Source of the DNA: Bacteroidaceae bacterium
GTDB taxonomy: Bacteria > Bacteroidota > Bacteroidia > Bacteroidales > Bacteroidaceae
Reading direction: 5' to 3'
DNA length: 64,000 nt
NCBI GenBank assembly: GCA_017645305.1
Contig: JAGCPD010000010.1
Span: 248,001 to 312,000 of the forward strand
Below the pieces are notes generated by a model. The model was not told the DNA's origin and searched no databases. It saw only the letters and a list, made by a program, of their open reading frames with translations. Within the stretch, counting starts at the first letter, position 1. The number at the start of each line of letters is the position of its first letter. The position numbers and the translations under genes were made by a program. Below are positions 1-64,000 of the stretch, piece after piece.

Positions 1-817
1 TTTCCAGCATTTGGAAAAGTTTGTCCAGCTTGGGTGCCATAATGATTTCGGTTCGTCTGTTTTTCGATTTTCCTTCTGTTGTTTCGTTATCTGCAACAGG
101 TTTGTATTCGCCTCTTCCGCAGGGCTGAATCTGCATGGGATTCACGTTATAGGTTTCTGTCAGAATCCTGACAACGCTTGTGGCACGGATAACGCTTAAA
201 TCCCAGTTGTCCTGATAGATGGCATTTTTTATGGGAACATTGTCTGTATGTCCCTCTATGAGGACTTCTATCTCTGTTTGCTTGTTCAGCACTTCAGCCA
301 GTTTACCCAAAGCCTCCTGCCCCTGTTTGTTAACAATGGCCTTTCCTGATTCAAAGAGCAGTTTGTCGCTCATGGCAACGTAAACTTTTCCACCTTCCTC
401 TCTTACTGTTAACTCGTCGCTACTGAAACCTTTCAGGGCATCCTTTACGCTATTCAAAAGATTCTTTACTTTTTGGTTCTGCTCGTTGATAACATTCTGC
501 AGTTCCACAATAGTACGTTCACGGTCAGAGAGTGAGGCGCTGAGTTTTTTGTTTTCGTTTTGATTGCTTGCCAGCAGCGATTGGTAATTTCTGATGCTTC
601 CTTTCAGTAGGGTAGTGTCTTTTAACAGATTGTTACACCTTTTGTCAAGTGCGGTATAGCTTTCCCTGCTTTGCCCAAGCAGATTTGCCAGACTGTCTCT
701 ACTATAAAGTGCGGCACATCTTCCTGCCTCCGCAATTTCATACTTCTTCTTGCTAACAACACATGATGATAGCAGAATACATCCTAAAACAAGGGTAAAA
801 AAAGCAATTTTTCTCAT
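1..817 (-). CDS. OmpA-family lipoprotein (3' end outside window)
   Basis: Exported envelope protein that probably tethers the outer membrane to peptidoglycan. Reading from an ATG at 817, the first 20 residues form a lipoprotein signal peptide ending in the lipobox LSSC. Residues about 40-130 are a coiled-coil-like stretch rich in Q, N, L and K. Residues about 150-265 are a C-terminal OmpA/MotB domain, with the hallmark peptides EGHTDN and NRRTE, which bind diaminopimelate in this family. The frame stays open to base 2, and from the position of NRRTE only a few residues should be missing. It stands alone, upstream of and co-directional with deoC. The family call is firm. The exact role (Pal-like, or part of a secretion or motility complex) cannot be told from the sequence. 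Confidence 0.85.
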   Translation of the reverse strand, partial: MRKIAFFTLVLGCILLSSCVVSKKKYEIAEAGRCAALYSRDSLANLLGQSRESYTALDKRCNNLLKDTTLLKGSIRNYQSLLASNQNENKKLSASLSDRERTIVELQNVINEQNQKVKNLLNSVKDALKGFSSDELTVREEGGKVYVAMSDKLLFESGKAIVNKQGQEALGKLAEVLNKQTEIEVLIEGHTDNVPIKNAIYQDNWDLSVIRATSVVRILTETYNVNPMQIQPCGRGEYKPVADNETTEGKSKNRRTEIIMAPKLDKLFQMLE

Positions 818-972
818 TTCTTTCTAGATTCTATGATTTCTTATACAGGAATTATCATACTCAAGTTATTGAATAACAACAAAATAACATCACATTTGGC
901 ATCGTGAGAATCCTTTCTTGATTAATTTCCTGCCAACAGCACGTGAATTTTTCATTGTCGCGATGTCAAAAA

Positions 973-1860
973 TCAGAAGAATTTTACTTCTTCGCCCACC
1001 ACTTCGCTTAATAGCAGGTTGGCCAGTCTGCTGGTACCCAAACGCAAGTACTGATTTGTAAGCCATTTCTCACCGAGCACCTCTTTTACTATTGTATAAT
1101 ATACAAGTGCGTCATGCACAGTGTTTAGACCGCCGGCAGGCTTGAAACCTATCTGAATCCCGGTCTTTTCATAGTACTCCTTGATGGCTTGGCACATAAC
1201 ATATGCAGCTTCGGGTGTTGCAGCAGGTTTTTCCTTTCCTGTGCTGGTCTTGATGTAATCGGCTCCTGCATACATAGCCAGAATACTTGCCTTCTTGATG
1301 TTCTCTGCATTTCCAAGCAAGCCGGTTTCCAGGATAACCTTCATCTTCTTTTCGCCACAAACAGCTTTTAATTCGCTGATTTCATCGCATACGGTTTCAT
1401 AATCTCCGCTCAGGAATTTGCCTACGCTCATTACTATGTCAATCTCCGTTGCTCCGTCTCTAACCGCCAATGCCGTTTCAACGGTCTTTACCTCAATACA
1501 AGCTTGAGAAGAGGGGAACGAGCCGCTGACACACGCCACTTCTACACCTTCTACCTCCAGGCTTTGGCTTACGATACTGGCAAAGCAGGGATATACACAG
1601 ATGGTTGCTACGTGGGGAAGGTCGGGGTAGGCGTTGTCAAAGTCATTTACACGTTCTGTAAATTTAAGGACGCTCTCTTCGCTGTCTGTTGTTTTTAGAG
1701 TGGTAAGTTCTACGCTTCCCATCAGGAATTTCTTTACTTCCGGTGTATCATTCTCTGGTACTTTTTCTTCGATGATTTGGGCAACTTTCTTTGCAATCTC
1801 ATCATCGTTCAATGCCGTATTATATTTGGCAAGGGCTTCTTCGTACTTGTTCTGTTCCAT
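973..1860 (-). CDS. deoC: deoxyribose-phosphate aldolase
   Basis: Cytoplasmic class I aldolase that cleaves 2-deoxyribose-5-phosphate to glyceraldehyde-3-phosphate and acetaldehyde in deoxynucleoside catabolism. The 295-residue protein has the DeoC barrel from about residue 70 on. The motif EIDIVMSVG carries the active-site Asp, and YIKTSTGK carries the Schiff-base Lys. A second conserved Lys sits in FKPAGGL. The N-terminal extension of about 60 residues (an acidic helix) is longer than in E. coli DeoC (259 residues) but usual in Bacteroidales. It lies 14 bp downstream of the MazG-like gene on the same strand, so it is probably the last gene of a nucleotide-metabolism operon with that gene and dtd. 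The ATG at 1860 is the only sensible start. Confidence 0.95.
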   Translation of the reverse strand: MEQNKYEEALAKYNTALNDDEIAKKVAQIIEEKVPENDTPEVKKFLMGSVELTTLKTTDSEESVLKFTERVNDFDNAYPDLPHVATICVYPCFASIVSQSLEVEGVEVACVSGSFPSSQACIEVKTVETALAVRDGATEIDIVMSVGKFLSGDYETVCDEISELKAVCGEKKMKVILETGLLGNAENIKKASILAMYAGADYIKTSTGKEKPAATPEAAYVMCQAIKEYYEKTGIQIGFKPAGGLNTVHDALVYYTIVKEVLGEKWLTNQYLRLGTSRLANLLLSEVVGEEVKFF

Positions 1861-1874
1861 ATTTTCTTTTATTT

Positions 1875-2201
1875 TTAATGTTTCAGTTTCTGGTTATTTA
1901 TGTGGCGTTCTTTATCACGTTGTGTCTTCTTTTCAATGCTTTTCTTAAGTGCATCTGTCAGATCTACTCCTGTCTGGTTAGCCAGACAGATAAGAACCCA
2001 CAGAACGTCTGCCATCTCCTCTGCAGGGTCTTGATTTTCTCCTTCCTTGAATGACTGTTCTCCATATTTTCGAGACATAATACGCGCCAGCTCTCCCACT
2101 TCCTCTGTGAGAATTGCCATATTTGTAAGCTCGTTAAAGTAGCGGACTCCATATGTTTTAATCCATTTGTCAACGTTTTCTTGTGCCTCTTTTATAGTCA
2201 T
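1875..2201 (-). CDS. MazG-like nucleotide pyrophosphohydrolase
   Basis: Small all-helical NTP pyrophosphohydrolase of the MazG/dUTPase superfamily; members hydrolyse (d)NTPs to monophosphates for house-cleaning. In 108 residues it shows the metal-binding signature: EEVGELARI, then EEMADVLWVL about 28 residues later, matching EExxE ... ExxD. It sits 13 bp after dtd and 14 bp before deoC on the same strand, so the three are likely co-transcribed. That fits damage or tRNA quality-control and nucleotide salvage roles. The natural substrate cannot be deduced. Family assignment is confident, the specific name is not. Confidence 0.88.
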   Translation of the reverse strand: MTIKEAQENVDKWIKTYGVRYFNELTNMAILTEEVGELARIMSRKYGEQSFKEGENQDPAEEMADVLWVLICLANQTGVDLTDALKKSIEKKTQRDKERHINNQKLKH

Positions 2202-2214
2202 ATTTCTCTATTCT

Positions 2215-2667
2215 CTATTCCTTGTTTTTTGTGTCCATACAAATTGTTACAGGGCCGTCGTTAACTAATTCAACCTTCATGTCTGCCCCGAATTCACCTG
2301 TTTCAACAGGTTTTCCAAGAGATTTAGATAGTTGCTCCACAAATTTATTATATAAAGGTATGGCAACTTCATGACCGGCAGCTCTTATCCAACTGGGACG
2401 ATTACCTTTTTTATAACTTGCCATCAATGTGAATTGACTGACCACAATAATATCTCCCCCCGTTTCCAGAATGTTTCTGTTCATTACACCAGTTTCATCA
2501 TCAAAGACACGTAATCCAACAATCTTATGTACAAGCCAATCTGTATCTTCTTGATTGTCAGCGCTTTCTATACCTAATAGTATTAAATAGCCAACTCCAA
2601 TTTCAGACTTCTTGCATCCTTCAATTGTTACGCTTGCATGTGTTACTCTTTGTATGACGGCTCTCAT
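2215..2667 (-). CDS. dtd: D-aminoacyl-tRNA deacylase
   Basis: Removes D-amino acids (and glycine from tRNA-Ala) from mischarged tRNAs. It has 150 residues, the usual length. It starts MRAVIQRV, carries the SQFTL motif at about residue 77, and ends with the GPVTICM cross-subunit Gly-cisPro motif that gives the enzyme its chiral selectivity. A TATATTTGC promoter box lies just upstream on this strand (2687-2695), making dtd the likely first gene of a dtd - MazG - deoC transcript separate from uvrC. Confidence 0.96.
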   Translation of the reverse strand: MRAVIQRVTHASVTIEGCKKSEIGVGYLILLGIESADNQEDTDWLVHKIVGLRVFDDETGVMNRNILETGGDIIVVSQFTLMASYKKGNRPSWIRAAGHEVAIPLYNKFVEQLSKSLGKPVETGEFGADMKVELVNDGPVTICMDTKNKE

Positions 2668-2686
2668 GTATGATATTTTTCTGATT

Positions 2687-2695
2687 GCAAATATA
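2687..2695 (-). promoter_or_regulatory. -7 promoter box for dtd
   Basis: On the minus strand this reads TATATTTGC, matching the Bacteroidetes TAnnTTTG box. It lies 20 bp ahead of the dtd ATG. I see no good TTTG at -33. Confidence 0.5.
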
Positions 2696-2752
2696 CTATA
2701 ATTATTTGATACTTACTTGGTTTTGAAATATTTTAATGGTTTTCAACTTTCT

Positions 2753-4582
2753 TTAAATTTTATGGAAATGTTGGAACACAATGTGCGCTTTTGCTTGTCC
2801 AATTAAATTTTCCAGAACCTCTTCCTCTGACTCTTTTATACGTTTCACGCTATGCAGTTTTTTTAGAAGAATCTCTTTTGTCTTAGGTCCAATGCCTTTT
2901 ATCGCATCCAGCTCGCTTGCAACCTGGTGCTTGCTACGTTTATCGCGATGGAATGATATGGCATAGCGGTGAACTTCGTCTTGTATTCGTGTTAGGAGGT
3001 AAAAAAGAGAGCTGTCTGTCTTTATTCCTACTACTTGTTGTGGAAACCCGTATAACAGCTCATTGGTTCTGTGTTTATCGTCTTTTGCAAGTCCGGCAAT
3101 GGGTATTTCCAAACCCAGTTCATCTTCTATTACCTCTCTTACTATTTCCATCTGACCTTTTCCTCCGTCTGTAATGATAAGGTCGGGTAGGGGATTGCCT
3201 TCTTCAATAGCTCTTTTGTATCTGCGTCTTACAACCTCCTGCATACTGGCGTAGTCATTAGGACCTTGCACCTCTTTTATAATGTATTTTCGGTAATCTT
3301 GTTTACTTGGCCTGCATTTTTTGAAGACAACGCAGCCTGCCACTGCATCCGTTCCGCTAATATTGGAGTTGTCAAAACACTCTATTTGAATGGGCAATGT
3401 TGGCAATTGCAGCATGTCCTGTAATTCTTTCATTAAGCGGACTGATTTTTGCTCGGGATTTAGTTTATCTGATTGGCTTAAACGGTCTTTCTTGTATTGT
3501 AATACGTTTTGTTTACTTAGCGCCAAAAGCGTTTTTTTATCACCTTTTTGTGGAACGGTTAACTTAAAGCTCTGTGTGAATTGTTCCACGGGGAACGGTA
3601 TTATAACTTCTTTACTTTCACTGCCATACCGCTGTCTCATTTCAACTATCCCCATAACCAACAACTCTTCGTCGGATTCTTGCATCCGCTTTTCATATTC
3701 AAAGGTAAAAGCTTTGTTTATGCAACCGTTGGTAACGTGTAGAAAATTAATATATGCCGTCTTCTCGTCGCTTTCAATGTTAAATACATCTATGTTGTGA
3801 AGCGTATTGCTCACCACTTCACTTCGGCTCCTATAGTTTTCAAGAAGCATGTATTTCTTCTTTAGCACCTCGGCTTCTTCAAACTTAAGCTCATTTGCCA
3901 GTTGCTTCATCTGGGTCATCATCTTGCGTTGTAAATCTGCAGTATTACCCTTCAGAATCTCCTTGGCTTCAGCTATATATTGCAGATACTCTTCAATGCT
4001 TTGACGACCTGTGCATGGAGCTTTGCAGTTTTTTATATGATATTCTAAGCATTCTTTATGTTTTTTCCCCCTGATACTTTCCTGTGTAATTGTTTCGTGG
4101 CATCTTCTAATCGGATATAAGTTCTTTATCAGGTCCAAAAGCGCATACATGGTTGGAACGTGGCTATAAGGACCGAAGTATGTCCCGAACTTCCTGTTTA
4201 TCTTTCTTGTTTGGAATATTCGTGGCAGAAATTCGTTCGTTACGACTATACTTGGGTAGGTTTTCCCGTCTTTAAGAAGAATGTTATACCTCGGACTCCA
4301 TTCTTTGATAAGGTTGTTTTCAAGCAAAAGGGCATCCTCTTCTGTGTTTACAACGGTATATTTTATGTCTCTTATCTTGCTGACAAGTATGGCAGTCTTT
4401 CTGTTTTCATGTTCTTTGTTGAAGTATGAACATACTCTTCTTTTCAGGTTTTTTGCCTTTCCAACGTATATAATGGTTCCTTTCTCATCAAAATATTGAT
4501 AGCATCCTGGCTTATCAGGCATGCTTAAAACAATGCTTTTCAGGTAGGCCTGTACCTTTTCTTTTTCTGATAGGCTTGCCAT
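2753..4582 (-). CDS. uvrC: excinuclease ABC subunit C
   Basis: Nuclease subunit of the UvrABC nucleotide excision repair complex; it makes both incisions around a lesion. The 609-residue protein has the N-terminal GIY-YIG nuclease at residues about 18-95 (IIYVGKAKNLKRR), a Cys-containing middle region, and a UVR motif at about 205-240 (QLANELKFEEAEVLKKKY). The C-terminal RNase H-like endonuclease follows (IECFDNSNISGTDAV, ITDGGKGQ), then a helix-hairpin-helix (IKGIGPKTKEILL). Domain order and length are standard. It is 7 bp downstream of apt on the same strand, so it probably shares the apt transcript. Confidence 0.98.
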   Translation of the reverse strand: MASLSEKEKVQAYLKSIVLSMPDKPGCYQYFDEKGTIIYVGKAKNLKRRVCSYFNKEHENRKTAILVSKIRDIKYTVVNTEEDALLLENNLIKEWSPRYNILLKDGKTYPSIVVTNEFLPRIFQTRKINRKFGTYFGPYSHVPTMYALLDLIKNLYPIRRCHETITQESIRGKKHKECLEYHIKNCKAPCTGRQSIEEYLQYIAEAKEILKGNTADLQRKMMTQMKQLANELKFEEAEVLKKKYMLLENYRSRSEVVSNTLHNIDVFNIESDEKTAYINFLHVTNGCINKAFTFEYEKRMQESDEELLVMGIVEMRQRYGSESKEVIIPFPVEQFTQSFKLTVPQKGDKKTLLALSKQNVLQYKKDRLSQSDKLNPEQKSVRLMKELQDMLQLPTLPIQIECFDNSNISGTDAVAGCVVFKKCRPSKQDYRKYIIKEVQGPNDYASMQEVVRRRYKRAIEEGNPLPDLIITDGGKGQMEIVREVIEDELGLEIPIAGLAKDDKHRTNELLYGFPQQVVGIKTDSSLFYLLTRIQDEVHRYAISFHRDKRSKHQVASELDAIKGIGPKTKEILLKKLHSVKRIKESEEEVLENLIGQAKAHIVFQHFHKI

Positions 4583-4589
4583 TTTTTTC

Positions 4590-5120
4590 TTATATCTTAA
4601 TCAGGGCAGTAACCTCAATGTCTTTATCGAAAACATCACGTCCGTGCAATCCTTCTATGGTTAGCTCAATAATAAAGTTGATGTATATTTTCTTTGGATT
4701 AAATTTCTTCACAAGATCATACGCAGCTTTCATGGAACCGCCAGTCGCAAGTAAATCGTCGTGAATCAGTACAACATCGTTTTCTGTAATAGCTCCTTTG
4801 TGCATGCAAACTGTATCTTCTCCATATTCTTTTTCGTATGAAAGTTCAATGGTTTCTCCTGGCAGTTTGCCAGGTTTCCTGCACATAACAACTCCTGCGC
4901 CCAGTTCCACAGCAACGGCACTTGATAGCAAAAACCCCCGACTTTCAATACCAACAATTTTTGTAATCCCTTTATCCTTATATAAGTCAACAGTTTCCTT
5001 GCACATTGTTCTCAGGCATTCTGGCTTATCAAACAATGTACTGATGTCTTGAAACATAATTCCTGGTTTGGGGAAGTCTGGTACCACCCTGATGTTTTTG
5101 ATTAATTCTGGATTATTCAT
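4590..5120 (-). CDS. apt: adenine phosphoribosyltransferase
   Basis: Purine salvage enzyme converting adenine and PRPP to AMP in the cytoplasm. It has 176 residues, typical length. It shows the family start (IRVVPDFPKPGIMFQDISTL), the conserved GIESRGF loop, and the PRPP-binding loop VLIHDDLLATGGSM. It lies between mnmG (85 bp upstream) and uvrC (7 bp downstream), all on the minus strand. A run reading TTTCACGTGAAAC on the + strand sits in the mnmG-apt gap, but I cannot assign it a role. Confidence 0.97.
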   Translation of the reverse strand: MNNPELIKNIRVVPDFPKPGIMFQDISTLFDKPECLRTMCKETVDLYKDKGITKIVGIESRGFLLSSAVAVELGAGVVMCRKPGKLPGETIELSYEKEYGEDTVCMHKGAITENDVVLIHDDLLATGGSMKAAYDLVKKFNPKKIYINFIIELTIEGLHGRDVFDKDIEVTALIKI

Positions 5121-5205
5121 AATTATAATGTGTTATTTGTTGATTTACAGGACGAAGATGCGAATTTGTTTCACGTGAAACTTGCAGTTCTGTTGAAGTT
5201 GTACT

Positions 5206-7092
5206 TTATCTTTTCATTAACACTAATAGTACGTTTATATCGCTTGGACTAACACCTGGTATTCTGCTTGCCTGTGCCATTGTTTCTGGATTTATACGTG
5301 TCAGTTTCTGTCTGGCTTCTGTTGAGAGGGATTGCAGGGCGTTATAGTCGAATTTTCCTTTTATCTTTATATTTTCAAGCCGTATCATTTTGTCTGCCAA
5401 TTCTCTTTCTCTGGCAATATAGCCGCTGTATTTTATTCGTATTTCTGCGGCCTCTGTTATTTCCTCTCTTCTGTCAGAAATCATGTCAAGTTTTTGTTTC
5501 AGCATAGGAATCATGTTAGATAGATTGTTTAGTGTTAATCCTGGTCTGGAAACTAAATCAATTAATTTGCATCCACGCTGAAGTTCTGTACTTCCGAGTG
5601 CTTTTAGTCCTTCGTTTATATACGAAGATTTTATGCTGAAACCGCGACAGAATTTTTCTATTTCTTCTATTGTCTTTTTTTTCTTCTCCCAATGTTTAAA
5701 TCTTTCTTGGGTCGCCAATCCCAATTTATAACTTTTTTCGGTGAGTCGGGCATCTGCATCGTCTTGTCGAAGCAGTATTCTGTATTCTGCCCTGCTTGTA
5801 AACATGCGATAGGGTTCATCTACCCCCTTTGTTACTAGGTCGTCTATTAATACACCAATGTATGATTCGTCCCTCTTCATGGTAAAAGGTTCGCTTCCTG
5901 CACATTTTAGAGCTGCGTTTATACCTGCAACTATGCCTTGTCCTGCCGCTTCTTCATATCCGGTTGTCCCGTTTACTTGTCCTGCCATAAATAAGCCGTC
6001 AACATTTTTACTTTCCAGAGAGTGTGTCAATTGCGTAGGATCGAAGTAGTTGTATTCTATGGCGTATCCCGGTCGGTAAACCTGTAGGTCTCTGAAAGCG
6101 GGAATCATTTTTAGCGCCTCAAGCTGTGCCTCTATGGGCAAACTACTGCTAAAGCCGTTCAGATAATATTCATTTGTGTTTGTTCCTTCCGGTTCCAGAA
6201 ATAGTTGGTGCTCCTCTTTGTCAGCAAAGGTTACCAGTTTGGTTTCTATGCTTGGGCAGTAACGGGGACCGATGCTTTGTATCTGACCATTATAAAGAGG
6301 CGAGTCGTTAAGTGATGCCCTAAGTCTTTCGTGTACTTGTTTGTTAGTATATGTAATCCAACAAGGCAGTTGGGGCAGGCTTCTTGTTTCACCCATATAA
6401 GAGAATTTATGGAAGTCGGAATCGCCGGGTTGGATGGTCATTTCGTCAAAGTGGACAGATGTTCCATTTATTCGCACCGGGGTTCCAGTCTTCATTCTTC
6501 CTGCTGTTATGCCATGTCTGGTAATGCTTTCTGTCAGGTGTAGGCTCGGGGGCTCTGCACACCTTCCTCCGGGGAGTTTGGTTTTGCCTATATGCATTAA
6601 GCCGTCCAAGAATGTTCCGGTTGTTATCACCACGCACCTTGCCTTGAATGTAACATCCAAATACGTTACTACACCGGTAACCCTTTTGTCTTCTACAAGT
6701 AGCTCTTTTACCTGATCTTGCCAGATGCTCAGATTGGGTGTGTTTTCAAGAATTTCACGCCAAGCCCAGATGAATTTGCCTCTGTCGCACTGAGCGCGGG
6801 GGCTCCACATGGCAGGCCCTTTGCTACGGTTAAGCATACGAAACTGGATTGCTGTGCGGTCAGTTACTTCACCCATGTGTCCGCCAAGTGCATCTATCTC
6901 CCTGACAATCTGTCCCTTAGCGATTCCTCCGACAGCAGGATTGCAACTCATCTGTGCAATCTTGTTCATGTCCATTGTTATAAGGCAGGTCTTTGCACCC
7001 AGTGTTGCGCAGGCTGTTGCAGCTTCGCATCCGGCATGACCGGCACCCACCACTACCACGTCAAAATACATTTCCATCTTTATGTCAGGCAC
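5206..7092 (-). CDS. mnmG: tRNA uridine-5-carboxymethylaminomethyl synthesis enzyme
   Basis: FAD-dependent subunit (GidA) which, with MnmE, makes cmnm5U at wobble position 34 of certain tRNAs. The 628-residue length is typical. The N-terminal Rossmann fold has the dinucleotide motif VVVGAGHAGCEAA. Conserved blocks follow: MSCNPAVGGIAKGQ, a second FAD-contacting region (PGYAIEYNYFDPTQL, LFMAGQVNGTTGYEEAAGQG), and the C-terminal helical MnmE-interacting domain ending in ARIPGVSPSDINVLL-type sequence (here RIPGVSPSDINVLL). It is transcribed away from the fumarate reductase operon, with a TAATTTTGC box at 7104-7112 on this strand. Confidence 0.98.
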   Translation of the reverse strand: MPDIKMEMYFDVVVVGAGHAGCEAATACATLGAKTCLITMDMNKIAQMSCNPAVGGIAKGQIVREIDALGGHMGEVTDRTAIQFRMLNRSKGPAMWSPRAQCDRGKFIWAWREILENTPNLSIWQDQVKELLVEDKRVTGVVTYLDVTFKARCVVITTGTFLDGLMHIGKTKLPGGRCAEPPSLHLTESITRHGITAGRMKTGTPVRINGTSVHFDEMTIQPGDSDFHKFSYMGETRSLPQLPCWITYTNKQVHERLRASLNDSPLYNGQIQSIGPRYCPSIETKLVTFADKEEHQLFLEPEGTNTNEYYLNGFSSSLPIEAQLEALKMIPAFRDLQVYRPGYAIEYNYFDPTQLTHSLESKNVDGLFMAGQVNGTTGYEEAAGQGIVAGINAALKCAGSEPFTMKRDESYIGVLIDDLVTKGVDEPYRMFTSRAEYRILLRQDDADARLTEKSYKLGLATQERFKHWEKKKKTIEEIEKFCRGFSIKSSYINEGLKALGSTELQRGCKLIDLVSRPGLTLNNLSNMIPMLKQKLDMISDRREEITEAAEIRIKYSGYIARERELADKMIRLENIKIKGKFDYNALQSLSTEARQKLTRINPETMAQASRIPGVSPSDINVLLVLMKR

Positions 7093-7103
7093 TCATTTTA
7101 ACC

Positions 7104-7174
7104 GCAAAATTAATATTTTCTCTTAACATTTGACTCAAAATTTTGTTCAAATCACTTTTTTAGTGTAATTTTGC
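7104..7174. promoter_or_regulatory. divergent mnmG / fumarate reductase promoters
   Basis: On the plus strand, TTTG at 7142-7145 and TAATTTTGC at 7166-7174 are 20 bp apart, a close match to the Bacteroidetes -33/-7 promoter. That places the start of transcription near 7180 and gives the operon a leader of about 70 nt. On the minus strand, TAATTTTGC at 7104-7112 precedes mnmG by 12 bp. Confidence 0.62.
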
Positions 7175-7249
7175 GCGGAACATTATACCAAATATTATGT
7201 ATAGTACAGAGAAAAACATCAAATATTCAATAATTTAATTCAATCATTT

Positions 7250-7945
7250 ATGTGGTTAATCAATTCATCAATCGGTAGGAAGGTGGTGATGTCTTTAACA
7301 GGCATTGCGCTGGTCCTGTTCCTGACGTTCCATGCGTCAATGAACGTAGTAGCCCTCATCAGCGAAGACGGCTACAACATGATCTGTGAGATGCTGGGTG
7401 CCAACTGGTATGCCGTTGTGGCAACAATCGGTTTGGCAGGTCTGGTAGCTCTTCATTTCATTTTTGCTATTTGGCTGACACTACAGAACAACAAGGCTCG
7501 TGGCAACAGCAAGTATGCTATCACCAGCAAGCCTGACAAGGTAGAGTGGGCCAGTCAGAATATGCTGGTTCTCGGCATCATCGTTATTCTGGGTATGGCC
7601 CTTCACCTCTACAACTTCTGGTGGAACATGATGGCAGCCGAGCTCATCGAAGGCGAATACGCACAGAACGCTGCCAACGGTGTCTTCTGGATTAAGAAGA
7701 CCTTCGGCTGTCCCGTCTATGCAGGCCTGTATCTTGTATGGCTCGCCGCACTGTGGTTCCACTTGACACACGGCATCTGGAGCGCTCTCCAGACAATGGG
7801 TTGGAGCGGCAAGGTGTGGTTCCAGCGCTGGCGTTGCATCGGCAACATCTACGCAACCATCGTTGTGCTGATGTTTGCTGCCGTTGTTATTGTGTTTGCA
7901 ATCCAGAACTTCAGCCCCTGTTGCAGTGGCAGTTGTGGTGCTTAA
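7250..7945 (+). CDS. sdhC: succinate dehydrogenase/fumarate reductase cytochrome b subunit
   Basis: Membrane anchor that binds haem b and exchanges electrons between the quinone pool and the flavoprotein/iron-sulphur subunits. The 231-residue protein has five hydrophobic helices, at about residues 13-35, 57-80, 97-120, 158-180 and 200-222. Histidines inside the helices (FHASMN, LHFIFA, LHLYNF, FHLTHGIW) are candidate haem ligands. This is the single-polypeptide, di-haem type found in Bacteroides and Wolinella, not the SdhC+SdhD type. It is the first gene of a three-gene operon and has the best-defined promoter in the first half of the window. In anaerobic Bacteroidales the complex works as fumarate reductase in the succinate/propionate pathway. 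Confidence 0.93.
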   Translation: MWLINSSIGRKVVMSLTGIALVLFLTFHASMNVVALISEDGYNMICEMLGANWYAVVATIGLAGLVALHFIFAIWLTLQNNKARGNSKYAITSKPDKVEWASQNMLVLGIIVILGMALHLYNFWWNMMAAELIEGEYAQNAANGVFWIKKTFGCPVYAGLYLVWLAALWFHLTHGIWSALQTMGWSGKVWFQRWRCIGNIYATIVVLMFAAVVIVFAIQNFSPCCSGSCGA

Positions 7946-7977
7946 TTGGTAAATGGTAAACGATTAAATGATAAATG
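7946..7977. repeat. short phrase repeat (GGTAAAC type)
   Basis: Degenerate tandem of TGGTAAA(T/C) and ATTAAATGATAAATG directly after the sdhC stop. It is close to the reverse complement of the repeat at 15481-15510. It fills the spacer up to the flavoprotein start. Confidence 0.55.
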
Positions 7978-7982
7978 CAATT

Positions 7983-9965
7983 ATGGCAAAGAAAATAGAT
8001 TCAAGAATTCCTGAAGGCCCAATAGCAGAGAAATGGACCAACTACAAGGCTCACCAGCGTCTTGTTAATCCCAAGAACAAGCTGAAGCTTGACGTTATTG
8101 TCGTAGGTACCGGTCTTGCCGGAGCCAGCGCAGCAGCTTCTCTTGCCGAGATGGGCTTCAATGTGTATAACTTCTGCATTCAGGACTCTCCCCGTCGTGC
8201 ACACTCTATTGCTGCACAGGGAGGTATCAACGCAGCCAAAAACTATCAAAACGATGGTGACTCTGTTTACCGTCTGTTTTACGATACAGTAAAGGGTGGT
8301 GACTATCGTGCCCGCGAGGCCAATGTTTACCGTCTGGCCGAGGTAAGTAACAATATCATCGATCAGTGTGTGGCTCAGGGCGTTCCCTTTGCTCGCGAAT
8401 ATGGTGGTATGCTGGCCAACCGTTCGTTCGGTGGTGCTCAGGTAAGCCGTACCTTCTATGCTAAGGGTCAGACTGGTCAGCAGTTGCTGCTCGGTGCTTA
8501 CTCAAGCCTTTCCAAGGAGGTTCAGAAGGGTAAGGTAAAACTCTTCACCCGTTATGAGATGGAAGACGTTGTTATTATCGACGGTCGTGTCCGTGGTATC
8601 ATTGCCAAGAACCTTGTGACCGGTAAGTTGGAACGTTTCAGTGCCAATGCAGTTGTTATTGCAACTGGAGGTTACGGAAACGCTTACTTCCTCAGCACCA
8701 ATGCTATGGGATGTAACTGTACTGCAGCTATCCAATGCTATCGTAAGGGAGCTATGATGGCCAATCCTTCATACGTGCAGATTCACCCCACCTGTATTCC
8801 TGTTCATGGCGACAAGCAGTCAAAGCTGACCCTTATGTCAGAGTCTCTGCGTAATGATGGCCGTATCTGGGTTCCCAAGAAGCTGGAAGATGCCAAGAAG
8901 CTTCAGGCTGGTACATTACAGGGTTGGGAGATTCCCGAGGAAGACCGCGACTACTATTTGGAGCGCCGCTATCCCGCCTTTGGTAACCTTGTTCCCCGTG
9001 ACGTTGCATCACGTGCCGCTAAGGAGCGTTGTGACAAGGGCTTTGGTGTAAACAATACCGGTCTGGCCGTATTCCTGGATTTCTCTGAGAGTATCCAGCG
9101 TCTGGGTATCGACGAAATTCGTCAGCGTTACGGCAACCTTTTTGATATGTACGAGGAGATTACCGACGTTAATCCTGGTGAGCTCGCAAAGACCGTTAAC
9201 GGTGTAGATTACTACAAGCCTATGATGATTTTCCCCGCTATCCATTATACTATGGGTGGTGTTTGGGTTGACTATGAACTGCAGACCACCATCCCCGGTC
9301 TGTTTGCTATCGGTGAGTGTAACTTCTCAGACCATGGAGCAAACCGTCTGGGTGCTTCTGCCCTTATGCAGGGTCTGGCTGACGGATATTTCGTATTGCC
9401 TTATACCATCCAGAACTATCTTGCAGACCAGGCCATCTGGCCTCGCTTGAGTACCGATATGCCCGAGTTTGATGAAGCAGAGAAGGCTGTTAATGCGGAA
9501 ATTGACCGCCTGATGAACATCAAGGGCAAGCGTTCCGTTGACTCTATCCATAAGGAGCTTGGCCACATCATGTGGGAGCACGTTGGTATGGGTCGTACCA
9601 AGGAAGGCTTGGAGGAAGGTTTGAAGCTGTTGAAGGCTCTCCGCAAGGAGTTTGATACCAATGTCTTCATTCCTGGCTCTAAGGAAGGTTTGAATGTAGA
9701 GCTTGACAAGGCTATCCATCTGCGCGACTTCATCCTTATGGGTGAGCTTGTAGCTTACGATGCCCTTCATCGTGAGGAATCTTGCGGTGGTCATTTCCGC
9801 GAGGAGCACCAGACCGAGGAAGGCGAGGCTAAGCGTGATGACGAGAACTTCTTCTACGTTGGTTGCTGGGAATACCAGAATAACGACGAGACTGCTCCTG
9901 AGCTCACTAAAGAGCCTCTGAACTATGAGATTATCAAGGTACAGACACGTAATTACAAGAATTAA
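7983..9965 (+). CDS. sdhA: fumarate reductase/succinate dehydrogenase flavoprotein
   Basis: Catalytic FAD subunit interconverting succinate and fumarate on the cytoplasmic face of the membrane. It has 660 residues. The N-terminal FAD motif is [30 protein letters not shown] carries the His that binds FAD covalently, HPTCIP is a conserved active-site block, and [16 protein letters not shown] is a further FAD-binding region. An in-frame ATG at 7968 adds five residues (MINAI), but it lies in the phrase repeat, and homologues begin MAKxDSxIPEGP, so I use 7983. The gene follows sdhC and precedes sdhB by 7 bp. Codon choice is strongly biased (CGT, AAG, GGT), as expected for a highly expressed gene. 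Confidence 0.95.
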
Positions 9966-9972
9966 TACAGTT

Positions 9973-10731
9973 ATGGCTAAGAATATAAGTGTTACAATAA
10001 AGTTCTGGAAGCAGAACGGACCTAAGGAAAAAGGTCATTTTGATACCCATGTGTTGAAGAACATCCCCGATGATACTTCATTCCTGGAGGCTCTCGACAT
10101 CATGAACGAGGAGCTTATCAACGAGGGTAAGGAGCCTTTTGTGTTCGACCACGACTGCCGCGAGGGTATCTGCGGTATGTGCTCTCTGTACATCAACGGT
10201 ACTCCTCATGGCAAGACAGAGCGCGGAGCTACCACCTGCCAGCTTTACATGCGTAAGTTCAAGGACGGTGAGACCATCACCGTTGAGCCTTGGCGCTCTG
10301 CAGGTTTCCCTGTTATCAAGGACTGTATGGTTGACCGTAATGCCTTTGATAAGATTATCCAGGCTGGCGGTTATACCAGCATCCGTACAGGTCAAGCTCA
10401 GGATGCCAACGCCATCCTTATCTCTAAGGAGGCTGCAGATGAGGCTATGGATTGTGCCACCTGCATTGGTTGCGGTGCTTGCGTAGCTGCCTGTAAGAAC
10501 GGCTCTGCCATGCTCTTTGTCAGCTCTAAGGTAAGCCAGCTGGCTCTCCTGCCTCAGGGGCAGGTTGAGGCTGCTAAGCGTGCAAAGGCAATGGTGGCCA
10601 AGATGGATGAGTTGGGATTTGGTAACTGTACCAATACTCGTGCCTGTGAGGCCGTTTGTCCCAAGTGCGAGAGCATCAGCAACATCGCCCGTCTGAACCG
10701 TGAGTTCATCAAGGCAAAGCTTGCAGATTAG
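9973..10731 (+). CDS. sdhB: fumarate reductase/succinate dehydrogenase iron-sulphur subunit
   Basis: Carries electrons between the flavoprotein and cytochrome b through three Fe-S clusters. It has 252 residues. The [2Fe-2S] motif is [11 protein letters not shown] with a distal Cys at about residue 78. The ferredoxin-like domain has [14 protein letters not shown] and [11 protein letters not shown] for the remaining clusters. The start is the ATG at 9973 ([12 protein letters not shown]), 7 bp after the flavoprotein stop. A longer in-frame reading from 9925 overlaps that gene and is not family-like. Last gene of the operon, followed by a strong terminator. Confidence 0.95.
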
Positions 10732-10752
10732 TAAGTAATCAAATCTTATAAC

Positions 10753-10783
10753 AAGTGGCGGTTCCATGACGGAATCGCCACTT
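10753..10783. terminator. bidirectional hairpin terminator
   Basis: Inverted repeat AAGTGGCGGTTCC / GGAATCGCCACTT, a 13-bp stem with a 5-base loop, lies between the convergent sdhB and the DUF3237 gene. It is followed by a T-rich tract on the plus strand. It probably ends both transcripts. Confidence 0.8.
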
Positions 10784-10788
10784 ATTTG

Positions 10789-11304
10789 TTATTTCACCAT
10801 CCAGATGTTTAGGATGATTCCTTTGAAGTTTTGAGACCATTCGGGAGAACAGATAAATAGGGCATTATTGAGCCATGCATATTTGCTGTCAGTAGGAACC
10901 TCGAACTGAGGGGCACATTTAAAATAGAAGGTAGGATTGCCTTCAGCATCCTTTCCATTATATATGATACCTTTGTTACGAATGTGAATGCAGACTTCGT
11001 CATCTGTCTTAATGCAATAGATAGCTTCCAATTCTGTACGGTTAAGGGCCGTGTTGGCAAGTTGGTAGTCTGCTCCGCCGTTCAGGATTGTTCCCTTAAT
11101 TTTCGGACCCTCAAAGGTGCCGCCCGTTATGGGAATGACGGTGCGTTGCCCATGTTGTGTTTCTCCACAGGAATACGCATCCCCCAGAGTTACCTTTAGT
11201 TGCATCACAAACTCTAGCAGAGGCGTTTCTTTGGGTGTTTCCACTTGAGCACTGCTTTTCAGGGTAAGGGTTATCAGTAAAGCTAAAAACAAAAGTTTCT
11301 TCAT
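10789..11304 (-). CDS. exported DUF3237-family protein
   Basis: A 171-residue protein with a Sec signal peptide (about 1-19, ending KSSAQ) and a DUF3237 domain over the rest. Family-like features are LLEFVMQLKVTLGD at the start, the ITGGTFEGPKIKGTILNGGADYQ core (split here: ITGGTFEGPKIKGTI, LNGGADYQ), and APQFEVPTDSKYAWLN near the end. DUF3237 is a small beta-barrel fold of unknown function. The signal peptide places this one in the periplasm. It sits 34 bp downstream of the PagL-like gene on the same strand, so co-transcription is possible. No catalytic residues can be named. Confidence 0.85.
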   Translation of the reverse strand: MKKLLFLALLITLTLKSSAQVETPKETPLLEFVMQLKVTLGDAYSCGETQHGQRTVIPITGGTFEGPKIKGTILNGGADYQLANTALNRTELEAIYCIKTDDEVCIHIRNKGIIYNGKDAEGNPTFYFKCAPQFEVPTDSKYAWLNNALFICSPEWSQNFKGIILNIWMVK

Positions 11305-11338
11305 TGACTAAGTCTGTGTTTATTATGTTCTGCTATTT

Positions 11339-12529
11339 TCAGAAGCTGTATCCAAGTGACCACTCCAACGCATAGGAGCGGTCAAACTGGTGGGCACGTA
11401 AGTCCAGACCGGCAAATAGTCCGCCCTGCTGTCGGAAATGGTAGCGGAGTCCAATCTTCTCGAAGGTGCTGGTGATATCTTCCGTCAGACCGCAACGCTT
11501 GAAAAGATACACCCCTCCGGCAATGTGAACAGAGAGCCGGCGGTACCAGAACTCCTGCTTCAGGTAAAGAGCAAGGCGGAACGGGGAGTAGCCGTCAGGG
11601 TCTTCTTTTCCAGTAAGCAACAAGTCTGTCTCTCTGTAATTGTTGGGGACGTAGTCTGCCTGCAGTCCAATGCCGGTACCGAAAATAGGTGTATAGCGCC
11701 AGACCGCTTCCAATCCTGTAACCCCGTGAAAACGTGCTGGGGCCAGACGTGCAGGATTGTCCGAAACAAGAATTCCGTCCAGTTCCACCGGACAACTGTG
11801 TACACCACCGGCGGCGAACACATTCCAATGTATTCCCTTTAGGTATTCTGGCTTTTCCGGGGCATCTTTCGGCTTTGCGGAAAATGATGTCGATGCCAGA
11901 TAATGACGTACACCCATACCGACGGAAAGTTCATTGATGCCGAGATTGGGCGAGCGAGTCATCCCGTTTGAGTGATGCGTCAGATATAATCCCGCTTGCA
12001 GAGCCCAGTGTGGCGAGAAAAGCCATTCGGCTTGTAGTCCCGTTCCGAATACAGCTAAGACCTTTGATCCTATGAAGCGGTTCTTCGGATTCTGGTAATA
12101 GTCATAGGTCTGTCCGGTAAAAGCCAATCCCAGTTCCAGTAAAGGTCCAGCCCTGAAATGCTTTGTACGTATTAGGTTAAATTCGGCCCAGGTATATAGG
12201 TTTACGATATCTCCCAGACGCGAGGCATCCTTAAAATCCAGCGTACCCATCCGGGCATAGGACAGGCCGATGCCGAATGTGGGATAGTTGAAAGCCCGTT
12301 CGTACCAGCCCCCGTCTTCTGGACGGGTGGTCAGACCCACCGTTGCGTCGAAGATAGCGTAGTTGTGGCTGTCAATCAGGTCCGAATAGATATTGTGACC
12401 ATCCAGAATGTGGCTGTAGCGTCCCCGAAAACCGATACTGAGATGCTCCTTGTCTATCTTCTGTGCAGAAACGCGAAAAGCACCTGCCAGCAGGCAGAAT
12501 GCCAATGTCAGTATGCGTGTCTTGTCCAT
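11339..12529 (-). CDS. PagL-like acyloxyacyl hydrolase (lipid A 3-O-deacylase family)
   Basis: Outer-membrane beta-barrel, 396 residues. It has a signal peptide of about 22 residues (ending RVSAQ), and alternating aromatic beta-strands continue to the C-terminal GYSF. The stretch THHSNGMTRSPNLGIN matches the PagL active-site His-x-Ser-Asn block, so removal of the 3-O-linked acyl chain from lipid A is the likely activity. At 396 residues it is about twice the size of Pseudomonas PagL (~170). Residues about 225-396 look like a second half-barrel or duplicated domain with no HxSN block. A TATTTTTGC box on this strand (12563-12571) serves it. Family fairly sure, activity inferred. Confidence 0.75.
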   Translation of the reverse strand: MDKTRILTLAFCLLAGAFRVSAQKIDKEHLSIGFRGRYSHILDGHNIYSDLIDSHNYAIFDATVGLTTRPEDGGWYERAFNYPTFGIGLSYARMGTLDFKDASRLGDIVNLYTWAEFNLIRTKHFRAGPLLELGLAFTGQTYDYYQNPKNRFIGSKVLAVFGTGLQAEWLFSPHWALQAGLYLTHHSNGMTRSPNLGINELSVGMGVRHYLASTSFSAKPKDAPEKPEYLKGIHWNVFAAGGVHSCPVELDGILVSDNPARLAPARFHGVTGLEAVWRYTPIFGTGIGLQADYVPNNYRETDLLLTGKEDPDGYSPFRLALYLKQEFWYRRLSVHIAGGVYLFKRCGLTEDITSTFEKIGLRYHFRQQGGLFAGLDLRAHQFDRSYALEWSLGYSF

Positions 12530-12562
12530 CGCCTAAAATGAGCTGTTTGTTATTCTACTGCT

Positions 12563-12571
12563 GCAAAAATA
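12563..12571 (-). promoter_or_regulatory. -7 promoter box for PagL-like gene
   Basis: Reads TATTTTTGC on the minus strand, 33 bp upstream of the start codon. No clear -33 element. Confidence 0.45.
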
Positions 12572-12648
12572 CAAAGTTTTTTCTAATTATTAGCCAGAAA
12601 GCCGATAAATTTATTCAATCTGAATTTTCATATTTATTCACTTATTCG

Positions 12649-12656
12649 TATCTTTG
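12649..12656 (+). promoter_or_regulatory. -7 promoter box for bcp
   Basis: TATCTTTG with TTTC 19 bp upstream at 12626-12629, a near match to the sigma-ABfr promoter. It would give bcp a leader of about 105 nt. Confidence 0.45.
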
Positions 12657-12766
12657 TACCCAAAGATGACGGTGGCATGAAGTAGGTGAGTTTTATTGGT
12701 TGCATCTATGTATGTGCTGTGCCGGTAATCGTTTTGCCATTTGTGAAATAAATGATAAGAAGCACT

Positions 12767-13222
12767 ATGAAAATTGGAGACAAGGTGCCCGAGATTTTGG
12801 GCAAGGATGAGCAGGGACGGGATATTCGTCTGAGTGATTATAAGGGCCGTAAACTGGTGCTTTACTTCTATCCCAAGGATAATACCAGTGGATGCACAGC
12901 AGAGGCTTGTAGCCTTCGTGACCGCTATGGCGAGTTGCAGGGAGCTGGCTATGAGGTTGTTGGTGTTAGCAAGGATTCGGCAGCCTCGCACGTTAAGTTC
13001 AAGGAGAAACATTCGCTTCCCTTCCCCCTCATAGCCGATGTGGATAAAACCCTCCTGGAGGCAATGGGTGCCTGGGGCGAGAAGACCATGTATGGCAAGA
13101 AGACAATGGGTACCATCCGCACAACCTTTATTATTAACGAGGAAGGCATCATAGAGCAGATTTTCTCAGGCAAGCAGGTCAATACAAAAGAACATGCCGC
13201 TCAGATATTGGGTGGCAAGTAA
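12767..13222 (+). CDS. bcp: thioredoxin-dependent peroxiredoxin (Bcp/PrxQ)
   Basis: Cytoplasmic thiol peroxidase reducing H2O2 and organic hydroperoxides with thioredoxin. It has 151 residues from the ATG at 12767 (MKIGDKVPEILG); an upstream in-frame ATG at 12752 would add MIRST. The active site NTSGCTAEACSLRD shows the peroxidatic Cys and, five residues later, the resolving Cys typical of the atypical two-Cys PrxQ/Bcp group. It is monocistronic and ends in a hairpin terminator shared with the convergent transporter gene. In an anaerobe it protects oxygen-labile enzymes, such as the fumarate reductase encoded nearby. Confidence 0.95.
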   Translation: MKIGDKVPEILGKDEQGRDIRLSDYKGRKLVLYFYPKDNTSGCTAEACSLRDRYGELQGAGYEVVGVSKDSAASHVKFKEKHSLPFPLIADVDKTLLEAMGAWGEKTMYGKKTMGTIRTTFIINEEGIIEQIFSGKQVNTKEHAAQILGGK

Positions 13223-13282
13223 CTAATATATTCTTTGTTCTGTTGCAGGTCTGATTCAGGTATATTGCTTATTCATCGAAAT

Positions 13283-13313
13283 GCCACACGTCTATATAGA
13301 GGTGTGGCTTTTT
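13283..13313. terminator. bidirectional terminator after bcp
   Basis: GCCACAC / GTGTGGC inverted repeat with a loop of about 12 bases, followed by a run of six T on the plus strand. It lies between the convergent bcp and BASS-transporter genes. Confidence 0.75.
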
Positions 13314-13321
13314 TGTCTTTT

Positions 13322-14284
13322 TCAGGCGGCTTTCTTGTCGAACTTTAGGAACAGGCCCGCCAGGATGGTACCGCTGATACTATGCCAGGCACAACTGATA
13401 GCGCAGGGTAGTACAGCTAAGGGTTGGGCAGCAAAGAAATTGCCTGCCAGCACGGTAGCAAGACCCGCATTCTGCATACCCACTTCGATAGAGATAGTAC
13501 GCTTTTTGGCCTTATTGAAGCCTGCAACCTTTCCTGACATATAGCCAAGCACATATCCCAAGGTGTTGTGGCATAAAACCACAGCGAAAGTCCATAGGAA
13601 GAGCCAGAGGCCGCGAGCAATCAAACTGTCATGAACCGTAGAGATAACACCGCCTACAATACAGGCCAGACAGATGACGCTTAGGCCGGGCATTAAACTC
13701 TGGATAGTTGGAAACTGTTGGCTCTTGGAATAGGTGTAGTTCAGAAAACAACCGATTCCAACGGGAATAATGGTAACAATAAGGATGTTCAGGAACATGC
13801 CTATGGTGTCTATTGCTATGATTTCGCCTGCGGTAAATTCCATTAGCAACGGTGTCATTACGGGAGCCAGTAGGGTGGAGGCACAGGTCATACCAACCGA
13901 AAAGGCTACATCACCGTGGCAGAGGTATGACATGATGTTGCTGGATACACCGCCTGGACAGCATCCTACCAACAGAATGCCCAAAGCTAAAGCCGGTTCC
14001 AAATGGAAAATCTTGACCAACAGCCAGGCTACGCACGGCATGATAAAGAACTGGGCACAGGCACCAATCAGAATATCGTGCGGCCGTCGGACAAGGATGC
14101 GGAAATCGTCTGTTGTAAGTGTAAGACCCATTGTCAGCATAATAATGCCGAGAATAACTGTCTGTGTGGTGCCTCTAACCCACAGAAAGAGATCGGGTGC
14201 AAAGAATGTCAGTACTGCAATACCGATAATAAACAAAGAAGCGTTACTGGCGAGCCACTGGCTCAAGCGTATTAAAAATTGCAT
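13322..14284 (-). CDS. bile acid:sodium symporter-family transporter
   Basis: Inner-membrane protein of the BASS family, 320 residues with about nine or ten hydrophobic helices. Diagnostic features are the helix-crossing segment LLVGCCPGGVSSNIMSYLC and the later SIEVGMQNAGLATVLA; in crystallised homologues these discontinuous helices bind Na+ and substrate. Members move bile acids, pantoate or other organic anions, and the substrate cannot be read from sequence. It is divergent from the NagX-like gene. Its own TATCTTTGC box lies on this strand at 14304-14312. Confidence 0.9.
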   Translation of the reverse strand: MQFLIRLSQWLASNASLFIIGIAVLTFFAPDLFLWVRGTTQTVILGIIMLTMGLTLTTDDFRILVRRPHDILIGACAQFFIMPCVAWLLVKIFHLEPALALGILLVGCCPGGVSSNIMSYLCHGDVAFSVGMTCASTLLAPVMTPLLMEFTAGEIIAIDTIGMFLNILIVTIIPVGIGCFLNYTYSKSQQFPTIQSLMPGLSVICLACIVGGVISTVHDSLIARGLWLFLWTFAVVLCHNTLGYVLGYMSGKVAGFNKAKKRTISIEVGMQNAGLATVLAGNFFAAQPLAVLPCAISCAWHSISGTILAGLFLKFDKKAA

Positions 14285-14303
14285 CTTTTTCTTATTTTTG
14301 AAT

Positions 14304-14342
14304 GCAAAGATACGCTTTTTTCTTGGAATACACTATCTTTGC
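14304..14342. promoter_or_regulatory. divergent promoters: BASS transporter / NagX-like gene
   Basis: TATCTTTGC on the minus strand at 14304-14312 and TATCTTTGC on the plus strand at 14334-14342, 21 bp apart and facing away from each other. The plus-strand box is 21 bp before the NagX-like ATG. Confidence 0.55.
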
Positions 14343-14362
14343 AGAAACAAAACTATAATACA

Positions 14363-15481
14363 ATGCAAATAAAACCGACAAACAATCGACTTGAGTCGCT
14401 GGATGCCCTCAGAGGTTTCGACATGTTTTTTATTACTGGTGGTGCTACTCTATTGGTGGCTATCGCGGCTTTTTTTCCTGATTCCACCGTATGGCAGACC
14501 ATTGCCAAACAGATGGAACATGTACCCTGGGATGGATTGGTACACCATGACACCATCTTCCCGCTTTTCCTTTTTATTGCGGGCATCTCATTTCCCTTCT
14601 CACTACAGAAGCAGAAAGAAAAAGGAAAGTCTATGGCGAGCATTTACCTGAAGATTCTGCGTCGCTGTCTCATCCTTGTCTTCTTAGGCTTGGTGGTCAG
14701 TGGTTTCCTGAAATTTGAATTCGAGACACTGCGTTGGCCCAGTGTGTTGGGACGTATCGGTCTGGCATGGATGTTTGCTGCCTTTATCTTTACCGCTACA
14801 GGTAACAAGTTGTGGCCAAAGGTGACCATAATTCCAGTTATTCTGATAGGCTATTGGCTTGTTTCTGCTTTCGTGCATGCACCAGGGGTGGATCCCTCTA
14901 TCAATCCTCTGACACGCGAGGGCAACATTGCCTGTTATCTTGACCGCACACTCTTGGGCGCTCATTGCTATAAGCCCGATTACGATCCCGAGGGTCTTCT
15001 CTCTACGCTGCCTGCTATCTGTACGGCTATGTTGGGAATGCTGGCAGGTGTTTTCGTGCAACGCAGTAAACCCACGACAAAGACTGCGTTTGTGCTCTTC
15101 ATGTCTGGCATAGTATTTGCTTTTCTCGGGGCTGCATGGAATATGTTCTATCCTATTAACAAGGCACTGTGGAGCAGTTCCTTTGTATTGGCTGTGGCAG
15201 GATACTCCCTCGTCATGTTTGCCCTGTTCTATTATATAATTGATGTGCTCGGGTGGAAGAAATGGGACTTTTACTTCAAGGTAATTGGTATGAACTCCAT
15301 TCTTATCTATATGGCTCCCAGGTTTATCGATTTCTCGAAACTGAATCACCGCGTCTTTGACGGTGTCTTCAGCCTTTTGCCCGAGCAGTATTACACCGTG
15401 GCCGAGACGTTGGGCTATATGCTGGTGCTCTGGCTCTTCATGTATTTTATGTATAGACAGAAGATATTCCTGAAGGTTTAG
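14363..15481 (+). CDS. NagX/HGSNAT-like multi-pass membrane acetyltransferase homologue (DUF5009)
   Basis: 372-residue inner-membrane protein with about ten hydrophobic helices. The N-terminus shows the family signature SLDALRGFDMF, followed by DGLVHHDTIFPLFLFIAG. The conserved His there corresponds to the catalytic His of human heparan-alpha-glucosaminide N-acetyltransferase, which acetylates terminal glucosamine across a membrane. Bacterial NagX homologues lie in N-acetylglucosamine operons. The ATG at 14363 is chosen because it follows the promoter box and begins the conserved region; a frame-open extension to 14279 crosses the promoter. It heads a probable operon with the 729-residue putative glycosidase and the GH29 fucosidase, so a role in processing amino-sugar or fucosylated glycans is plausible. 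Confidence 0.85.
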   Translation: MQIKPTNNRLESLDALRGFDMFFITGGATLLVAIAAFFPDSTVWQTIAKQMEHVPWDGLVHHDTIFPLFLFIAGISFPFSLQKQKEKGKSMASIYLKILRRCLILVFLGLVVSGFLKFEFETLRWPSVLGRIGLAWMFAAFIFTATGNKLWPKVTIIPVILIGYWLVSAFVHAPGVDPSINPLTREGNIACYLDRTLLGAHCYKPDYDPEGLLSTLPAICTAMLGMLAGVFVQRSKPTTKTAFVLFMSGIVFAFLGAAWNMFYPINKALWSSSFVLAVAGYSLVMFALFYYIIDVLGWKKWDFYFKVIGMNSILIYMAPRFIDFSKLNHRVFDGVFSLLPEQYYTVAETLGYMLVLWLFMYFMYRQKIFLKV

Positions 15482-15510
15482 TTTACCGTTTACTGTTTAC
15501 CGTTTATTCC
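15481..15510. repeat. short phrase repeat (GTTTACC type)
   Basis: Three imperfect copies of GTTTAC(C/T)G fill the 34-bp gap between the NagX-like gene and the next gene. It is nearly the reverse complement of the repeat at 7946-7977. Confidence 0.55.
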
Positions 15511-15515
15511 ATAAA

Positions 15516-17705
15516 ATGAGAGTTCTGGTTTTTTCTTTCCTTCTTATGGTTTGTCTGATGGGGCAGGCACAAGAGAAGACAACGTTCCAGACGTCAGGAC
15601 CATGGAAGCCTGTTACAGATATCCGCTCCGACCTTGTGATGGTATATGGAGCCAGCGATAATCGCCTTATGACTTTCCGCGAACGTGTGGATTCGTGGAG
15701 AAATCGTGGTTATACCACTCATTTTATGACAGGTATTGCCTGGGGCGAGTATCAGGATTACTTCACAGGCAAATGGGATGGGAAATGGCATTTGGATGAA
15801 GGCCAGAAAACGATGCAAGGCGACACCATTTGGCACGGTCGCCTTATACCTTATATTATTCCTACAAAGAACTACCTGGCTTACTTTAAGGAGTGTCACA
15901 TAAAGCCTGTTATAGATGCAGGCTTAGATGCTATCTTCCTAGAGGAACCAGAGTTCTGGGCACGGGCAGGGTATAGTGAGGCTTTCAAACGCGAATGGCA
16001 GGAGTATTACGGTTTCCCATGGCGACCTCAGCACGAGAGTGCAGAGAACACCTATCTCTCCAACAAACTCAAGTATCATCTCTACTATCGTGCCCTTGAT
16101 GAGGCTTTCACCTATGCCAAGCAATATGGGCGTGTAAAGGGGATTAATATCCGCTGTTATGTGCCCACGCACTCGTTGCTTAATTATTCTCAGTGGCAGA
16201 TCGTTTCGCCAGAGGCTTCTCTCGCCTCATTGAAGAGTTGCGATGGCTATATTGCGCAGGTGTGGACGGGAACTTCGCGAGAGCCCAATTACTTCAACGG
16301 TGAAGCAAAGGAGCGCGTGTTTGAGACAGCCTTTTTGGAGTATGGCTGTATGGAATCAATGACCCGCCCAACGGACAGAAAGATGTTCTTTCTAACTGAC
16401 CCCATAGAGGACCGGGCCAAGGATTGGGAGGACTACAAGCGCAACTATCAGGCTACCTTTACGGCACAGTTGCTCTATCCCCAAATTACCGACTATGAGG
16501 TTATGCCTTGGCCCGACCGTATCTACGAGGGTTTGTACAAAGTAAGTGCCAACAGCGATGAAAAGGCGCATATTCCCCGTTTCTATTCCACCCAGATGCA
16601 GGTGATGATAAACACGCTGAATAGCATGCCGCTTTCAGAAAACAAAGTGAGCGGCTCACAGGGCATCTCTGTACTGATGGCTAACTCGCTGATGTTTCAA
16701 CGTTCACCACGACCAGTAGAGGGATATGACGATCCTCAGCTCTCGAACTTTTATGGTGAGGCATTACCCTTGCTTAAACGTGGAGTGCCAGTAAGTATTA
16801 CACACATAGAGAATGTTGGTTATGCCGATACATGGAAAGATGTACGGGTGCTGCTGATGTCTTACAGCAATATGAAACCGCTCTCTAAAGATGCACATAC
16901 GCATCTGGCAGAGTGGGTAAAGAATGGTGGCATCATTGTTTATTCCGGTAGAGATGACGACCCCTACCAGCGTGTACAAGAATGGTGGAACCAGAATGGA
17001 TTGCACTATACAGCCCCCTCGCAACACCTCTTTTCCCTGATGGATATTCCCGAGAAGGCAGAAGAGGGAGAATATAAATATGGCAAGGGAAGGGTGTATG
17101 TGCTTCGACATGATCCCAAAGAGTATGTGCTCAAGAAAGGTGGGGATAAGCAGTTCTTGGATGTTGTTACTCAAGCATACGGCAAGTTAAAACAAAAGAA
17201 TTCTTTTTATTTGGAGCGCGGACCCTATACCCTTGTGGCTGTGTTGGATGAGAACGTGGTTAATAACGATCCTTTCATGATTAAAGGCGATTATATCGAC
17301 CTTTTCTCACCCGAACTTACATATTATTCCGAGACAAGCATACTGCCCGGGCACCAGGCTTTCTTCTTCGATTTAAGGAAGATAAATAAAAAACGTCCCC
17401 AGGTAATAGCTGCCGCCTCGCGCCAATATGATGAGAAGATAACGAAAGACGGTTACAGTTTCATTTGCAAGTCACCGCAGAACACTACCAACATTATTTG
17501 CCTTTATCTTCCTAAAGAGTTTGGTTTGGTAGATATTAGCTGTACAAATGCTGAGGGAAAATCTGTCGGTTATATGGCGAGAAGCATTACGGCTCCAGTC
17601 AACGCTATTTCTCGTCGTCTTCTCTGGCTTACTTTCGAGAATTCTCCAGAGGGCGTTAATGTTAAAATTGAGAAAGGGATGTTAATTCAATTCGAAGATA
17701 ACTGA
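15516..17705 (+). CDS. putative exported glycosidase of unassigned family
   Basis: 729 residues with a Sec signal peptide (1-18, cleavage after GQA). I do not recognise the family. Residues about 50-400 look like a TIM barrel: AWGEYQ near 77; LDAIFLEEPEFWARAG, with acidic residues at 143, 144 and 146 at what would be a strand end; and later KGINIRCYVPTHS. Residues about 440-560 (VLLMSYSNMKPLSKDAHTHL, then WVKNGGIIVYSGRDDD) resemble the class I glutaminase-like trimerisation domain that follows the barrel in GH42 beta-galactosidases. The rest is a beta-rich tail. Next to a GH29 fucosidase and a NagX-like protein it is best read as an uncharacterised glycoside hydrolase with Glu144 or Glu146 as candidate catalytic residues. 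That reading is inference. Confidence 0.6.
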   Translation: MRVLVFSFLLMVCLMGQAQEKTTFQTSGPWKPVTDIRSDLVMVYGASDNRLMTFRERVDSWRNRGYTTHFMTGIAWGEYQDYFTGKWDGKWHLDEGQKTMQGDTIWHGRLIPYIIPTKNYLAYFKECHIKPVIDAGLDAIFLEEPEFWARAGYSEAFKREWQEYYGFPWRPQHESAENTYLSNKLKYHLYYRALDEAFTYAKQYGRVKGINIRCYVPTHSLLNYSQWQIVSPEASLASLKSCDGYIAQVWTGTSREPNYFNGEAKERVFETAFLEYGCMESMTRPTDRKMFFLTDPIEDRAKDWEDYKRNYQATFTAQLLYPQITDYEVMPWPDRIYEGLYKVSANSDEKAHIPRFYSTQMQVMINTLNSMPLSENKVSGSQGISVLMANSLMFQRSPRPVEGYDDPQLSNFYGEALPLLKRGVPVSITHIENVGYADTWKDVRVLLMSYSNMKPLSKDAHTHLAEWVKNGGIIVYSGRDDDPYQRVQEWWNQNGLHYTAPSQHLFSLMDIPEKAEEGEYKYGKGRVYVLRHDPKEYVLKKGGDKQFLDVVTQAYGKLKQKNSFYLERGPYTLVAVLDENVVNNDPFMIKGDYIDLFSPELTYYSETSILPGHQAFFFDLRKINKKRPQVIAAASRQYDEKITKDGYSFICKSPQNTTNIICLYLPKEFGLVDISCTNAEGKSVGYMARSITAPVNAISRRLLWLTFENSPEGVNVKIEKGMLIQFEDN

Positions 17706-17725
17706 AAAAACAAAAATGCTATACT

Positions 17726-19195
17726 ATGAGACCTTTCTTTATTACAGTCATATTACTACTTGTTCATAACGTATGGGCGGAGAAAATTTCAAACCCTCAG
17801 CCCATTCCCCCTTTGCCTTTGCCTCAGCAGGTGGAGTGGCAGAAGATGGAGACGTATGCGTTTATTCATTATGGTCTGAACACCTTTACCGACAAAGAGT
17901 GGGGCTATGGCGACGCTGACCCCAAAACGTTCAACCCCTCACGGATGGATGTGGAGCAATGGGTGAGAACCTTCAAGCAGGCTGGCATGAAGGGCGTTAT
18001 TATTGTTGCCAAGCATCATGACGGGTTTACCATGTGGCCCAGTCCGCTTACCGATTATAATATTACGCGTTCAGCCTATGACGGACCTAAGAACAAGGGC
18101 GGAAAGGTGGATGTGCTGGCTGAGTTGCGTAAGGCTTGCGATAAGTACGGCCTGAAGATGGGTGTCTATCTGTCGCCTTGGGATAGAAATCATGCCGAGT
18201 ACGGACGACAGGCTTATGTGGATTATTATCACCAGCAGCTCACGGATCTCGTAACGAACTACGGACCTCTCTTTGAGGTATGGTTGGATGGTGCCAACGG
18301 AGGCGACGGTTATTATGGAGGAGCTCGCGAGAAGCGCAAGATAGACCGACGCAACTACTACAACTTCCCAAAGATTCATTCCATTATTCTGGAACATCAG
18401 CCACAGGCTATCATCTTCAGCGATGGAGGTCCTGGCTGCCGATGGGTGGGTAATGAAAGGGGTGAGTCAGGCACTACCAACTGGGCATTCCTACGCAAGA
18501 ACGATGTCTATCCAGGCTACGACAAAAGCAAAGAACTTCAGTACGGTCACATCGACGGCGATACATGGATTCCTGCCGAGTGCGATGTCTCTATCCGCCC
18601 GGGGTGGTTCTATCATCCTGAAGAGGATAGTAAGGTAAAGACGCCTGAGCAGTTGGCTGATTTGTTTTATAAATCTGTAGGCAGGAATGCAACCCTCTTG
18701 CTGAATTTTCCTGTAGATCGTGAAGGTAGGGTAAATGCTATCGACAGCGCCAATGCTGTGCGTTTCCGTCAGATTATCGAACAAGACATGAAGACTGACC
18801 TCTTGCGAAAGGCAAAGGTTACAGTCAGCAACGAAAGAGGCAAAAAGTTCTCTGCCAAGAAGTTGACCGATGGCAAATGGGATACTTATTGGGCGACGTC
18901 CGATGAAGTGAATACAGGTTCTGTCACCTTTACTTTCAGCAAGCCAACACAAGTGAACCACCTTTTGCTGCAAGAATACATCCCATTAGGACAGCGTGTA
19001 AAGGCGTTTACCGTTGAGACTCTTGTGGGTGATAAATGGCAAATGGTGGATGTCGGCGAACCCACAACCACCATTGGCTATAAGCGTATTTTGCGCTTTG
19101 CCAATATTGAGACTACAGCCATCAGGGTTACTATTACCGAATCCCGTGGCCCTATTTGCCTGAATAATATTGAGGCTTATTATGCCAATCGGTAG
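17726..19195 (+). CDS. alpha-L-fucosidase (GH29) with C-terminal discoidin-like domain
   Basis: Exported retaining alpha-L-fucosidase, 489 residues, signal peptide about 1-18. The GH29 barrel spans about residues 30-345: FIHYGLNTFTDKEWG, then VAKHHDGFTMWPS, then FEVWLDGANGG, where Asp188 is the expected nucleophile. The WLDGAN form and sequence around it suggest subfamily B (alpha-1,3/4-specific), where the acid/base residue is a Glu in a later loop. Residues about 350-489 form an F5/8 type C (CBM32-like) domain (KLTDGKWDTYWAT ... NNIEAYY). It starts 21 bp after the putative glycosidase, so they are co-transcribed. Its last 16 bp overlap the convergent dprA. Confidence 0.92.
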   Translation: MRPFFITVILLLVHNVWAEKISNPQPIPPLPLPQQVEWQKMETYAFIHYGLNTFTDKEWGYGDADPKTFNPSRMDVEQWVRTFKQAGMKGVIIVAKHHDGFTMWPSPLTDYNITRSAYDGPKNKGGKVDVLAELRKACDKYGLKMGVYLSPWDRNHAEYGRQAYVDYYHQQLTDLVTNYGPLFEVWLDGANGGDGYYGGAREKRKIDRRNYYNFPKIHSIILEHQPQAIIFSDGGPGCRWVGNERGESGTTNWAFLRKNDVYPGYDKSKELQYGHIDGDTWIPAECDVSIRPGWFYHPEEDSKVKTPEQLADLFYKSVGRNATLLLNFPVDREGRVNAIDSANAVRFRQIIEQDMKTDLLRKAKVTVSNERGKKFSAKKLTDGKWDTYWATSDEVNTGSVTFTFSKPTQVNHLLLQEYIPLGQRVKAFTVETLVGDKWQMVDVGEPTTTIGYKRILRFANIETTAIRVTITESRGPICLNNIEAYYANR

Positions 19196-20304
19196 CAGCC
19201 TCCGCTAAGCAAGCGTACCACTCCCTTCATCTCTAAGTTGAAAAGCAGGCTGGTAAGTTTGCCAATGGGAAGGGCTGTGTCCACGGCCAAGATATTGATT
19301 TGTTTACTATCAAAGCCCGTCAGGGCCTTAACAATACGTTGTTCTTCTTCAGTGAGATTGGGAAAAAGCTCCTGTTGAAGTCCTTGGCTCAACTGTTTAT
19401 GAATTTGGACTTCGGTTTCCCATCCCATTGCCTGAATAAAATCTTCGGCACTGGTGACGAGGCCGGCACGATTGGTTCTTATTAGATTGTTACATCCCTG
19501 GGAGTATGTATCGCCAATCCGCCCAGGGAAAGCAAACACATCTCGTCCGTAGCTCTCAGCAATTTCTGCTGTTATGAGCGAACCGCCTTTTGCTGCACTT
19601 TCCACAACAATGGTGGCATCCGCAATACCCGCAACAATACGGTTGCGCTGCACGAAGTTCTTTTTATCGGCATTGCTGTGCGAAGGAAATTCAGTAAGCA
19701 ACCCTCCTTTTCTTACCATTTTGACAGCTGTGTCACGATGCAGACGAGGATAAATCTGGTTCAGACCGTGTGCCAGTACGCCCACAGTTTCCATCTCTTG
19801 TTCCAATGCAGCACGATGACAATGAACATCCACGCCATAAGCCAAACCGCTTACAATCAATGTGTCGGGACAAAGTTGCTTGAGTTCTTTTATAAATTCC
19901 CTACAGATGTCTTTTCCGTACGGCGTAATCTGTCGTGTTCCCACCATACTGATGATGTGATGGGAATTTAAGGAGGCTGTTCCTCTGTAATAGAGTAAGA
20001 TTGGTGCATCGGGACATTCGCGAAGACGGGATGGGTAAGCCTCATCATTGTAACCTATACACTGAATGTGTCCGGTTTGTGTAAAGGAGAGTTCCTCTTC
20101 AGCTCTTTTCTGGTGCGTTTCCATCATAGCCAACGCCTCTAAAGTGGATTTGCTGGCATCTGGAAAGATATCCTTTAGTTTTTTTCGCTGTTCAAAGATT
20201 TCCGTAGCAGACCCCATCTTCTTAAACAGCATCTTTCTGTTGAGAAGATTCAGGTGCGGCACCAACGAAAGGGAAATGGCGTAAAGGGTTTCCTGCTCTG
20301 TCAT
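19180..20304 (-). CDS. dprA: DNA-processing protein DprA
   Basis: Loads RecA on incoming single-stranded DNA during natural transformation. It has 374 residues: a helical N-terminal region (about 1-75), then a Rossmann-like DprA core at about 80-290. The core carries MVGTRQITPYG, VSGLAYGVD, VLAHGLNQIYP, FVQRNRIVAG and AAKGGSLITAE, all diagnostic. A C-terminal winged-helix domain (about 305-374) follows. It overlaps the thioesterase gene by 4 bp (ATGA) and is the last of a three-gene operon. Its 3' end overlaps the convergent fucosidase gene by 16 bp. Being intact, it does not by itself prove competence. Confidence 0.96.
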   Translation of the reverse strand: MTEQETLYAISLSLVPHLNLLNRKMLFKKMGSATEIFEQRKKLKDIFPDASKSTLEALAMMETHQKRAEEELSFTQTGHIQCIGYNDEAYPSRLRECPDAPILLYYRGTASLNSHHIISMVGTRQITPYGKDICREFIKELKQLCPDTLIVSGLAYGVDVHCHRAALEQEMETVGVLAHGLNQIYPRLHRDTAVKMVRKGGLLTEFPSHSNADKKNFVQRNRIVAGIADATIVVESAAKGGSLITAEIAESYGRDVFAFPGRIGDTYSQGCNNLIRTNRAGLVTSAEDFIQAMGWETEVQIHKQLSQGLQQELFPNLTEEEQRIVKALTGFDSKQINILAVDTALPIGKLTSLLFNLEMKGVVRLLSGGCYRLA

Positions 20305-20708
20305 GCTTTTTCAAGATAAGGTTTCAATAAAGATTCCAGTTCTGGACATTCAGCCAATTGACCGTTGACTACGCAGACGGTATCAATCTGACTGCGTAGC
20401 ACCATAGTTTCGTCGGGCAGGCGGAAGATATCCTGATAGAAAACAAAACGGATGCCTTCTTTCTTAATACGCATTCGGCAGACAAACTCATCTCCGCTTT
20501 TCAGGGGAACTTTGAAAGCCATTTTCAGACGTGCAACAACAGCATCTATACCGCGATTGTGCATATCGGCAAAACTGATGCCTGCTTGCAAAAGGAATTC
20601 GTGGCGTGTGTGCTCTGTATAATGTTGGTAGTTGGCATTGTTGACAATGCCTTGAAGGTCGCACTCATAGTCGCGTACCTTCATCTTTAATTCATATACG
20701 TATTTCAT
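20301..20708 (-). CDS. hotdog-fold acyl-CoA thioesterase
   Basis: 135-residue 4-hydroxybenzoyl-CoA thioesterase/YbgC-type hotdog protein. MKVRDYECDLQGIVNNANYQ carries the catalytic Asp in the family motif DxxGxVxNxxY, and YTEHTRHEFL follows. The ATG at 20708 is chosen because homologues begin just before this motif and the overlap with DUF2851 is then a clean 4 bp. An in-frame extension to 20762 would sit inside DUF2851. It overlaps dprA by 4 bp at its end. The acyl substrate is unknown. Confidence 0.9.
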   Translation of the reverse strand: MKYVYELKMKVRDYECDLQGIVNNANYQHYTEHTRHEFLLQAGISFADMHNRGIDAVVARLKMAFKVPLKSGDEFVCRMRIKKEGIRFVFYQDIFRLPDETMVLRSQIDTVCVVNGQLAECPELESLLKPYLEKA

Positions 20709-21919
20709 TGTTTTAAGAATTCGTATGCAAAGCGACAGCGCAGGCAGTCCTTGCGGTCGCAATATTCGCGTTTGAGCTGTATCAGCGCTTGGCTGTCAGC
20801 GGCAGTTTCCACATTCAGTCCACATGCTTTCCACTGGCGTAGTATGTAATTATCTTCGGCGGGAAGCTCCTCCAGCAACGCTGTCGCTTTCTGAGCGAGC
20901 TTCTCATCGGCCCTGTGCTTCCCGTATGCAAACAGGATTGGGACTATCGTGTTGATAATAAGTAGCTTGCGACTGTTCTCCGATGTGCCACCAACTGATA
21001 GAAGGCGATGCATCTCCTGAATATCTTTGGCTTCTATAAGAGCCGACATCTGAACTTTTCCACTATAATACAGTTCTGCTATTTGTAATATACGTACGTG
21101 TGGAAAGTTCTGGGGGCGGGCGCGAAGCCGTTTCCACTCCGAAGCTTTCATGGGTTCAGACAACTGGAATTTGTGTGTGAGAAAGGCAAATTCACGCTTC
21201 CATTTTTCCGCCATCTCATCGCCCTTTATTTGTGCTGCATCATCGATTAGGCCTGCCATTCCCAAGAACATGGCTTCTATCTGGAACAGGTTGTCCCGAT
21301 GTTTCCCTATGCCTTGCAAGGGAATCATCATTGCCCATCGTTCAAAAGCATCACCATTCAGTCCAAAACCAAAATTGCGGCAAAGTGTTACGAAGGTAGC
21401 CCGTTCCCAATCGCCATTTAAACGGTTTATCCTGTTTTGTACCTTTTGTGCACGCTCTTTCATGCGTTCAGCCAATAAGGTATCCATCCACATATGTGCC
21501 TTCAGAGTAGGAATGAAGGGGATGATACGATGGCAGCGGGGATAGTCGTCGGTCTGGCAAAGTTCCTGATAATTCTGAAAGAGATGAGCAGGAATATCCA
21601 ATTGAAGCTGGGGTGGGCGTCTTCCATCCTCTGTGGTTATTTCGCAGTCAACATCCTGGGCAATATGAAGGATGGTGTTATTGTAGGCAGAATCGCTATC
21701 ATGTCCGTGTCTAAACCAGTCGGATGACTTCATGTGCAGTTCCACATTTCCTGCCCATAGTATGTCGCCAATCTTCAGTTTCGCATTAAAGAAGTCTGGT
21801 CCTTGGTTTGTGTTATGCATACCAGGGTCTATGATTTCAATCTCGCGCCCATCTGTCGTAAGTAGCGCTTTCAGGGGAAGAATTTTATGTTTCCAGACGT
21901 AGTGGAGCAGTTTTTCCAT
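20705..21919 (-). CDS. DUF2851 family protein
   Basis: 404-residue cytoplasmic protein of a Bacteroidetes-restricted family of unknown function. It begins MEKLLHYVWKHKI and has the conserved block GNVELHMKSSDW followed by HIAQDVD. The C-terminus has four cysteines (CDRKDCLRCRF plus an upstream Cys), which could bind a metal. This family often lies beside dprA and small thioesterases. Here it is the first gene of that operon, with 4-bp overlaps throughout. A CAAAAGTA (minus-strand TACTTTTG) box lies at 21953-21960. No function should be claimed. Confidence 0.88.
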   Translation of the reverse strand: MEKLLHYVWKHKILPLKALLTTDGREIEIIDPGMHNTNQGPDFFNAKLKIGDILWAGNVELHMKSSDWFRHGHDSDSAYNNTILHIAQDVDCEITTEDGRRPPQLQLDIPAHLFQNYQELCQTDDYPRCHRIIPFIPTLKAHMWMDTLLAERMKERAQKVQNRINRLNGDWERATFVTLCRNFGFGLNGDAFERWAMMIPLQGIGKHRDNLFQIEAMFLGMAGLIDDAAQIKGDEMAEKWKREFAFLTHKFQLSEPMKASEWKRLRARPQNFPHVRILQIAELYYSGKVQMSALIEAKDIQEMHRLLSVGGTSENSRKLLIINTIVPILFAYGKHRADEKLAQKATALLEELPAEDNYILRQWKACGLNVETAADSQALIQLKREYCDRKDCLRCRFAYEFLKQ

Positions 21920-21952
21920 ACGTTACAATTCGCATTAACTTAAATTTATATA

Positions 21953-21991
21953 CAAAAGTAGTGAATTTCAGCATAAAAGCATTACTTTTGC
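21953..21991. promoter_or_regulatory. divergent promoters: DUF2851-dprA operon / dapB-lepB operon
   Basis: Minus-strand TACTTTTG at 21953-21960 and plus-strand TACTTTTGC at 21983-21991. Each lies 20-35 bp ahead of its gene. The -33 elements are weak. Confidence 0.48.
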
Positions 21992-22012
21992 ACGTGAAAT
22001 ATATAATATGGT

Positions 22013-22729
22013 ATGAAAATTGCATTGATAGGATACGGCAAGATGGGTCGTATGATAGAGGAGATAGCTCTCTCCAGGGGGCATGAGATTGTCAGTATTA
22101 TAGACATCGACAATCAGGATGAATTCCGTTCAGAAGCATTTGCCAGCGCAGATGTGGCTATAGAATTCACCACCCCTTGGACAGCGTATGACAATTATCG
22201 GAAGGCTTGGGCTGCTGGTGTCAAGGTGGTTAGCGGCAGTACGGGATGGATGAAAGACCACGGTGATGAGGTACGTAAGGCTTGTACGGAAGACGGCAAG
22301 ACCCTTTTCTGGGCCAGCAACTTCAGCGTGGGTGTGGCCATCTTCAGCGCTGTCAATACATATTTGGCAAAGATAATGAACCGATTTGAACAGTATGATG
22401 TTAACATGGTAGAGACCCATCATGTGCATAAACTGGATGCTCCGTCGGGAACTGCCATTACGTTGGCGGAGCAGATTCTGGACAACCTTGACCGTAAGGA
22501 GCGCTGGGGATTGCACGAAACGGGGCCTGGGGTACTGCGCATCGACGACATTCGTCGTAAGGAGGTGCCAGGTATTCACACCATTACATACGATTCTCCC
22601 GAGGATTTGATTACCATCACCCACGATGCACACAGTCGCCGCGGGTTTGCATTAGGTGCTGTCTTGGCTGCCGAGTACACTGTTAGTCATGAGGGATTAC
22701 TTACGATGTCGGACTTATTCCAGTTTTAA
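22013..22729 (+). CDS. dapB: 4-hydroxy-tetrahydrodipicolinate reductase
   Basis: NAD(P)H-dependent step of the lysine/diaminopimelate pathway. It has 238 residues, slightly short for DapB (about 270), as usual in Bacteroidetes. The N-terminal Rossmann motif is IGYGKMGRMIEE, AIEFTTPWTAYDNY is the conserved cofactor-side block, and ETHHVHKLDAPSGTA holds the catalytic His and Lys. It heads a plus-strand operon with signal peptidase I 3 bp downstream; this dapB-lepB pairing appears to be conserved in Bacteroidales. Confidence 0.96.
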   Translation: MKIALIGYGKMGRMIEEIALSRGHEIVSIIDIDNQDEFRSEAFASADVAIEFTTPWTAYDNYRKAWAAGVKVVSGSTGWMKDHGDEVRKACTEDGKTLFWASNFSVGVAIFSAVNTYLAKIMNRFEQYDVNMVETHHVHKLDAPSGTAITLAEQILDNLDRKERWGLHETGPGVLRIDDIRRKEVPGIHTITYDSPEDLITITHDAHSRRGFALGAVLAAEYTVSHEGLLTMSDLFQF

Positions 22730-22732
22730 AAA

Positions 22733-24187
22733 ATGAAGAAGAAAAAGACGAAGGCCTCTTGGGTCGATTGGACACGTGCCATTGTATATTGTGCATTGTA
22801 TATTGTATTTCTCTATTGGGTCGATGCTTGGTGGGGGCTGATAATTCTTCCTTTTATCTTTGATGCTTATGTTACCCGTTTCATTCCCTGGACGTGGTGG
22901 AAGGAGTCGGACAATCCTATTGTCCTTGCCGTCATGCCTTGGGTGGATGCTATAGTGTTTGCCTTAGTGGCCGTTTATTTTGTTAACATATATTTTTTCC
23001 AGAACTACGTTATTCCCAGCAGTTCGCTCGAAAAATCGTTGCTGACGGGTGATTATTTGTTGGTTTCAAAACTTAGCTATGGTCCCCGTGTGCCACAGAC
23101 GCCTTTACATATGCCTCTCTGTCAGCATACCTTACCTTTAGGTTTGGGGAAGAGCTACATAAAATGGCCTCAGTGGGAATACAAGCGTGTAACTCCGAAG
23201 CCAGTTCAGTTGAATGATATTGTGGTTTTCAACTATCCTGCAGGAGATACCATCATTACCAATCCTGCTTACCAGACAGAATATTATTCCATGTGTTATC
23301 TCATTGGTTATCAACTTTGGCAGCAGCAGGCCGAGATGCCAGTTCCAATTTTGGACAGCCTGACTACACTTGAGCAGCGCAAGTATTACCAAATGGTATA
23401 TGATATGGGTAAAGCATATATAAAAGCCTCTCCCAATGAATTTGGCAATATTGACTCCCGTCCTGTAGATCGTCGTGAAAACTATGTGAAACGCTGTGTA
23501 GGCCTGCCTGGTCAGACGTTACAGATTAAGAATAAGGTGATTTACCTTGATGGGAAGGTAAATCCTGATGCAAAAAATGTGCAGTATAAGTACAACGTGG
23601 AACTCAAGACCAGTTACCTGCCAGAGGATATTTGCTATGAGATAGGGCTGAGTATGAATGATGTACAGGATATGTACCGGACAGGCCAGATTCCTCTGAC
23701 TAAGGCTGCTAAGGCTGCATTGAAAAAACAGACCGCTTATGTGGCTAGCATAACACCAGTGGAGGACCACGATACGGGTATGCTGTATCCGCAGAACGGA
23801 CATACGGGATGGACATGTGACAATTATGGTCCTGTTTGGATTCCCCAGAAGGGCAAGAAGATTCCGCTTACGCTTGAGAATCTGCCCATCTATGAACGTC
23901 CTATTCGCGTATATGAAGGTAACGATTTGCAGGTTACTCCCGAAGGAAAAATTCTTATCAACGGCAAGGAGGCTAAGGAATACACCTTCAAGATGAATTA
24001 TTATTGGATGCAAGGTGACAACCGACACTGTTCTGCTGATAGCCGCTTTTGGGGATTTGTTCCAGAGGATCATATCGTTGGAAAGCCCATCGTTATATGG
24101 TGGAGTACAAATGCCGACCGCTCTTGGCTAAGCGGGCATCATGTGAGATGGAACCGTCTGTTCCGTTTTGTGGACAATATCAAGTAA
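22733..24187 (+). CDS. lepB: signal peptidase I
   Basis: Inner-membrane serine protease that cleaves Sec/Tat signal peptides. 484 residues, longer than E. coli LepB (324). There are about three hydrophobic helices in the first 92 residues. Box B is IPSSSLEKSLLTGD with catalytic Ser98. After a long insert comes box D, YVKRCVGLPGQTL, with general-base Lys253. Near the C-terminus, MQGDNRHCSADSRFWGFVP is box E. The extra 100+ residues between boxes C and D and before box E are typical of Bacteroidetes LepB. The first helix contains the phrase repeat at 22781-22810. The downstream gene is a paralogue that has lost both catalytic residues. Confidence 0.96.
   Translation: MKKKKTKASWVDWTRAIVYCALYIVFLYWVDAWWGLIILPFIFDAYVTRFIPWTWWKESDNPIVLAVMPWVDAIVFALVAVYFVNIYFFQNYVIPSSSLEKSLLTGDYLLVSKLSYGPRVPQTPLHMPLCQHTLPLGLGKSYIKWPQWEYKRVTPKPVQLNDIVVFNYPAGDTIITNPAYQTEYYSMCYLIGYQLWQQQAEMPVPILDSLTTLEQRKYYQMVYDMGKAYIKASPNEFGNIDSRPVDRRENYVKRCVGLPGQTLQIKNKVIYLDGKVNPDAKNVQYKYNVELKTSYLPEDICYEIGLSMNDVQDMYRTGQIPLTKAAKAALKKQTAYVASITPVEDHDTGMLYPQNGHTGWTCDNYGPVWIPQKGKKIPLTLENLPIYERPIRVYEGNDLQVTPEGKILINGKEAKEYTFKMNYYWMQGDNRHCSADSRFWGFVPEDHIVGKPIVIWWSTNADRSWLSGHHVRWNRLFRFVDNIK
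22781..22810. repeat. possible phrase repeat inside lepB
   Basis: ATTGTATATTGTGCATTGTATATTGTATTT-type tandem of ATTGTAT/ATTGTGC units encoding part of the first LepB helix (IVYCALYIVF). It resembles the dispersed phrases elsewhere, but a hydrophobic helix could produce it by chance. Confidence 0.35.
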
Positions 24188-24196
24188 AGGTATAGT

Positions 24197-24904
24197 TTGA
24201 AACGCTGGTGGTCTATAGTTCTGACGTTTGTCATAGCCTTTTTAATTGTTATGGCATTGCGCGTTGTGGTTTTTTCTATATTGGAGATTCCACATGCGGG
24301 TTACAGCCCTATATTATTAAAGGGTGACAAGGTTTTGGTACAAAGGTGGTCTTATGGCTATCGTCTTTTTTGGAAGGGAACATACCGGCGTCTTTGTCCC
24401 AAACCTGTTGTCAGCGGGGATTGGGTAGCTTATAATTCCCCGTCACAGGTTTCCGGTGTGCAGCCTGATGCAGGAGAAATCTGTATAGGCCGCATATTAG
24501 CTTGTCCAGGTGATACAATATGGATGGGGGCAAAGGGGTTGGTGTCGGAATTTCAAAACTTTTCCAATGGCTGTGTCTGGCCTCTGGTTTTGCCTGCATC
24601 AGGTAATAAGGTTAAGGCTACGGATTGGAATAGGAGACTTTACGACCAAACTGTGCGTCATTACGAGGAGTCCTATGCTAATCATGCTGGTGACAGTCTT
24701 CATGCAGAGTACTTCACCTTTGGCCATAATTATTATTGGGTTTCATCGGGAAGTGACGAGAACCTTTCCGATAGTCGCACTATGGGCTTTTTGCCAGAAG
24801 AGTATATTCTGGGAAGGGTAAGTACAGTATTGTATTCTGTAGATAAAGAGAAAAAGTGGCCTTGTTTGCTCAAAAACAGAATACTTTTCCCTGTCGGGAA
24901 ATGA
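24197..24904 (+). CDS. S26-family LepB paralogue lacking catalytic Ser and Lys
   Basis: 235-residue membrane protein with one N-terminal helix (about 5-28) and a signal-peptidase fold. Aligned by eye to LepB, box B is IPHAGYSPILLKGD, so the catalytic Ser is replaced by Gly35. Box D is ICIGRILACPGDTI, so the Lys is replaced by Gly98. Box E (SGSDENLSDSRTMGFLP) and the glycine-proline scaffold are kept. The start is TTG at 24197, with no competing ATG nearby. It lies 9 bp after lepB in a five- or six-gene operon. I infer a non-proteolytic partner, chaperone or regulator of LepB; peptidase activity is unlikely. Confidence 0.82.
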   Translation: MKRWWSIVLTFVIAFLIVMALRVVVFSILEIPHAGYSPILLKGDKVLVQRWSYGYRLFWKGTYRRLCPKPVVSGDWVAYNSPSQVSGVQPDAGEICIGRILACPGDTIWMGAKGLVSEFQNFSNGCVWPLVLPASGNKVKATDWNRRLYDQTVRHYEESYANHAGDSLHAEYFTFGHNYYWVSSGSDENLSDSRTMGFLPEEYILGRVSTVLYSVDKEKKWPCLLKNRILFPVGK

Positions 24905-24928
24905 ATAAAAGCTTAATTTCAGTTCTCA

Positions 24929-25483
24929 ATGACCATCCCTTGCTGTTACCTTGCTCCAGTCTCGCATTATTCAGTTCTTCTTCATGCAAAAGAAGGTGTT
25001 TTGCTGGAGGTAAATGACCATTACCGTAAACAGACCCTGCGTAACCGTTGCATGATAGACAGTCCACAGGGCGTATTGTCATTAAGCATACCCGTTGAGA
25101 AGCCTGCCCCTCATACTTTGATGCGTGACATCCGTATCAGCGATCACGGCAATTGGCGGCATTTGCATTGGAATGCACTTCTGAGCAGTTACAGTCAGTC
25201 TCCTTTCTTTGAGTATTATGCTGATGACTTTGCTCCTTTCTATGAAAAGAAGTGGGAGTTTTTGGCAGATTTCAACGAGGACTTACTTCGCCTTGTATGC
25301 TCCCTTATAGATATTAATACCCCTGTCTCCCGTACCATTTCGTATGCGGGAGAACAGCCTCCTTTTCCTCAGAAGGAAACGCCATACTATCAGGTTTTTG
25401 TCCGCAAGCACGGTTTCTTACCTAATCTCAGCATAGTAGATTTGCTTTTTAATATGGGTCCTGAATCTCTGTTACTGCTATGA
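24929..25483 (+). CDS. WbqC family protein
   Basis: 184-residue protein of the WbqC-like family, first named from O-antigen clusters but of unproven function; members are often compared to glycine-conjugating or sugar-modifying enzymes. Visible family features are YLAPVSHYSVLLHA at the start, NDHYRKQTLRNRC, and LSIPVEKP followed by ISDHGNWRHLHWNAL with His and Trp residues, then SYSQSPFFEYY. It overlaps the pseudouridine synthase gene by 4 bp (ATGA). The operon context is protein export and RNA modification rather than O-antigen. Confidence 0.85.
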   Translation: MTIPCCYLAPVSHYSVLLHAKEGVLLEVNDHYRKQTLRNRCMIDSPQGVLSLSIPVEKPAPHTLMRDIRISDHGNWRHLHWNALLSSYSQSPFFEYYADDFAPFYEKKWEFLADFNEDLLRLVCSLIDINTPVSRTISYAGEQPPFPQKETPYYQVFVRKHGFLPNLSIVDLLFNMGPESLLLL

Positions 25484-27141
25484 TGTTGCACCCGCTTCCT
25501 CCAGAGTCGGCAAGAATCTCTTCACCCGATAGCTTTACTTATCCGTTCTGCTATCAGCCTCATCCTTTATGTGTGCAGGCGGCTCAGGAAGTCCGTGAGT
25601 ATCTGAAAACGCGGCAGCAATGGCGTGGCGAATTGCAAAAAGGAAAGATGTTTGGCGTGCTAATAGTTAAGTCTCCTTCTTCTGGGCAATCGCAGAATCG
25701 GAGCGATTGGGGAGCAAAGCGACGGAGGGAAAGGAAGGAGGCGGGTTTCTTCTTTTTGGCGGCATTCTCTGGTACACTTGATGGCCAGACTTGTCATCCG
25801 TATTTCGTACCACCCGTTTTCAATCTTATGGAGCCTGGCTGTTATTTTCAGCAGGAGCAGGAACAGATTTCGGCCATTAATATGCAGATTGCTTCTTTGC
25901 AAACCCAGATAAAAGACAGTCCTCTGCGCGATCAGATGCAGCGTGAATTGCAATCCTTTCGTATAAGGATGCAGGAAGAAAAAGAGGGACGGCATCGTTT
26001 ACGTACAATGCTGTCAGCAGAAGAACTAGCTGTCAAGGAGCCAGAAATGATAAGGCAGAGTCAATATCAGAAGGCACAATACCGACGTTTACAGCAGGAA
26101 TGGAAGAAGCAGATAGAAGCAGATGAGGCTCCGTCCCGTGAGGTTCAGCTTCAGATTACCCAGTTGCGGCAAGAGCGTCACGACCGTAGTATCGCCTTGC
26201 AGCAATGGTTGTTCCGCCAGTTTTCTTTCCTGAATGCAGAGGGGCAGAGCAAAAACCTGTTGGAACTGTTTCATGGTGCTGTACCTCCCAGTGGGGCAGG
26301 CGAATGTTGTGCGCCCCGTCTTCTTCAGGCTGCCTATAAGGAGGGACTGACTCCTCTTTGTATGGCAGAGTTCTGGGTGGGCGAATCACCTCGTGATGAG
26401 TTAAGGCAGGATGGGCACTTTTATCCTGCCTGTAACAGTAGGTGTAAACCCATCTTAGCTCATATGCTTCAGGGATTGAAGGTTGAGAAGAATCCGTTAT
26501 TGAATCGGGAGGTACAGGATGTAGAGGTCATCTACGAAGACAGGCAAATAGCTGTCGTTGTTAAGCCCCACGGGATGCTTTCTGTACCAGGAAAAGACGG
26601 GTTGCCCAGTGTGCAAAGTATCGTAAGAGAAAAATTTCCACACGCAACGGGGCCAATGATAGTTCATCGTCTGGATATGGATACGTGCGGACTGATGGTA
26701 ATAGCCCTTACCAACGAGGCCTATCATCAATTGCAGGAGGAATTCCGCTGCCACAAGGTGCAGAAGACCTATCATGCCCTTCTGGAAAGGAAAATGTCCA
26801 TTGGTCAGCAGGGCGAGATACGTTTGCCATTACGACCGGACATTATGGACCGTCCCCGCCAGATGGTAGATCGTCAGCACGGGCGGACGGCTATTACATA
26901 TTACAAAGTATTGCAGAACATCGGGGGTCATGCCCTGGTGGAGTTGCATCCCCAGACGGGCCGAACCCATCAGTTGCGAGTGCATTGTGCGCACCCTGAC
27001 GGATTAGGAAATCCCATCATTGGCGATCGTCTGTACGGTGAACCCTCCCGCCATCTTTGCCTGCAGGCCTATCAGTTGATTATTAACGGCAGAGCATTTA
27101 CTTTACCCCCTAATTATGAATTATATGAATCCCTTACTTGA
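25480..27141 (+). CDS. RluA-family pseudouridine synthase with large N-terminal domain
   Basis: 553 residues. The C-terminal half (about 345-553) is a RluA/RsuA pseudouridine synthase. It has IYEDRQIAVVVKPHGMLSVPG, then the catalytic Asp in HRLDMDTCGLMV, then ELHPQTGRTHQLRVH. The N-terminal 340 residues hold a beta-rich region (FGVLIV ... FLAAFSGTLDGQ), a coiled coil at about 125-230, and a Cys-containing stretch near 280-330. This long form is a Bacteroidetes variant. An arginine/lysine-rich insert, about residues 66-88, interrupts a conserved beta hairpin and may be recent. The gene overlaps WbqC by 4 bp and the PHP gene by 26 bp. The RNA target (23S or tRNA) is unknown. Confidence 0.9.
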   Translation: MMLHPLPPESARISSPDSFTYPFCYQPHPLCVQAAQEVREYLKTRQQWRGELQKGKMFGVLIVKSPSSGQSQNRSDWGAKRRRERKEAGFFFLAAFSGTLDGQTCHPYFVPPVFNLMEPGCYFQQEQEQISAINMQIASLQTQIKDSPLRDQMQRELQSFRIRMQEEKEGRHRLRTMLSAEELAVKEPEMIRQSQYQKAQYRRLQQEWKKQIEADEAPSREVQLQITQLRQERHDRSIALQQWLFRQFSFLNAEGQSKNLLELFHGAVPPSGAGECCAPRLLQAAYKEGLTPLCMAEFWVGESPRDELRQDGHFYPACNSRCKPILAHMLQGLKVEKNPLLNREVQDVEVIYEDRQIAVVVKPHGMLSVPGKDGLPSVQSIVREKFPHATGPMIVHRLDMDTCGLMVIALTNEAYHQLQEEFRCHKVQKTYHALLERKMSIGQQGEIRLPLRPDIMDRPRQMVDRQHGRTAITYYKVLQNIGGHALVELHPQTGRTHQLRVHCAHPDGLGNPIIGDRLYGEPSRHLCLQAYQLIINGRAFTLPPNYELYESLT

Positions 27142-27838
27142 TGTACACACCCATACCGTAGCCAGCGGACACGCTTACAGCACCATTCAGGAAATGGCGC
27201 ATGAGGCTGCCAATCGCGGATTGCAGATTCTTGGTATCACAGAACATGCGCCGGGCATTCCCGGAACTTGCGACCCCATTTATTTCCGCAACCTGCATAT
27301 TGTTCCCCGCCAGATGTACGGAGTCCGTCTGCTTTTGGGGGCAGAACTCAATATCCTGGACACCAAGGGAACCCTGGATCTGAGCGAATATTACTACCGC
27401 AGACTGGACATCCGTATTGCCGGTGTTCATTCACTTTGTTGGCAGGGGGGCACTAGGGAAGAAAATACGGCGGGTGTTGTAGAAGCCATCCGTAACCCAT
27501 GGACGCATATCATTAGTCATCCCGGTGACGGGACTGCTGATTTGCTTTTCGAGCCGCTGGTCCTTGCTGCCAAGGAATCAAAAACATTGCTTGAGATTAA
27601 CAACAGCAGTCTGAACCCTTTCCGCGAAAAGGCCGCCGCCGTCAGCAACAATTTGGAAATCCTACGTCTCTGTAAGCAGCATGAAGTTCCCGTCATTTTA
27701 GGCAGCGATGCACATATCAGCTTTGACATTGCCGATTACAACTTCATTTATCCCCTCCTTGCAGAAACAGAATTTCCCGAGGCACTCATCATGAACGATA
27801 AGCCCGAGGCCTTCCTTGCCTATCTTGGCATCGGTTAG
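27116..27838 (+). CDS. PHP-domain phosphatase (YcdX-like)
   Basis: 240-residue metal-dependent phosphoesterase of the polymerase/histidinol phosphatase superfamily. The metal ligands are visible in order: DVHTHTVASGHAYS, then ITEHAPG, GVHSLCW, ISHPGDG, and GSDAHISFDIAD. Length and motif order fit the YcdX group (zinc-dependent, substrate unknown) rather than HisK histidinol phosphatase. The ATG at 27116 lies within the last codons of the pseudouridine synthase gene. A second ATG three codons on (27125) is equally possible. Last gene of the dapB-lepB operon. Confidence 0.88.
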   Translation: MNYMNPLLDVHTHTVASGHAYSTIQEMAHEAANRGLQILGITEHAPGIPGTCDPIYFRNLHIVPRQMYGVRLLLGAELNILDTKGTLDLSEYYYRRLDIRIAGVHSLCWQGGTREENTAGVVEAIRNPWTHIISHPGDGTADLLFEPLVLAAKESKTLLEINNSSLNPFREKAAAVSNNLEILRLCKQHEVPVILGSDAHISFDIADYNFIYPLLAETEFPEALIMNDKPEAFLAYLGIG

Positions 27839-27881
27839 TTTTGGGCCCTTTTATTGTTTTGTTTAAATCCCAACAGAGGTT

Positions 27882-28397
27882 TTATGCATCAAAGAAGTTC
27901 ATGCTGCCTTGAACCTTGGGGCGCTCCACGCCGGGATAGATGCAGCAGAAGGCGTTCTTGAGTCGCTCCACATAGCGTTTTGCCTCCCATTTCGCCATAG
28001 GAAGGTCGTGCATCAGGTAGTTTCCGCAGGTAGCGGGAGTAGTGCCGGGTACTTCGCCATCGAAATCCACAACAAACTGGAAGGCTTTTACCATCAGCTG
28101 CCTGATGACTTCCGGCTCATGTGCTCCTTTCATTATCAGATAATTTCCCGTAAGGCAACCCATAGGACCCCAATAGATGATGTAGTCCTTCCATTCGGAG
28201 TTGTTGCGAAGGTAGGTTGCCACCAGATGCTCTATGGTATGAATAGCTGCCGGAGCCAGGGCGGGTTCCTGATTGGGAGCCGTCATCCTGATGTCGTAGG
28301 TAGTTACATCTTCATCTCCCACTTTATCTTGCCTGGAGATGTAAATGCCGGGTTGCAGGTTTGTGTGATCTACTGCAAAACTTGGTATCAAATTCAT
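27882..28397 (-). CDS. luxS: S-ribosylhomocysteine lyase
   Basis: Cleaves S-ribosylhomocysteine to homocysteine and DPD, the precursor of autoinducer-2, in the activated methyl cycle. It has 171 residues. The metal site is HTIEHLVATYLR (two His) plus a Cys in CGNYLMHDLP. The catalytic Cys is in GPMGCLTGNYLIM, and the N-terminus has the conserved DHTNLQPGIYISR. It sits 2 bp downstream of the giant GH2 gene on the same strand, so its transcription may depend on that gene's promoter, an odd coupling for a housekeeping function. I see no clear promoter in between. Confidence 0.96.
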   Translation of the reverse strand: MNLIPSFAVDHTNLQPGIYISRQDKVGDEDVTTYDIRMTAPNQEPALAPAAIHTIEHLVATYLRNNSEWKDYIIYWGPMGCLTGNYLIMKGAHEPEVIRQLMVKAFQFVVDFDGEVPGTTPATCGNYLMHDLPMAKWEAKRYVERLKNAFCCIYPGVERPKVQGSMNFFDA

Positions 28398-28399
28398 AA

Positions 28400-31300
28400 T
28401 TAGTATAGAACTTTCTTGCCGTTAATAATATTTACCCCCGCCCTTGGTGCGTTAAGTCGTTGTGCCGAAAGGTTGTATATGCCGTTAAGGGTAGGCCCTG
28501 TTACAACAGGTTTCTTGATTCCTGTAGGAAGGGGTCTGATGCCGGAAAGCCCGAAGTCGATATACTGACCGCCCCCCTTATTCGTACATTCTATGGCGAT
28601 AACGTTGGTATCGTCTGGGGTCAGGGCATCTAACGCTTCCTGATTAATGGAGATGTTCTTATAGACGGTAAGATAGCCGCTCTCCTGGAACGCCAGCACA
28701 CCGTTAAAGTAAACTGTCACATCTTCGTCGTGATGGATTCTTCCCGTCAGGGCTTGTATCTGCTCTTGGGTGAACCCTGTAAGATCCAGATGGTAGCGTA
28801 GGCGTATGACAGATGTATTCCATGTGGTGTTTATGTAGCTGCCGGGAGGATTGCTGGCACCAAAGCCTGCCAGACCTTCTTTCCAAGAGGTTTCCCGATA
28901 GTCTTTCCTTGTCCATGTGGTATTGCCGGCAGTACTGCTTCCCGTCTGGTATATCCACGTTTTGGCCTCTTTTTCAGCTGTTGGCAGTACGTCACATTCC
29001 TCATAGAAGAAGCTGTCCAATATTTTGTTGAGCTCTTCGGTGGTAATGACTAACACAGAACCTTCCTCGGCTTCTTCTGGTAGAGATATATCGTTTTCAT
29101 CGCAAGGATACCATTTGTTCTCGCTGGGATTTCCACTCTTACTTATCGTCTGTCCGCCGTTCTCGGTTGGGTTATAGAGCAGGAACCAACCGCTGTTGTC
29201 CAATGCTGGGAAGGTTTGGGGGGCGCGTGACTTTGGTATCTGCGAGCTGAAGATGCGCTGTGGTTCAGAGAATTTTGGCGATGAAACCTTCAATGCATCG
29301 GCTTGCGTAGTGCAGATGTTCCTGTCGTTGTTAAAGAAGAAGCCGCTAAAGACATCCCCGGTCTTTTCGATATGCATATTGTATGCCGAGAAACTGGGCG
29401 CAAAGAAGATACGTGGTGTTGTGAATTTCTTCCAATCCTTTGTTGTCGAAAGATAAATGCTATTTTTGTCGCTATTTTTGGCACTCCAGTAAATATAGAA
29501 GGTAGATGATGCCTCGTCATAAATCCACTCTGGTGATTCTGCCTTACTTGCATCCGTGGTAGATGGTCTTACCACAATGTTTCCGTTTTCTCCGGGAGTC
29601 CAGTTAATAAGGTCTTCGCTTTTCCAATGATAGAATCCAGGTTTACTGTTGTCTGCCAACCCGGCAACCAGATGGAAGGTGTCTTTTCCGTCGATGTTTA
29701 TTCTGCGAACGAAGGGAGCCGTCATTTCCACGTTGGCATACTCACCTTGCAGAATGCCTCTGTTGCCGTTGATGGTTGTCCATTTAGCTCCGTCCAGACT
29801 ATATGCGTAATGAAGCAGTTTGCTTGTAGGCAGCGTATAGGTTAGCAAATAGGCTTTGTCTGCTGCGCTACCGAATTCGGGTGCAGGAGTTCTTTGCGGC
29901 ATTGGCTCCACCTGTAGGTCGGAATTGTCGGTGTACTGGCACAGTTTCAGTCCACAGTCTATGAACTGGCCGCCAATTGTCTGTTTGCAATGGATGGCAA
30001 TAACGTTATCGGAACCGTCCAGTTTCAATGCATTAAGTCCTTCCGGCAATAACGGCCATAGCTCATAGCTGGTGTTATAGCCTGTAACTTTGGCTGTCAG
30101 AGTGCCGTTGATATAAATCTCGGCATCCTCGTCGTGGAACATCCACAAACGCAGTTCCTGCAGTTGGCTGGCTTCCAGATTGGTGATTTTGAAACTACGG
30201 CGTATCCAAATGTCGCTGCTTGTCCACGATGTACGTCCGCTCCCGCCAAAACCGGCAGTACCAGTCTTCCAACCTGTGGCCGCAAAGTCTGTGGTGTACC
30301 AGTCGCTGGCAGGTTCAGAGGTTGTATATTTCCACTGAATGCTGGAACTCTCGTCTCCGGCAGCAACGATGGTCTTTGTTCCGCTGAGTCTGCAATTGAT
30401 GGTACGCAGAATCTTGGCTTTCATGATAGCCTGCTGCTCGGGTGACACCTTGAGCACCTTCCGGTCGTAGGTCATAAGTCCGTTGCACTCTTGTTCCACG
30501 TCTGTAATCTGAGTATAGACCGACATCCACAAACCCTTCTCCTTCTGCAGTCTTTGCAGGCAGTCCGTATAATGGTCGTACAGATTGGTGTAGGTGTCAG
30601 CATCTTCTACGGTGGTGTAGTTTACGTCAGATCCTGCCCACATGTGGTTTTCTATAAACAGGTTGATTCCGCCGAACTCGCCACACGAGGCAATTCGTTC
30701 GTTTACGGGATTGGTGGCAGCACCGGGAGCCGGGTAGGAGTGTACGTCCAGGAAATCACCCATCTCAACATCTACCCATCCTGTTACGGCATGAACAAAT
30801 CTGCCCGGATCGTGATTGGCTGCCATAACGCTGTTAACCGCTCTTCGGGTGTGTGCCATACCACGTTCGGGATATTGTCCCCAACCTTCGTTCCATACCA
30901 CCCATGCACCAATGCAGGGATGGTGGCGTGTGGCTTCAATTAAGGCTTCGTTTTCCTGGTAGAAGTTCTTCATGTTGTATTCCAAAGTGCCCACCGACCC
31001 GCTTCCGCAGCCGGATGGCATATCCTGCCAAACTACCAGTCCGTTTTTGTCGCACCAGTCAAACCACAGGTCATTTTCCAGTTTGATATGTTTGCGAACC
31101 ATATTCATGCCAAAGTCCTTCATCACCTGAAGGTCATAAATCATAGCCTCGTAAGAGGGAGGCGTAAGAAGTCCGTCAGGCCACCAGCCTTGGTCAAGAG
31201 GGCCGTACATATAGAGAGGCTTGTTGTTGAGCAGTACACATGGATGACCGTCCACCATACCTCGCGAGAACTTTCTCATGCCAAAATACCCGCTGACCTT

Positions 31301-32227
31301 ATCTGTCTCTGTTCCCTGTTCCTTTGCCTGGATGTCAAGGTTGTAAAGGTTGGGTGCATCCGGACTCCATAATTTTGCGGAAGGAATGGAAAGCGTAAAA
31401 ACCTCGTCTGAATTTCCCGTTTGTTCTGCTATGGTCTTGTCACCGTCCTTTACGGTTAGTGTTACGGCACAGGCCGCAGAGGTTTTCACCTTTATGGAAA
31501 TCGTAGAATTGTCAATGTCAGGGATGGGCTCGTAGCTTATGATGTGGGTTGGACTTACGGGCTCTAACCATACGGCCTGCCATATTCCGCTGTTAGGAGT
31601 GTACCAGATGCCGCTAGGCGAGTTTGTCTGTTTTCCGTGGGGTTGTCCGCCGTCAGTAGTGGGATCCCATACGGCAACCTGCAATTCTTGCTCCGCCCCC
31701 TGTTTCAGCAGAGGGGTGATGTCAAAAAAGAATGGGGTGGAGCCGCCGTCGTGAGTGCCTGCAAGCTCCCCGTTTACATATACATAGCAGCGCCAATCCA
31801 CCGCCCCGAAATGCAGGAGGATGTTTTTCCCCTCGTAAGCTTCTGGCAGCGTAAAAGTTCTCCGGTACATGTGGGTCGCTTTCCTGTTGGCAGAGAAACT
31901 CTTGTCCATAATACCCGAGAGTGCAGATTCTACAGGGAAGGGAACCAGTATGGCATTGGAGAACGACGAGGTTGTCTTCTCATAGTCATACTTTATGGAA
32001 GTCCGCTTGAAGTATTGCCAAACTCCGTTCAGGTTCATCCAGTCCTGCCTTTTCATAGACGGACGCGGATATTCCTGCCATACGTTGTCGGCAGTAAGTT
32101 GTTCGCCCCAAGGAGTCATCACTGGTGCAGTCTGTTTTTGCCATGAACTCTGCGCACAGGCATTCTCTGTAAAGGTTAGCATGATGACCGTGATTATCAT
32201 CAGGCTTTGAATCATTCTGTTTTTCAT
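28400..32227 (-). CDS. exported GH2 glycosidase fused to a GH43-like propeller and two beta-sandwich modules
   Basis: 1275-residue secreted enzyme starting at the ATG at 32227 (MKNRMIQSL, signal peptide ending ENACAQ). Residues about 25-600 are a GH2 enzyme: sugar-binding domain (NLNGVWQYFKR), immunoglobulin-like domain, and a barrel with acid/base Glu in VVWNEGWGQYP and candidate nucleophile Glu in ASCGEFGG. A beta-sandwich module follows (KYTTSEPASDWYTTDF ... WMFHDEDAEIYING). Next is a segment like a GH43-type five-bladed propeller (HWKSEDLINWTPG, SPEWIYDEASSTFYIYWS), then a second copy of the sandwich (RIHHDEDVTVYFNG). The tail is GIYNLSAQRLN ... INGKKVLY, a Prevotella-type surface tail. 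GH2 activity is likely (galactosidase-like); the propeller's activity is unproven. It is divergent from an AraC regulator, which probably controls it. Confidence 0.85.
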   Translation of the reverse strand: MKNRMIQSLMIITVIMLTFTENACAQSSWQKQTAPVMTPWGEQLTADNVWQEYPRPSMKRQDWMNLNGVWQYFKRTSIKYDYEKTTSSFSNAILVPFPVESALSGIMDKSFSANRKATHMYRRTFTLPEAYEGKNILLHFGAVDWRCYVYVNGELAGTHDGGSTPFFFDITPLLKQGAEQELQVAVWDPTTDGGQPHGKQTNSPSGIWYTPNSGIWQAVWLEPVSPTHIISYEPIPDIDNSTISIKVKTSAACAVTLTVKDGDKTIAEQTGNSDEVFTLSIPSAKLWSPDAPNLYNLDIQAKEQGTETDKVSGYFGMRKFSRGMVDGHPCVLLNNKPLYMYGPLDQGWWPDGLLTPPSYEAMIYDLQVMKDFGMNMVRKHIKLENDLWFDWCDKNGLVVWQDMPSGCGSGSVGTLEYNMKNFYQENEALIEATRHHPCIGAWVVWNEGWGQYPERGMAHTRRAVNSVMAANHDPGRFVHAVTGWVDVEMGDFLDVHSYPAPGAATNPVNERIASCGEFGGINLFIENHMWAGSDVNYTTVEDADTYTNLYDHYTDCLQRLQKEKGLWMSVYTQITDVEQECNGLMTYDRKVLKVSPEQQAIMKAKILRTINCRLSGTKTIVAAGDESSSIQWKYTTSEPASDWYTTDFAATGWKTGTAGFGGSGRTSWTSSDIWIRRSFKITNLEASQLQELRLWMFHDEDAEIYINGTLTAKVTGYNTSYELWPLLPEGLNALKLDGSDNVIAIHCKQTIGGQFIDCGLKLCQYTDNSDLQVEPMPQRTPAPEFGSAADKAYLLTYTLPTSKLLHYAYSLDGAKWTTINGNRGILQGEYANVEMTAPFVRRINIDGKDTFHLVAGLADNSKPGFYHWKSEDLINWTPGENGNIVVRPSTTDASKAESPEWIYDEASSTFYIYWSAKNSDKNSIYLSTTKDWKKFTTPRIFFAPSFSAYNMHIEKTGDVFSGFFFNNDRNICTTQADALKVSSPKFSEPQRIFSSQIPKSRAPQTFPALDNSGWFLLYNPTENGGQTISKSGNPSENKWYPCDENDISLPEEAEEGSVLVITTEELNKILDSFFYEECDVLPTAEKEAKTWIYQTGSSTAGNTTWTRKDYRETSWKEGLAGFGASNPPGSYINTTWNTSVIRLRYHLDLTGFTQEQIQALTGRIHHDEDVTVYFNGVLAFQESGYLTVYKNISINQEALDALTPDDTNVIAIECTNKGGGQYIDFGLSGIRPLPTGIKKPVVTGPTLNGIYNLSAQRLNAPRAGVNIINGKKVLY

Positions 32228-32260
32228 TTTGGTAAATGTTGGAGTACAGTTTATGTGTGT

Positions 32261-32269
32261 ACAAATATA
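32261..32269 (-). promoter_or_regulatory. -7 promoter box for the GH2 fusion gene
   Basis: TATATTTGT on the minus strand, 33 bp before the start codon and within the divergent gap shared with the AraC-type regulator gene. Confidence 0.42.
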
Positions 32270-32387
32270 CGCAAAATATTTCAGATACGTGCGCTTGCAG
32301 CATCTTTTGAGTAGTTTTTGAAATAAAATTTGCTCATTTCGCATCTTTTATGTAACTTAGCAGCCAAAATAATACATTATCAATATT

Positions 32388-33263
32388 ATGGACCACGTAA
32401 TTACAGAGATTACTCCCCTTTCAGAGAAAGATTGTTTTTATATGATGGACAGGGATAAGGAGTCGTTTACCTATCCTTTGCACAAGCACGAAGAAATGGA
32501 ACTTAACTTTGTTGAGAATTGCGATGGCGCACGTCGTATCGTCGGCGATAGCATAGAAGTGCTTGGCAAATATGACTTGGTGCTGGTGGGAAGCGGATTG
32601 GAACACACTTGGGACCAGTACGACTGCCAGAGCCAGTCTATTCACGAGATAACCATCCAGTTCCCTGTGGATTTGCTGGGCGACCAGTTCCTGCAGAAGA
32701 ATCAGCTTAGCAGCCTTAGGGCAATGTTTGAAAATGCAAAGCGTGGTATTGCCTTCGACCTTCCTGCTATCATGGAACTGTACGGAAAGATTACCCGCAT
32801 CACACAGGCTCAGCCGGGTTTCTACCGGATGCTTGGACTGTTGGAGATACTTTATGAACTTTCATTACAAGAGAACTACCACTTGTTGGCAAGTAAGTCG
32901 TTTGCCAATGTAAAGAATGCTCCAGAGAGTAAGCGCGTGCGCCAGGTCGAGGAGTATATCGATAAGAATTACAAGCAGGAAATCCGCCTGAAGACACTTG
33001 CCGATATTGCAGGAATGACCCCTGCGGCCTTTAGCCGTTTCTTCCGTACCCGGACCGGCAAGACGGTTTCTGATTATATGATAGACATCCGCCTGGGACA
33101 TGCTGCCCGTTTGCTGGTGGATTCTCCTACCAGTGTGGCAGAAATTTGCTACGCCTGCGGATTTAACAATATTAGCAACTTCAACCGCATCTTCAAGAAG
33201 AAAAAAGGATGCTCGCCTACAGCGTTCCGCGATAACTATCACAAGAGTAAGATTATCATTTAG
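32388..33263 (+). CDS. AraC-family transcriptional regulator
   Basis: 291 residues. The N-terminal cupin-like sensor (about 1-170) opens with a metal/ligand-style HKHEEMELNFV strand. A C-terminal double helix-turn-helix (about 190-288) follows: IRLKTLADIAGMTPAAFSRF and VAEICYACGFNNISNFNRIF, the two recognition units of the family. It is transcribed away from the GH2 fusion gene and followed 13 bp later by the GH5 mannanase, so it likely senses a plant or microbial oligosaccharide and controls both. The ligand is not predictable. Confidence 0.9.
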   Translation: MDHVITEITPLSEKDCFYMMDRDKESFTYPLHKHEEMELNFVENCDGARRIVGDSIEVLGKYDLVLVGSGLEHTWDQYDCQSQSIHEITIQFPVDLLGDQFLQKNQLSSLRAMFENAKRGIAFDLPAIMELYGKITRITQAQPGFYRMLGLLEILYELSLQENYHLLASKSFANVKNAPESKRVRQVEEYIDKNYKQEIRLKTLADIAGMTPAAFSRFFRTRTGKTVSDYMIDIRLGHAARLLVDSPTSVAEICYACGFNNISNFNRIFKKKKGCSPTAFRDNYHKSKIII

Positions 33264-33276
33264 TGTTCATGTACCT

Positions 33277-34590
33277 ATGAAAAAAACAACCATTTCTGCA
33301 ATTTTACTTTGCTTTTTTGCCCTCTGTGCTTGCCAGCAGCAGCAGAAATCGACAGAAAGAGAGTTTGTAACTGTTAAGGACGGTAAGTTCTTCAGAGGTG
33401 ATAAGGAATACCAGTATATAGGTGCCAACTTCTGGTACGGTGCCGTTTTGGGCAGCGAAGGAAGGGGCGGCAACAGGGAACGCCTCCAGAAGGAACTCGA
33501 CTTGATGAAGGAGACAGGCATCAGCACATTGCGCGTGCTGGTTGGTGCCGATGGTCCTGACTGTCTGGGCAGGCACGTTTCCCCCATTCTTCAGTCCAAT
33601 CCCGGGGAGTATAACGACACCATTCTGCAGGGTATGGATTACCTGCTTTCCGAGTTGGAGAAGCGCGATATGACGGCTACGCTCTATCTGAATAATTCCT
33701 GGGAATGGAGCGGAGGTTATGGTGCCTATCTTGAGTGGGCAGGCTGTGGTCCTGTACCCGACCCAAACGATTGGGACGCCTTCCTGAAATACCACTGCCA
33801 GTTTGTAAAGAACGATAAGGCAAAAGAGTTTGCCGCCAATCATGTAAAGTATATCGTCAGCCGTATCAATACCGTTACGGGAAAGCCCTATGCCGAGTCA
33901 CCGGCCATTCTTGCTTGGGAATTGGCAAACGAGCCTCGCGCCTTTGCCGGGGACTCTGTCACAAAGGCCTGTTTCGCCCAATGGGTAAAGGATCAGGCTT
34001 CACTTATTAAGAGTCTCGATGCCAACCATTTGGTAACGACAGGCAGCGAGGGAATATGCGGATGCGAAATGGATGCCGACCTGTTCCGCCAGATACATTC
34101 CTATCCCGAGATTGATTTCATCTGTATTCACATCTGGCCTTACAACTGGCATTGGATTGGTCCCGTTTCCGGCCCCATTGCTACGGCAAAGGATATCAAC
34201 GGCTCCACTTCAATGATTGACAGTATAGACAATGCCCGCAGGAATACCGAGTTGTATCTTAACGAGTGCTACGAAGCTATTAAGGATCTGAACAAGCCCA
34301 TGATTCTGGAGGAGTTCGGTTATCCGCGCGACAACTATACCGTTGAACCCGGAACACCTACTACGGGGCGCGACCTCTACTATCAGTATGTCTTCAATTT
34401 GGTTAAGAACAGCGGAAAGTTGGCAGGTTGCAGTTTCTGGGGCTGGGCAGGATATGCCTCACAGCTTCATTACAAGTGGCAGCCGTGGGACGACTATACC
34501 TGCGACCCAGCTTTCGAGGAGCAAGGTCTCAACTCCGTCTTTGCCGCAGACACCTCCACGCTGCGTATAATCAGGGAGTTTGCAAAATAA
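33277..34590 (+). CDS. GH5 (subfamily 7-like) endo-beta-mannanase lipoprotein
   Basis: 437-residue retaining glycosidase, probably hydrolysing beta-1,4-mannan at the cell surface or periplasm. The signal peptide ends in lipobox LCAC with the lipidated Cys at 19. The barrel shows GANFWYGAVLGS, ISTLRVLVG, acid/base Glu in LAWELANEPRAF, a conserved HIWPYNWHW block, and nucleophile Glu in MILEEFGYPRD. This pattern fits GH5_7 mannanases. The ATG at 33277 gives the lipoprotein signal. A longer open frame back to 33100 lies inside the AraC gene. It is likely in one transcript with the AraC-type regulator upstream. Confidence 0.9.
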   Translation: MKKTTISAILLCFFALCACQQQQKSTEREFVTVKDGKFFRGDKEYQYIGANFWYGAVLGSEGRGGNRERLQKELDLMKETGISTLRVLVGADGPDCLGRHVSPILQSNPGEYNDTILQGMDYLLSELEKRDMTATLYLNNSWEWSGGYGAYLEWAGCGPVPDPNDWDAFLKYHCQFVKNDKAKEFAANHVKYIVSRINTVTGKPYAESPAILAWELANEPRAFAGDSVTKACFAQWVKDQASLIKSLDANHLVTTGSEGICGCEMDADLFRQIHSYPEIDFICIHIWPYNWHWIGPVSGPIATAKDINGSTSMIDSIDNARRNTELYLNECYEAIKDLNKPMILEEFGYPRDNYTVEPGTPTTGRDLYYQYVFNLVKNSGKLAGCSFWGWAGYASQLHYKWQPWDDYTCDPAFEEQGLNSVFAADTSTLRIIREFAK

Positions 34591-34673
34591 AGGCCCAATA
34601 GGACTACAAGAAAATGCCGCAACTATTGGAAATACCTGAACGGCAAGTTGGCTAAAGATGGTATTATTTTTTG

Positions 34674-34682
34674 TATCTTTGC
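34674..34682 (+). promoter_or_regulatory. -7 promoter box for fic gene
   Basis: TATCTTTGC about 70 bp before the Fic start codon. A TTGG about 22 bp upstream may act as the -33 element. Confidence 0.5.
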
Positions 34683-34750
34683 AAAGCGAAAGTAATCAAA
34701 ATGGATGTTTGAAGAGGCTTTCAAAGGAATAATTGAAACGTGCTAACACG

Positions 34751-35755
34751 ATGAGAACGACGTTACGTCCCATATATGAAGAATACAAGCGACTTGGCAT
34801 CGATCAGCAGATTGACTACGCCAAGTTCTACCTTTATTCCATCATTACACATTCCACCGCCATCGAGGGCTCGACGGTGACCGAGGTGGAGAACCGTCTT
34901 CTGTTCGACGAAGGTATAGGAACACAGAAGCCGCTCGTTGAGCAGATGATGAACCTCGATCTCAAGGCGGCCTACGAACAGGGACTGATTTATGCGCGGC
35001 AGCACACCGACTATAGTGTTGATATGTTGTGTGGCCTTTCGGCATTGATGATGAAGAATACCGGATCGGAGTATAGCGCGATGGCAGGTAGTTTTTCCGC
35101 AGCAAATGGTGAGTTGCGACTGTTGAATGTTAGTGCTGGGATTGGCGGCAGGTCTTACCTCTCCTATCAGAAAGTGCCCTCTCACACCGAGGCTTTCTGC
35201 CAGTGGCTCAACGAAGAGCGTCAGCACATCGACCCGAAAGATATTGAGAGTGTATATGACCTAAGCTTTGAGGCTCACTACCGTCTGGTGGAGATTCATC
35301 CGTGGGCGGATGGCAACGGACGCATGAGCCGCCTGGTGATGAATATGATTCAGTACGAATTTGGCGTCGTACCATCGATAGTGAAGAAGGAGAAGCGCAA
35401 GCAATACATCACCTCGTTAGAGCAGAGCGAAGAAAAAAAACGTTCGGACAAATTCAAACTTTTTATGCTCGACCACCATTGCGAGAACCTGATCAAGCAG
35501 ATTGCTGAATATAGGAAGAGCATGGAGGATGAACCGCCCATAAGTTCACAGAAAAGTTCACAGAAAAGTTCACAGAAAATCATTGGACTTATTAAGGAGA
35601 ACGCAAGTATTACGACGCAGCAGATGGCTGATAAATTGGGAATTTCCCGGCGTGCAGTCGCAAAAGCAATAGCGAAACTCCAAGCAGAAGCAATCATTCG
35701 CCGCGTCGGTCCCGACAAAGGCGGTCATTGGGAGATTGTCAAGGAGAGCAATTGA
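34751..35755 (+). CDS. Fic-domain protein with C-terminal winged helix
   Basis: 334-residue putative AMP-transferase. Residues about 30-60 contain the auto-inhibitory motif STAIEGS, matching (S/T)xxxE(G/N) of class II Fic proteins. The Fic core at about 185-200 reads HPWADGNGRMSR, the active loop with its catalytic His, metal-ligand Asp and ATP-binding Asn/Arg; Trp replaces the usual Phe. Residues about 265-334 form a winged helix (TTQQMADKLGISRRAVAKAI). A 12-bp unit repeated three times encodes SSQK copies in the linker between the two. I start at the ATG 34751; a TTG at 34733 would add six residues. Class II Fic/wHTH proteins are common in gut Bacteroidales; target unknown. Confidence 0.88.
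   Translation: MRTTLRPIYEEYKRLGIDQQIDYAKFYLYSIITHSTAIEGSTVTEVENRLLFDEGIGTQKPLVEQMMNLDLKAAYEQGLIYARQHTDYSVDMLCGLSALMMKNTGSEYSAMAGSFSAANGELRLLNVSAGIGGRSYLSYQKVPSHTEAFCQWLNEERQHIDPKDIESVYDLSFEAHYRLVEIHPWADGNGRMSRLVMNMIQYEFGVVPSIVKKEKRKQYITSLEQSEEKKRSDKFKLFMLDHHCENLIKQIAEYRKSMEDEPPISSQKSSQKSSQKIIGLIKENASITTQQMADKLGISRRAVAKAIAKLQAEAIIRRVGPDKGGHWEIVKESN
35543..35578. repeat. 12-bp tandem repeat in fic linker
   Basis: Three exact copies of AGTTCACAGAAA, in frame, encoding SSQK-type repeats between the Fic core and the winged helix. Copy-number changes would lengthen or shorten the linker without a frameshift. Confidence 0.9.
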
Positions 35756-35768
35756 AAATAAGTAACCT

Positions 35769-35951
35769 CACTTCACTTTTCACTTATTTGCAGCTCGTTG
35801 AGCCTCCAAATTCCCTGAGCCGCCTCAAACGATCAATCGAGCCGCCTCAACGGATCATGTGAGGCGGCTCAATTATTTTAGGGCCTTTTTATGAACCATA
35901 GGGTTCATGGACCAAGTCAGCCGGGTTAATTGCCTCACGAACCATAGGTTC
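35769..35951. repeat. compound repeat and hairpin array downstream of fic
   Basis: Contents in order. A TTCACTTTTCACTT phrase at 35771-35785. Two direct copies of (T/C)GAGCCGCCTCAA at 35816-35828 and 35838-35850, each followed by CGATCA or CGGATCA. An inverted arm TGAGGCGGCTC at 35860-35870, forming an 11-bp stem with the second copy and followed by a T-rich tract. Two copies of the palindrome GAACCATAGG(G)TTC at 35893-35906 and 35939-35951. It separates fic from the convergent small gene; the hairpin is a plausible terminator. Confidence 0.7.
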
Positions 35952-35962
35952 ATTTTACAGCC

Positions 35963-36349
35963 TTATTGGTTTGCTTCGGTTTTTTTCCCATTTCCATAAT
36001 AAGCATCCCATTCTTTTTGGACTTCTTGCCAGTCAACTGCTTCGCCTGCAGCTATTGCTTCTGCTTGTCTGGTTGCTTCATCGCGAGCTTTATCTCTTGC
36101 CCGTTTAGCTTTCATTGCCTCTATAGTGGCATCATCAAGTATAAGAATGCGTTCCCTGCGAATACATTCCTGTAGTTCTTCATATCCGAATGCTTTGCCT
36201 TGTACGTTAAAATCGGAGATGTTAAACTCATAATCTACCCGTAAGGTGTGCCTTATCATCTTCTGCTGAAAACGGGTTCCTGCATTTTTCCGTTTCAGCA
36301 GTTTTCCTATCTGTTCTATTTCTGTTTGTGAGAATTTATTTCGCCCCAT
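35963..36349 (-). CDS. small conserved hypothetical protein
   Basis: 128 residues from the ATG at 36349 (MGRNKFSQTEIEQIGKLLKRKNAG). It is highly charged with no signal peptide or membrane segment. The C-terminal half is a long charged helix rich in K, R, A and E (MKAKRARDKARDEATRQ) that could be a coiled coil. I know of similar short proteins in Bacteroidales but no function. A longer open frame to 36433 overlaps the GH30 gene upstream and is not supported. It lies 10 bp downstream of the GH30 gene on the same strand, possibly as read-through passenger. Confidence 0.7.
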   Translation of the reverse strand: MGRNKFSQTEIEQIGKLLKRKNAGTRFQQKMIRHTLRVDYEFNISDFNVQGKAFGYEELQECIRRERILILDDATIEAMKAKRARDKARDEATRQAEAIAAGEAVDWQEVQKEWDAYYGNGKKTEANQ

Positions 36350-36359
36350 ATCATTGATG

Positions 36360-37841
36360 TTACTGCACGCCGTGCCCAAGAAACACTGAGACCACACTCT
36401 TGGCTGGTACAGATACCTGGGTGACAGGTGCATTCTTGTTGCTTTTGACGCCTATTATATAATCATTGTTGCTATTGTTGCTTAGAAGCACGGAATAATT
36501 ATTTCCGGGATTCAGAAAGGTGGAATACAACAGGCCGTCTTGGTCTGCAGAGATGCTGTTTCCAATTCTGTAGGCTCCTTCTTTTATCACCTTAGCGGCA
36601 TGACAGATAAGGTAATAGTGACTGTTGTAGTATAGCGTATTATAGTTGCGCTGGTCAATGTCTATAGCCCCCATACATGTGGTACAAGAGCCGGCAGCCT
36701 GAGTATAGGGACCATAGTTTAGGTCAAGCATAAAGTTCCAAACGATAGTGGCCCTTCCGAATCGGTTAATAAAATGAAGGATGAGGTTGTTGAAATCATT
36801 AACAAGATGCCTTCTGAGATTGCGCCCATCATTCCATGAGCCTATGGATGTCTCGGTGAAAATCTGCTCCATATTAGGTGCTTTCTTCTGTATATCTTCC
36901 ATCTCTGTATAACTGCCTCCGTAATCGTGCCAGGCGCAGCCTTTCACTAGATCGTAGCCAGGCATGCTTGACTCCAGTGCATTGTAAATCTGGATGGGAT
37001 AATTGTCTTCCCCAGGTTTATTGTCATAGTTGTAATTGTGGTCAAAGACGTAAATCCTGGTCGTGATACCTGCATTATGGAAGGCATGAGCCAGATGTTT
37101 GACGAATTCTCCTTCTTGCTTTGCACCGATATAGGTTGAGGCGCAGTTTCCTGCATTCAACGGTTCGTTCTGGGGTGTTACAGCATAGATGTTGATGCCG
37201 TATGTCTTCATCACCTGAACAAATTTCACAAAGTACTGGGCGTATGCCTCGTAATACTTTGGGTTCAGCACGCCGCCTGCATAGTGGTTCCAGGTAGAGG
37301 CATCTGTAATGCTCTTCTGTTTCATCCAACGAGGAGCCGTCCAGGGTGCAGCCATAATCTTAATATCGGGGTTGATAGCTAATACCTCTTTTAATATGGG
37401 AATTACGTAGGTGAGTTCATCATCGTGCAACTTAAAGTTTACCAGCAGATTGTTGGCGGGTCCTTTCTTCTCGCAGTAAGTGTAGCATTCGCTCGAGAAA
37501 TCAGAGCACGCAATTGACATTCGCACGTAATTTGTGCCGAATCCATCGGAAGGCGAGAATGTTTTTACCAATAGGTCGTGCCTGTTCTTTGCTTTCATCT
37601 TCATCAGATTATAGCAGGCAGAGTAGGTAAGGGCAAATCCAAAACCGTCCATAGTCTGATACTTCTTGTCAGCATTCAATGTAATGGTACAGTTGGCTGT
37701 TCCAAAGGTAGAACCAATGTCAAACAACTGTGTTTTCAGCAGTAGCTGACCGTTGGCGCTGGTGGTCATTACCTCCACTGCATTGTCAGGGAAGGCGTTC
37801 AATGTAACAGTTAATGAAAGTAGTAGAAGCAGTCGTCTCAT
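36360..37841 (-). CDS. GH30-family glycosidase
   Basis: 493-residue exported retaining beta-glycosidase. It has a signal peptide (about 1-17) and then the GH30 opening QTMDGFGFALTYSACYNLM. The catalytic residues are visible as acid/base Glu in AVTPQNEPLN and nucleophile Glu in IFTETSIGSW. The C-terminal beta domain begins near residue 405. AAPWTAPRWMK and a Gly/Ser-rich region resemble GH30 subfamily 3 beta-1,6-glucanases, so fungal or yeast beta-glucan is a candidate substrate, an inference. The ATG at 37841 is used; an upstream TTG at 37847 is possible. It follows the CcsA-like gene by 27 bp. Confidence 0.88.
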   Translation of the reverse strand: MRRLLLLLSLTVTLNAFPDNAVEVMTTSANGQLLLKTQLFDIGSTFGTANCTITLNADKKYQTMDGFGFALTYSACYNLMKMKAKNRHDLLVKTFSPSDGFGTNYVRMSIACSDFSSECYTYCEKKGPANNLLVNFKLHDDELTYVIPILKEVLAINPDIKIMAAPWTAPRWMKQKSITDASTWNHYAGGVLNPKYYEAYAQYFVKFVQVMKTYGINIYAVTPQNEPLNAGNCASTYIGAKQEGEFVKHLAHAFHNAGITTRIYVFDHNYNYDNKPGEDNYPIQIYNALESSMPGYDLVKGCAWHDYGGSYTEMEDIQKKAPNMEQIFTETSIGSWNDGRNLRRHLVNDFNNLILHFINRFGRATIVWNFMLDLNYGPYTQAAGSCTTCMGAIDIDQRNYNTLYYNSHYYLICHAAKVIKEGAYRIGNSISADQDGLLYSTFLNPGNNYSVLLSNNSNNDYIIGVKSNKNAPVTQVSVPAKSVVSVFLGHGVQ

Positions 37842-37868
37842 TTCCAATAGGTATTTTATGTTGTTTCT

Positions 37869-39041
37869 TTATCCGGCATAGCTGTGCAAACCACCCAGTA
37901 GGAAGTTCACGCCAAAATAGGTCATCAGCAGACAGGCGAATGCAAGAAGTGAATAGATGCGATAGTTACGTATATTGTTAAACCAAGGAAGGCTTTTGTT
38001 GTGTAAAGGAATACTATATATAAGTAATGTAATAAGTGCCCAGCTTTCCTTTGGGTCCCAGCTCCAGTAGGTTCCCCACGAGACATTGGCCCACACAGCT
38101 CCCAGAAAGATACCTGTTGCCAACAGAAATACGGCAGGCCTGAGTATTTCCCGTCGCAAGATACTTACTACTAACAGAATGTAGCTCAGCATGATGGTGC
38201 CCACGTGAACAAAGAGGAAAGGAGAGCGTAAGATTGGCACCAAAGGACTTCTGGCAATGGCTATCACCATGTAAGAGGCCATAGCTGTACCGCAAAGAGC
38301 TAACAGTAATGTTGAAAGTTGAAAGTTGAAAGTTGAAAGTTTAGGGCTGTTTATTGTTAATTGTTCATTCTGAATTCTCTGTTTCAAGGATACCCATATC
38401 ATACTGAGGGCAAGAAGCAGATAGCCTGCGTATGTAATGGCGGTTCCCCAGGGATCATAACTTATGGTAAAGGTGCTTCCTTTCCCGTCTTCGTCAAACG
38501 AGGTCTGATAGATTCGGTAGCCTTTTACCCGGCCGATGTTGTTCATCGAAATAGTAGTTTCTTTTTTCCCTTCCTTTGTGGCAATCACTACCTGGCTCAC
38601 ATAGTCGCTGGGGGTTGTGCCGTCAGCATCATACAGAATCTGAAATTTCTTAAGTGCCAGATAAAAGGGCATCTTCCCCGTCAGCGTGTATAAACCCTGC
38701 TCGTTCTTCATCCAAAAGGAACGGCTGGCCTCACCTTCGCGCAGATGAATCATTCCCTTGTGACTGGTAATATGGGTGGTAAGGGCTCCTGATAGAATAA
38801 TCAGGAAACTCACATGCAGAAGAAATACGCAAGGTCGCTTCCACGTCTTTTTCTTGTATAGCAGCCAGCATCCTGCTATGGCTGTTATAGCCCAAAGGCC
38901 AACAAACCACCACGCTTCGTAAATATGTTGATGAGCGTAATTAACGCCATAGCAGTCCTCTACAATCGTTGCAGCCGCTATGGCAATAACCAGTAAGATT
39001 ACCAGAACAAAGGACAGTTTAGAAAGGACGGAAGTTCTCAT
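37869..39041 (-). CDS. compact ResB-CcsA (system II) cytochrome c assembly protein
   Basis: 390-residue inner-membrane protein that should deliver haem to c-type cytochromes in the periplasm. The N-terminal 190 residues are ResB-like: two helices, IYEAWWFVGLWA, then FLLHVSFLIILSGAL, then MIHLREGEASRSF and a periplasmic domain. From about 240 on it is CcsA-like, with His in the helix FLFVHVGTIMLSY and the haem-handling WWD-type motif WGTYWSWDPKESW. Ordinary fusions exceed 800 residues, so both halves are cut down. A phrase repeat (38311-38377) inserts about 25 residues between the halves. It overlaps the Rid-like gene by 23 bp. The linked cytochromes supply an obvious client set. Confidence 0.87.
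   Translation of the reverse strand: MRTSVLSKLSFVLVILLVIAIAAATIVEDCYGVNYAHQHIYEAWWFVGLWAITAIAGCWLLYKKKTWKRPCVFLLHVSFLIILSGALTTHITSHKGMIHLREGEASRSFWMKNEQGLYTLTGKMPFYLALKKFQILYDADGTTPSDYVSQVVIATKEGKKETTISMNNIGRVKGYRIYQTSFDEDGKGSTFTISYDPWGTAITYAGYLLLALSMIWVSLKQRIQNEQLTINSPKLSTFNFQLSTLLLALCGTAMASYMVIAIARSPLVPILRSPFLFVHVGTIMLSYILLVVSILRREILRPAVFLLATGIFLGAVWANVSWGTYWSWDPKESWALITLLIYSIPLHNKSLPWFNNIRNYRIYSLLAFACLLMTYFGVNFLLGGLHSYAG
38311..38377. repeat. phrase repeats inside the ResB-CcsA gene
   Basis: Four tandem GTTGAAA units, then TTATTGTTAATTGTTCATT, in the region joining the ResB-like and CcsA-like halves. On the coding strand they give a peptide of the NEQLTINS / STFNFQLS type, which is not part of either family. 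Confidence 0.75.
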
Positions 39042-40158
39042 GCTGCTTCTCTTTGACAGCCATGCACTCCATCTCTACAAGCCATGCGGGACGGCATACA
39101 GGAGCCAGTGTTATGACGGTGGGAATTTGGGGGAAGCGGTCAGCAAACATAGCCTTTACCACCTCGTAGTCGGCTGTATCACGCAGATAGACAATAATCT
39201 GCATTACGTCTTCAAAGTCAGCACCTCCTTCTTTCAGCAAGGCTTCCACATTCTCCCACATACGTTTTGTTTGTAGAACGATGTCACCCACATGCTCCAC
39301 CTCGCCCTTGTTGTTGATGCTGGCTGTTCCAGAGATAAAGATGTGGTCTCTGTCGCCATATTCCACAACGGTTCCACGTTCAAAGGTAACACCATACTCG
39401 TATGTGGGATTCAGGTGTGTGGGAGCATACAGATAATGCTGCTGCCCAGGTTCTAACCCCGTAATGGCATAGGTGCCCAATTGTACCAGTGCTTTTGTGG
39501 CGGCAGGGTTGCCTCCAATTCCCGTACTGCTGATGTAATGCGTTTTTTCTGTCAGGCCTTGCTTCACAAAATTCTCTCGGCGGGCTTTCACCAGTCCGTG
39601 ATATTGGGTATCTACATCGCGGACAAAGAACCATGTACGCACACAGTTTTCTGCCAGCGTGGCATCAAACTTAGCCAGTAACGATTCATATTCTTCTAAC
39701 AACATTTCTGTTTGCTGGGCGCTGTCACCTTGGGTCTTGTACATTCCCATCTTCCACAAATGCTGATAGCCGTTGTGTTTAGCTACTACTACGCTATTTT
39801 CTTCGTTCACTTCCACGTCGCTTTGCAGATACAGCCATGCGGCAATCTTACTGCCGTCCAATGGTTGCTGCTGGATGAGGCTGATAGAGATATTCTTTTC
39901 TGATCGCATCAGAGGCTGCTGATTAGTGCTATCAGAAAGGAAGTAACGCTTCATAATATATCGTCCGCCCCAAAATTCGGGCAAATCAGGCAGATGATCT
40001 TCCGCCTCATAGAGCCTGCGAAGCTGTTCTTTGAAAGGAAGTTGCTTGCCATCAGTATGTAGCATCACATGCCATTCCGTAACACCCTCTCTGGGCGTAA
40101 ACGTGGCTACTTCGCCAGTCACTCCAAGCTCTTCAAATTGTATTTTGTTATAATTCAT
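39019..40158 (-). CDS. RidA-superfamily protein resembling chorismatase (FkbO/Hyg5/XanB2 type)
   Basis: 379-residue cytoplasmic protein. Residues about 250-375 are a YjgF/RidA-like domain (HIFISGTASINNKGE, HVGDIVLQTKRMWENVEALL, EDVMQIIVYLRD, and a terminal VEMECMAV). The N-terminal 240 residues form a second related lobe with TWFFVRDVDTQYHG. Two-lobed architecture and the FISGTASI, HxGD and VE(M/I)E blocks are those of chorismatases, which hydrolyse chorismate to dihydroxycyclohexadiene or hydroxybenzoate. The terminal Glu would be the catalytic one. It has its own TATTTTTGC box and overlaps the cytochrome assembly gene by 23 bp. A simple Rid hydrolase role is the alternative; enzyme activity is inferred. 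Confidence 0.7.
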   Translation of the reverse strand: MNYNKIQFEELGVTGEVATFTPREGVTEWHVMLHTDGKQLPFKEQLRRLYEAEDHLPDLPEFWGGRYIMKRYFLSDSTNQQPLMRSEKNISISLIQQQPLDGSKIAAWLYLQSDVEVNEENSVVVAKHNGYQHLWKMGMYKTQGDSAQQTEMLLEEYESLLAKFDATLAENCVRTWFFVRDVDTQYHGLVKARRENFVKQGLTEKTHYISSTGIGGNPAATKALVQLGTYAITGLEPGQQHYLYAPTHLNPTYEYGVTFERGTVVEYGDRDHIFISGTASINNKGEVEHVGDIVLQTKRMWENVEALLKEGGADFEDVMQIIVYLRDTADYEVVKAMFADRFPQIPTVITLAPVCRPAWLVEMECMAVKEKQHENFRPF

Positions 40159-40162
40159 GGGT

Positions 40163-40171
40163 GCAAAAATA
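40163..40171 (-). promoter_or_regulatory. -7 promoter box for Rid/chorismatase-like gene
   Basis: TATTTTTGC on the minus strand, 5-6 bp from the start codon, suggesting a very short or absent leader. No obvious -33 element. Confidence 0.4.
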
Positions 40172-40208
40172 CAAAAAAAACGATTAAATGAGGGACGAAT
40201 GAATATTT

Positions 40209-40967
40209 TTATTCATTATTATCCCCTAAACTGTTTATCCAGTCATCAATAAGCTGTCTCACTTCGTTCAGATTTTCCCTAAACTGGTTGCTCAGAATCT
40301 CTGTATGGTTGACATGCAGTAAGTTTTCTCCACCCTCGGCCATTATCTGGTGAAAGAGCGACTCTTGTGCATTTCCACCTGTCACACGCATCATGCCTTC
40401 TTTTCGTGTGCTGGGCACATTCACCAGGTTAGCGTATGACATTCCTTCTGTAAGATTCAGATTGGCGGCACCAGTTCCTCCGTTTCCACCATGACACAGA
40501 ATGCAGGCCTTGTCGAATAGTCCCAACTGCAAGGCACCGAATCTGCTGACATCTATCAAACCTAAATCCATCCGGATGGTATCTTTTACATTGACATACT
40601 CGTCCATATTAACACTGGCAAGAGTAATAACACGTTCACGCAATCTATTGGTGATGACCAACTCTACCGTATTGATGTTATCATCTATATTTGCCAGCAC
40701 CAACTCCATTTGTGTGTTGGACGTTGTATAGGGAATGGTTCGTACCACTTGGGCATAGTTGTCGCCTGTGGTAAATCCTGCCAGCGATACAGAATATTTT
40801 TTCTCCCACGACTCTATGCCGGAAAGAACGGCCGTCAGCTTTACCGTGTGTCCTTTATCCGTGACGTTATAGGACTGCTCCTCTATATCGCCAGAATCGC
40901 AAGAAACGAACAAAAAAGTGAAAAGTGAAAGAGTGAAAAGTGAAAATTTATAAATCTTCTTCCGCAT
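40209..40967 (-). CDS. mono-haem c-type cytochrome lipoprotein
   Basis: 252-residue lipoprotein; the signal peptide ends FLFVSC with lipidated Cys23. Residues about 35-150 form a beta-rich domain with no family I recognise. A single haem-binding motif, CILCH (155-159), opens a cytochrome c-like domain like those in large environmental cytochromes (KACILCHGGNGGTGAANLNL ends here; later ESLFHQIMAEGG). The signal-peptide core overlaps a phrase repeat (GTGAAAA units, 40917-40946). It is 12 bp downstream of a porin gene on the same strand and near a di-haem enzyme and a haem-attachment protein, so an electron carrier or sensor at the outer or inner membrane is likely. Confidence 0.8.
   Translation of the reverse strand: MRKKIYKFSLFTLSLFTFLFVSCDSGDIEEQSYNVTDKGHTVKLTAVLSGIESWEKKYSVSLAGFTTGDNYAQVVRTIPYTTSNTQMELVLANIDDNINTVELVITNRLRERVITLASVNMDEYVNVKDTIRMDLGLIDVSRFGALQLGLFDKACILCHGGNGGTGAANLNLTEGMSYANLVNVPSTRKEGMMRVTGGNAQESLFHQIMAEGGENLLHVNHTEILSNQFRENLNEVRQLIDDWINSLGDNNE
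40917..40946. repeat. phrase repeat (GTGAAAA) in a signal peptide
   Basis: AGTGAAAAGTGAAAGAGTGA-type tandem. Read on the minus strand it encodes the hydrophobic core (FSLFTLSLFTF) of the mono-haem lipoprotein signal peptide. Confidence 0.7.
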
Positions 40968-40979
40968 TATGTGTTAATT

Positions 40980-42230
40980 TTAGAAGCTGAACTGAAGTTG
41001 AACAGAAGCATGATGAGTAGAGATACCCAAATCATCATTGTCGCGATCCAATTGTGTCTGATGCCCATACCTGCCAGTATATTGATACATAGCCGAGAGT
41101 TTCAGGTGCACCTTGGGAATGTAGTAGTTGCATACCACCGCAGGCATGTTCAGGAAACCGTCTTTTGTTGTTCCGTTTCTATCCATGAAGTCATACCTTG
41201 CTCCCAATTGTACGGTGGGGGTAACAAAATATCCCACCTGAGCGTAGGCACCCCAATAGTTGAATGCGTCATCAATCTTCTGACGTTTGGTAAAGCTGAC
41301 GTGCATCCAGTGTGCCTCGGCACCAAAGTACCAACGGTTCAGCAGCATAGAGAATTCGGCTCCCAATCGCGCATCGTTGGTGCTCTCGCTTTCGCTTTCC
41401 ACATTCAGGCTCCCACTTAAGCCAAACAACATGTGCTTTCCTTTCAACATCTTGGCATTACCCTGTGTGGCAGGCATCTGTCCCCAGGGCATAAAGGTGA
41501 TACGTCCTGCATAGAGTAGGGCAGGGATGTGCCAGTCATCAGAGAAAGTCTTGGTGGCTGAGTTTACGGACGATCCGCTTCCGTTCCACAAACCAACCTC
41601 ATAGCCTATCAGCCAACTTTCCGGCTTTTTGTTCAGCTTGGCTATGCCATGAAATTCTACACCTATGTCAAATCCTGTACCGATGATTGGCGTTACAGCA
41701 TTCAGCACATGCGGCATGATGGTAGAGGTTGTGAGCGATGAGGGAAGGGTAGGGAATAGCGTCTCGCCTAATGTAGTAAGATAAGCATGTGTGAAGGGTG
41801 TTTTGAACTTACCTACACGAAAGCGGGCAGCAGGGTTAATACTATAGTCCACCCAAGCCTGTTGCAGGATGTCGGCTCCCTTGGCCGCAGCATTTACAGA
41901 CAGGTTGTAATCCAGTCTGCCAAAGGTCTTGCCAGTAAAACCTAAGATGGCATACGGAATGGCAAAGCCCGAGTTGGCCACATTATCTTGATTATAGGCC
42001 TTGTCTAATCCCTCGTCGTCGTAGTAGTTAAACTGTCCTCGAGTCTGTAGGAAGAGATAGGGCTTAAAGACAAACTTCCCGTTTTTCGACTGAAGCGTGA
42101 AGCCTCTGTCATCGGCAATACCCAACACTCCATTCTCCATATCAATGCTTGGCGTATCTTGCGCCAGAATACATTGAACATTGAACATTGAACATTGAAC
42201 AATAATCAAAAATAAAGTTATTCGTTTCAT
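40980..42230 (-). CDS. porin-like outer-membrane beta-barrel (OprP/OprO type)
   Basis: 416-residue exported protein with signal peptide ending ILAQ and a phosphate-selective-porin-like barrel. Features are FVFKPYLFLQTRGQFNYYDDEG, RLDYNLSVNAAAKGADILQQAW, and FRVGKFKTPFTHAYLTT. The last is the strand motif common to this family, where the barrel ends in an aromatic (VQLQFSF). The signal peptide contains the ATTGAAC phrase repeat. It lies 35 bp downstream of the di-haem oxidoreductase gene and 12 bp upstream of the cytochrome lipoprotein gene. A role in letting iron chelates or anions reach the periplasmic redox proteins is inferred from position only. Confidence 0.85.
   Translation of the reverse strand: MKRITLFLIIVQCSMFNVQCILAQDTPSIDMENGVLGIADDRGFTLQSKNGKFVFKPYLFLQTRGQFNYYDDEGLDKAYNQDNVANSGFAIPYAILGFTGKTFGRLDYNLSVNAAAKGADILQQAWVDYSINPAARFRVGKFKTPFTHAYLTTLGETLFPTLPSSLTTSTIMPHVLNAVTPIIGTGFDIGVEFHGIAKLNKKPESWLIGYEVGLWNGSGSSVNSATKTFSDDWHIPALLYAGRITFMPWGQMPATQGNAKMLKGKHMLFGLSGSLNVESESESTNDARLGAEFSMLLNRWYFGAEAHWMHVSFTKRQKIDDAFNYWGAYAQVGYFVTPTVQLGARYDFMDRNGTTKDGFLNMPAVVCNYYIPKVHLKLSAMYQYTGRYGHQTQLDRDNDDLGISTHHASVQLQFSF
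42172..42200. repeat. phrase repeat (ATTGAAC) in a signal peptide
   Basis: Four tandem CATTGAA units. On the coding strand they give the QCSMFNVQC peptide in the signal-peptide core of the porin gene. Confidence 0.8.
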
Positions 42231-42265
42231 AATTATGATTTGTACATTGTGAATTATGAATAAAA

Positions 42266-43783
42266 CTAAAGAGACTCCAAGAATTTGATTAAGGCACTTC
42301 GGTCATCCTTGTGCATTTTCTTATATAGGTTCTTTGAAGCTTCGCCCTCACCGCCATGCCATAGGATAGCTTCCTGCAGGTTTCGAGCTCTTCCATCGTG
42401 TAAGAAATAGGTATGAGCATTCACCTTCTCTTGCAAACCTATGCCCCATAGAGGTGTGGTGCGCCATTCATTTCCTCTGGCCAGACCGCTGACATAATTG
42501 TCATTCAGTCCAACACCCATAATCTCCGAACCCATATCATGCAGAAGGTAGTCGCTGTATGGATGTATGGTCTGGTTACCCAGCCAAGGAAGCTCTGTCC
42601 CGTTTAGGAGTGTTGCGCCGCGAGGCTTGGTGTGCAATGTTGTTACGTGACACAGGTGACATTTGGACTCAAAGAACATCCGTTCACCTTGTTCTATAAG
42701 CTCACGCTCCGTGATGTGTTTGCCCTTGTAGTTAACCTGTGTCGTTGAACTACCCAATCTGCGGGCAGGAACACCCAGTCCGTGCAGATAGTAGTCCACA
42801 TCTTCCATATCCTCGGTCGAGATTTCCAACTTGTCGTACAACAAACCCATCATGGAGCCTTGCTGTATCTGCATTTGACCCTCGCAAATTTCTTCCGGGT
42901 AACGGCTGTTAGTTACACCCATATCGCTGGAAAAGCCCAATTCAACGGTCAAATCGGCATGTTGTGCCTTGTTCCCTGACAATCCCAAACGCAATTGCCC
43001 GCGTTCTGTGATATAGTTGCATCTGCCAGAGATCCCATACTCTGGATAGTTAGATTTCTGAGCCAAAGCTTCAATCTCATTGGGGTCAAGGGCCATCATC
43101 TGCCCCATTCCCACATGGCGGAGGGGAATCCTGACTGTACAGAACAAATCTTCTGCACGGATGGGCTCATCTGTATCCCTGTAAGTTGGCTTGTACCAAT
43201 CCGTGACGGTGTATTCTGGATAGACCAACTCGTATGCTTCTCCGTCAGGGAAGGTAAACTGTTCACTATGCCAGCGGCATTCCAGTTTGCCCTCGGCTGT
43301 TACACCCATGATGCTTTGGTCGTGGATGACTCTACCGTAGTCCTGGAAGAAAGAGCCGTTTTTGCGGGTTACGTAAACCAACATCGAAGAGAATCCGTAA
43401 GATCCGCTGCCATAGACAGGTGTGCCATCTGGGTCTTGTCCGTTCTGCGTCCATAAGCCTGGCTTTGTACGCCCCGCATTCCTATGGCATGAACCACAGG
43501 AATAACCCGCATAGACGGGACCCAGCCCATTTCCCGAATTCATGGGATTGTCGTATAGGCGGTCGCCATGCGTAAACCTTTTGGCAGGAACTTTGGCAAC
43601 CCAGTCGGCCTCTGTATCGTAGGCATAGCTGGAGTTCTTAAAGACCGTAGAGGTGCCTGCAGAAAGCACAAAACCCTCTGGCACCTCCAAGTCCCGGATG
43701 TCATTCACCTCTAAACCATCGTTCTCACACCCCCATAGGGCAGTGAGAACGATGGTTAATAACAGACTAATTATTTTTTTCAC
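42266..43783 (-). CDS. di-haem oxidoreductase (DHOR, DUF1111 family)
   Basis: 505-residue exported protein with an N-terminal lipoprotein-like signal (LWGC, Cys19). Two haem c motifs are present: CGSCH at residues 96-100 and CHLCH at 375-379. The family blocks GLGPVYAGYSCGSCH, HDGRARNLQEAILWHGGE and a final RSALIKFLESL are characteristic of the thiol-oxidoreductase-like DHOR family, related in part to MauG/CcpA di-haem peroxidases. In other bacteria it is paired with imelysin/IrpA genes under iron control. Here the imelysin gene lies 57 bp upstream. The reaction is unproven; a ferric reductase or peroxidase-like oxidase is possible. Confidence 0.9.
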   Translation of the reverse strand: MKKIISLLLTIVLTALWGCENDGLEVNDIRDLEVPEGFVLSAGTSTVFKNSSYAYDTEADWVAKVPAKRFTHGDRLYDNPMNSGNGLGPVYAGYSCGSCHRNAGRTKPGLWTQNGQDPDGTPVYGSGSYGFSSMLVYVTRKNGSFFQDYGRVIHDQSIMGVTAEGKLECRWHSEQFTFPDGEAYELVYPEYTVTDWYKPTYRDTDEPIRAEDLFCTVRIPLRHVGMGQMMALDPNEIEALAQKSNYPEYGISGRCNYITERGQLRLGLSGNKAQHADLTVELGFSSDMGVTNSRYPEEICEGQMQIQQGSMMGLLYDKLEISTEDMEDVDYYLHGLGVPARRLGSSTTQVNYKGKHITERELIEQGERMFFESKCHLCHVTTLHTKPRGATLLNGTELPWLGNQTIHPYSDYLLHDMGSEIMGVGLNDNYVSGLARGNEWRTTPLWGIGLQEKVNAHTYFLHDGRARNLQEAILWHGGEGEASKNLYKKMHKDDRSALIKFLESL

Positions 43784-43840
43784 TTTTTCCCTCTCTGCAA
43801 AGGAGGAATCGGGGATGCCCCTCCTTTACTCTTTTAACTT

Positions 43841-45010
43841 TTAATAGCTTCTCGCTTTACCATTCTTAAACAGCAGGAACTCCAAAGTATGGAAGCCGCG
43901 AACATTCTGAACAGCCTCAATGTCCGCATTGTCCTCGCTATATTCGCCTTCCCACTTGATAAGTTCTTCAATCTTACCGCTTTCCATTACACCCTTAATG
44001 GCATCAACGTCTAAAGGCCAAGAGTCCATGTTGGGGTCAAGACCCAGGTCGGCAACAGGACCGAACAGGAAGGCCTCGCTGGTTTCCCAAGGCTCACGAG
44101 CCTCAATCCACAGGTCAGCAGCATTCTTGAAGTTGGCACTTGAAGGCTGGTTGCTCAGTGCAACGATGGCTTGACGCAAAGCGACAGTCTTGCTGACCAA
44201 ATCAGCGTATGTGGGCAGAACCACCTGATCAACATAAGTGCTTACAATATCTTCCATTTCATCGTCATCAGCATGCTGGCTAACAAAACTGGTAAGGTCC
44301 TTTTCCAACACATCTACCAATGTGGCGCAAGCATTCTGGGCTACAACAACACTGGCACTGCCAATATGACTGCGGAAGGGGGCGTTCATACCCTTGATGG
44401 CATTATAGGCACTCTCAATCTTAGCCTTAACAGATGCATATAGTGTACCATCTTTTGCCTTTGTGAAGGTGGCCAGGGAATGAGCGGCTTCTGTGTTATT
44501 ACGTGTGCCGTTGAAGGCATTCCGGATACTGAGGATATTGTTAGAATAGTCGTCAATAGAGTGCCAACTGTACCATGACTCTACGGCAAAAACAGCCTCT
44601 GTGTATTTGCCGGCTTCCCAAAGGTCGCGTGGCTCACCAATCTTTGCTGTACCAACCTCACCGGCAATGTCTATGCATCCGTCAACAATCTGTTGTACAC
44701 ATGCAGCGGCACTCTGATACTCACCGCCAAAAGTCTTGAATGTCTGAGCATAAGCTTCGCCGCCATTGTAGCTGATGCTCCAGGCCTGATTCAGGTCGCT
44801 GGCATCCTTGGCCAACAGATTAGCTACGGCTGTAGCATACTGAGTCCAGGTGCTGATGTTCTCCGCTGTTACTTCAATGTTGTTCTCATCAATGGTCACA
44901 TCTGCAGTTCCCTCGGGAAGTGTGGGGGGAACTTCATTATTGTCATTGCTGCAGGCTGCAAAGCCCAATCCCATAGCCAAAAGGCCAATAAAAAATACGT
45001 TTTTTTTCAT
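43841..45010 (-). CDS. imelysin-like iron-uptake lipoprotein (circularly permuted type)
   Basis: 389-residue lipoprotein with lipobox GFAAC (Cys20). It is helical throughout with two similar halves. The imelysin signature GxHxxE appears at the extreme C-terminus as GFHTLE (372-377), not in the N-terminal half. That matches the circularly permuted imelysin described structurally from Bacteroides ovatus. Imelysins, once listed as M75 peptidases, are now thought to bind or deliver iron rather than cut peptides. The start is the ATG at 45010, giving a clean lipoprotein signal. It lies between a porin gene and the DHOR gene. Confidence 0.9.
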   Translation of the reverse strand: MKKNVFFIGLLAMGLGFAACSNDNNEVPPTLPEGTADVTIDENNIEVTAENISTWTQYATAVANLLAKDASDLNQAWSISYNGGEAYAQTFKTFGGEYQSAAACVQQIVDGCIDIAGEVGTAKIGEPRDLWEAGKYTEAVFAVESWYSWHSIDDYSNNILSIRNAFNGTRNNTEAAHSLATFTKAKDGTLYASVKAKIESAYNAIKGMNAPFRSHIGSASVVVAQNACATLVDVLEKDLTSFVSQHADDDEMEDIVSTYVDQVVLPTYADLVSKTVALRQAIVALSNQPSSANFKNAADLWIEAREPWETSEAFLFGPVADLGLDPNMDSWPLDVDAIKGVMESGKIEELIKWEGEYSEDNADIEAVQNVRGFHTLEFLLFKNGKARSY

Positions 45011-45030
45011 AATTATTAATTTTATATCGA

Positions 45031-45112
45031 TTAGTGATTCGCGGTTAGTGGTTAGCGAAGATGTTTTTTCACTCTTCACTTATTCCCCTTTCCCTTTGGG
45101 AGGGGCTGGAGG
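45031..45112. repeat. cluster of phrase repeats upstream of imelysin gene
   Basis: In the 109-bp gap between porin and imelysin genes: a GTGGTTAG-type tandem (45031-45057), a TTCACTCTTCACTT phrase (45068-45081), and a GC-rich phrase CCCCTTTCCCTTTGGGAGGG followed by GCTGGAGG (45085-45112). The last resembles the insert at 54283-54310. Confidence 0.65.
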
Positions 45113-45119
45113 TAGGCTT

Positions 45120-46490
45120 CTAATTCTTGAATTTCCATTTGTTGTCTTGAAGGAACCAACCGACATACGCTACACCTATGGCAAACTCGTTTTCTGATTT
45201 GTACTGACCATTTCCAATTCTTCTGCAGGTATAGTCGGCTTTTATTACCAGATTAGGCAACGGACGATAGTTCAGACCTGCTACCCACATCTGTGTTTTC
45301 AGACGCATATCGGCAGGCTTCGTGTTGTTGGCATCCATAATAACCTTCTCCTGCGGGTTGTAATATTCGTAGCGGAAGAATGGAATGAAATCGGGCATTT
45401 TCGGATAATTCACAAAAGCTTTTAGGTTTATACCTGCTTCTGCTCCGTAGCTAACAGCACGCTCGGCTATAGGAGCCAAACGGCTGTAGGGTGACTTGCT
45501 GCTCAGCTTGTTGTTCTTGGCTGTCAGCAGACTGCTGTTGCCAATGTGTCCGCCCAACAGATTGCCTCGTATCGTGAAATAGCGATGTTTGTATTGTGCA
45601 TCCACAGACCAGATGGTTACGGGAACCTTAAACGTATAGGTCTGGGGCTTGTCACTATTGGCTGCCGCATTGTTTACATAGTAGAAAGAGGCTCCCAAGC
45701 GTAGTCCGGGAACACCTCTGTAATTTATACGTGCCACGTAGGCTGGTGATGTAAAGTTGTCGGTCTCAAAGAATCCCTGCTTGCCACTGGCAGCCCAGGT
45801 GTTGCGGTCAAAACCGTTGGCATTCAGTCCGGCAAGAATCATAAACAGATAGTCGAATGATGCCCATTTTTTACCCAGTTCACCGAGAAAACTGATACCC
45901 GTCTCGTGCCAGGTACTGGGTAATATGGTGGTCTCGCCTTCTGGGCGAACAGTACCAAAGAAGTTGACAGGCTCATGATGTGTGTTGGTCAGTCCGACAG
46001 GTACTATCTGATGTCCTACACGAACCATAAAATTATTGTTCAGACGATAGGTCAGATGGAATTGCTCCAGTGCCACCTCACCACCTTTTTCCACCTCAGT
46101 CTCGTATTCTCCGTTCTCAGTGTTCTCAATCTCGTAGGCTGTTCCTGTACCGCCAGCCTCAAATTCCACCTCAACACCCAGGTTCCAGTGCTTATTGAAC
46201 TTGTAGTCGCCTCCCAGCACAAAGCGGGGAATGGAAATGGTATTGCGCTTGAAATCGCTGTTCCCCTGAGCCGTTCCATTAAACCGGTTTATACCATAGT
46301 TCTTGAACTGCGCTAAAATCTCGCCATAGCCGCCAATGCGGTAACGGCCGTATGAGTCCATTTCCGTAGAGTCGTTGTTCCACTGGTTTTTTTGCGCATA
46401 GGCAACACCACCAATTATGAATTGTGAATTATGAATTGTGAATTGGACAATGCCCGTCAATAGAAAAATTAAAAAAAGTATTCTTTTCAT
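45120..46490 (-). CDS. porin-like outer-membrane protein, first gene of iron/redox cluster
   Basis: 456-residue exported beta-barrel with a signal peptide ending GVAYAQ. Barrel strands show RIGGYGEILAQFKNYGINRF, the family block LGVEVEFEAGG, LEQFHLTYRLNNNFMVRVGH, and a strand-ending C-terminus. PVGLTNTHHEPVNFFGTVRP is typical of the OprO/P-like set of Bacteroidetes porins seen beside imelysin genes. The signal peptide holds a GAATTGTGAATT phrase repeat. A promoter (TTGT-N19-TACCTTTGC) lies upstream on this strand, so this gene heads the imelysin - DHOR - porin - cytochrome run. Substrate unknown. Confidence 0.85.
   Translation of the reverse strand: MKRILFLIFLLTGIVQFTIHNSQFIIGGVAYAQKNQWNNDSTEMDSYGRYRIGGYGEILAQFKNYGINRFNGTAQGNSDFKRNTISIPRFVLGGDYKFNKHWNLGVEVEFEAGGTGTAYEIENTENGEYETEVEKGGEVALEQFHLTYRLNNNFMVRVGHQIVPVGLTNTHHEPVNFFGTVRPEGETTILPSTWHETGISFLGELGKKWASFDYLFMILAGLNANGFDRNTWAASGKQGFFETDNFTSPAYVARINYRGVPGLRLGASFYYVNNAAANSDKPQTYTFKVPVTIWSVDAQYKHRYFTIRGNLLGGHIGNSSLLTAKNNKLSSKSPYSRLAPIAERAVSYGAEAGINLKAFVNYPKMPDFIPFFRYEYYNPQEKVIMDANNTKPADMRLKTQMWVAGLNYRPLPNLVIKADYTCRRIGNGQYKSENEFAIGVAYVGWFLQDNKWKFKN
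46413..46444. repeat. phrase repeat (AATTGTG/AATTATG) in a signal peptide
   Basis: AATTATGAATTGTGAATT repeated about twice. On the coding strand it gives QFTIHNSQFI in the signal-peptide core of the porin. Confidence 0.8.
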
Positions 46491-46518
46491 AACACAAAAA
46501 TTGTTTTGATTCCCGGCT

Positions 46519-46550
46519 GCAAAGGTACGATGTGTTTTCCGCTCTCACAA
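46519..46550 (-). promoter_or_regulatory. promoter of the iron/redox cluster
   Basis: On the minus strand, TTGT, 19 bp, then TACCTTTGC, ending about 29 bp before the porin ATG. A good match to the Bacteroidetes consensus. Confidence 0.55.
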
Positions 46551-46671
46551 TACACAAAAACTATGAAAATGCCACATCGCCGCCTTCCGTCCATTACCCG
46601 TTTTTGATGATTTTAAGGGGCTTGCGCGTAATCCGGTTCCTGTAAACGGTGGTCAGCTGTGAACTTTGTTG

Positions 46672-46680
46672 TATTTTTGC
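46672..46680 (+). promoter_or_regulatory. -7 promoter box for hemerythrin-LuxR regulator
   Basis: TATTTTTGC, 20 bp before the ATG at 46701. About 120 bp separate it from the divergent porin promoter. Confidence 0.5.
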
Positions 46681-46700
46681 GACTGAAAAATAAACAGACA

Positions 46701-47696
46701 ATGACAGAGAAATATCATGAGATGGATCCCATGAGTGATGTCATCAGTGATGATTATCGCATGTTGCAGATGATTGGCCGTTTTGGCATTACTTTGGGCT
46801 TTGGCAATCAGACAGTGGGTGCCACCTGTAGGGCGGCAGGCGTGGATGTTACAACTTTCCTGACGGTTGTGAATTATGTAAAAGATGCGGCCCATGCACA
46901 CATAGGCGAAATGGTGGATCAGATAAATCTGCCTTGCTTGATACGTTATCTGAAGAACTCGCACACTTATTTTGTGGATTTCCGTCTGCCTAACATCCGT
47001 AGGAAGCTGTTGGAGGCCATCGACTGCTCTTCATCCAATCAGATAGGCCTGCTGATTCTTAGATTCTATGATGAATATGCGGCTGAGGTAGCCAGACACA
47101 TGGAGTACGAAAACTCTTTTGTGCATCCCTTTGTGGAAAATCTTTTGAACGGGAAGGTGAGAGTTGAAACGTTTGATATGGTTGTCCGGCAGCACGAAGA
47201 CAACCACGCTTCCCTGGAAAAGAGCATTGCTGAGCTAAAGAGCATCATTATAAAATACTATCCCAGTGATAACGCGGCTCAGCTGATGGGCGAGGTTTTG
47301 ATGGACATTTATATGACAGAGGAAGACTTGCTTACTCACTGTCACATGGAGGATACGCTGTTTGCCGAGTGTGTACGACGGTTGGAATGTAAGGTGCGAC
47401 GGGCAGGCGGCTCAGACATCAACAGTGTTGAGGAAGAGGAGGAAGAAAAGGACACAACCCTCGCTAACGACCTCAGTGAGCGTGAGAAAGACATTGTGGT
47501 GCAGGTTGCCAAGGGACTTTCTAACAAGGAGATTGCCGATGCGCTCTTTATCTCTGTAAATACGGTTATGACACATCGTCGCAATATCAGCCGTAAACTA
47601 CAGATTCATAGTCCTGCAGCTCTTGCCATTTACGCCTTGGTAAACGGCTTGGTTAATCTTGACGAAATTGTCCCCCTTTCAAATTCCCCCCGATAA
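46701..47696 (+). CDS. LuxR-type regulator with N-terminal ScdA/hemerythrin-like di-iron domain
   Basis: 331-residue predicted transcription factor. Residues about 8-60 resemble the ScdA_N/DUF542 segment of RIC iron-centre repair proteins (RMLQMIGRFGITLGFG). Residues about 80-225 are a four-helix hemerythrin-like bundle with the expected ligands: His88, ARHMEYE (His133, Glu135/137), His142, RQHEDNH (His165, His169), and THCHMED (His213, His215, Glu217). After an acidic linker, residues about 262-325 are a LuxR/FixJ helix-turn-helix (LSEREKDIVVQVAKGLSNKE). The ATG at 46701 follows the promoter box. It faces away from the imelysin/cytochrome cluster and is its most likely regulator, sensing iron, oxygen or NO. 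That control is inferred. Confidence 0.87.
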   Translation: MTEKYHEMDPMSDVISDDYRMLQMIGRFGITLGFGNQTVGATCRAAGVDVTTFLTVVNYVKDAAHAHIGEMVDQINLPCLIRYLKNSHTYFVDFRLPNIRRKLLEAIDCSSSNQIGLLILRFYDEYAAEVARHMEYENSFVHPFVENLLNGKVRVETFDMVVRQHEDNHASLEKSIAELKSIIIKYYPSDNAAQLMGEVLMDIYMTEEDLLTHCHMEDTLFAECVRRLECKVRRAGGSDINSVEEEEEEKDTTLANDLSEREKDIVVQVAKGLSNKEIADALFISVNTVMTHRRNISRKLQIHSPAALAIYALVNGLVNLDEIVPLSNSPR

Positions 47697-47734
47697 GGGA
47701 ATGCGATTGCTGGCCCCAATATTTTCTCCTCCGA

Positions 47735-47787
47735 GGGGACATTGCCGTTGTTGGGGTTGTCCCCACTGGAAAAAGCGTTCTTTTTTT
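47735..47787. terminator. possible terminator between convergent genes
   Basis: GGGGAC (47735-47740) and GTCCCC (47759-47764) form a short stem. A T-run at 47781-47787 lies 16 bp downstream on the plus strand. Weak, but correctly placed between the LuxR-type gene and the GH2 gene. Confidence 0.35.
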
Positions 47788-47792
47788 GAGTC

Positions 47793-49667
47793 CTATTTGT
47801 TCTTATACCACTCTTGCATGACATAGAAGGCTTTTTTCTTCTCACCGCTGTCGCTGACAAGGCCCTTCCTGTTATAGAAATCCTGAATGCCGGGTAATAC
47901 GCGACGTGGCGAACGGAAGTCCTTGAGAATCCAAGGTGAGGTGCCGCTGAGGCCTTCAATCTTATCAAGCATGGCAAGGTTCTCGCGGTAAAGGTTCTCT
48001 TGGAACTCCTCTGTCCATCGCTGGTTCTTCGCACCATGATAGCCGTATCTGGCACCGCCACCGAACTCACTGATGATGACGGGCTTGTTGTAGGGAATCT
48101 CCCAATGCATCTTTGGTGCATCGTTTACGTCGCGATACCAGCCGATATACTGGTTGAAGCTAACCACATCAACGTATTCGTTCATGTTATCGTTCAGGCG
48201 GTTCACATAGTTCGAAGCTCCTGTGACCTCCATTGCCATTGAGATAAGACGGGTGCTATCGAGGCTGCGGGCATACTTGGCAAGGTTGCCCAAGAATTGG
48301 TCGCGCTCCTTCGAGTGCGGTGTCTCGTTGGCGATGCTCCAGATGATAATATTGGCGCGGTTGTGGTCGCGGCTAATCATATCGGTCAGCTGTTGGCGGG
48401 CGTTCTCGTACGTTGCCGGGTTCGTCCAGGCAATGGTCCAATAGCAGGGAATCTCAGACCAGACCATGATACCCATCCGCTCTGCCTCACGCACCATGTA
48501 TTCGTTGTGGGGATAGTGTGCAAGACGTACATAGTTGCACCCCAGTTCTTTGGCCCAAGACAGCAGTGTGCGGGCATCCTCTGATGAGTTGGCGCGACCA
48601 CCGCCATTGGGCTTCTCCTCGTGGATGCTGATGCCCTTGAGGAAAATTGGCTGGCCGTTCAGCAGAATCTGCTTGTCGCGTGTTTCTATGGTACGGAAGC
48701 CGATGCTGTCAGTGACTGTGTTCGTGTCGAGAGATATATATACCTTGTAAAGCTTGGGATTCTGAGGTGACCAGAGCTGGAGTTTCTTTGATTGAACATT
48801 GAACGTTGAGCATTGAACATTGCCTTGGGCATCTGTATCGAATGTCTTCTCAATTTTCAGTTCCGGGATTAATATGGTAACCTTATGTCCTGCTTCTGCC
48901 TGGTTCAGCTTTGCGGAGAAGGCAATTGTCCTGTTTTTCTCGTTTGTTTTTTCTCTCTCAAGTTGTAGGCTGTAATCCTGGAGATATAGTGTCGGCACTT
49001 TTACCAGTTTTACGTCGCGGGTGATGCCACCATAGTTCCACCAGTCAAAGATCAGTGTTGGTACATCCTGGGCGTGTCGTTTGTTATCTACTTTCACGAT
49101 GACGTTGTTTTCGCCCTCCTTCAGCAGGCTGGTAACATCGTAGTTGAAGGGTGTGAAGCCGCCAATGTGGTGGCCTGCTTTCTTGCCGTTCACCCATACG
49201 TGACAATCGTAGTTTACTGCGCCAAAATAGAGTAAAACTTTGTTTTGTTGGGAATTGGGAATTGGAAATTGACAATTGGCGGGCACGCTGGAATTATCTG
49301 TTATCAGTTTCCCATTATCCATCAGGAAAGATTTCTTAAACCAAACGGTGCCTTCATAGAAGAACAACCGTTCGTCTTGTGTGTTCCAGTCTGAGGGTAT
49401 TCGCATCACGGGCGATTTGTCGAAGTCGTATTCGATGAGATCCTCGGGTCTTTTCGGCTTTGCATTCTGGAAGAATCCCCACTGGGTTGGATTCATACGA
49501 TAGTCGTAGTAGCCTTCTTCCTGCACATCTACGATGTAGTTCCAGTTGCCGTTGAGTGACATACTCTCGTAAGCCATTACATTCTGAACTGGTGGTAGTG
49601 CTCTATCCTGTGCTGTAGCACTGATACCACCCATCATTGCCATGAGGCATAAAAACATTTTTTTCAT
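47793..49667 (-). CDS. GH2 family glycosidase (beta-galactosidase/glucuronidase type)
   Basis: 624-residue exported enzyme with a signal peptide (ending GISATAQ). The GH2 sugar-binding domain (about 30-215) contains SLNGNWNYIVD and VLLYFGAVNYDCHVWVNGK. The immunoglobulin-like domain covers about 215-310. The barrel carries VRLAHYPHNEYM, acid/base Glu in IIWSIANETPHSK, and nucleophile Glu in VIISEFGGGARYG. Substrate cannot be fixed between beta-galactoside and beta-glucuronide; the short length lacks the later galactosidase domains. Two stretches are foreign to the family and coincide with phrase repeats: about residues 117-144 and about residues 280-296. It ends in the convergent gap after the LuxR-type gene. 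Confidence 0.9.
   Translation of the reverse strand: MKKMFLCLMAMMGGISATAQDRALPPVQNVMAYESMSLNGNWNYIVDVQEEGYYDYRMNPTQWGFFQNAKPKRPEDLIEYDFDKSPVMRIPSDWNTQDERLFFYEGTVWFKKSFLMDNGKLITDNSSVPANCQFPIPNSQQNKVLLYFGAVNYDCHVWVNGKKAGHHIGGFTPFNYDVTSLLKEGENNVIVKVDNKRHAQDVPTLIFDWWNYGGITRDVKLVKVPTLYLQDYSLQLEREKTNEKNRTIAFSAKLNQAEAGHKVTILIPELKIEKTFDTDAQGNVQCSTFNVQSKKLQLWSPQNPKLYKVYISLDTNTVTDSIGFRTIETRDKQILLNGQPIFLKGISIHEEKPNGGGRANSSEDARTLLSWAKELGCNYVRLAHYPHNEYMVREAERMGIMVWSEIPCYWTIAWTNPATYENARQQLTDMISRDHNRANIIIWSIANETPHSKERDQFLGNLAKYARSLDSTRLISMAMEVTGASNYVNRLNDNMNEYVDVVSFNQYIGWYRDVNDAPKMHWEIPYNKPVIISEFGGGARYGYHGAKNQRWTEEFQENLYRENLAMLDKIEGLSGTSPWILKDFRSPRRVLPGIQDFYNRKGLVSDSGEKKKAFYVMQEWYKNK
48791..48822. repeat. 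phrase repeat (ATTGAAC) inside the GH2 gene
   Basis: Four units of ATTGAAC/GTTGAGC. In frame it adds NVQCSTFNVQS ahead of the conserved LWSPQNPKLY strand. Confidence 0.78.
49250..49320. repeat. phrase repeats (GGGAATT and TTATCNGTT types) inside the GH2 gene
   Basis: GGGAATTGGGAATTGGAAAT followed by TGACAATTGG, then TTATCTGTTATCAGTTTCCC. In frame they add a peptide of about 28 residues (GKLITDN ... CQFPIPNSQQ) before the conserved VLLYFGAVNY strand. Confidence 0.75.
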
Positions 49668-49697
49668 ATTCTTAGATTAAGCCTAAATTACTAGGGT

Positions 49698-49706
49698 GCA
49701 AATATA
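49698..49706 (-). promoter_or_regulatory. -7 promoter box for the GH2 gene
   Basis: TATATTTGC on the minus strand, 31 bp upstream of the ATG at 49667. Confidence 0.48.
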
Positions 49707-49780
49707 CTATATATATTGTAATAAACGCTAAGAGAAAGTGAAAAAACTACAATTTATTTTACATTTTGCCCTCTTTGTCG

Positions 49781-49789
49781 TAATTTTGC
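49781..49789 (+). promoter_or_regulatory. orphan plus-strand promoter box
   Basis: TAATTTTGC on the plus strand in the 233-bp gap between two minus-strand genes. No open reading frame of note follows before 49901. It could drive a small RNA or be a chance match. Confidence 0.3.
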
Positions 49790-49900
49790 AACGAGGCCAA
49801 GGCGTGTGTGGAGGTTTTGTAACACTATTTTTGTCTTCAAAGAACCGTTTCCCAGAGATTATATGGTCTAATCTTATGGAATTCTGGTGAAGGAGTTTTT

Positions 49901-50818
49901 TCATGGTCTTATCTTAAATTCTGGAGAGATGTAGTTTTGGGTACTCCGGCAGGTGTCGGCAGAAAAAAGACAGGCTGTGCCTACAAGCTGCTTCCATTGT
50001 TCCTCTGATAAACAAGGGAGCATATCTTTGGTGATTCCCTGCCAGATAAGAGCGCAAGAGAAACCTGCGTTAAAACTGTCCCCTGCCCCAACAGTACTTA
50101 CGACATCTTCTATAAGAGGAGCCTGAAACTGGTAGTTCTTTGCCGGTGTGCAGACTTCAATCTTTCCCGGTCCTGCCGTACAAATAAAGATGGGACAATG
50201 AGCCTGTATGTGTTGTTGGTAGATGAGGCTTGCCTCTCTGGTGCCATACATAATCTCGAAATCATCGGCACTTCCTCTGACAATATTGCTCTGGCTGAAA
50301 TTGCTCAGGATGGCTGGCATAAGCGCCTCAAGCTCATGGGCGTGACCACGACGGAAATTCAGGTCGTAATATACAATGGCCCCCGTCTTGTTAGCTTCTT
50401 TCAGTAACTGAGTTATCATGGGACGAGTACCTTTACAGACAGCGTAGTACGAGCTAAGCAACAAAACATCGTTGGCAGAAAGGGTGGGTGCTTTCCAACC
50501 TTTTGGTGTGAAAGGCGGTTGTTTATAGAAGACGTAATTAGCATCTCCTTTGTCGTTTAGGAAAGCCAGGCTAATGGCACTTTTTTCGTCCTCTATTACC
50601 TTAAAGTATTCGGTGGACACGCCATTTTTTTGCATAAAGTCAATAGTCTGCCGCCCCACAATATCGGCTCCTGTATATCCCACAAAAACACAAGGAACAC
50701 CCGCCCTGCCAACACTGATAATACTATTGAAACTGCTTCCGCCTGGCACTGCTGCTACTGGCTGTTTGTTTTTAAATAGGAGGTCCAAAATGGTTTCCCC
50801 GATACCGACAACTTTCAT
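49901..50818 (-). CDS. PfkB-family carbohydrate kinase (fructokinase-like)
   Basis: 305-residue cytoplasmic sugar kinase. It begins VVGIGETILDLLF with the GG motif VPGGSSFNSIISVGRAG; AFLNDKGDANYVFYKQPPF follows. The C-terminal signature TVGAGDSFNAGFSCAL contains the catalytic Asp and anion hole. The ATG at 50818 (MKVVGIG) is preferred to one three codons earlier because the phrase repeat begins just upstream. It follows the patatin-like gene by 12 bp on the same strand. Fructose is the commonest substrate of this branch in Bacteroidales, but that is inference. Confidence 0.9.
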   Translation of the reverse strand: MKVVGIGETILDLLFKNKQPVAAVPGGSSFNSIISVGRAGVPCVFVGYTGADIVGRQTIDFMQKNGVSTEYFKVIEDEKSAISLAFLNDKGDANYVFYKQPPFTPKGWKAPTLSANDVLLLSSYYAVCKGTRPMITQLLKEANKTGAIVYYDLNFRRGHAHELEALMPAILSNFSQSNIVRGSADDFEIMYGTREASLIYQQHIQAHCPIFICTAGPGKIEVCTPAKNYQFQAPLIEDVVSTVGAGDSFNAGFSCALIWQGITKDMLPCLSEEQWKQLVGTACLFSADTCRSTQNYISPEFKIRP

Positions 50819-50822
50819 AACT

Positions 50823-50844
50823 ATCAATTTTCAATTTTCAACTT
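50823..50844. repeat. short phrase repeat (TCAATTT type)
   Basis: ATCAATTTTCAATTTTCAAC between the kinase start and the patatin gene stop. Its copies reach into the 3' end of the patatin gene. Confidence 0.6.
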
Positions 50845-51685
50845 GAAGAAAATTCAGAATATTTTTTAAATTTTCTTCAGCACACGTTCTTCCCATCTGA
50901 TAGACAAATCTCATTTTCTCCTCGTTCTGTTCCGTGCGTCCGATAGGAAGGGTATTTTCCGGGTAGATAAGCAAGACATTGCCTCTGCTTTCCTGTTCTG
51001 TCAGATAACGAAGCTGTTCATTGTACATCAGATGTCTGCGGCTCATTGCCTTTATGATTGCCGGATACTTGCGCATGGTAAGATGGAAAAGCGGCATCAG
51101 TTTGGTACGTTTCTTGAAGAATCCTTTGGGCTGTGTCAGCACTACAATGTTGCGCTCAAACCCCAATTCTTGAAAATGCTTAAGGGGAATGGAATTCACG
51201 ATACCACCGTCCAAGAGTTTTCTTCCTTCTAGGGGAACGGGACGCGAGACAATAGGCATGGAGGCAGAGGCGCGAATCCAGTCTAGTCCTTCACTATCCA
51301 TGGTGTCCAGTTTTTTATATACGGGCTCCCCTGTTTCGGCATCGGTACATACCACATGGAACTCCATTGGGTTGCGGCAGAAGGCTTCGTTATCAAATAT
51401 GTCAAGCTGTGTAGGTAGAATGTGGTAACTGAAATCGGCACCCACTAAGTCACCCGTCTTTAAAAATGATCGCCAGCCCATATATCGTGGGTCATCTTTT
51501 AAAGCAATGTTGTAACGGAGGGCACGACCTGATTGCTCCGATTTATAGTTACAACCGAAAGTAGCTCCGGCAGAAACACCTATCAGTCCATCAAACTTTA
51601 TCTGGTTCTCCATCATTACATCGGTAACTCCTGCACTGAAAAGTGCCCGTAATCCGCCTCCTTCTAAAACCAACCCTTTCTTCAT
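50831..51685 (-). CDS. patatin-like phospholipase
   Basis: 284-residue cytoplasmic lipid acyl hydrolase. It has the oxyanion-hole motif LEGGGLRALFSAGV near the N-terminus, nucleophile Ser in IGVSAGATFG (GxSxG), and the partner Asp in LLDGGIVNSIPL (DGG). No signal peptide. This matches the YjjU/RssA-like bacterial patatins, which act on phospholipids or are regulators. The last codons lie in the phrase repeat at 50823-50844 (NFLQVEN), so the C-terminus may be repeat-derived. It lies 18 bp downstream of the porin gene. Confidence 0.9.
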   Translation of the reverse strand: MKKGLVLEGGGLRALFSAGVTDVMMENQIKFDGLIGVSAGATFGCNYKSEQSGRALRYNIALKDDPRYMGWRSFLKTGDLVGADFSYHILPTQLDIFDNEAFCRNPMEFHVVCTDAETGEPVYKKLDTMDSEGLDWIRASASMPIVSRPVPLEGRKLLDGGIVNSIPLKHFQELGFERNIVVLTQPKGFFKKRTKLMPLFHLTMRKYPAIIKAMSRRHLMYNEQLRYLTEQESRGNVLLIYPENTLPIGRTEQNEEKMRFVYQMGRTCAEENLKNILNFLQVEN

Positions 51686-51703
51686 AATTGCATAGTCCCT
51701 GGA

Positions 51704-52756
51704 TTAAAAACGAAAATCGAACTGGGCATCAAAGAATTTGTAGTTGTGCTTATCGGGGTTGGCTATGGTGCGGTCGTTTACACAAGCATACTCCAGATTC
51801 AACTGCATATATTTGTTGAACAGATAGTTTACTCCCACCTCGTACATGGTTCTTGAACGGTTCCAATCCTTGTTGTCCCGATATGTCTGGTAGCGGGCTT
51901 TTGCGTGGAGTTTACTTTTGATGATGGGAACGATACCGGAAATATACCAGCCGTCGGCCTTGTCGCCTAACGCTGGGTCGGCACCCATTCCCTGGCTGTG
52001 TATATACTCGGCGCGGAAGGTGTATTCATGCTTGTCGTACTCGGCAGAGAGGGCATATCGGTTTTTCCTGCCCACACCGGAACGGGTACCTGTCCATCCA
52101 AAGACACCTATGCGCATGCCCTCAATGGGCATTACCCACAGACCGCCAATGAAATCCTTGCACTGGTCTTTGTCCCAAATGTTGATGCCTTCGCCGTTGA
52201 ATACGCCCATCTGGTAGTGAAGCAGGTATCGACCGGAAGCATTTTTCAGCACATCCCCCTGAATCTGGATACCAATATCGCGACCTGCAGAATTTTTCTC
52301 ACCAGTGCGATCACCGAAACCGGCAAGTTTGTTGATGACTTGGGCATATGAATACCAACCCTGAGTGATGGGGTGCAGAGGGTTCTCGAAGGTGAAGGGA
52401 CGTTTGAACTGTCCGACCTTGATACGGAACGCATCATACTTTACCCACTCTGAGTATAAATCTACAAGCATTACAGTGGGTTCACCGGGACCCTTGGCGC
52501 TGGTACCCTGCATCTGAACGCGCCAGTCAAAGTCGTAAATCTTTCCGTTTAGGCTCAGACGCATAAGACGTAGGTTGAAATAATTGTGTTTGTTGTCTTC
52601 CTTGTCTTCGAACTGATATTGCAACATGCCGTAGCCGCTGAGTTTTATTTTATCGTACCATTTTGCAGGACGGCTGGTGCTGTCCGTTGTTTTATCTTGT
52701 GCATGGGCAGCTAGTGAAAGAACAGCGAAAACTATAGTCAATAACGTCTTTTTCAT
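51704..52756 (-). CDS. porin-like outer-membrane protein (OprP/OprO type)
   Basis: 350-residue exported barrel with signal peptide ending SLAAHAQ. Family blocks include IKLSGYGMLQYQFEDK, FNLRLMRLSLNGKIYDFDWRVQ, and IKVGQFKRPFTFENPLHP. The last is the conserved strand seen in phosphate-selective porins. The C-terminus ends in an aromatic (FDAQFDFRF), as barrel-assembly signals do. The ATG at 52756 is correct because a TATTTTTGC box (52779-52787) lies just upstream; the open frame continuing to 53386 overlaps the divergent helicase gene. It heads a run with the patatin and kinase genes. Confidence 0.86.
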   Translation of the reverse strand: MKKTLLTIVFAVLSLAAHAQDKTTDSTSRPAKWYDKIKLSGYGMLQYQFEDKEDNKHNYFNLRLMRLSLNGKIYDFDWRVQMQGTSAKGPGEPTVMLVDLYSEWVKYDAFRIKVGQFKRPFTFENPLHPITQGWYSYAQVINKLAGFGDRTGEKNSAGRDIGIQIQGDVLKNASGRYLLHYQMGVFNGEGINIWDKDQCKDFIGGLWVMPIEGMRIGVFGWTGTRSGVGRKNRYALSAEYDKHEYTFRAEYIHSQGMGADPALGDKADGWYISGIVPIIKSKLHAKARYQTYRDNKDWNRSRTMYEVGVNYLFNKYMQLNLEYACVNDRTIANPDKHNYKFFDAQFDFRF

Positions 52757-52778
52757 AATGGATTGTTTATTTACATTT

Positions 52779-52787
52779 GCAAAAATA
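52779..52787 (-). promoter_or_regulatory. -7 promoter box for porin-patatin-kinase run
   Basis: TATTTTTGC on the minus strand, 23 bp before the porin ATG. Confidence 0.48.
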
Positions 52788-52900
52788 AAAAAATATATTG
52801 AAGCGCCCAAGTGTTTAAAATAGTTTTTAAGGGTGTACGTAGGTTTCTGAAGTAATAAACTTACTTTTGCTCGGAAAAGAAAAGAAAAACGATTTTTCCT

Positions 52901-52932
52901 TTTGCTTTTCTCTCGCTTAATCGTAACTTTGC
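52901..52932 (+). promoter_or_regulatory. near-perfect promoter for the DEAD-box helicase
   Basis: TTTG at 52901-52904, 19 bp, then TAACTTTGC at 52924-52932: the full Bacteroidetes consensus. The start codon is at 52941, so the predicted leader is only a few bases. A second possible box, TACTTTTGC at 52862-52870, would give a longer leader. Confidence 0.68.
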
Positions 52933-52940
52933 ACCCGATT

Positions 52941-54794
52941 ATGAGTACATTTAATGAATTGGGGCTCTGCACAGAGCTCTTGCAAGCTATTGAGGAGCAG
53001 GGATATGAGCATCCCATGCCAGTCCAGGAAGCTGTGATTCCTTTTCTGTTGAACAGAGAGGAGACAGCTGATTTAGTCGCCCTTGCCCAAACGGGAACAG
53101 GTAAGACGGCAGCATATGGGTTGCCTATTCTGGAACTGATAAAATCCTCACCTAAGAGCGAGAAGACATTACCTTTGGTTGTTATCCTTTCACCTACACG
53201 TGAACTCTGCATACAGATTTCCGATGATATGGAGGGGTTTAGAAAGTACCTGCCCAACCTTACCATCTTACCTGTATATGGCGGTGCCAATATAGAGCCC
53301 CAAATAAGGGCTTTGAAGGCAGGGGTAGATATTATTGTGGCAACTCCCGGCCGTTTGGTTGACCTTATGAAGCGTGGTGCTGCCAACCTTTCACAGATTC
53401 AGTATGTGGTGCTGGACGAGGCTGACGAGATGCTCTCCATGGGCTTCCAAGAAGAGGTTGATGCCATTTTGGAAGGTGTTCCCCAGGAACATCGCACCCT
53501 TCTCTTCAGTGCTACCATGAGTCGGGAGATTGAGCGCATCGCCCAAAATTACCTAAAAGAAAAGCGTGAGATTCAGGTGGGCAGCAGGAACGAGGGTGCT
53601 GAGCACGTCAACCACATTTATTATATGGTTCACGCAAAGGATAAGTATTTGGCATTGAAGCGTTTGGTGGATTACTATCCGCGTATCTATGCTATCATTT
53701 TCTGTAGGACAAGAATGGAAACACAGGAGGTGGCTGATAATCTTATCCGCGACGGATATAATGCTGATGCCTTGCACGGCGACCTTTCCCAGCAGCAGCG
53801 TGACCTTACCATGCAGAAATTCCGTAAACACCGCACACAGCTGCTAGTAGCAACAGATGTGGCAGCGCGTGGGCTGGATGTTGACGATCTTACACATGTA
53901 ATCAACTACGGAATGCCGGACGATGTGGAGAATTATACGCACAGAAGCGGCCGTACCGGCCGTGCCGGCAAGAAAGGTACCAGTCTCTGTATTATCAATC
54001 TTAGGGAGAAAAGCAAAATCCGCCAGATAGAAAAAGTTATCCAGAAGCAGTTCGAGAAAGGTACACTTCCTGAACCCCGCGAGATTTGCAGCAAGCAACT
54101 ATATCATGTGATTGACGATATAGAGCGTGTAGAGGTGGATGAAGAGGAGATAGCTCCTTTTATGGATGAGGTACAGAAACGCTGGGCCTGGTTGGATAAG
54201 GAAGACCTTATAAAGCGTGTCCTCAGTCGTGAGTTCGGCCGTTTCCTGCAATATTATGCCAATGCTCCAGAGATAGAAGAGACCTCCTCCCAGCCTTCCC
54301 GGGGGGAGGGAAAAGGCTCTCGCCGTAAGGGAGATCGTACCCCAGAGGAGGGCTATACGCGTCTATTCCTGAATGTCGGAAAGATTGATAAAATGTACGC
54401 ACGCGAACTGATAGGTCTGATTAACAGTAATGTGAAGGGCGACAAGGTGGAGATTGGACGTATCGACCTTATGAAGAGCTTTGCCTTTGTGGAAGTTCGC
54501 GATGCTGATGCCGACCGTGTTATCAAGGCCATGAAGCATGGTGTGACCGTGAAGGGACGTAGTGTGGTTGTTGATCGCAGTGAACCTGTGGGCAAACAGA
54601 AACCGGCAACAAAAGCTGGTAAGCCCAAGGCAGAAAAAAAATTGAATAAAAAGGCAGAAAAGAGGTCGGAAAAGAGAATCAGGGAAGATCGTACTCCAAA
54701 GTCTGCCCGTACCAAGAAGTTTGAAAAAGCTGACTGGATGCAATTCCTGAACCCTGAAGAAGGGTGGGCCCGTAGGAAGCCGAAAAAACATTAA
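52941..54794 (+). CDS. DEAD-box RNA helicase with DbpA-type RNA-binding domain
   Basis: 617-residue cytoplasmic ATP-dependent RNA helicase. Motifs in order: Q motif (FNELGLCTELLQAIEEQG, PMPVQ), motif I AQTGTGKTAAYGLP, VLDEADEML, LLFSATMS, IIFCRTRMETQ, VATDVAARGLD, and YTHRSGRTGRAGK. Residues about 470-550 are a DbpA_RBD domain (RLFLNVGKIDKMYARELIGL), which in DbpA targets 23S rRNA hairpin 92. A lysine-rich tail follows. The linker before the RNA-binding domain carries a GC-rich phrase insert (54283-54310). The promoter ends only a few bases from the ATG, so the mRNA may be nearly leaderless. The S46 peptidase gene follows by 4 bp. Confidence 0.94.
   Translation: MSTFNELGLCTELLQAIEEQGYEHPMPVQEAVIPFLLNREETADLVALAQTGTGKTAAYGLPILELIKSSPKSEKTLPLVVILSPTRELCIQISDDMEGFRKYLPNLTILPVYGGANIEPQIRALKAGVDIIVATPGRLVDLMKRGAANLSQIQYVVLDEADEMLSMGFQEEVDAILEGVPQEHRTLLFSATMSREIERIAQNYLKEKREIQVGSRNEGAEHVNHIYYMVHAKDKYLALKRLVDYYPRIYAIIFCRTRMETQEVADNLIRDGYNADALHGDLSQQQRDLTMQKFRKHRTQLLVATDVAARGLDVDDLTHVINYGMPDDVENYTHRSGRTGRAGKKGTSLCIINLREKSKIRQIEKVIQKQFEKGTLPEPREICSKQLYHVIDDIERVEVDEEEIAPFMDEVQKRWAWLDKEDLIKRVLSREFGRFLQYYANAPEIEETSSQPSRGEGKGSRRKGDRTPEEGYTRLFLNVGKIDKMYARELIGLINSNVKGDKVEIGRIDLMKSFAFVEVRDADADRVIKAMKHGVTVKGRSVVVDRSEPVGKQKPATKAGKPKAEKKLNKKAEKRSEKRIREDRTPKSARTKKFEKADWMQFLNPEEGWARRKPKKH
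54283..54310. repeat. GC-rich phrase inside the helicase linker
   Basis: CCTCCTCCCAGCCTTCCC then GGGGGGAGGG, partly self-complementary. It encodes SSQPSRGEG between the helicase core and the RNA-binding domain. Its reverse complement is similar to the intergenic phrase at 45085-45112. Confidence 0.6.
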
Positions 54795-54798
54795 TGGA

Positions 54799-56949
54799 AT
54801 GAAAGTAAGAACGTTTCTTTTCTTCCTGCTTCTTGCAGGATTTGCGAGAGCCGACGAAGGCATGTGGATGCTTAACAGGATAGATGCTAAGACAGCGCAG
54901 GCCATGAAGGAACTGGGACTACAGCTAACGCCAAGTGAACTATACAATCCTGCTGGCGTAAGTCTCAAGGATGCGGTGGTTGATTTTGGCGATTTCTGCT
55001 CGGGTGTTGTGGTGAGTCCTAATGGACTGGTATTCACCAACCATCATTGTGGTTACGGAGCTATCCAAAAGCTCTCTTCTCCGGAAGACGATATCCTGGC
55101 CAACGGCTTTGTGGCTCACTCCTATGCAGAGGAAAGGCCTGCTGAAGGTCTTTTTGTCCGGTTCCTTCTGCGGACAGAGGAATGTAGCACCCGTGTGATG
55201 TTAGCGCTGGACAGTATTTATCGTGCCAATCCCGGGGGCGAGCCTCGTAAGTTAGACAGGGATAACATAGACAGCATCTGTTATGCTATAGAGGAGGATT
55301 ACCAGAAGGCCAATCCCGGTATGGATTGTCAAGTAAGAAGCTATTACGGTGGCAATGCCTATTTTGTAAGTATATATAAGGTATATCGCGATATCAGGCT
55401 TGTCTTTACTGGCACCAATACCATGGGTAAGTTTGGCGGCGATACGGATAATTGGATGTGGCCCCGTCAGACTTGTGACTTCAGTGTGTTCCGCATCTAT
55501 GCCGACGAGAATGGCGAGCCTGCGGAGTACAGTCCCGACAACAAGCCCCTTCGTTCCAAAAGATATGCTAAGGTAAGTCTTGACGGCTATCAGCCAGGAG
55601 ACTACTGTATGACAATAGGATATCCCGGCAGTACCAGCCGTTACCTCAGTTCATGGGGTATTGACGAACGAGTGAATGCGCGTAACGTCAGTACTATTCA
55701 GGTTCGGGGTAGGAAGCAGGAGGTATGGAAGAAGTTTATGGATGCTGACCGTTCCGTGGGCATCAAATATGCCAGCAAGTGGGCCAGTAGCAGTAATTAC
55801 TGGAAGAACTCCATCGGGATGAACAAGGCTATTGCTGACCTTGGCGTTATTGCCCAGAAGCAACGTTTGGAGGAACAGATTAAGCAGTGGTATGACGGCA
55901 GGCAGGATTTGAAGGCACGCTTTGGCAATATGTTCGGGGAACTTGAAGAGGCATATAGGATGCGCAGGGAAGATGTCTATGCACAGGGCTTCTTTAACGA
56001 GACATTCAGTAGGGGTATAGAGATTATACGTGTTGCCGGTCAGCTTAATCGTATGCCTCAGGATGCTGATTCTGTTCAGATAGCTTCCACACGCGAGAGC
56101 CTGCAACATTTCTTTAAGGATTATGATGCTATCCTTGACGAGGCTACTACTGCCGCTCTACTACAGAACTATCGTGAGCAGGTAACGGACAAACAGTATT
56201 GGCCTGAGTTCTATCAGGATATAGACAGTCTTTACAATGGTGATTGTGCAGCCTTTGCACGCGATATCTTCAGCAAGACTGTTTGCAAGGATATCTCATG
56301 TCTGGACAAACTCTTGGCAGACAGTGCATTGCGTGAGACCGACCCCATCCTGCGATATACAGAAGAGACGGAAAACTTTATTCAGTTCCTTTATGGTAAG
56401 CAGCGCGAGAACAATAATATCATAGATCACAACGAGCGCCTGCTTACTCAAGCATTGCTCGAGATGGATCAGGAGGCACCCCATTATAGCGATGCCAACT
56501 TTACCATGCGCCTTTCCTATGGATTCATTCAGGACTATACGGCTCAGGGACAGCACTTCCAGTATTACACCAATGCCCAGAGTCTGCTCGACAAAGCTGC
56601 CCGGCAGGAAGAAATAATGGACTATAAGCTGGAGAAGGATATCATGGAACTGATGCAGAAGGGCGACTGGGGGCGTTATGCTGACAGGAACACGCATGAT
56701 ATGCATCTCTGTTTTATCTCGAACAATGATATCACAGGTGGAAACTCGGGGAGCCCCATGTTCAACGGGAAAGGCGAGCTTATTGGTCTGGCCTTCGACG
56801 GTAACTGGGAAGCCATGTCTGGTGACATCAGTTTCAACAGTTCCCTGCAGCGTTGCATAGGTGTGGACATTCGTTTTGTTCTTTTCCTTATTGACAAATG
56901 GGGAAAGGCAGATAACCTTATCAAAGAAATTGAACAGTCCACCCCTTAA
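54799..56949 (+). CDS. S46-family dipeptidyl-peptidase (DPP7-like)
   Basis: 716-residue periplasmic serine exopeptidase releasing dipeptides from peptide N-termini, central to peptide use by asaccharolytic and proteolytic Bacteroidetes. Signal peptide about 1-17. Catalytic His is in VFTNHHCGYGA, a catalytic-Asp region comes after KFGGDTDNWMWPR, and catalytic Ser is in GGNSGSPMFNGKG. The specificity position lies in AFDGNWEAMSGD. Gly there is the DPP7 (hydrophobic P1) state, while DPP11 has Arg for Asp/Glu, so I call DPP7-like by analogy. It follows the helicase gene by 4 bp, an unlikely functional pair. Confidence 0.94.
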   Translation: MKVRTFLFFLLLAGFARADEGMWMLNRIDAKTAQAMKELGLQLTPSELYNPAGVSLKDAVVDFGDFCSGVVVSPNGLVFTNHHCGYGAIQKLSSPEDDILANGFVAHSYAEERPAEGLFVRFLLRTEECSTRVMLALDSIYRANPGGEPRKLDRDNIDSICYAIEEDYQKANPGMDCQVRSYYGGNAYFVSIYKVYRDIRLVFTGTNTMGKFGGDTDNWMWPRQTCDFSVFRIYADENGEPAEYSPDNKPLRSKRYAKVSLDGYQPGDYCMTIGYPGSTSRYLSSWGIDERVNARNVSTIQVRGRKQEVWKKFMDADRSVGIKYASKWASSSNYWKNSIGMNKAIADLGVIAQKQRLEEQIKQWYDGRQDLKARFGNMFGELEEAYRMRREDVYAQGFFNETFSRGIEIIRVAGQLNRMPQDADSVQIASTRESLQHFFKDYDAILDEATTAALLQNYREQVTDKQYWPEFYQDIDSLYNGDCAAFARDIFSKTVCKDISCLDKLLADSALRETDPILRYTEETENFIQFLYGKQRENNNIIDHNERLLTQALLEMDQEAPHYSDANFTMRLSYGFIQDYTAQGQHFQYYTNAQSLLDKAARQEEIMDYKLEKDIMELMQKGDWGRYADRNTHDMHLCFISNNDITGGNSGSPMFNGKGELIGLAFDGNWEAMSGDISFNSSLQRCIGVDIRFVLFLIDKWGKADNLIKEIEQSTP

Positions 56950-57050
56950 TCATTCTCAACTTTGCCACATGCTTGCCACTTTTGTGTTAAATAATGTTTA
57001 TAACTGATAATATTTATTATAATTATAGGGATAGTTTCAGACATAAAGTC

Positions 57051-57059
57051 TATCTTTGC
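57051..57059 (+). promoter_or_regulatory. -7 promoter box for the discoidin-domain protein
   Basis: TATCTTTGC, with an A/T-rich leader of about 65 nt before the ATG at 57129. No strong -33 element. Confidence 0.48.
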
Positions 57060-57128
57060 AAGGTAAAATGTGTATAACCAACTATAAAAACATAAAAATA
57101 ATACAAACCTTAAAACTTTTTTTTAGCA

Positions 57129-60100
57129 ATGAGAAAACGTTACTTATTTTTGATGATGTTGTTTGTTCAACTCATCACAACAGGTGGTGTATTTGCTGCA
57201 GACCCACCAAAAGCTGAGTATGATGCAGCGATGGCTACCATCAATGATGGTTCCGCCTATTATATTGTGACGGAAGTAGATGGTATCAAGTTTTATGTTA
57301 CCGAAACCGGTGACCTGACAGAAGATGAGGACCTTCGTACCCTGTTTGTTCTCACAAAGACTTCGGGAGGAGCATTGTATGATGTCGGCATCCGTATTGA
57401 CGGTGGTACGGGAAAGGTCTTTACCAATACCAATCAGGCAAGCGACAAGGCTGTTCTGGAACCCGGGTCTTTCATCCTTACAGATGCTAACGACCGTAAT
57501 GACTGGGAAAGACAGGTGTTCTTTATGAATGAAGAGGGCATGATGGCCATTCGTACCTGTAATACTTCTTATGGCGAGAGCGGATGGAGTGATTGTGGTC
57601 GCTGTTTCTGGACTTACAAGGATGACGAAGGATGGATTATCCCCTGCTACAGTTATGAACCTGCCTATATATGGACGTTGGAAGAACCCGAGGATAGAGT
57701 TCAGATAGCAGCTGTACTTCAGGGAACAATAAACACAAAGGTAGGAATTGGTGAATATACCTATGGTGATTTCTATTATGATGATTTTGATGATGGTGCC
57801 GGAATTTTAAGTATAGGAGAAGAGTTCGGTCAGCTTTCAGACCTTGAAAGTTATAAGAAGTTCAGGGAGATTATTGTACAGATAATGGATTATGTTACTG
57901 ATTATGAAAAAGATCCGGATGGTGCAGACATTCCAACTTTGGACGAGGCTAAGGCCATGAAGGCTACCGCAGATTCTTTGTTCCAGGTAGTTCTTGACAG
58001 TGAGATTCCTTATGTAATGCCTCAAGATGGCTATTACCGCATTATTGCCCACAACCGTTATAAATCAAAATACGATGAGAGCGGGTTTGTTGACAAGGCC
58101 ATCGCAGCTTCATACGAAAAAGCTCACGAGGGAAAAGCCGTACTTGGCACACTCAAAAGAGATATGGCCAACTATGTGTGGAAACTTACCAAAAGTGAAA
58201 CCGGTGACAGCATCATGATTCAGAATGCTGGTATGGGAACCTATATCAGTCTTTCGCTTTCTGATAAAAGCGATAATAAGGTTGTTATGACCGAAGACAT
58301 AACTGATGCAAGTTATGTAATGTTCGACTATGCAGGTATGGATTACGTAGAGCCGGATGGTGAGGGAGATGACAGGGACATTTTCGCTATCCGTCTTGCC
58401 AGCGGAACCAGAGGAAAAGATGGAAGATACATCCATCAAATGAATCACAGCTCAGTTACTGATAATACTTCTCCATGGGGTAACTATGGTACGGATACCG
58501 GTGTGGATCAGGAGTTAGGCTTCTGGATTAGAACCTTTGATACGGGTAGAACAACCGATAAGTGGTGCAGTGAGTGGTTCCTTGAGTTTGTACCCGAAGA
58601 TGAGGTCGCTCAACTCATTGAGGACTTTGAGCCTCTGGTAAATCATGACCTTTTGGTTCAGAAGAACCAGGAACTGCGCGACAAGGTTGCTGAGTCTATT
58701 GCACTTGCCAAGGATGTTACAAAGACCAAGCAGATTACTTCTGCTAATCAGTTCGACAACCGTTTCGGTGACCCGAGTGAAGGTACTAACCCCGGTAACT
58801 TGATTGATGGTGATGCAAGCACCTTCTGGCACACCACATGGCATGGCCTTGCTGATGGTGTGGATCAGTTCTTCTACTATGGTGAAGGTTACGAAGAAGG
58901 TCTTGAATGCCACTACCTCCAGATTTCCGGAATGGAGAACTTGGTTGGTAACTGCGAACTCTATCTTAGGGAGAGAGCCAGTGCAAACAACGACCGCGTG
59001 AAGACCCTCGTACTCATGGGTACAGACAACCTGAAGAACGAGGATGACGAGTGGGAAGAGATTTTAAGAGTCACACTTCCTCATGTAGAGGCTGGCGAAG
59101 AGAACACTGTTCCCTTCACTGTTGCAGAGGCTTATCCTTATATCCGTCTGTTTGCTATTGAGGTAGATAGCAAGGAGTATGATTACCGTCAGTTCTGGCA
59201 TGCAGCTGAGATTCAGCTCTACACTGTAGAGGAGAACCCCAACTCACAGTTCGTTCTGATGGGTGAGGTTGCTGAGGAATTGGAGAATACCTACAATGCT
59301 AACTGTGCAACCCCTGATGCAGACATCACTCCTGATATTTATCAGGCATTGCTGGATGCATACAATGCGTTCCTTGCTGCTGGTTTGGTTGATCCTGCTG
59401 AACTGCGTGATGCTTTGGCTGCATACGCTAAGGTTACAGAAGGTGTTGTAGAGGGTAAGGAACCTGGTCAGTGGGCAGATTTGACTGTTCCCAATGCATA
59501 TAATGATTTGTATGCAGAGGTTGAGGCTTACAACAAGGCTGGTAAGTATGATGTTGCTCAGATTCACAAGTATGCCGTAATGCTCAAGGCTATGCAGAAG
59601 AGTGTTATGGAGCAGGCTAACGGCGTTAAGACCGACAAGTGGTACCGCATCATGGCTCCCACAGAGGAGATGTTCGATGCATACGAATTCAGTAAGGAAG
59701 GTGTGGACAAGGCCAATGAGCTTGTTGAGGATCAGTGGAATGTATGTGGTACATTCGTGGCTCCTGCTCAGGCAGTTACCGAAGAAGTTGCAACTCCCAC
59801 AGAAGAAAAACCTGATTCTGTGACTAACATGCTTCGTCTTGAGGCTATCGGTGGTGAAGATCTCCGCGAGTCTAATCGCCTGTTCTTCATGGCAGAAGAC
59901 GAGATCGAGGATAAGGATGCCAGCATGTTCCGCTTCATTGAGAAAGAGGCAGAAGGCGTTGACTATGTTCCTCTCTTCCAGGATGCAAAGGAGAACATGG
60001 CTATGGCTCTTGACATGAGCACTACTTACACACGTGTTGATACGCTGATTACTAAGGCTTCTCAACTTTCAAGTAATGCAAGCGACGAAGCTGAAGGTAA

Positions 60101-61685
60101 GGATCTTGGTGCTTTGATTGACAATAATCCCAGCACCTTCTGGCACAGCGACTGGCACGTGAAAGTTATTGCTCCTCCATATCTGCAGGTTGCTCTTAAC
60201 GAACCCGTTTCTGGCCTCATTCAGGTTGACATCGTACGTCGTAACAATGAATTCGGCCACATCGTACGCATGTACGTTCAAGGTAGTAATGATGCCGAGA
60301 CATGGACGAACATCGGATACCTTGAGGCTCCTTACGGTGGCACTGCCGGCGAATCTGTTACCTGCCAGCCCATCGACCTCGGTGGCGAGTTCAGTTATCT
60401 TCGCTTCATCAATACTTGCAGATGGCTTAATGGCGGTGGTAACAGCGCAGAAATGGATCCCTTCGCAGAACCCAAGAGTGCAGATGAGTATGATAAGACT
60501 TGGACTTACTTCCACGCTGCTGAGTTCCAGATTTATACTGTAGAAGCTGACAAGGAACTGAGTGCAAGTGCTCAGGCTGTTCTGCAGGCTTACACCGCTG
60601 CTAACAAGATTCTCTTGAAGGATGCTACTGCTGAGGACCTCGCTGCTGCTGCACAGGGTTACAAAGCTTTCCGTTCTGAGTTCAATGCTCAGCAAGGTAA
60701 GGCTGTCCTGCCCAATGGCTTAGAGAAGGTTGCTCCTGTCTATGCTCTCCAGAACAAGGCTACAGGTCTCTTCATTTTCGCTAATGATGGCAAGGGTGGC
60801 AACACCAACAACATGTACTTGAAGACTATTCCTACCTTCTTCGATTACAAGGCTCTTGGCTATGAGAGAGGCTTGATGCACGGCACGAACATCAATGGTT
60901 CTAACCCCAACAACCTGCATGTCGGAGAATCCAACCGCAGGCTCTGCACATGGGGTTCTACTGAGCCTACCTCTAACTCTGGTCTCGTTATCCGCGAGGC
61001 TGACGAAGAGTATGCAGCTCCTGAATCATTCACTTACTACAAGGATATCAAGCCTGGTCGTATCGCAGACTGGTGCAATAGTGTGACCATCACTCCTGTT
61101 GATGCTCCTGAAGAGGCTGTTGCCTACACCGCTGTTGGTCAATATACTGTAGAAGACGAAGGTGTCTTCCTGGCTTTGAAGGCTATTGAGACCATCGAGG
61201 CAGGTCAGCCCGCACTCTACATCTATGGTGATACCACCACCTATGATGCAGAAGACGACTATGTAGAGCCTGTTCAGTTCACCATGCCTGGAACACCTGA
61301 GTTGGTAGTTAAGGGTGATACCATCAACGGCCTTATCGGTACCCTCGTTCCTCTCACGCTTGATGAATATGAGATTCGCTTCAATGCCAACTATGTAGAA
61401 GTTGGAGGCGGTATTACTGCTTGCAGCGCATACATTTCTCTCGACAGTTGCCCAGAGGTTGATCCCGAAGGAGATTATGACTTCAGTATCTTCCTTGGTG
61501 AGGCTGGCGATGATGTTACCGATGGCGTGAAGAATGTTAATACCGCTCTTGAGAAGATCAGCAAGGCTGGAAATGTTTACAGCATTGACGGCAAGCTGCT
61601 CCGCACAGGTGCTACCCTCAACAGCCTGAAGACTTTGGGTAAGGGTATGTACATCCTTAACGGTGTAAAGGTACTTGTAAAGTAA
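57129..61685 (+). CDS. large acidic surface protein with two discoidin (F5/8 type C) domains
   Basis: 1518 residues, not assignable to a characterised enzyme. Signal peptide about 1-23. The first 530 residues are beta-rich with repeated lectin-like stretches (SAYYIVTEVDGIKFYV; YISLSLSDKSDNKVVM). Discoidin-like domain one covers about 535-700 (LIDGDASTFWHTTWHG ... FWHAAEIQLYTVE). Domain two covers about 975-1145 (LIDNNPSTFWHSDWHV ... YFHAAEFQIYTVE). Short helical linkers rich in A, E and D follow each. The C-terminus (YSIDGKLLRTG ... MYILNGVKVLVK) is a Prevotella-type sorting tail. It is very acidic and lacks an obvious catalytic domain, so a carbohydrate-binding adhesin is the best guess. Its own promoter and a terminator frame it. 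Confidence 0.82.
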   Translation: MRKRYLFLMMLFVQLITTGGVFAADPPKAEYDAAMATINDGSAYYIVTEVDGIKFYVTETGDLTEDEDLRTLFVLTKTSGGALYDVGIRIDGGTGKVFTNTNQASDKAVLEPGSFILTDANDRNDWERQVFFMNEEGMMAIRTCNTSYGESGWSDCGRCFWTYKDDEGWIIPCYSYEPAYIWTLEEPEDRVQIAAVLQGTINTKVGIGEYTYGDFYYDDFDDGAGILSIGEEFGQLSDLESYKKFREIIVQIMDYVTDYEKDPDGADIPTLDEAKAMKATADSLFQVVLDSEIPYVMPQDGYYRIIAHNRYKSKYDESGFVDKAIAASYEKAHEGKAVLGTLKRDMANYVWKLTKSETGDSIMIQNAGMGTYISLSLSDKSDNKVVMTEDITDASYVMFDYAGMDYVEPDGEGDDRDIFAIRLASGTRGKDGRYIHQMNHSSVTDNTSPWGNYGTDTGVDQELGFWIRTFDTGRTTDKWCSEWFLEFVPEDEVAQLIEDFEPLVNHDLLVQKNQELRDKVAESIALAKDVTKTKQITSANQFDNRFGDPSEGTNPGNLIDGDASTFWHTTWHGLADGVDQFFYYGEGYEEGLECHYLQISGMENLVGNCELYLRERASANNDRVKTLVLMGTDNLKNEDDEWEEILRVTLPHVEAGEENTVPFTVAEAYPYIRLFAIEVDSKEYDYRQFWHAAEIQLYTVEENPNSQFVLMGEVAEELENTYNANCATPDADITPDIYQALLDAYNAFLAAGLVDPAELRDALAAYAKVTEGVVEGKEPGQWADLTVPNAYNDLYAEVEAYNKAGKYDVAQIHKYAVMLKAMQKSVMEQANGVKTDKWYRIMAPTEEMFDAYEFSKEGVDKANELVEDQWNVCGTFVAPAQAVTEEVATPTEEKPDSVTNMLRLEAIGGEDLRESNRLFFMAEDEIEDKDASMFRFIEKEAEGVDYVPLFQDAKENMAMALDMSTTYTRVDTLITKASQLSSNASDEAEGKDLGALIDNNPSTFWHSDWHVKVIAPPYLQVALNEPVSGLIQVDIVRRNNEFGHIVRMYVQGSNDAETWTNIGYLEAPYGGTAGESVTCQPIDLGGEFSYLRFINTCRWLNGGGNSAEMDPFAEPKSADEYDKTWTYFHAAEFQIYTVEADKELSASAQAVLQAYTAANKILLKDATAEDLAAAAQGYKAFRSEFNAQQGKAVLPNGLEKVAPVYALQNKATGLFIFANDGKGGNTNNMYLKTIPTFFDYKALGYERGLMHGTNINGSNPNNLHVGESNRRLCTWGSTEPTSNSGLVIREADEEYAAPESFTYYKDIKPGRIADWCNSVTITPVDAPEEAVAYTAVGQYTVEDEGVFLALKAIETIEAGQPALYIYGDTTTYDAEDDYVEPVQFTMPGTPELVVKGDTINGLIGTLVPLTLDEYEIRFNANYVEVGGGITACSAYISLDSCPEVDPEGDYDFSIFLGEAGDDVTDGVKNVNTALEKISKAGNVYSIDGKLLRTGATLNSLKTLGKGMYILNGVKVLVK

Positions 61686-61702
61686 ATAACCAATGAATAT
61701 GT

Positions 61703-61740
61703 GAGGGAGTTTTTGGCAGAGTCCAAAGACTCCCTCTTTT
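61703..61740 (+). terminator. terminator after the discoidin-domain gene
   Basis: GAGGGAGT / ACTCCCTC outer stem with an inner TTTGG / CCAAA stem, followed by TTTT. A strong rho-independent-type hairpin 15 bp before the next gene. Confidence 0.8.
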
Positions 61741-61754
61741 AGTATATTTATAAT

Positions 61755-64000
61755 ATGAAAAAGAGTCTGCTTCTGACACTAAGCCTTCTTCCCGCTCTAA
61801 GCGGAATGGCACAGATAGAGGATTATACCCTGCCTGACGGCAAGGTAGTTAAGATAGACCGTAGTGTCTTTCCTAACCTGAAGTACGAGGTTACGCCCAA
61901 GGCGCAGCCGGCTGACTATGTGGCCCGTCGCAAGGCACGCAAGGCAAAAACGCAGTTGCCTCCGTATGTATATAACGGACAGGACAAGTACTTTCCTCCC
62001 ATCTTTAATCAGGATGGCGGTTCCTGTGGCTCGGCAGCAGGTGTCGGCTATCAGTTTACGCACGAGATGAATAGCTATCGTGATGCCGATGCTTCTCTGC
62101 CAGAGAACCAGTACCCTTCGCATTTTACATGGCTGATGGCATATCAGACCAGTACGACAGAGGGAATGGCAAAGGGCACCGGAATTCCCAACGTTCCCAC
62201 ATACGGGGGACGTACCTATAGCAGACTCTTTGGGTCACAGACACATGATGACCCTGATTACGGTTGGATGCAGGGCTATGACAAGTGGTTCAGTGCCATG
62301 TGGAACCGGTCGGCATACGATTTCACTATGGCTCCTACCAATACCCCTGAGGGCCGGCAGGAACTCAAGGAATGGCTCTATAACCATTGTGGTGACGAGA
62401 CCATGCACGGAGGCGGTGTAGCCGGTATAGGTGTGGCTGCTTACGGCACGTGGGTTGCTATTCCCAATACTCCTGCCAATAAGGCTGCCGGTGTGGTAGG
62501 CATGAAGTATGTAAAGGCATGGGGCGATACTTTCAACCATGCCCTTACCGTCTGCGGTTATGATGACCGTATTGAGTTTGACCTTGACGGTGACGGAATC
62601 GTGGGCGAAGTGGAAGAAGACGAGGTGGGAGCCTGGATTGTTGCCAACTCGTGGGGAGACGGATGGGAAAACAAGGGTTTTATATACTGTCCCTATAAAT
62701 ACAGTTATTCTGTAGGAAACGATACGTGGACGTGGACACCCGGTGCATTTGTCATCCGGCAGGACTATCGTCCACTGCGCACTATTAAGCTGCTGATGGA
62801 TTACAGCCACCGTAGTGAGTTGCTGCTTTGTGCTGGTATTTCCGAGAACTTAAATGCTACGAAGCCGGAAAAGACCATTCCCTTTGAACACTTCCGCTAT
62901 GCAGGCAATACGTTGGGTGCCGATCCTGCTCCCGAGGTTCCTATGCTGGGACGGTGGGTTGACGGTATTCATTCGGAACCCATGGAGTTTGGTTACGACC
63001 TTACAGACCTTACTTTTACTGTTGATCGGACCAAGCCGCTGAAATACTTCTTTATTGTCAAGACCAAGTCGGGTGCCATAGGAACCGGTCATATTTATAA
63101 TGCTTCTATTATTAATTATGAGGTAGAGAACGATGGCGTAGAGATTCCTTTTGAGCAGAAGGATGTTGAGATCAGGAACAAGGGGCGTGAAACGGTTATC
63201 AGCGTAGTGGTGCCTGGCGAGCAGCTTTATCCCCCCGTTAATCTCAGCTTGGAGGATGGGGTACTGGTTTGGTCGGCTCCGCAGGCTTCCAGTCTGACCC
63301 TTACTGGCTATCATGTCTATGAGGGTAATAGTCTTTTGGCTCAGATCTCTTCGGAACAGACTTATTTCACGCCTGCCGATGGCCTTGTCGGTCCATTTAC
63401 CGTAAGGGCAGTATATCAGGCAGGACAGTATGGGCAGGAGTCGGCTGCATCCAATGCGGTGGTATTCGAGGCTCCTCAGCACGGGGCTAACAGTATAGCT
63501 TCGTTCAGCGAAGGCGGTCTTACTATTCCCAATGCCATTTCCGAGATGTTGGGAAAAGCTACTATCGAGTTCTGGATGCGCAGTACCAAGAATGTAAGTT
63601 ACACCCACCAGGTAGGTCCGGGATGGGGCAAGTTCCTTTTCCATAACGATAATAGCGGAACCCTCTCTGTAGGATGGGAGAGCAATAGTACTGACCGTCT
63701 GAATGCTTCCGGTGTCTTTTCTACCTTAAACAAATGGAATCATATTGCGATTGTGATAGACGGCAGTGTGCTTACGCTATATGTTAATGGCCTCAGAAAG
63801 GGGCAGATTACCTCTAAGACATTCTCGGGTCTTACCGCTTTTGGCGACCTTCAGTTCGGTCATTCCAGCACAAACCAATGGTGGAACGGAGATTTGGATG
63901 AAATCCGTGTTTGGCGGACAGCCAGAACGCAGGCAGAGATAAGGAACAATATGCGTGTTCCCATTGCCATACCTTCTTTGCAGCCTGACCTTCTTGTCTA
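61755..64000 (+). CDS. secreted papain-like (C1) protease with fibronectin-like and LamG domains (3' end outside window)
   Basis: At least 748 residues, open to the window end. Signal peptide about 1-20 (ALSGMAQ). Residues about 75-330 are a papain-fold protease: FNQDGGSCGSAAGVGYQF with the catalytic Cys, His in FNHALTVCGYDD, and Asn in WIVANSWGDGWENKG. The Cys is followed by Gly rather than the usual Trp. VWSAPQASSLTLTGYHVYEG (about 505-530) looks like a fibronectin type III or related domain. From about 575, LTIPNAISEMLGKATIEFWM to FGDLQFGHSS and WWNGDLDEIRVWR is a LamG/concanavalin-like domain. The missing end probably holds a sorting tail like its neighbour. It is likely a surface or secreted protease that binds a glycan or protein target. 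Confidence 0.85.
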   Translation, partial: MKKSLLLTLSLLPALSGMAQIEDYTLPDGKVVKIDRSVFPNLKYEVTPKAQPADYVARRKARKAKTQLPPYVYNGQDKYFPPIFNQDGGSCGSAAGVGYQFTHEMNSYRDADASLPENQYPSHFTWLMAYQTSTTEGMAKGTGIPNVPTYGGRTYSRLFGSQTHDDPDYGWMQGYDKWFSAMWNRSAYDFTMAPTNTPEGRQELKEWLYNHCGDETMHGGGVAGIGVAAYGTWVAIPNTPANKAAGVVGMKYVKAWGDTFNHALTVCGYDDRIEFDLDGDGIVGEVEEDEVGAWIVANSWGDGWENKGFIYCPYKYSYSVGNDTWTWTPGAFVIRQDYRPLRTIKLLMDYSHRSELLLCAGISENLNATKPEKTIPFEHFRYAGNTLGADPAPEVPMLGRWVDGIHSEPMEFGYDLTDLTFTVDRTKPLKYFFIVKTKSGAIGTGHIYNASIINYEVENDGVEIPFEQKDVEIRNKGRETVISVVVPGEQLYPPVNLSLEDGVLVWSAPQASSLTLTGYHVYEGNSLLAQISSEQTYFTPADGLVGPFTVRAVYQAGQYGQESAASNAVVFEAPQHGANSIASFSEGGLTIPNAISEMLGKATIEFWMRSTKNVSYTHQVGPGWGKFLFHNDNSGTLSVGWESNSTDRLNASGVFSTLNKWNHIAIVIDGSVLTLYVNGLRKGQITSKTFSGLTAFGDLQFGHSSTNQWWNGDLDEIRVWRTARTQAEIRNNMRVPIAIPSLQPDLLV

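Follow-up and report, generated by a model that had tools for sequence, protein, structure and literature searches.

A fused hemerythrin-LuxR-type regulator of Bacteroidales and a conserved operator-like dyad linked to predicted iron acquisition targets

The closest described relatives of the regulator analyzed here are the hemerythrin-CdhR operons of Porphyromonas gingivalis (PG1236-PG1237/cdhR) and Bacteroides thetaiotaomicron (BT0519-BT0520), which were reported in 2023 (PMC10434189). In low iron, BT0519-0520 is induced about 16- to 20-fold and PG1236-1237 about 7-fold (PMC10434189), and CdhR has been described as activating hmu (PMC10101095). A fusion of the two components in Prevotella intermedia (PIN17_RS10465) has already been reported (PMC10434189), and the fused protein itself is therefore not new but a further fused member of the family noted in 2023. 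By published description, PG1236-1237, BT0519-0520 and PIN17_RS10465 share with it the combination of a hemerythrin-domain protein with a LuxR/NarL-type regulator; in the sequence comparisons presented below, the pairs of P. levii (L039) and of the Bacteroides type stand in for PG1236/PG1237. We found no operator motif or binding site, promoter geometry or metal-site analysis in the text of PMC10434189, and these are given here. We believe that the operator, its geometry and the broader range of targets are new, the literature compared being open-licence papers and an earlier description being possible.

The regulator gene lies in the window, the whole stretch of DNA that was analyzed (64,000 nucleotides), as an intact ORF at 46701-47696 (+) that runs from ATG to stop and codes for 331 aa. 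The protein consists of an ScdA_N-like domain (residues 1-69), a hemerythrin/RIC bundle (77-234), an acidic linker and a NarL/LuxR-type HTH domain (254-318; 47460-47654, +), the latter recognized both by Pfam and by structure comparison. This architecture had been proposed in the first-pass annotation from the sequence alone, and the subsequent analysis bears it out. In particular, residues 81-222 match the Hemerythrin family PF01814 (E 1.9e-8, 35.3 bits against a cut-off of 25.3), a match that is shared, at E 0.1 or better, by 20 of 20 aligned relatives, and residues 258-312 match GerE/LuxR PF00196 (E 2.4e-18, 65.9 bits against a cut-off of 23.5). In the AlphaFold2 model (mean pLDDT 84.3, pTM 0.67, with low confidence for the linker at 242-255), a helical domain at the N terminus is followed by a long four-helix bundle and by the HTH. 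Although Foldseek alone retrieved no PDB match for the fusion at E 0.001 or better, VIA-align comparison of the predicted structure aligned residues 53-226 with Staphylococcus aureus ScdA (Z 15.9, rmsd 3.0, 154 aligned residues) and with Escherichia coli YtfE (Z 15.3), compared with 13.1 and lower for unrelated helical bundles, and the HTH with LiaR (Z 11.1). The ScdA_N-like start, also postulated initially, is upheld by the similarity of residues 1-69 to 2k5e (GSU1278; Z 9.6) and by the end-to-end alignment of the sensor-part profile with S. aureus ScdA (E 4e-7). The acidic linker EEEEEEKD (47430-47453, +) precedes the HTH as originally described. No receiver domain is present in the fusion according to Pfam and the predicted structure. 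Sensor and HTH reside in a single protein, with the one-component layout that had been predicted.

The hemerythrin-like bundle retains what appears to be a complete di-iron site. In the YtfE crystal structure, H84 and H204 bind Fe1, H129 and H160 bind Fe2, and E133 and E208 are bridging (PMC9268430). The predicted counterparts, assigned from conservation and from the ScdA profile alignment, are H88 (46962-46964, +; YtfE H84, with the profile alignment off by one residue at this position), H133 and the bridging E137 in the motif HMEYE (47097-47111, +; YtfE H129/E133), H169 (47205-47207, +; YtfE H160), and H213 with the bridging E217 (47337-47351, +; YtfE H204/E208). In an alignment of 62 fused and 12 split homologues, all six residues are invariant in 62/62 of the former and 11/12 of the latter. 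The ligand list initially read from the sequence thus stands for H88, HMEYE, H169 and H213/E217 but not for His142 and His165, which vary across the homologues and were ruled out as ligands. We also considered a missing seventh RIC ligand (YtfE H105) and dropped the idea because the crystal coordination sphere uses six residues only. The ScdA_N-like domain, the four-helix bundle and the same six ligands are shared with the RIC proteins YtfE and ScdA, from which the window protein differs in the fused HTH and in the absence of the CC pair of the ScdA_N domain, the aligned positions being occupied by GF. Against the NCBIfam RIC model TIGR03652, residues 35-220 score only 48.8 bits (E 7e-13), far under the equivalog cut-off of 204.7. 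Given the absence of the CC pair and this low score, the protein is not an RIC by these two tests, even though its sequence marks it as RIC-derived.

MAGs of Bacteroidales from rumen and gut, Prevotella-like ones among them, carry the fused form, whereas in Mediterranea, Bacteroides, Phocaeicola, Odoribacter and Porphyromonas the split form is encoded by two adjacent genes, which in most cases overlap by 1-35 bases. In the Bacteroidales alignment, the hemerythrin/RIC part is thus either joined or adjacent to a CdhR-type NarL/LuxR HTH. The second gene of the split pair is predicted to fold into a receiver and an HTH; the receiver is not recognized by Pfam, and in most cases the phospho-acceptor position is occupied by N or S. 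The family resembles the NarL/FixJ response regulators LiaR, VraR and NarL in its HTH fold (Z about 11) and in having a dyad of the NarL-like 7-2-7 kind, but it does not have the makeup of two-component response regulators: the fusion lacks a receiver altogether, and the receiver of the split partner is degenerate, mostly without the phospho-acceptor Asp. The linker letters EEEEEEKD are common to the window protein and to the linker between receiver and HTH in the split partner of L030. The simplest reading, that the fusion dropped the pseudo-receiver and kept the linker, is suggestive; linkers of this kind are of low complexity, hence this is not proof. The tree requires two changes between fused and split forms, and a single origin is not rejected (p-AU 0.28), so that there may have been one fusion event or two.

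Divergently from the regulator gene, a row of genes on the minus strand begins with an outer-membrane porin-like protein (45120-46490; PF07396 and synteny), followed by an imelysin (Peptidase_M75, PF09375; 43841-45079), a di-haem oxidoreductase (DHOR, PF06537; 42266-43783), a Porin_O_P protein identified by Pfam (40980-42230) and a co-conserved segment encoding ORF252, a RidA-like protein and a ResB/CcsA cytochrome c assembly protein (37869-40967). The initial prediction of a divergent iron/haem operon was correct, and its proposed linkage with the regulator gains support from a divergent porin within 900 bp of the regulator in 21 loci and from the paired operator-like sites between the two genes. 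The window regulator differs from the PG1236-1237 type in this divergence from an imelysin operon and in being one of two copies in its genome. The imelysin appears to be of the circularly permuted type, which has been described only in Bacteroidales (PMC3143127): the Pfam profile is matched out of order, as circular permutation predicts, with residues 287-408 of the protein corresponding to profile positions 1-116. The RidA-like and ResB/CcsA genes downstream of the DHOR gene (37869-40158, -) are kept in L008, L015 and, for the RidA-like gene only, L009.

Expectation maximization on 60 upstream regions identified the palindrome AATACCYA-N4-TRGGTATT upstream of most regulators of the hemerythrin-CdhR family. 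The log-likelihood was 366 at width 22, compared with 38-50 for shuffled controls, and a 23-bp motif of odd width gave a worse fit. The palindrome contains TACCYAN-NN-NTRGGTA, that is, the 7-2-7 layout of sites bound by NarL-type HTHs, and the class of the dyad therefore fits the class of the HTH. With a PWM rebuilt solely from split and group-B fused promoters (27 sequences), leaving out the window's clade, the top site of the entire 64 kb window is 46592-46613 (CATTACCCGTTTTTGATGATTT; 12.0 bits), predicted operator site 1. Predicted operator site 2 (CAATACACAAAAACTATGAAAA, 46548-46569) scores about -1, but its position and sequence are conserved within the window's clade. Both window sites are degenerate, the 12 bits of site 1 comparing with 22-27 bits in Bacteroides-type split promoters; a plain IUPAC pattern, run over the window at three mismatches, returned only chance-level matches and missed the diverged local site. 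In the fusion sub-clade comprising L095-L098 and L100, no clear site was found upstream.

The position of the dyad relative to the promoter, expressed as the distance from the dyad center to the last base of T[A/T]NNTTTG, often takes the same values. The regulator has a -7 box of the Bacteroidota type TAnnTTTG at 46672-46679 (+; TATTTTTG) and the porin-imelysin operon has one at 46520-46527 (-; TACCTTTG). Measured to the end of each box, site 1 is centered at a distance of 76 bp from the regulator box and 82 bp from the porin box. Site 2 is centered 38 bp from the porin box by the same measure, and its center is 44 bp from site 1. Of 51 regulator promoters with a site, 20 have a distance of 38 bp and 19 one of 76 bp; at other targets, 17 of 66 site-ORF pairs share the 38 bp, and no other distance occurs more than twice; these counts include some duplicates (L009 and L083 are the same sequence), and the background rate for any distance is about 0.001 per position. 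The window's clade has a second site whose distance to the porin -7 box is 38 bp. Its spacing from the first site is 43-45 bp in nine loci, one of which is the window, and 34 bp in two; with either spacing the sites lie on a similar side of the helix. A distance of 38 bp places the dyad center at about -43, counted from an estimated start of transcription, and makes the dyad overlap with the -33 element at its end; LuxR, DevR and other class II activators typically bind at such a position. Judged from geometry, the overlap with the -33 element would suit repression as well as activation.

Dyads are also present upstream of several classes of genes at other loci, including porin-imelysin in three genomes (L142, L147, L153), TetR-methyltransferase-ABC genes (L144, L148, L152), flavodoxin (L151), a TonB receptor (L143), FeoAB (L181, L195, L197), and rubrerythrin in P. 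levii (L185) and in the window's genome (L159). A -7 box at 38 bp is found in all these classes except the two rubrerythrin cases; in the window's own genome (contig C51, L159:3381), the dyad-like site is 85 bp upstream of rubrerythrin and the nearest -7-like boxes are at 36 and 46 bp. Pfam searches with nine target-locus proteins confirmed imelysin, flavodoxin, TetR, TonB plug, FeoA/FeoB (L181, L197) and both rubrerythrins and yielded no match at the cut-off used for the porin-like protein of L147; the names for L195 and the remaining targets come from sequence inspection or similarity to window proteins. A site of more than 10 bits lies just upstream at five of eight HmuY loci, with the -7 box at 38 bp in two and at 40 bp in two. 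Across 295 Bacteroidales genomes, an excess of the motif follows the presence of the sensor gene (p 6e-7, shared ancestry ignored). With one mismatch allowed and the sensor gene detected at E 1e-12, the 195 genomes in which the gene was found have 2.84 dyad hits per genome against 0.69 for the reversed control, and the 100 genomes in which it was not found have 1.26 against 0.74. At least four hits are present in ten of the latter (G075, G171, G174, G195, G203, G247, G265, G271, G316, G325), which might be explained by sensor genes that escaped detection, by incomplete genomes or by a different protein that uses the operator.

Taken together, these observations make it likely that the fused protein is a one-component, iron-responsive di-iron regulator of iron acquisition, equivalent to the hemerythrin-CdhR pair and acting via the dyad. 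The RIC-type bundle would bind a di-iron site whose occupancy or redox state tracks cellular iron, and perhaps O2, and the state of this site, transmitted via the acidic linker, would control a NarL-type HTH dimer that binds the 7-2-7 dyad (extended AATACCYA-N4-TRGGTATT). At many family promoters the bound dimer would be centered 38 bp from the -7 box end, near -43, overlapping the -33 element. In the window, the pair of sites at 46592-46613 and 46548-46569, 44 bp or about four helical turns apart, would control both the porin-imelysin-di-haem operon and the regulator itself. As to the sign of regulation, class II activation in low iron is somewhat favored over de-repression. Iron is favored as the signal because of the target set, several classes of which are also induced by low iron (PMC10434189), and because of the published low-iron induction of the split relatives.

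The principal alternative, less likely in our estimate, is that the di-iron domain is a redox switch for O2, peroxide or NO and that iron genes are controlled because stress disturbs iron. RIC proteins react with NO and nitrite (PMC9268430); rubrerythrin has an upstream dyad in both the window's genome and P. levii; and the paralogue of the regulator in the window's genome is located beside superoxide dismutase, rubrerythrin and cytochrome bd-like genes, which keeps O2 in play. Nevertheless, iron/haem acquisition genes and flavodoxin make up most of the targets, iron supply has a strong effect on the split relatives (PMC10434189), and the CC pair of the RIC ScdA_N domain is absent. It is rather improbable that another regulator, Fur-type or of the NarL type, binds the dyad and that the hemerythrin regulator is merely one of its targets. 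The dyad occurs at many iron genes, so that its presence at the regulator gene alone is no proof of autoregulation, and the ten genomes with at least four sites lack a detected sensor gene. Against such a binder, the 7-2-7 layout matches the HTH class of the regulator and is unlike the Fur box, and the dyad follows the regulator through its fused and split forms at fixed geometry. Finally, the YtfE/ScdA fold and ligands could point to a protein that is mainly an RIC-type repair or nitrite-reducing di-iron enzyme with an incidental HTH; this is highly unlikely considering that the HTH is well conserved, the CC pair is missing, the RIC equivalog cut-off is missed widely and conserved operator-like sites adjoin the gene.

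If the protein is indeed an iron-responsive regulator, the findings indicate that, in many Bacteroidales of the gut and mouth, it and its two-piece relatives probably control genes for iron uptake. It is conceivable, although we propose this only tentatively, that the hemerythrin-CdhR family is the general regulator of iron homeostasis that takes the place of Fur in Bacteroidales, with a di-iron sensor, one operator and a fixed promoter position, and that its likeness to the hemerythrin iron sensors of animals and plants is convergent. FBXL5 and BRUTUS are eukaryotic iron sensors with hemerythrin-like domains (PMC12022348); the likeness is that iron homeostasis relies on such a di-iron domain for sensing iron, a role that is proposed for the window protein, whereas their output is ubiquitin ligation rather than DNA binding, and common descent is not claimed. 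If the proposal is true, hemerythrin-type di-iron domains would have been adopted for iron sensing in each of bacteria, animals and plants. The function becomes testable through the operator with its geometry and the enlarged set of targets: the six-ligand site, the dyad and the fixed 38 bp define short DNA probes, named residues and expected target operons.

The paralogue in the window's genome is a second fused hemerythrin-HTH gene (contig C14, L110:8764-9705), the product of which is 48% identical to the window protein. The adjoining superoxide dismutase-, rubrerythrin- and cytochrome bd-like genes were named from their sequences, and for the paralogue gene itself a dyad and the -7 box are 38 bp apart.
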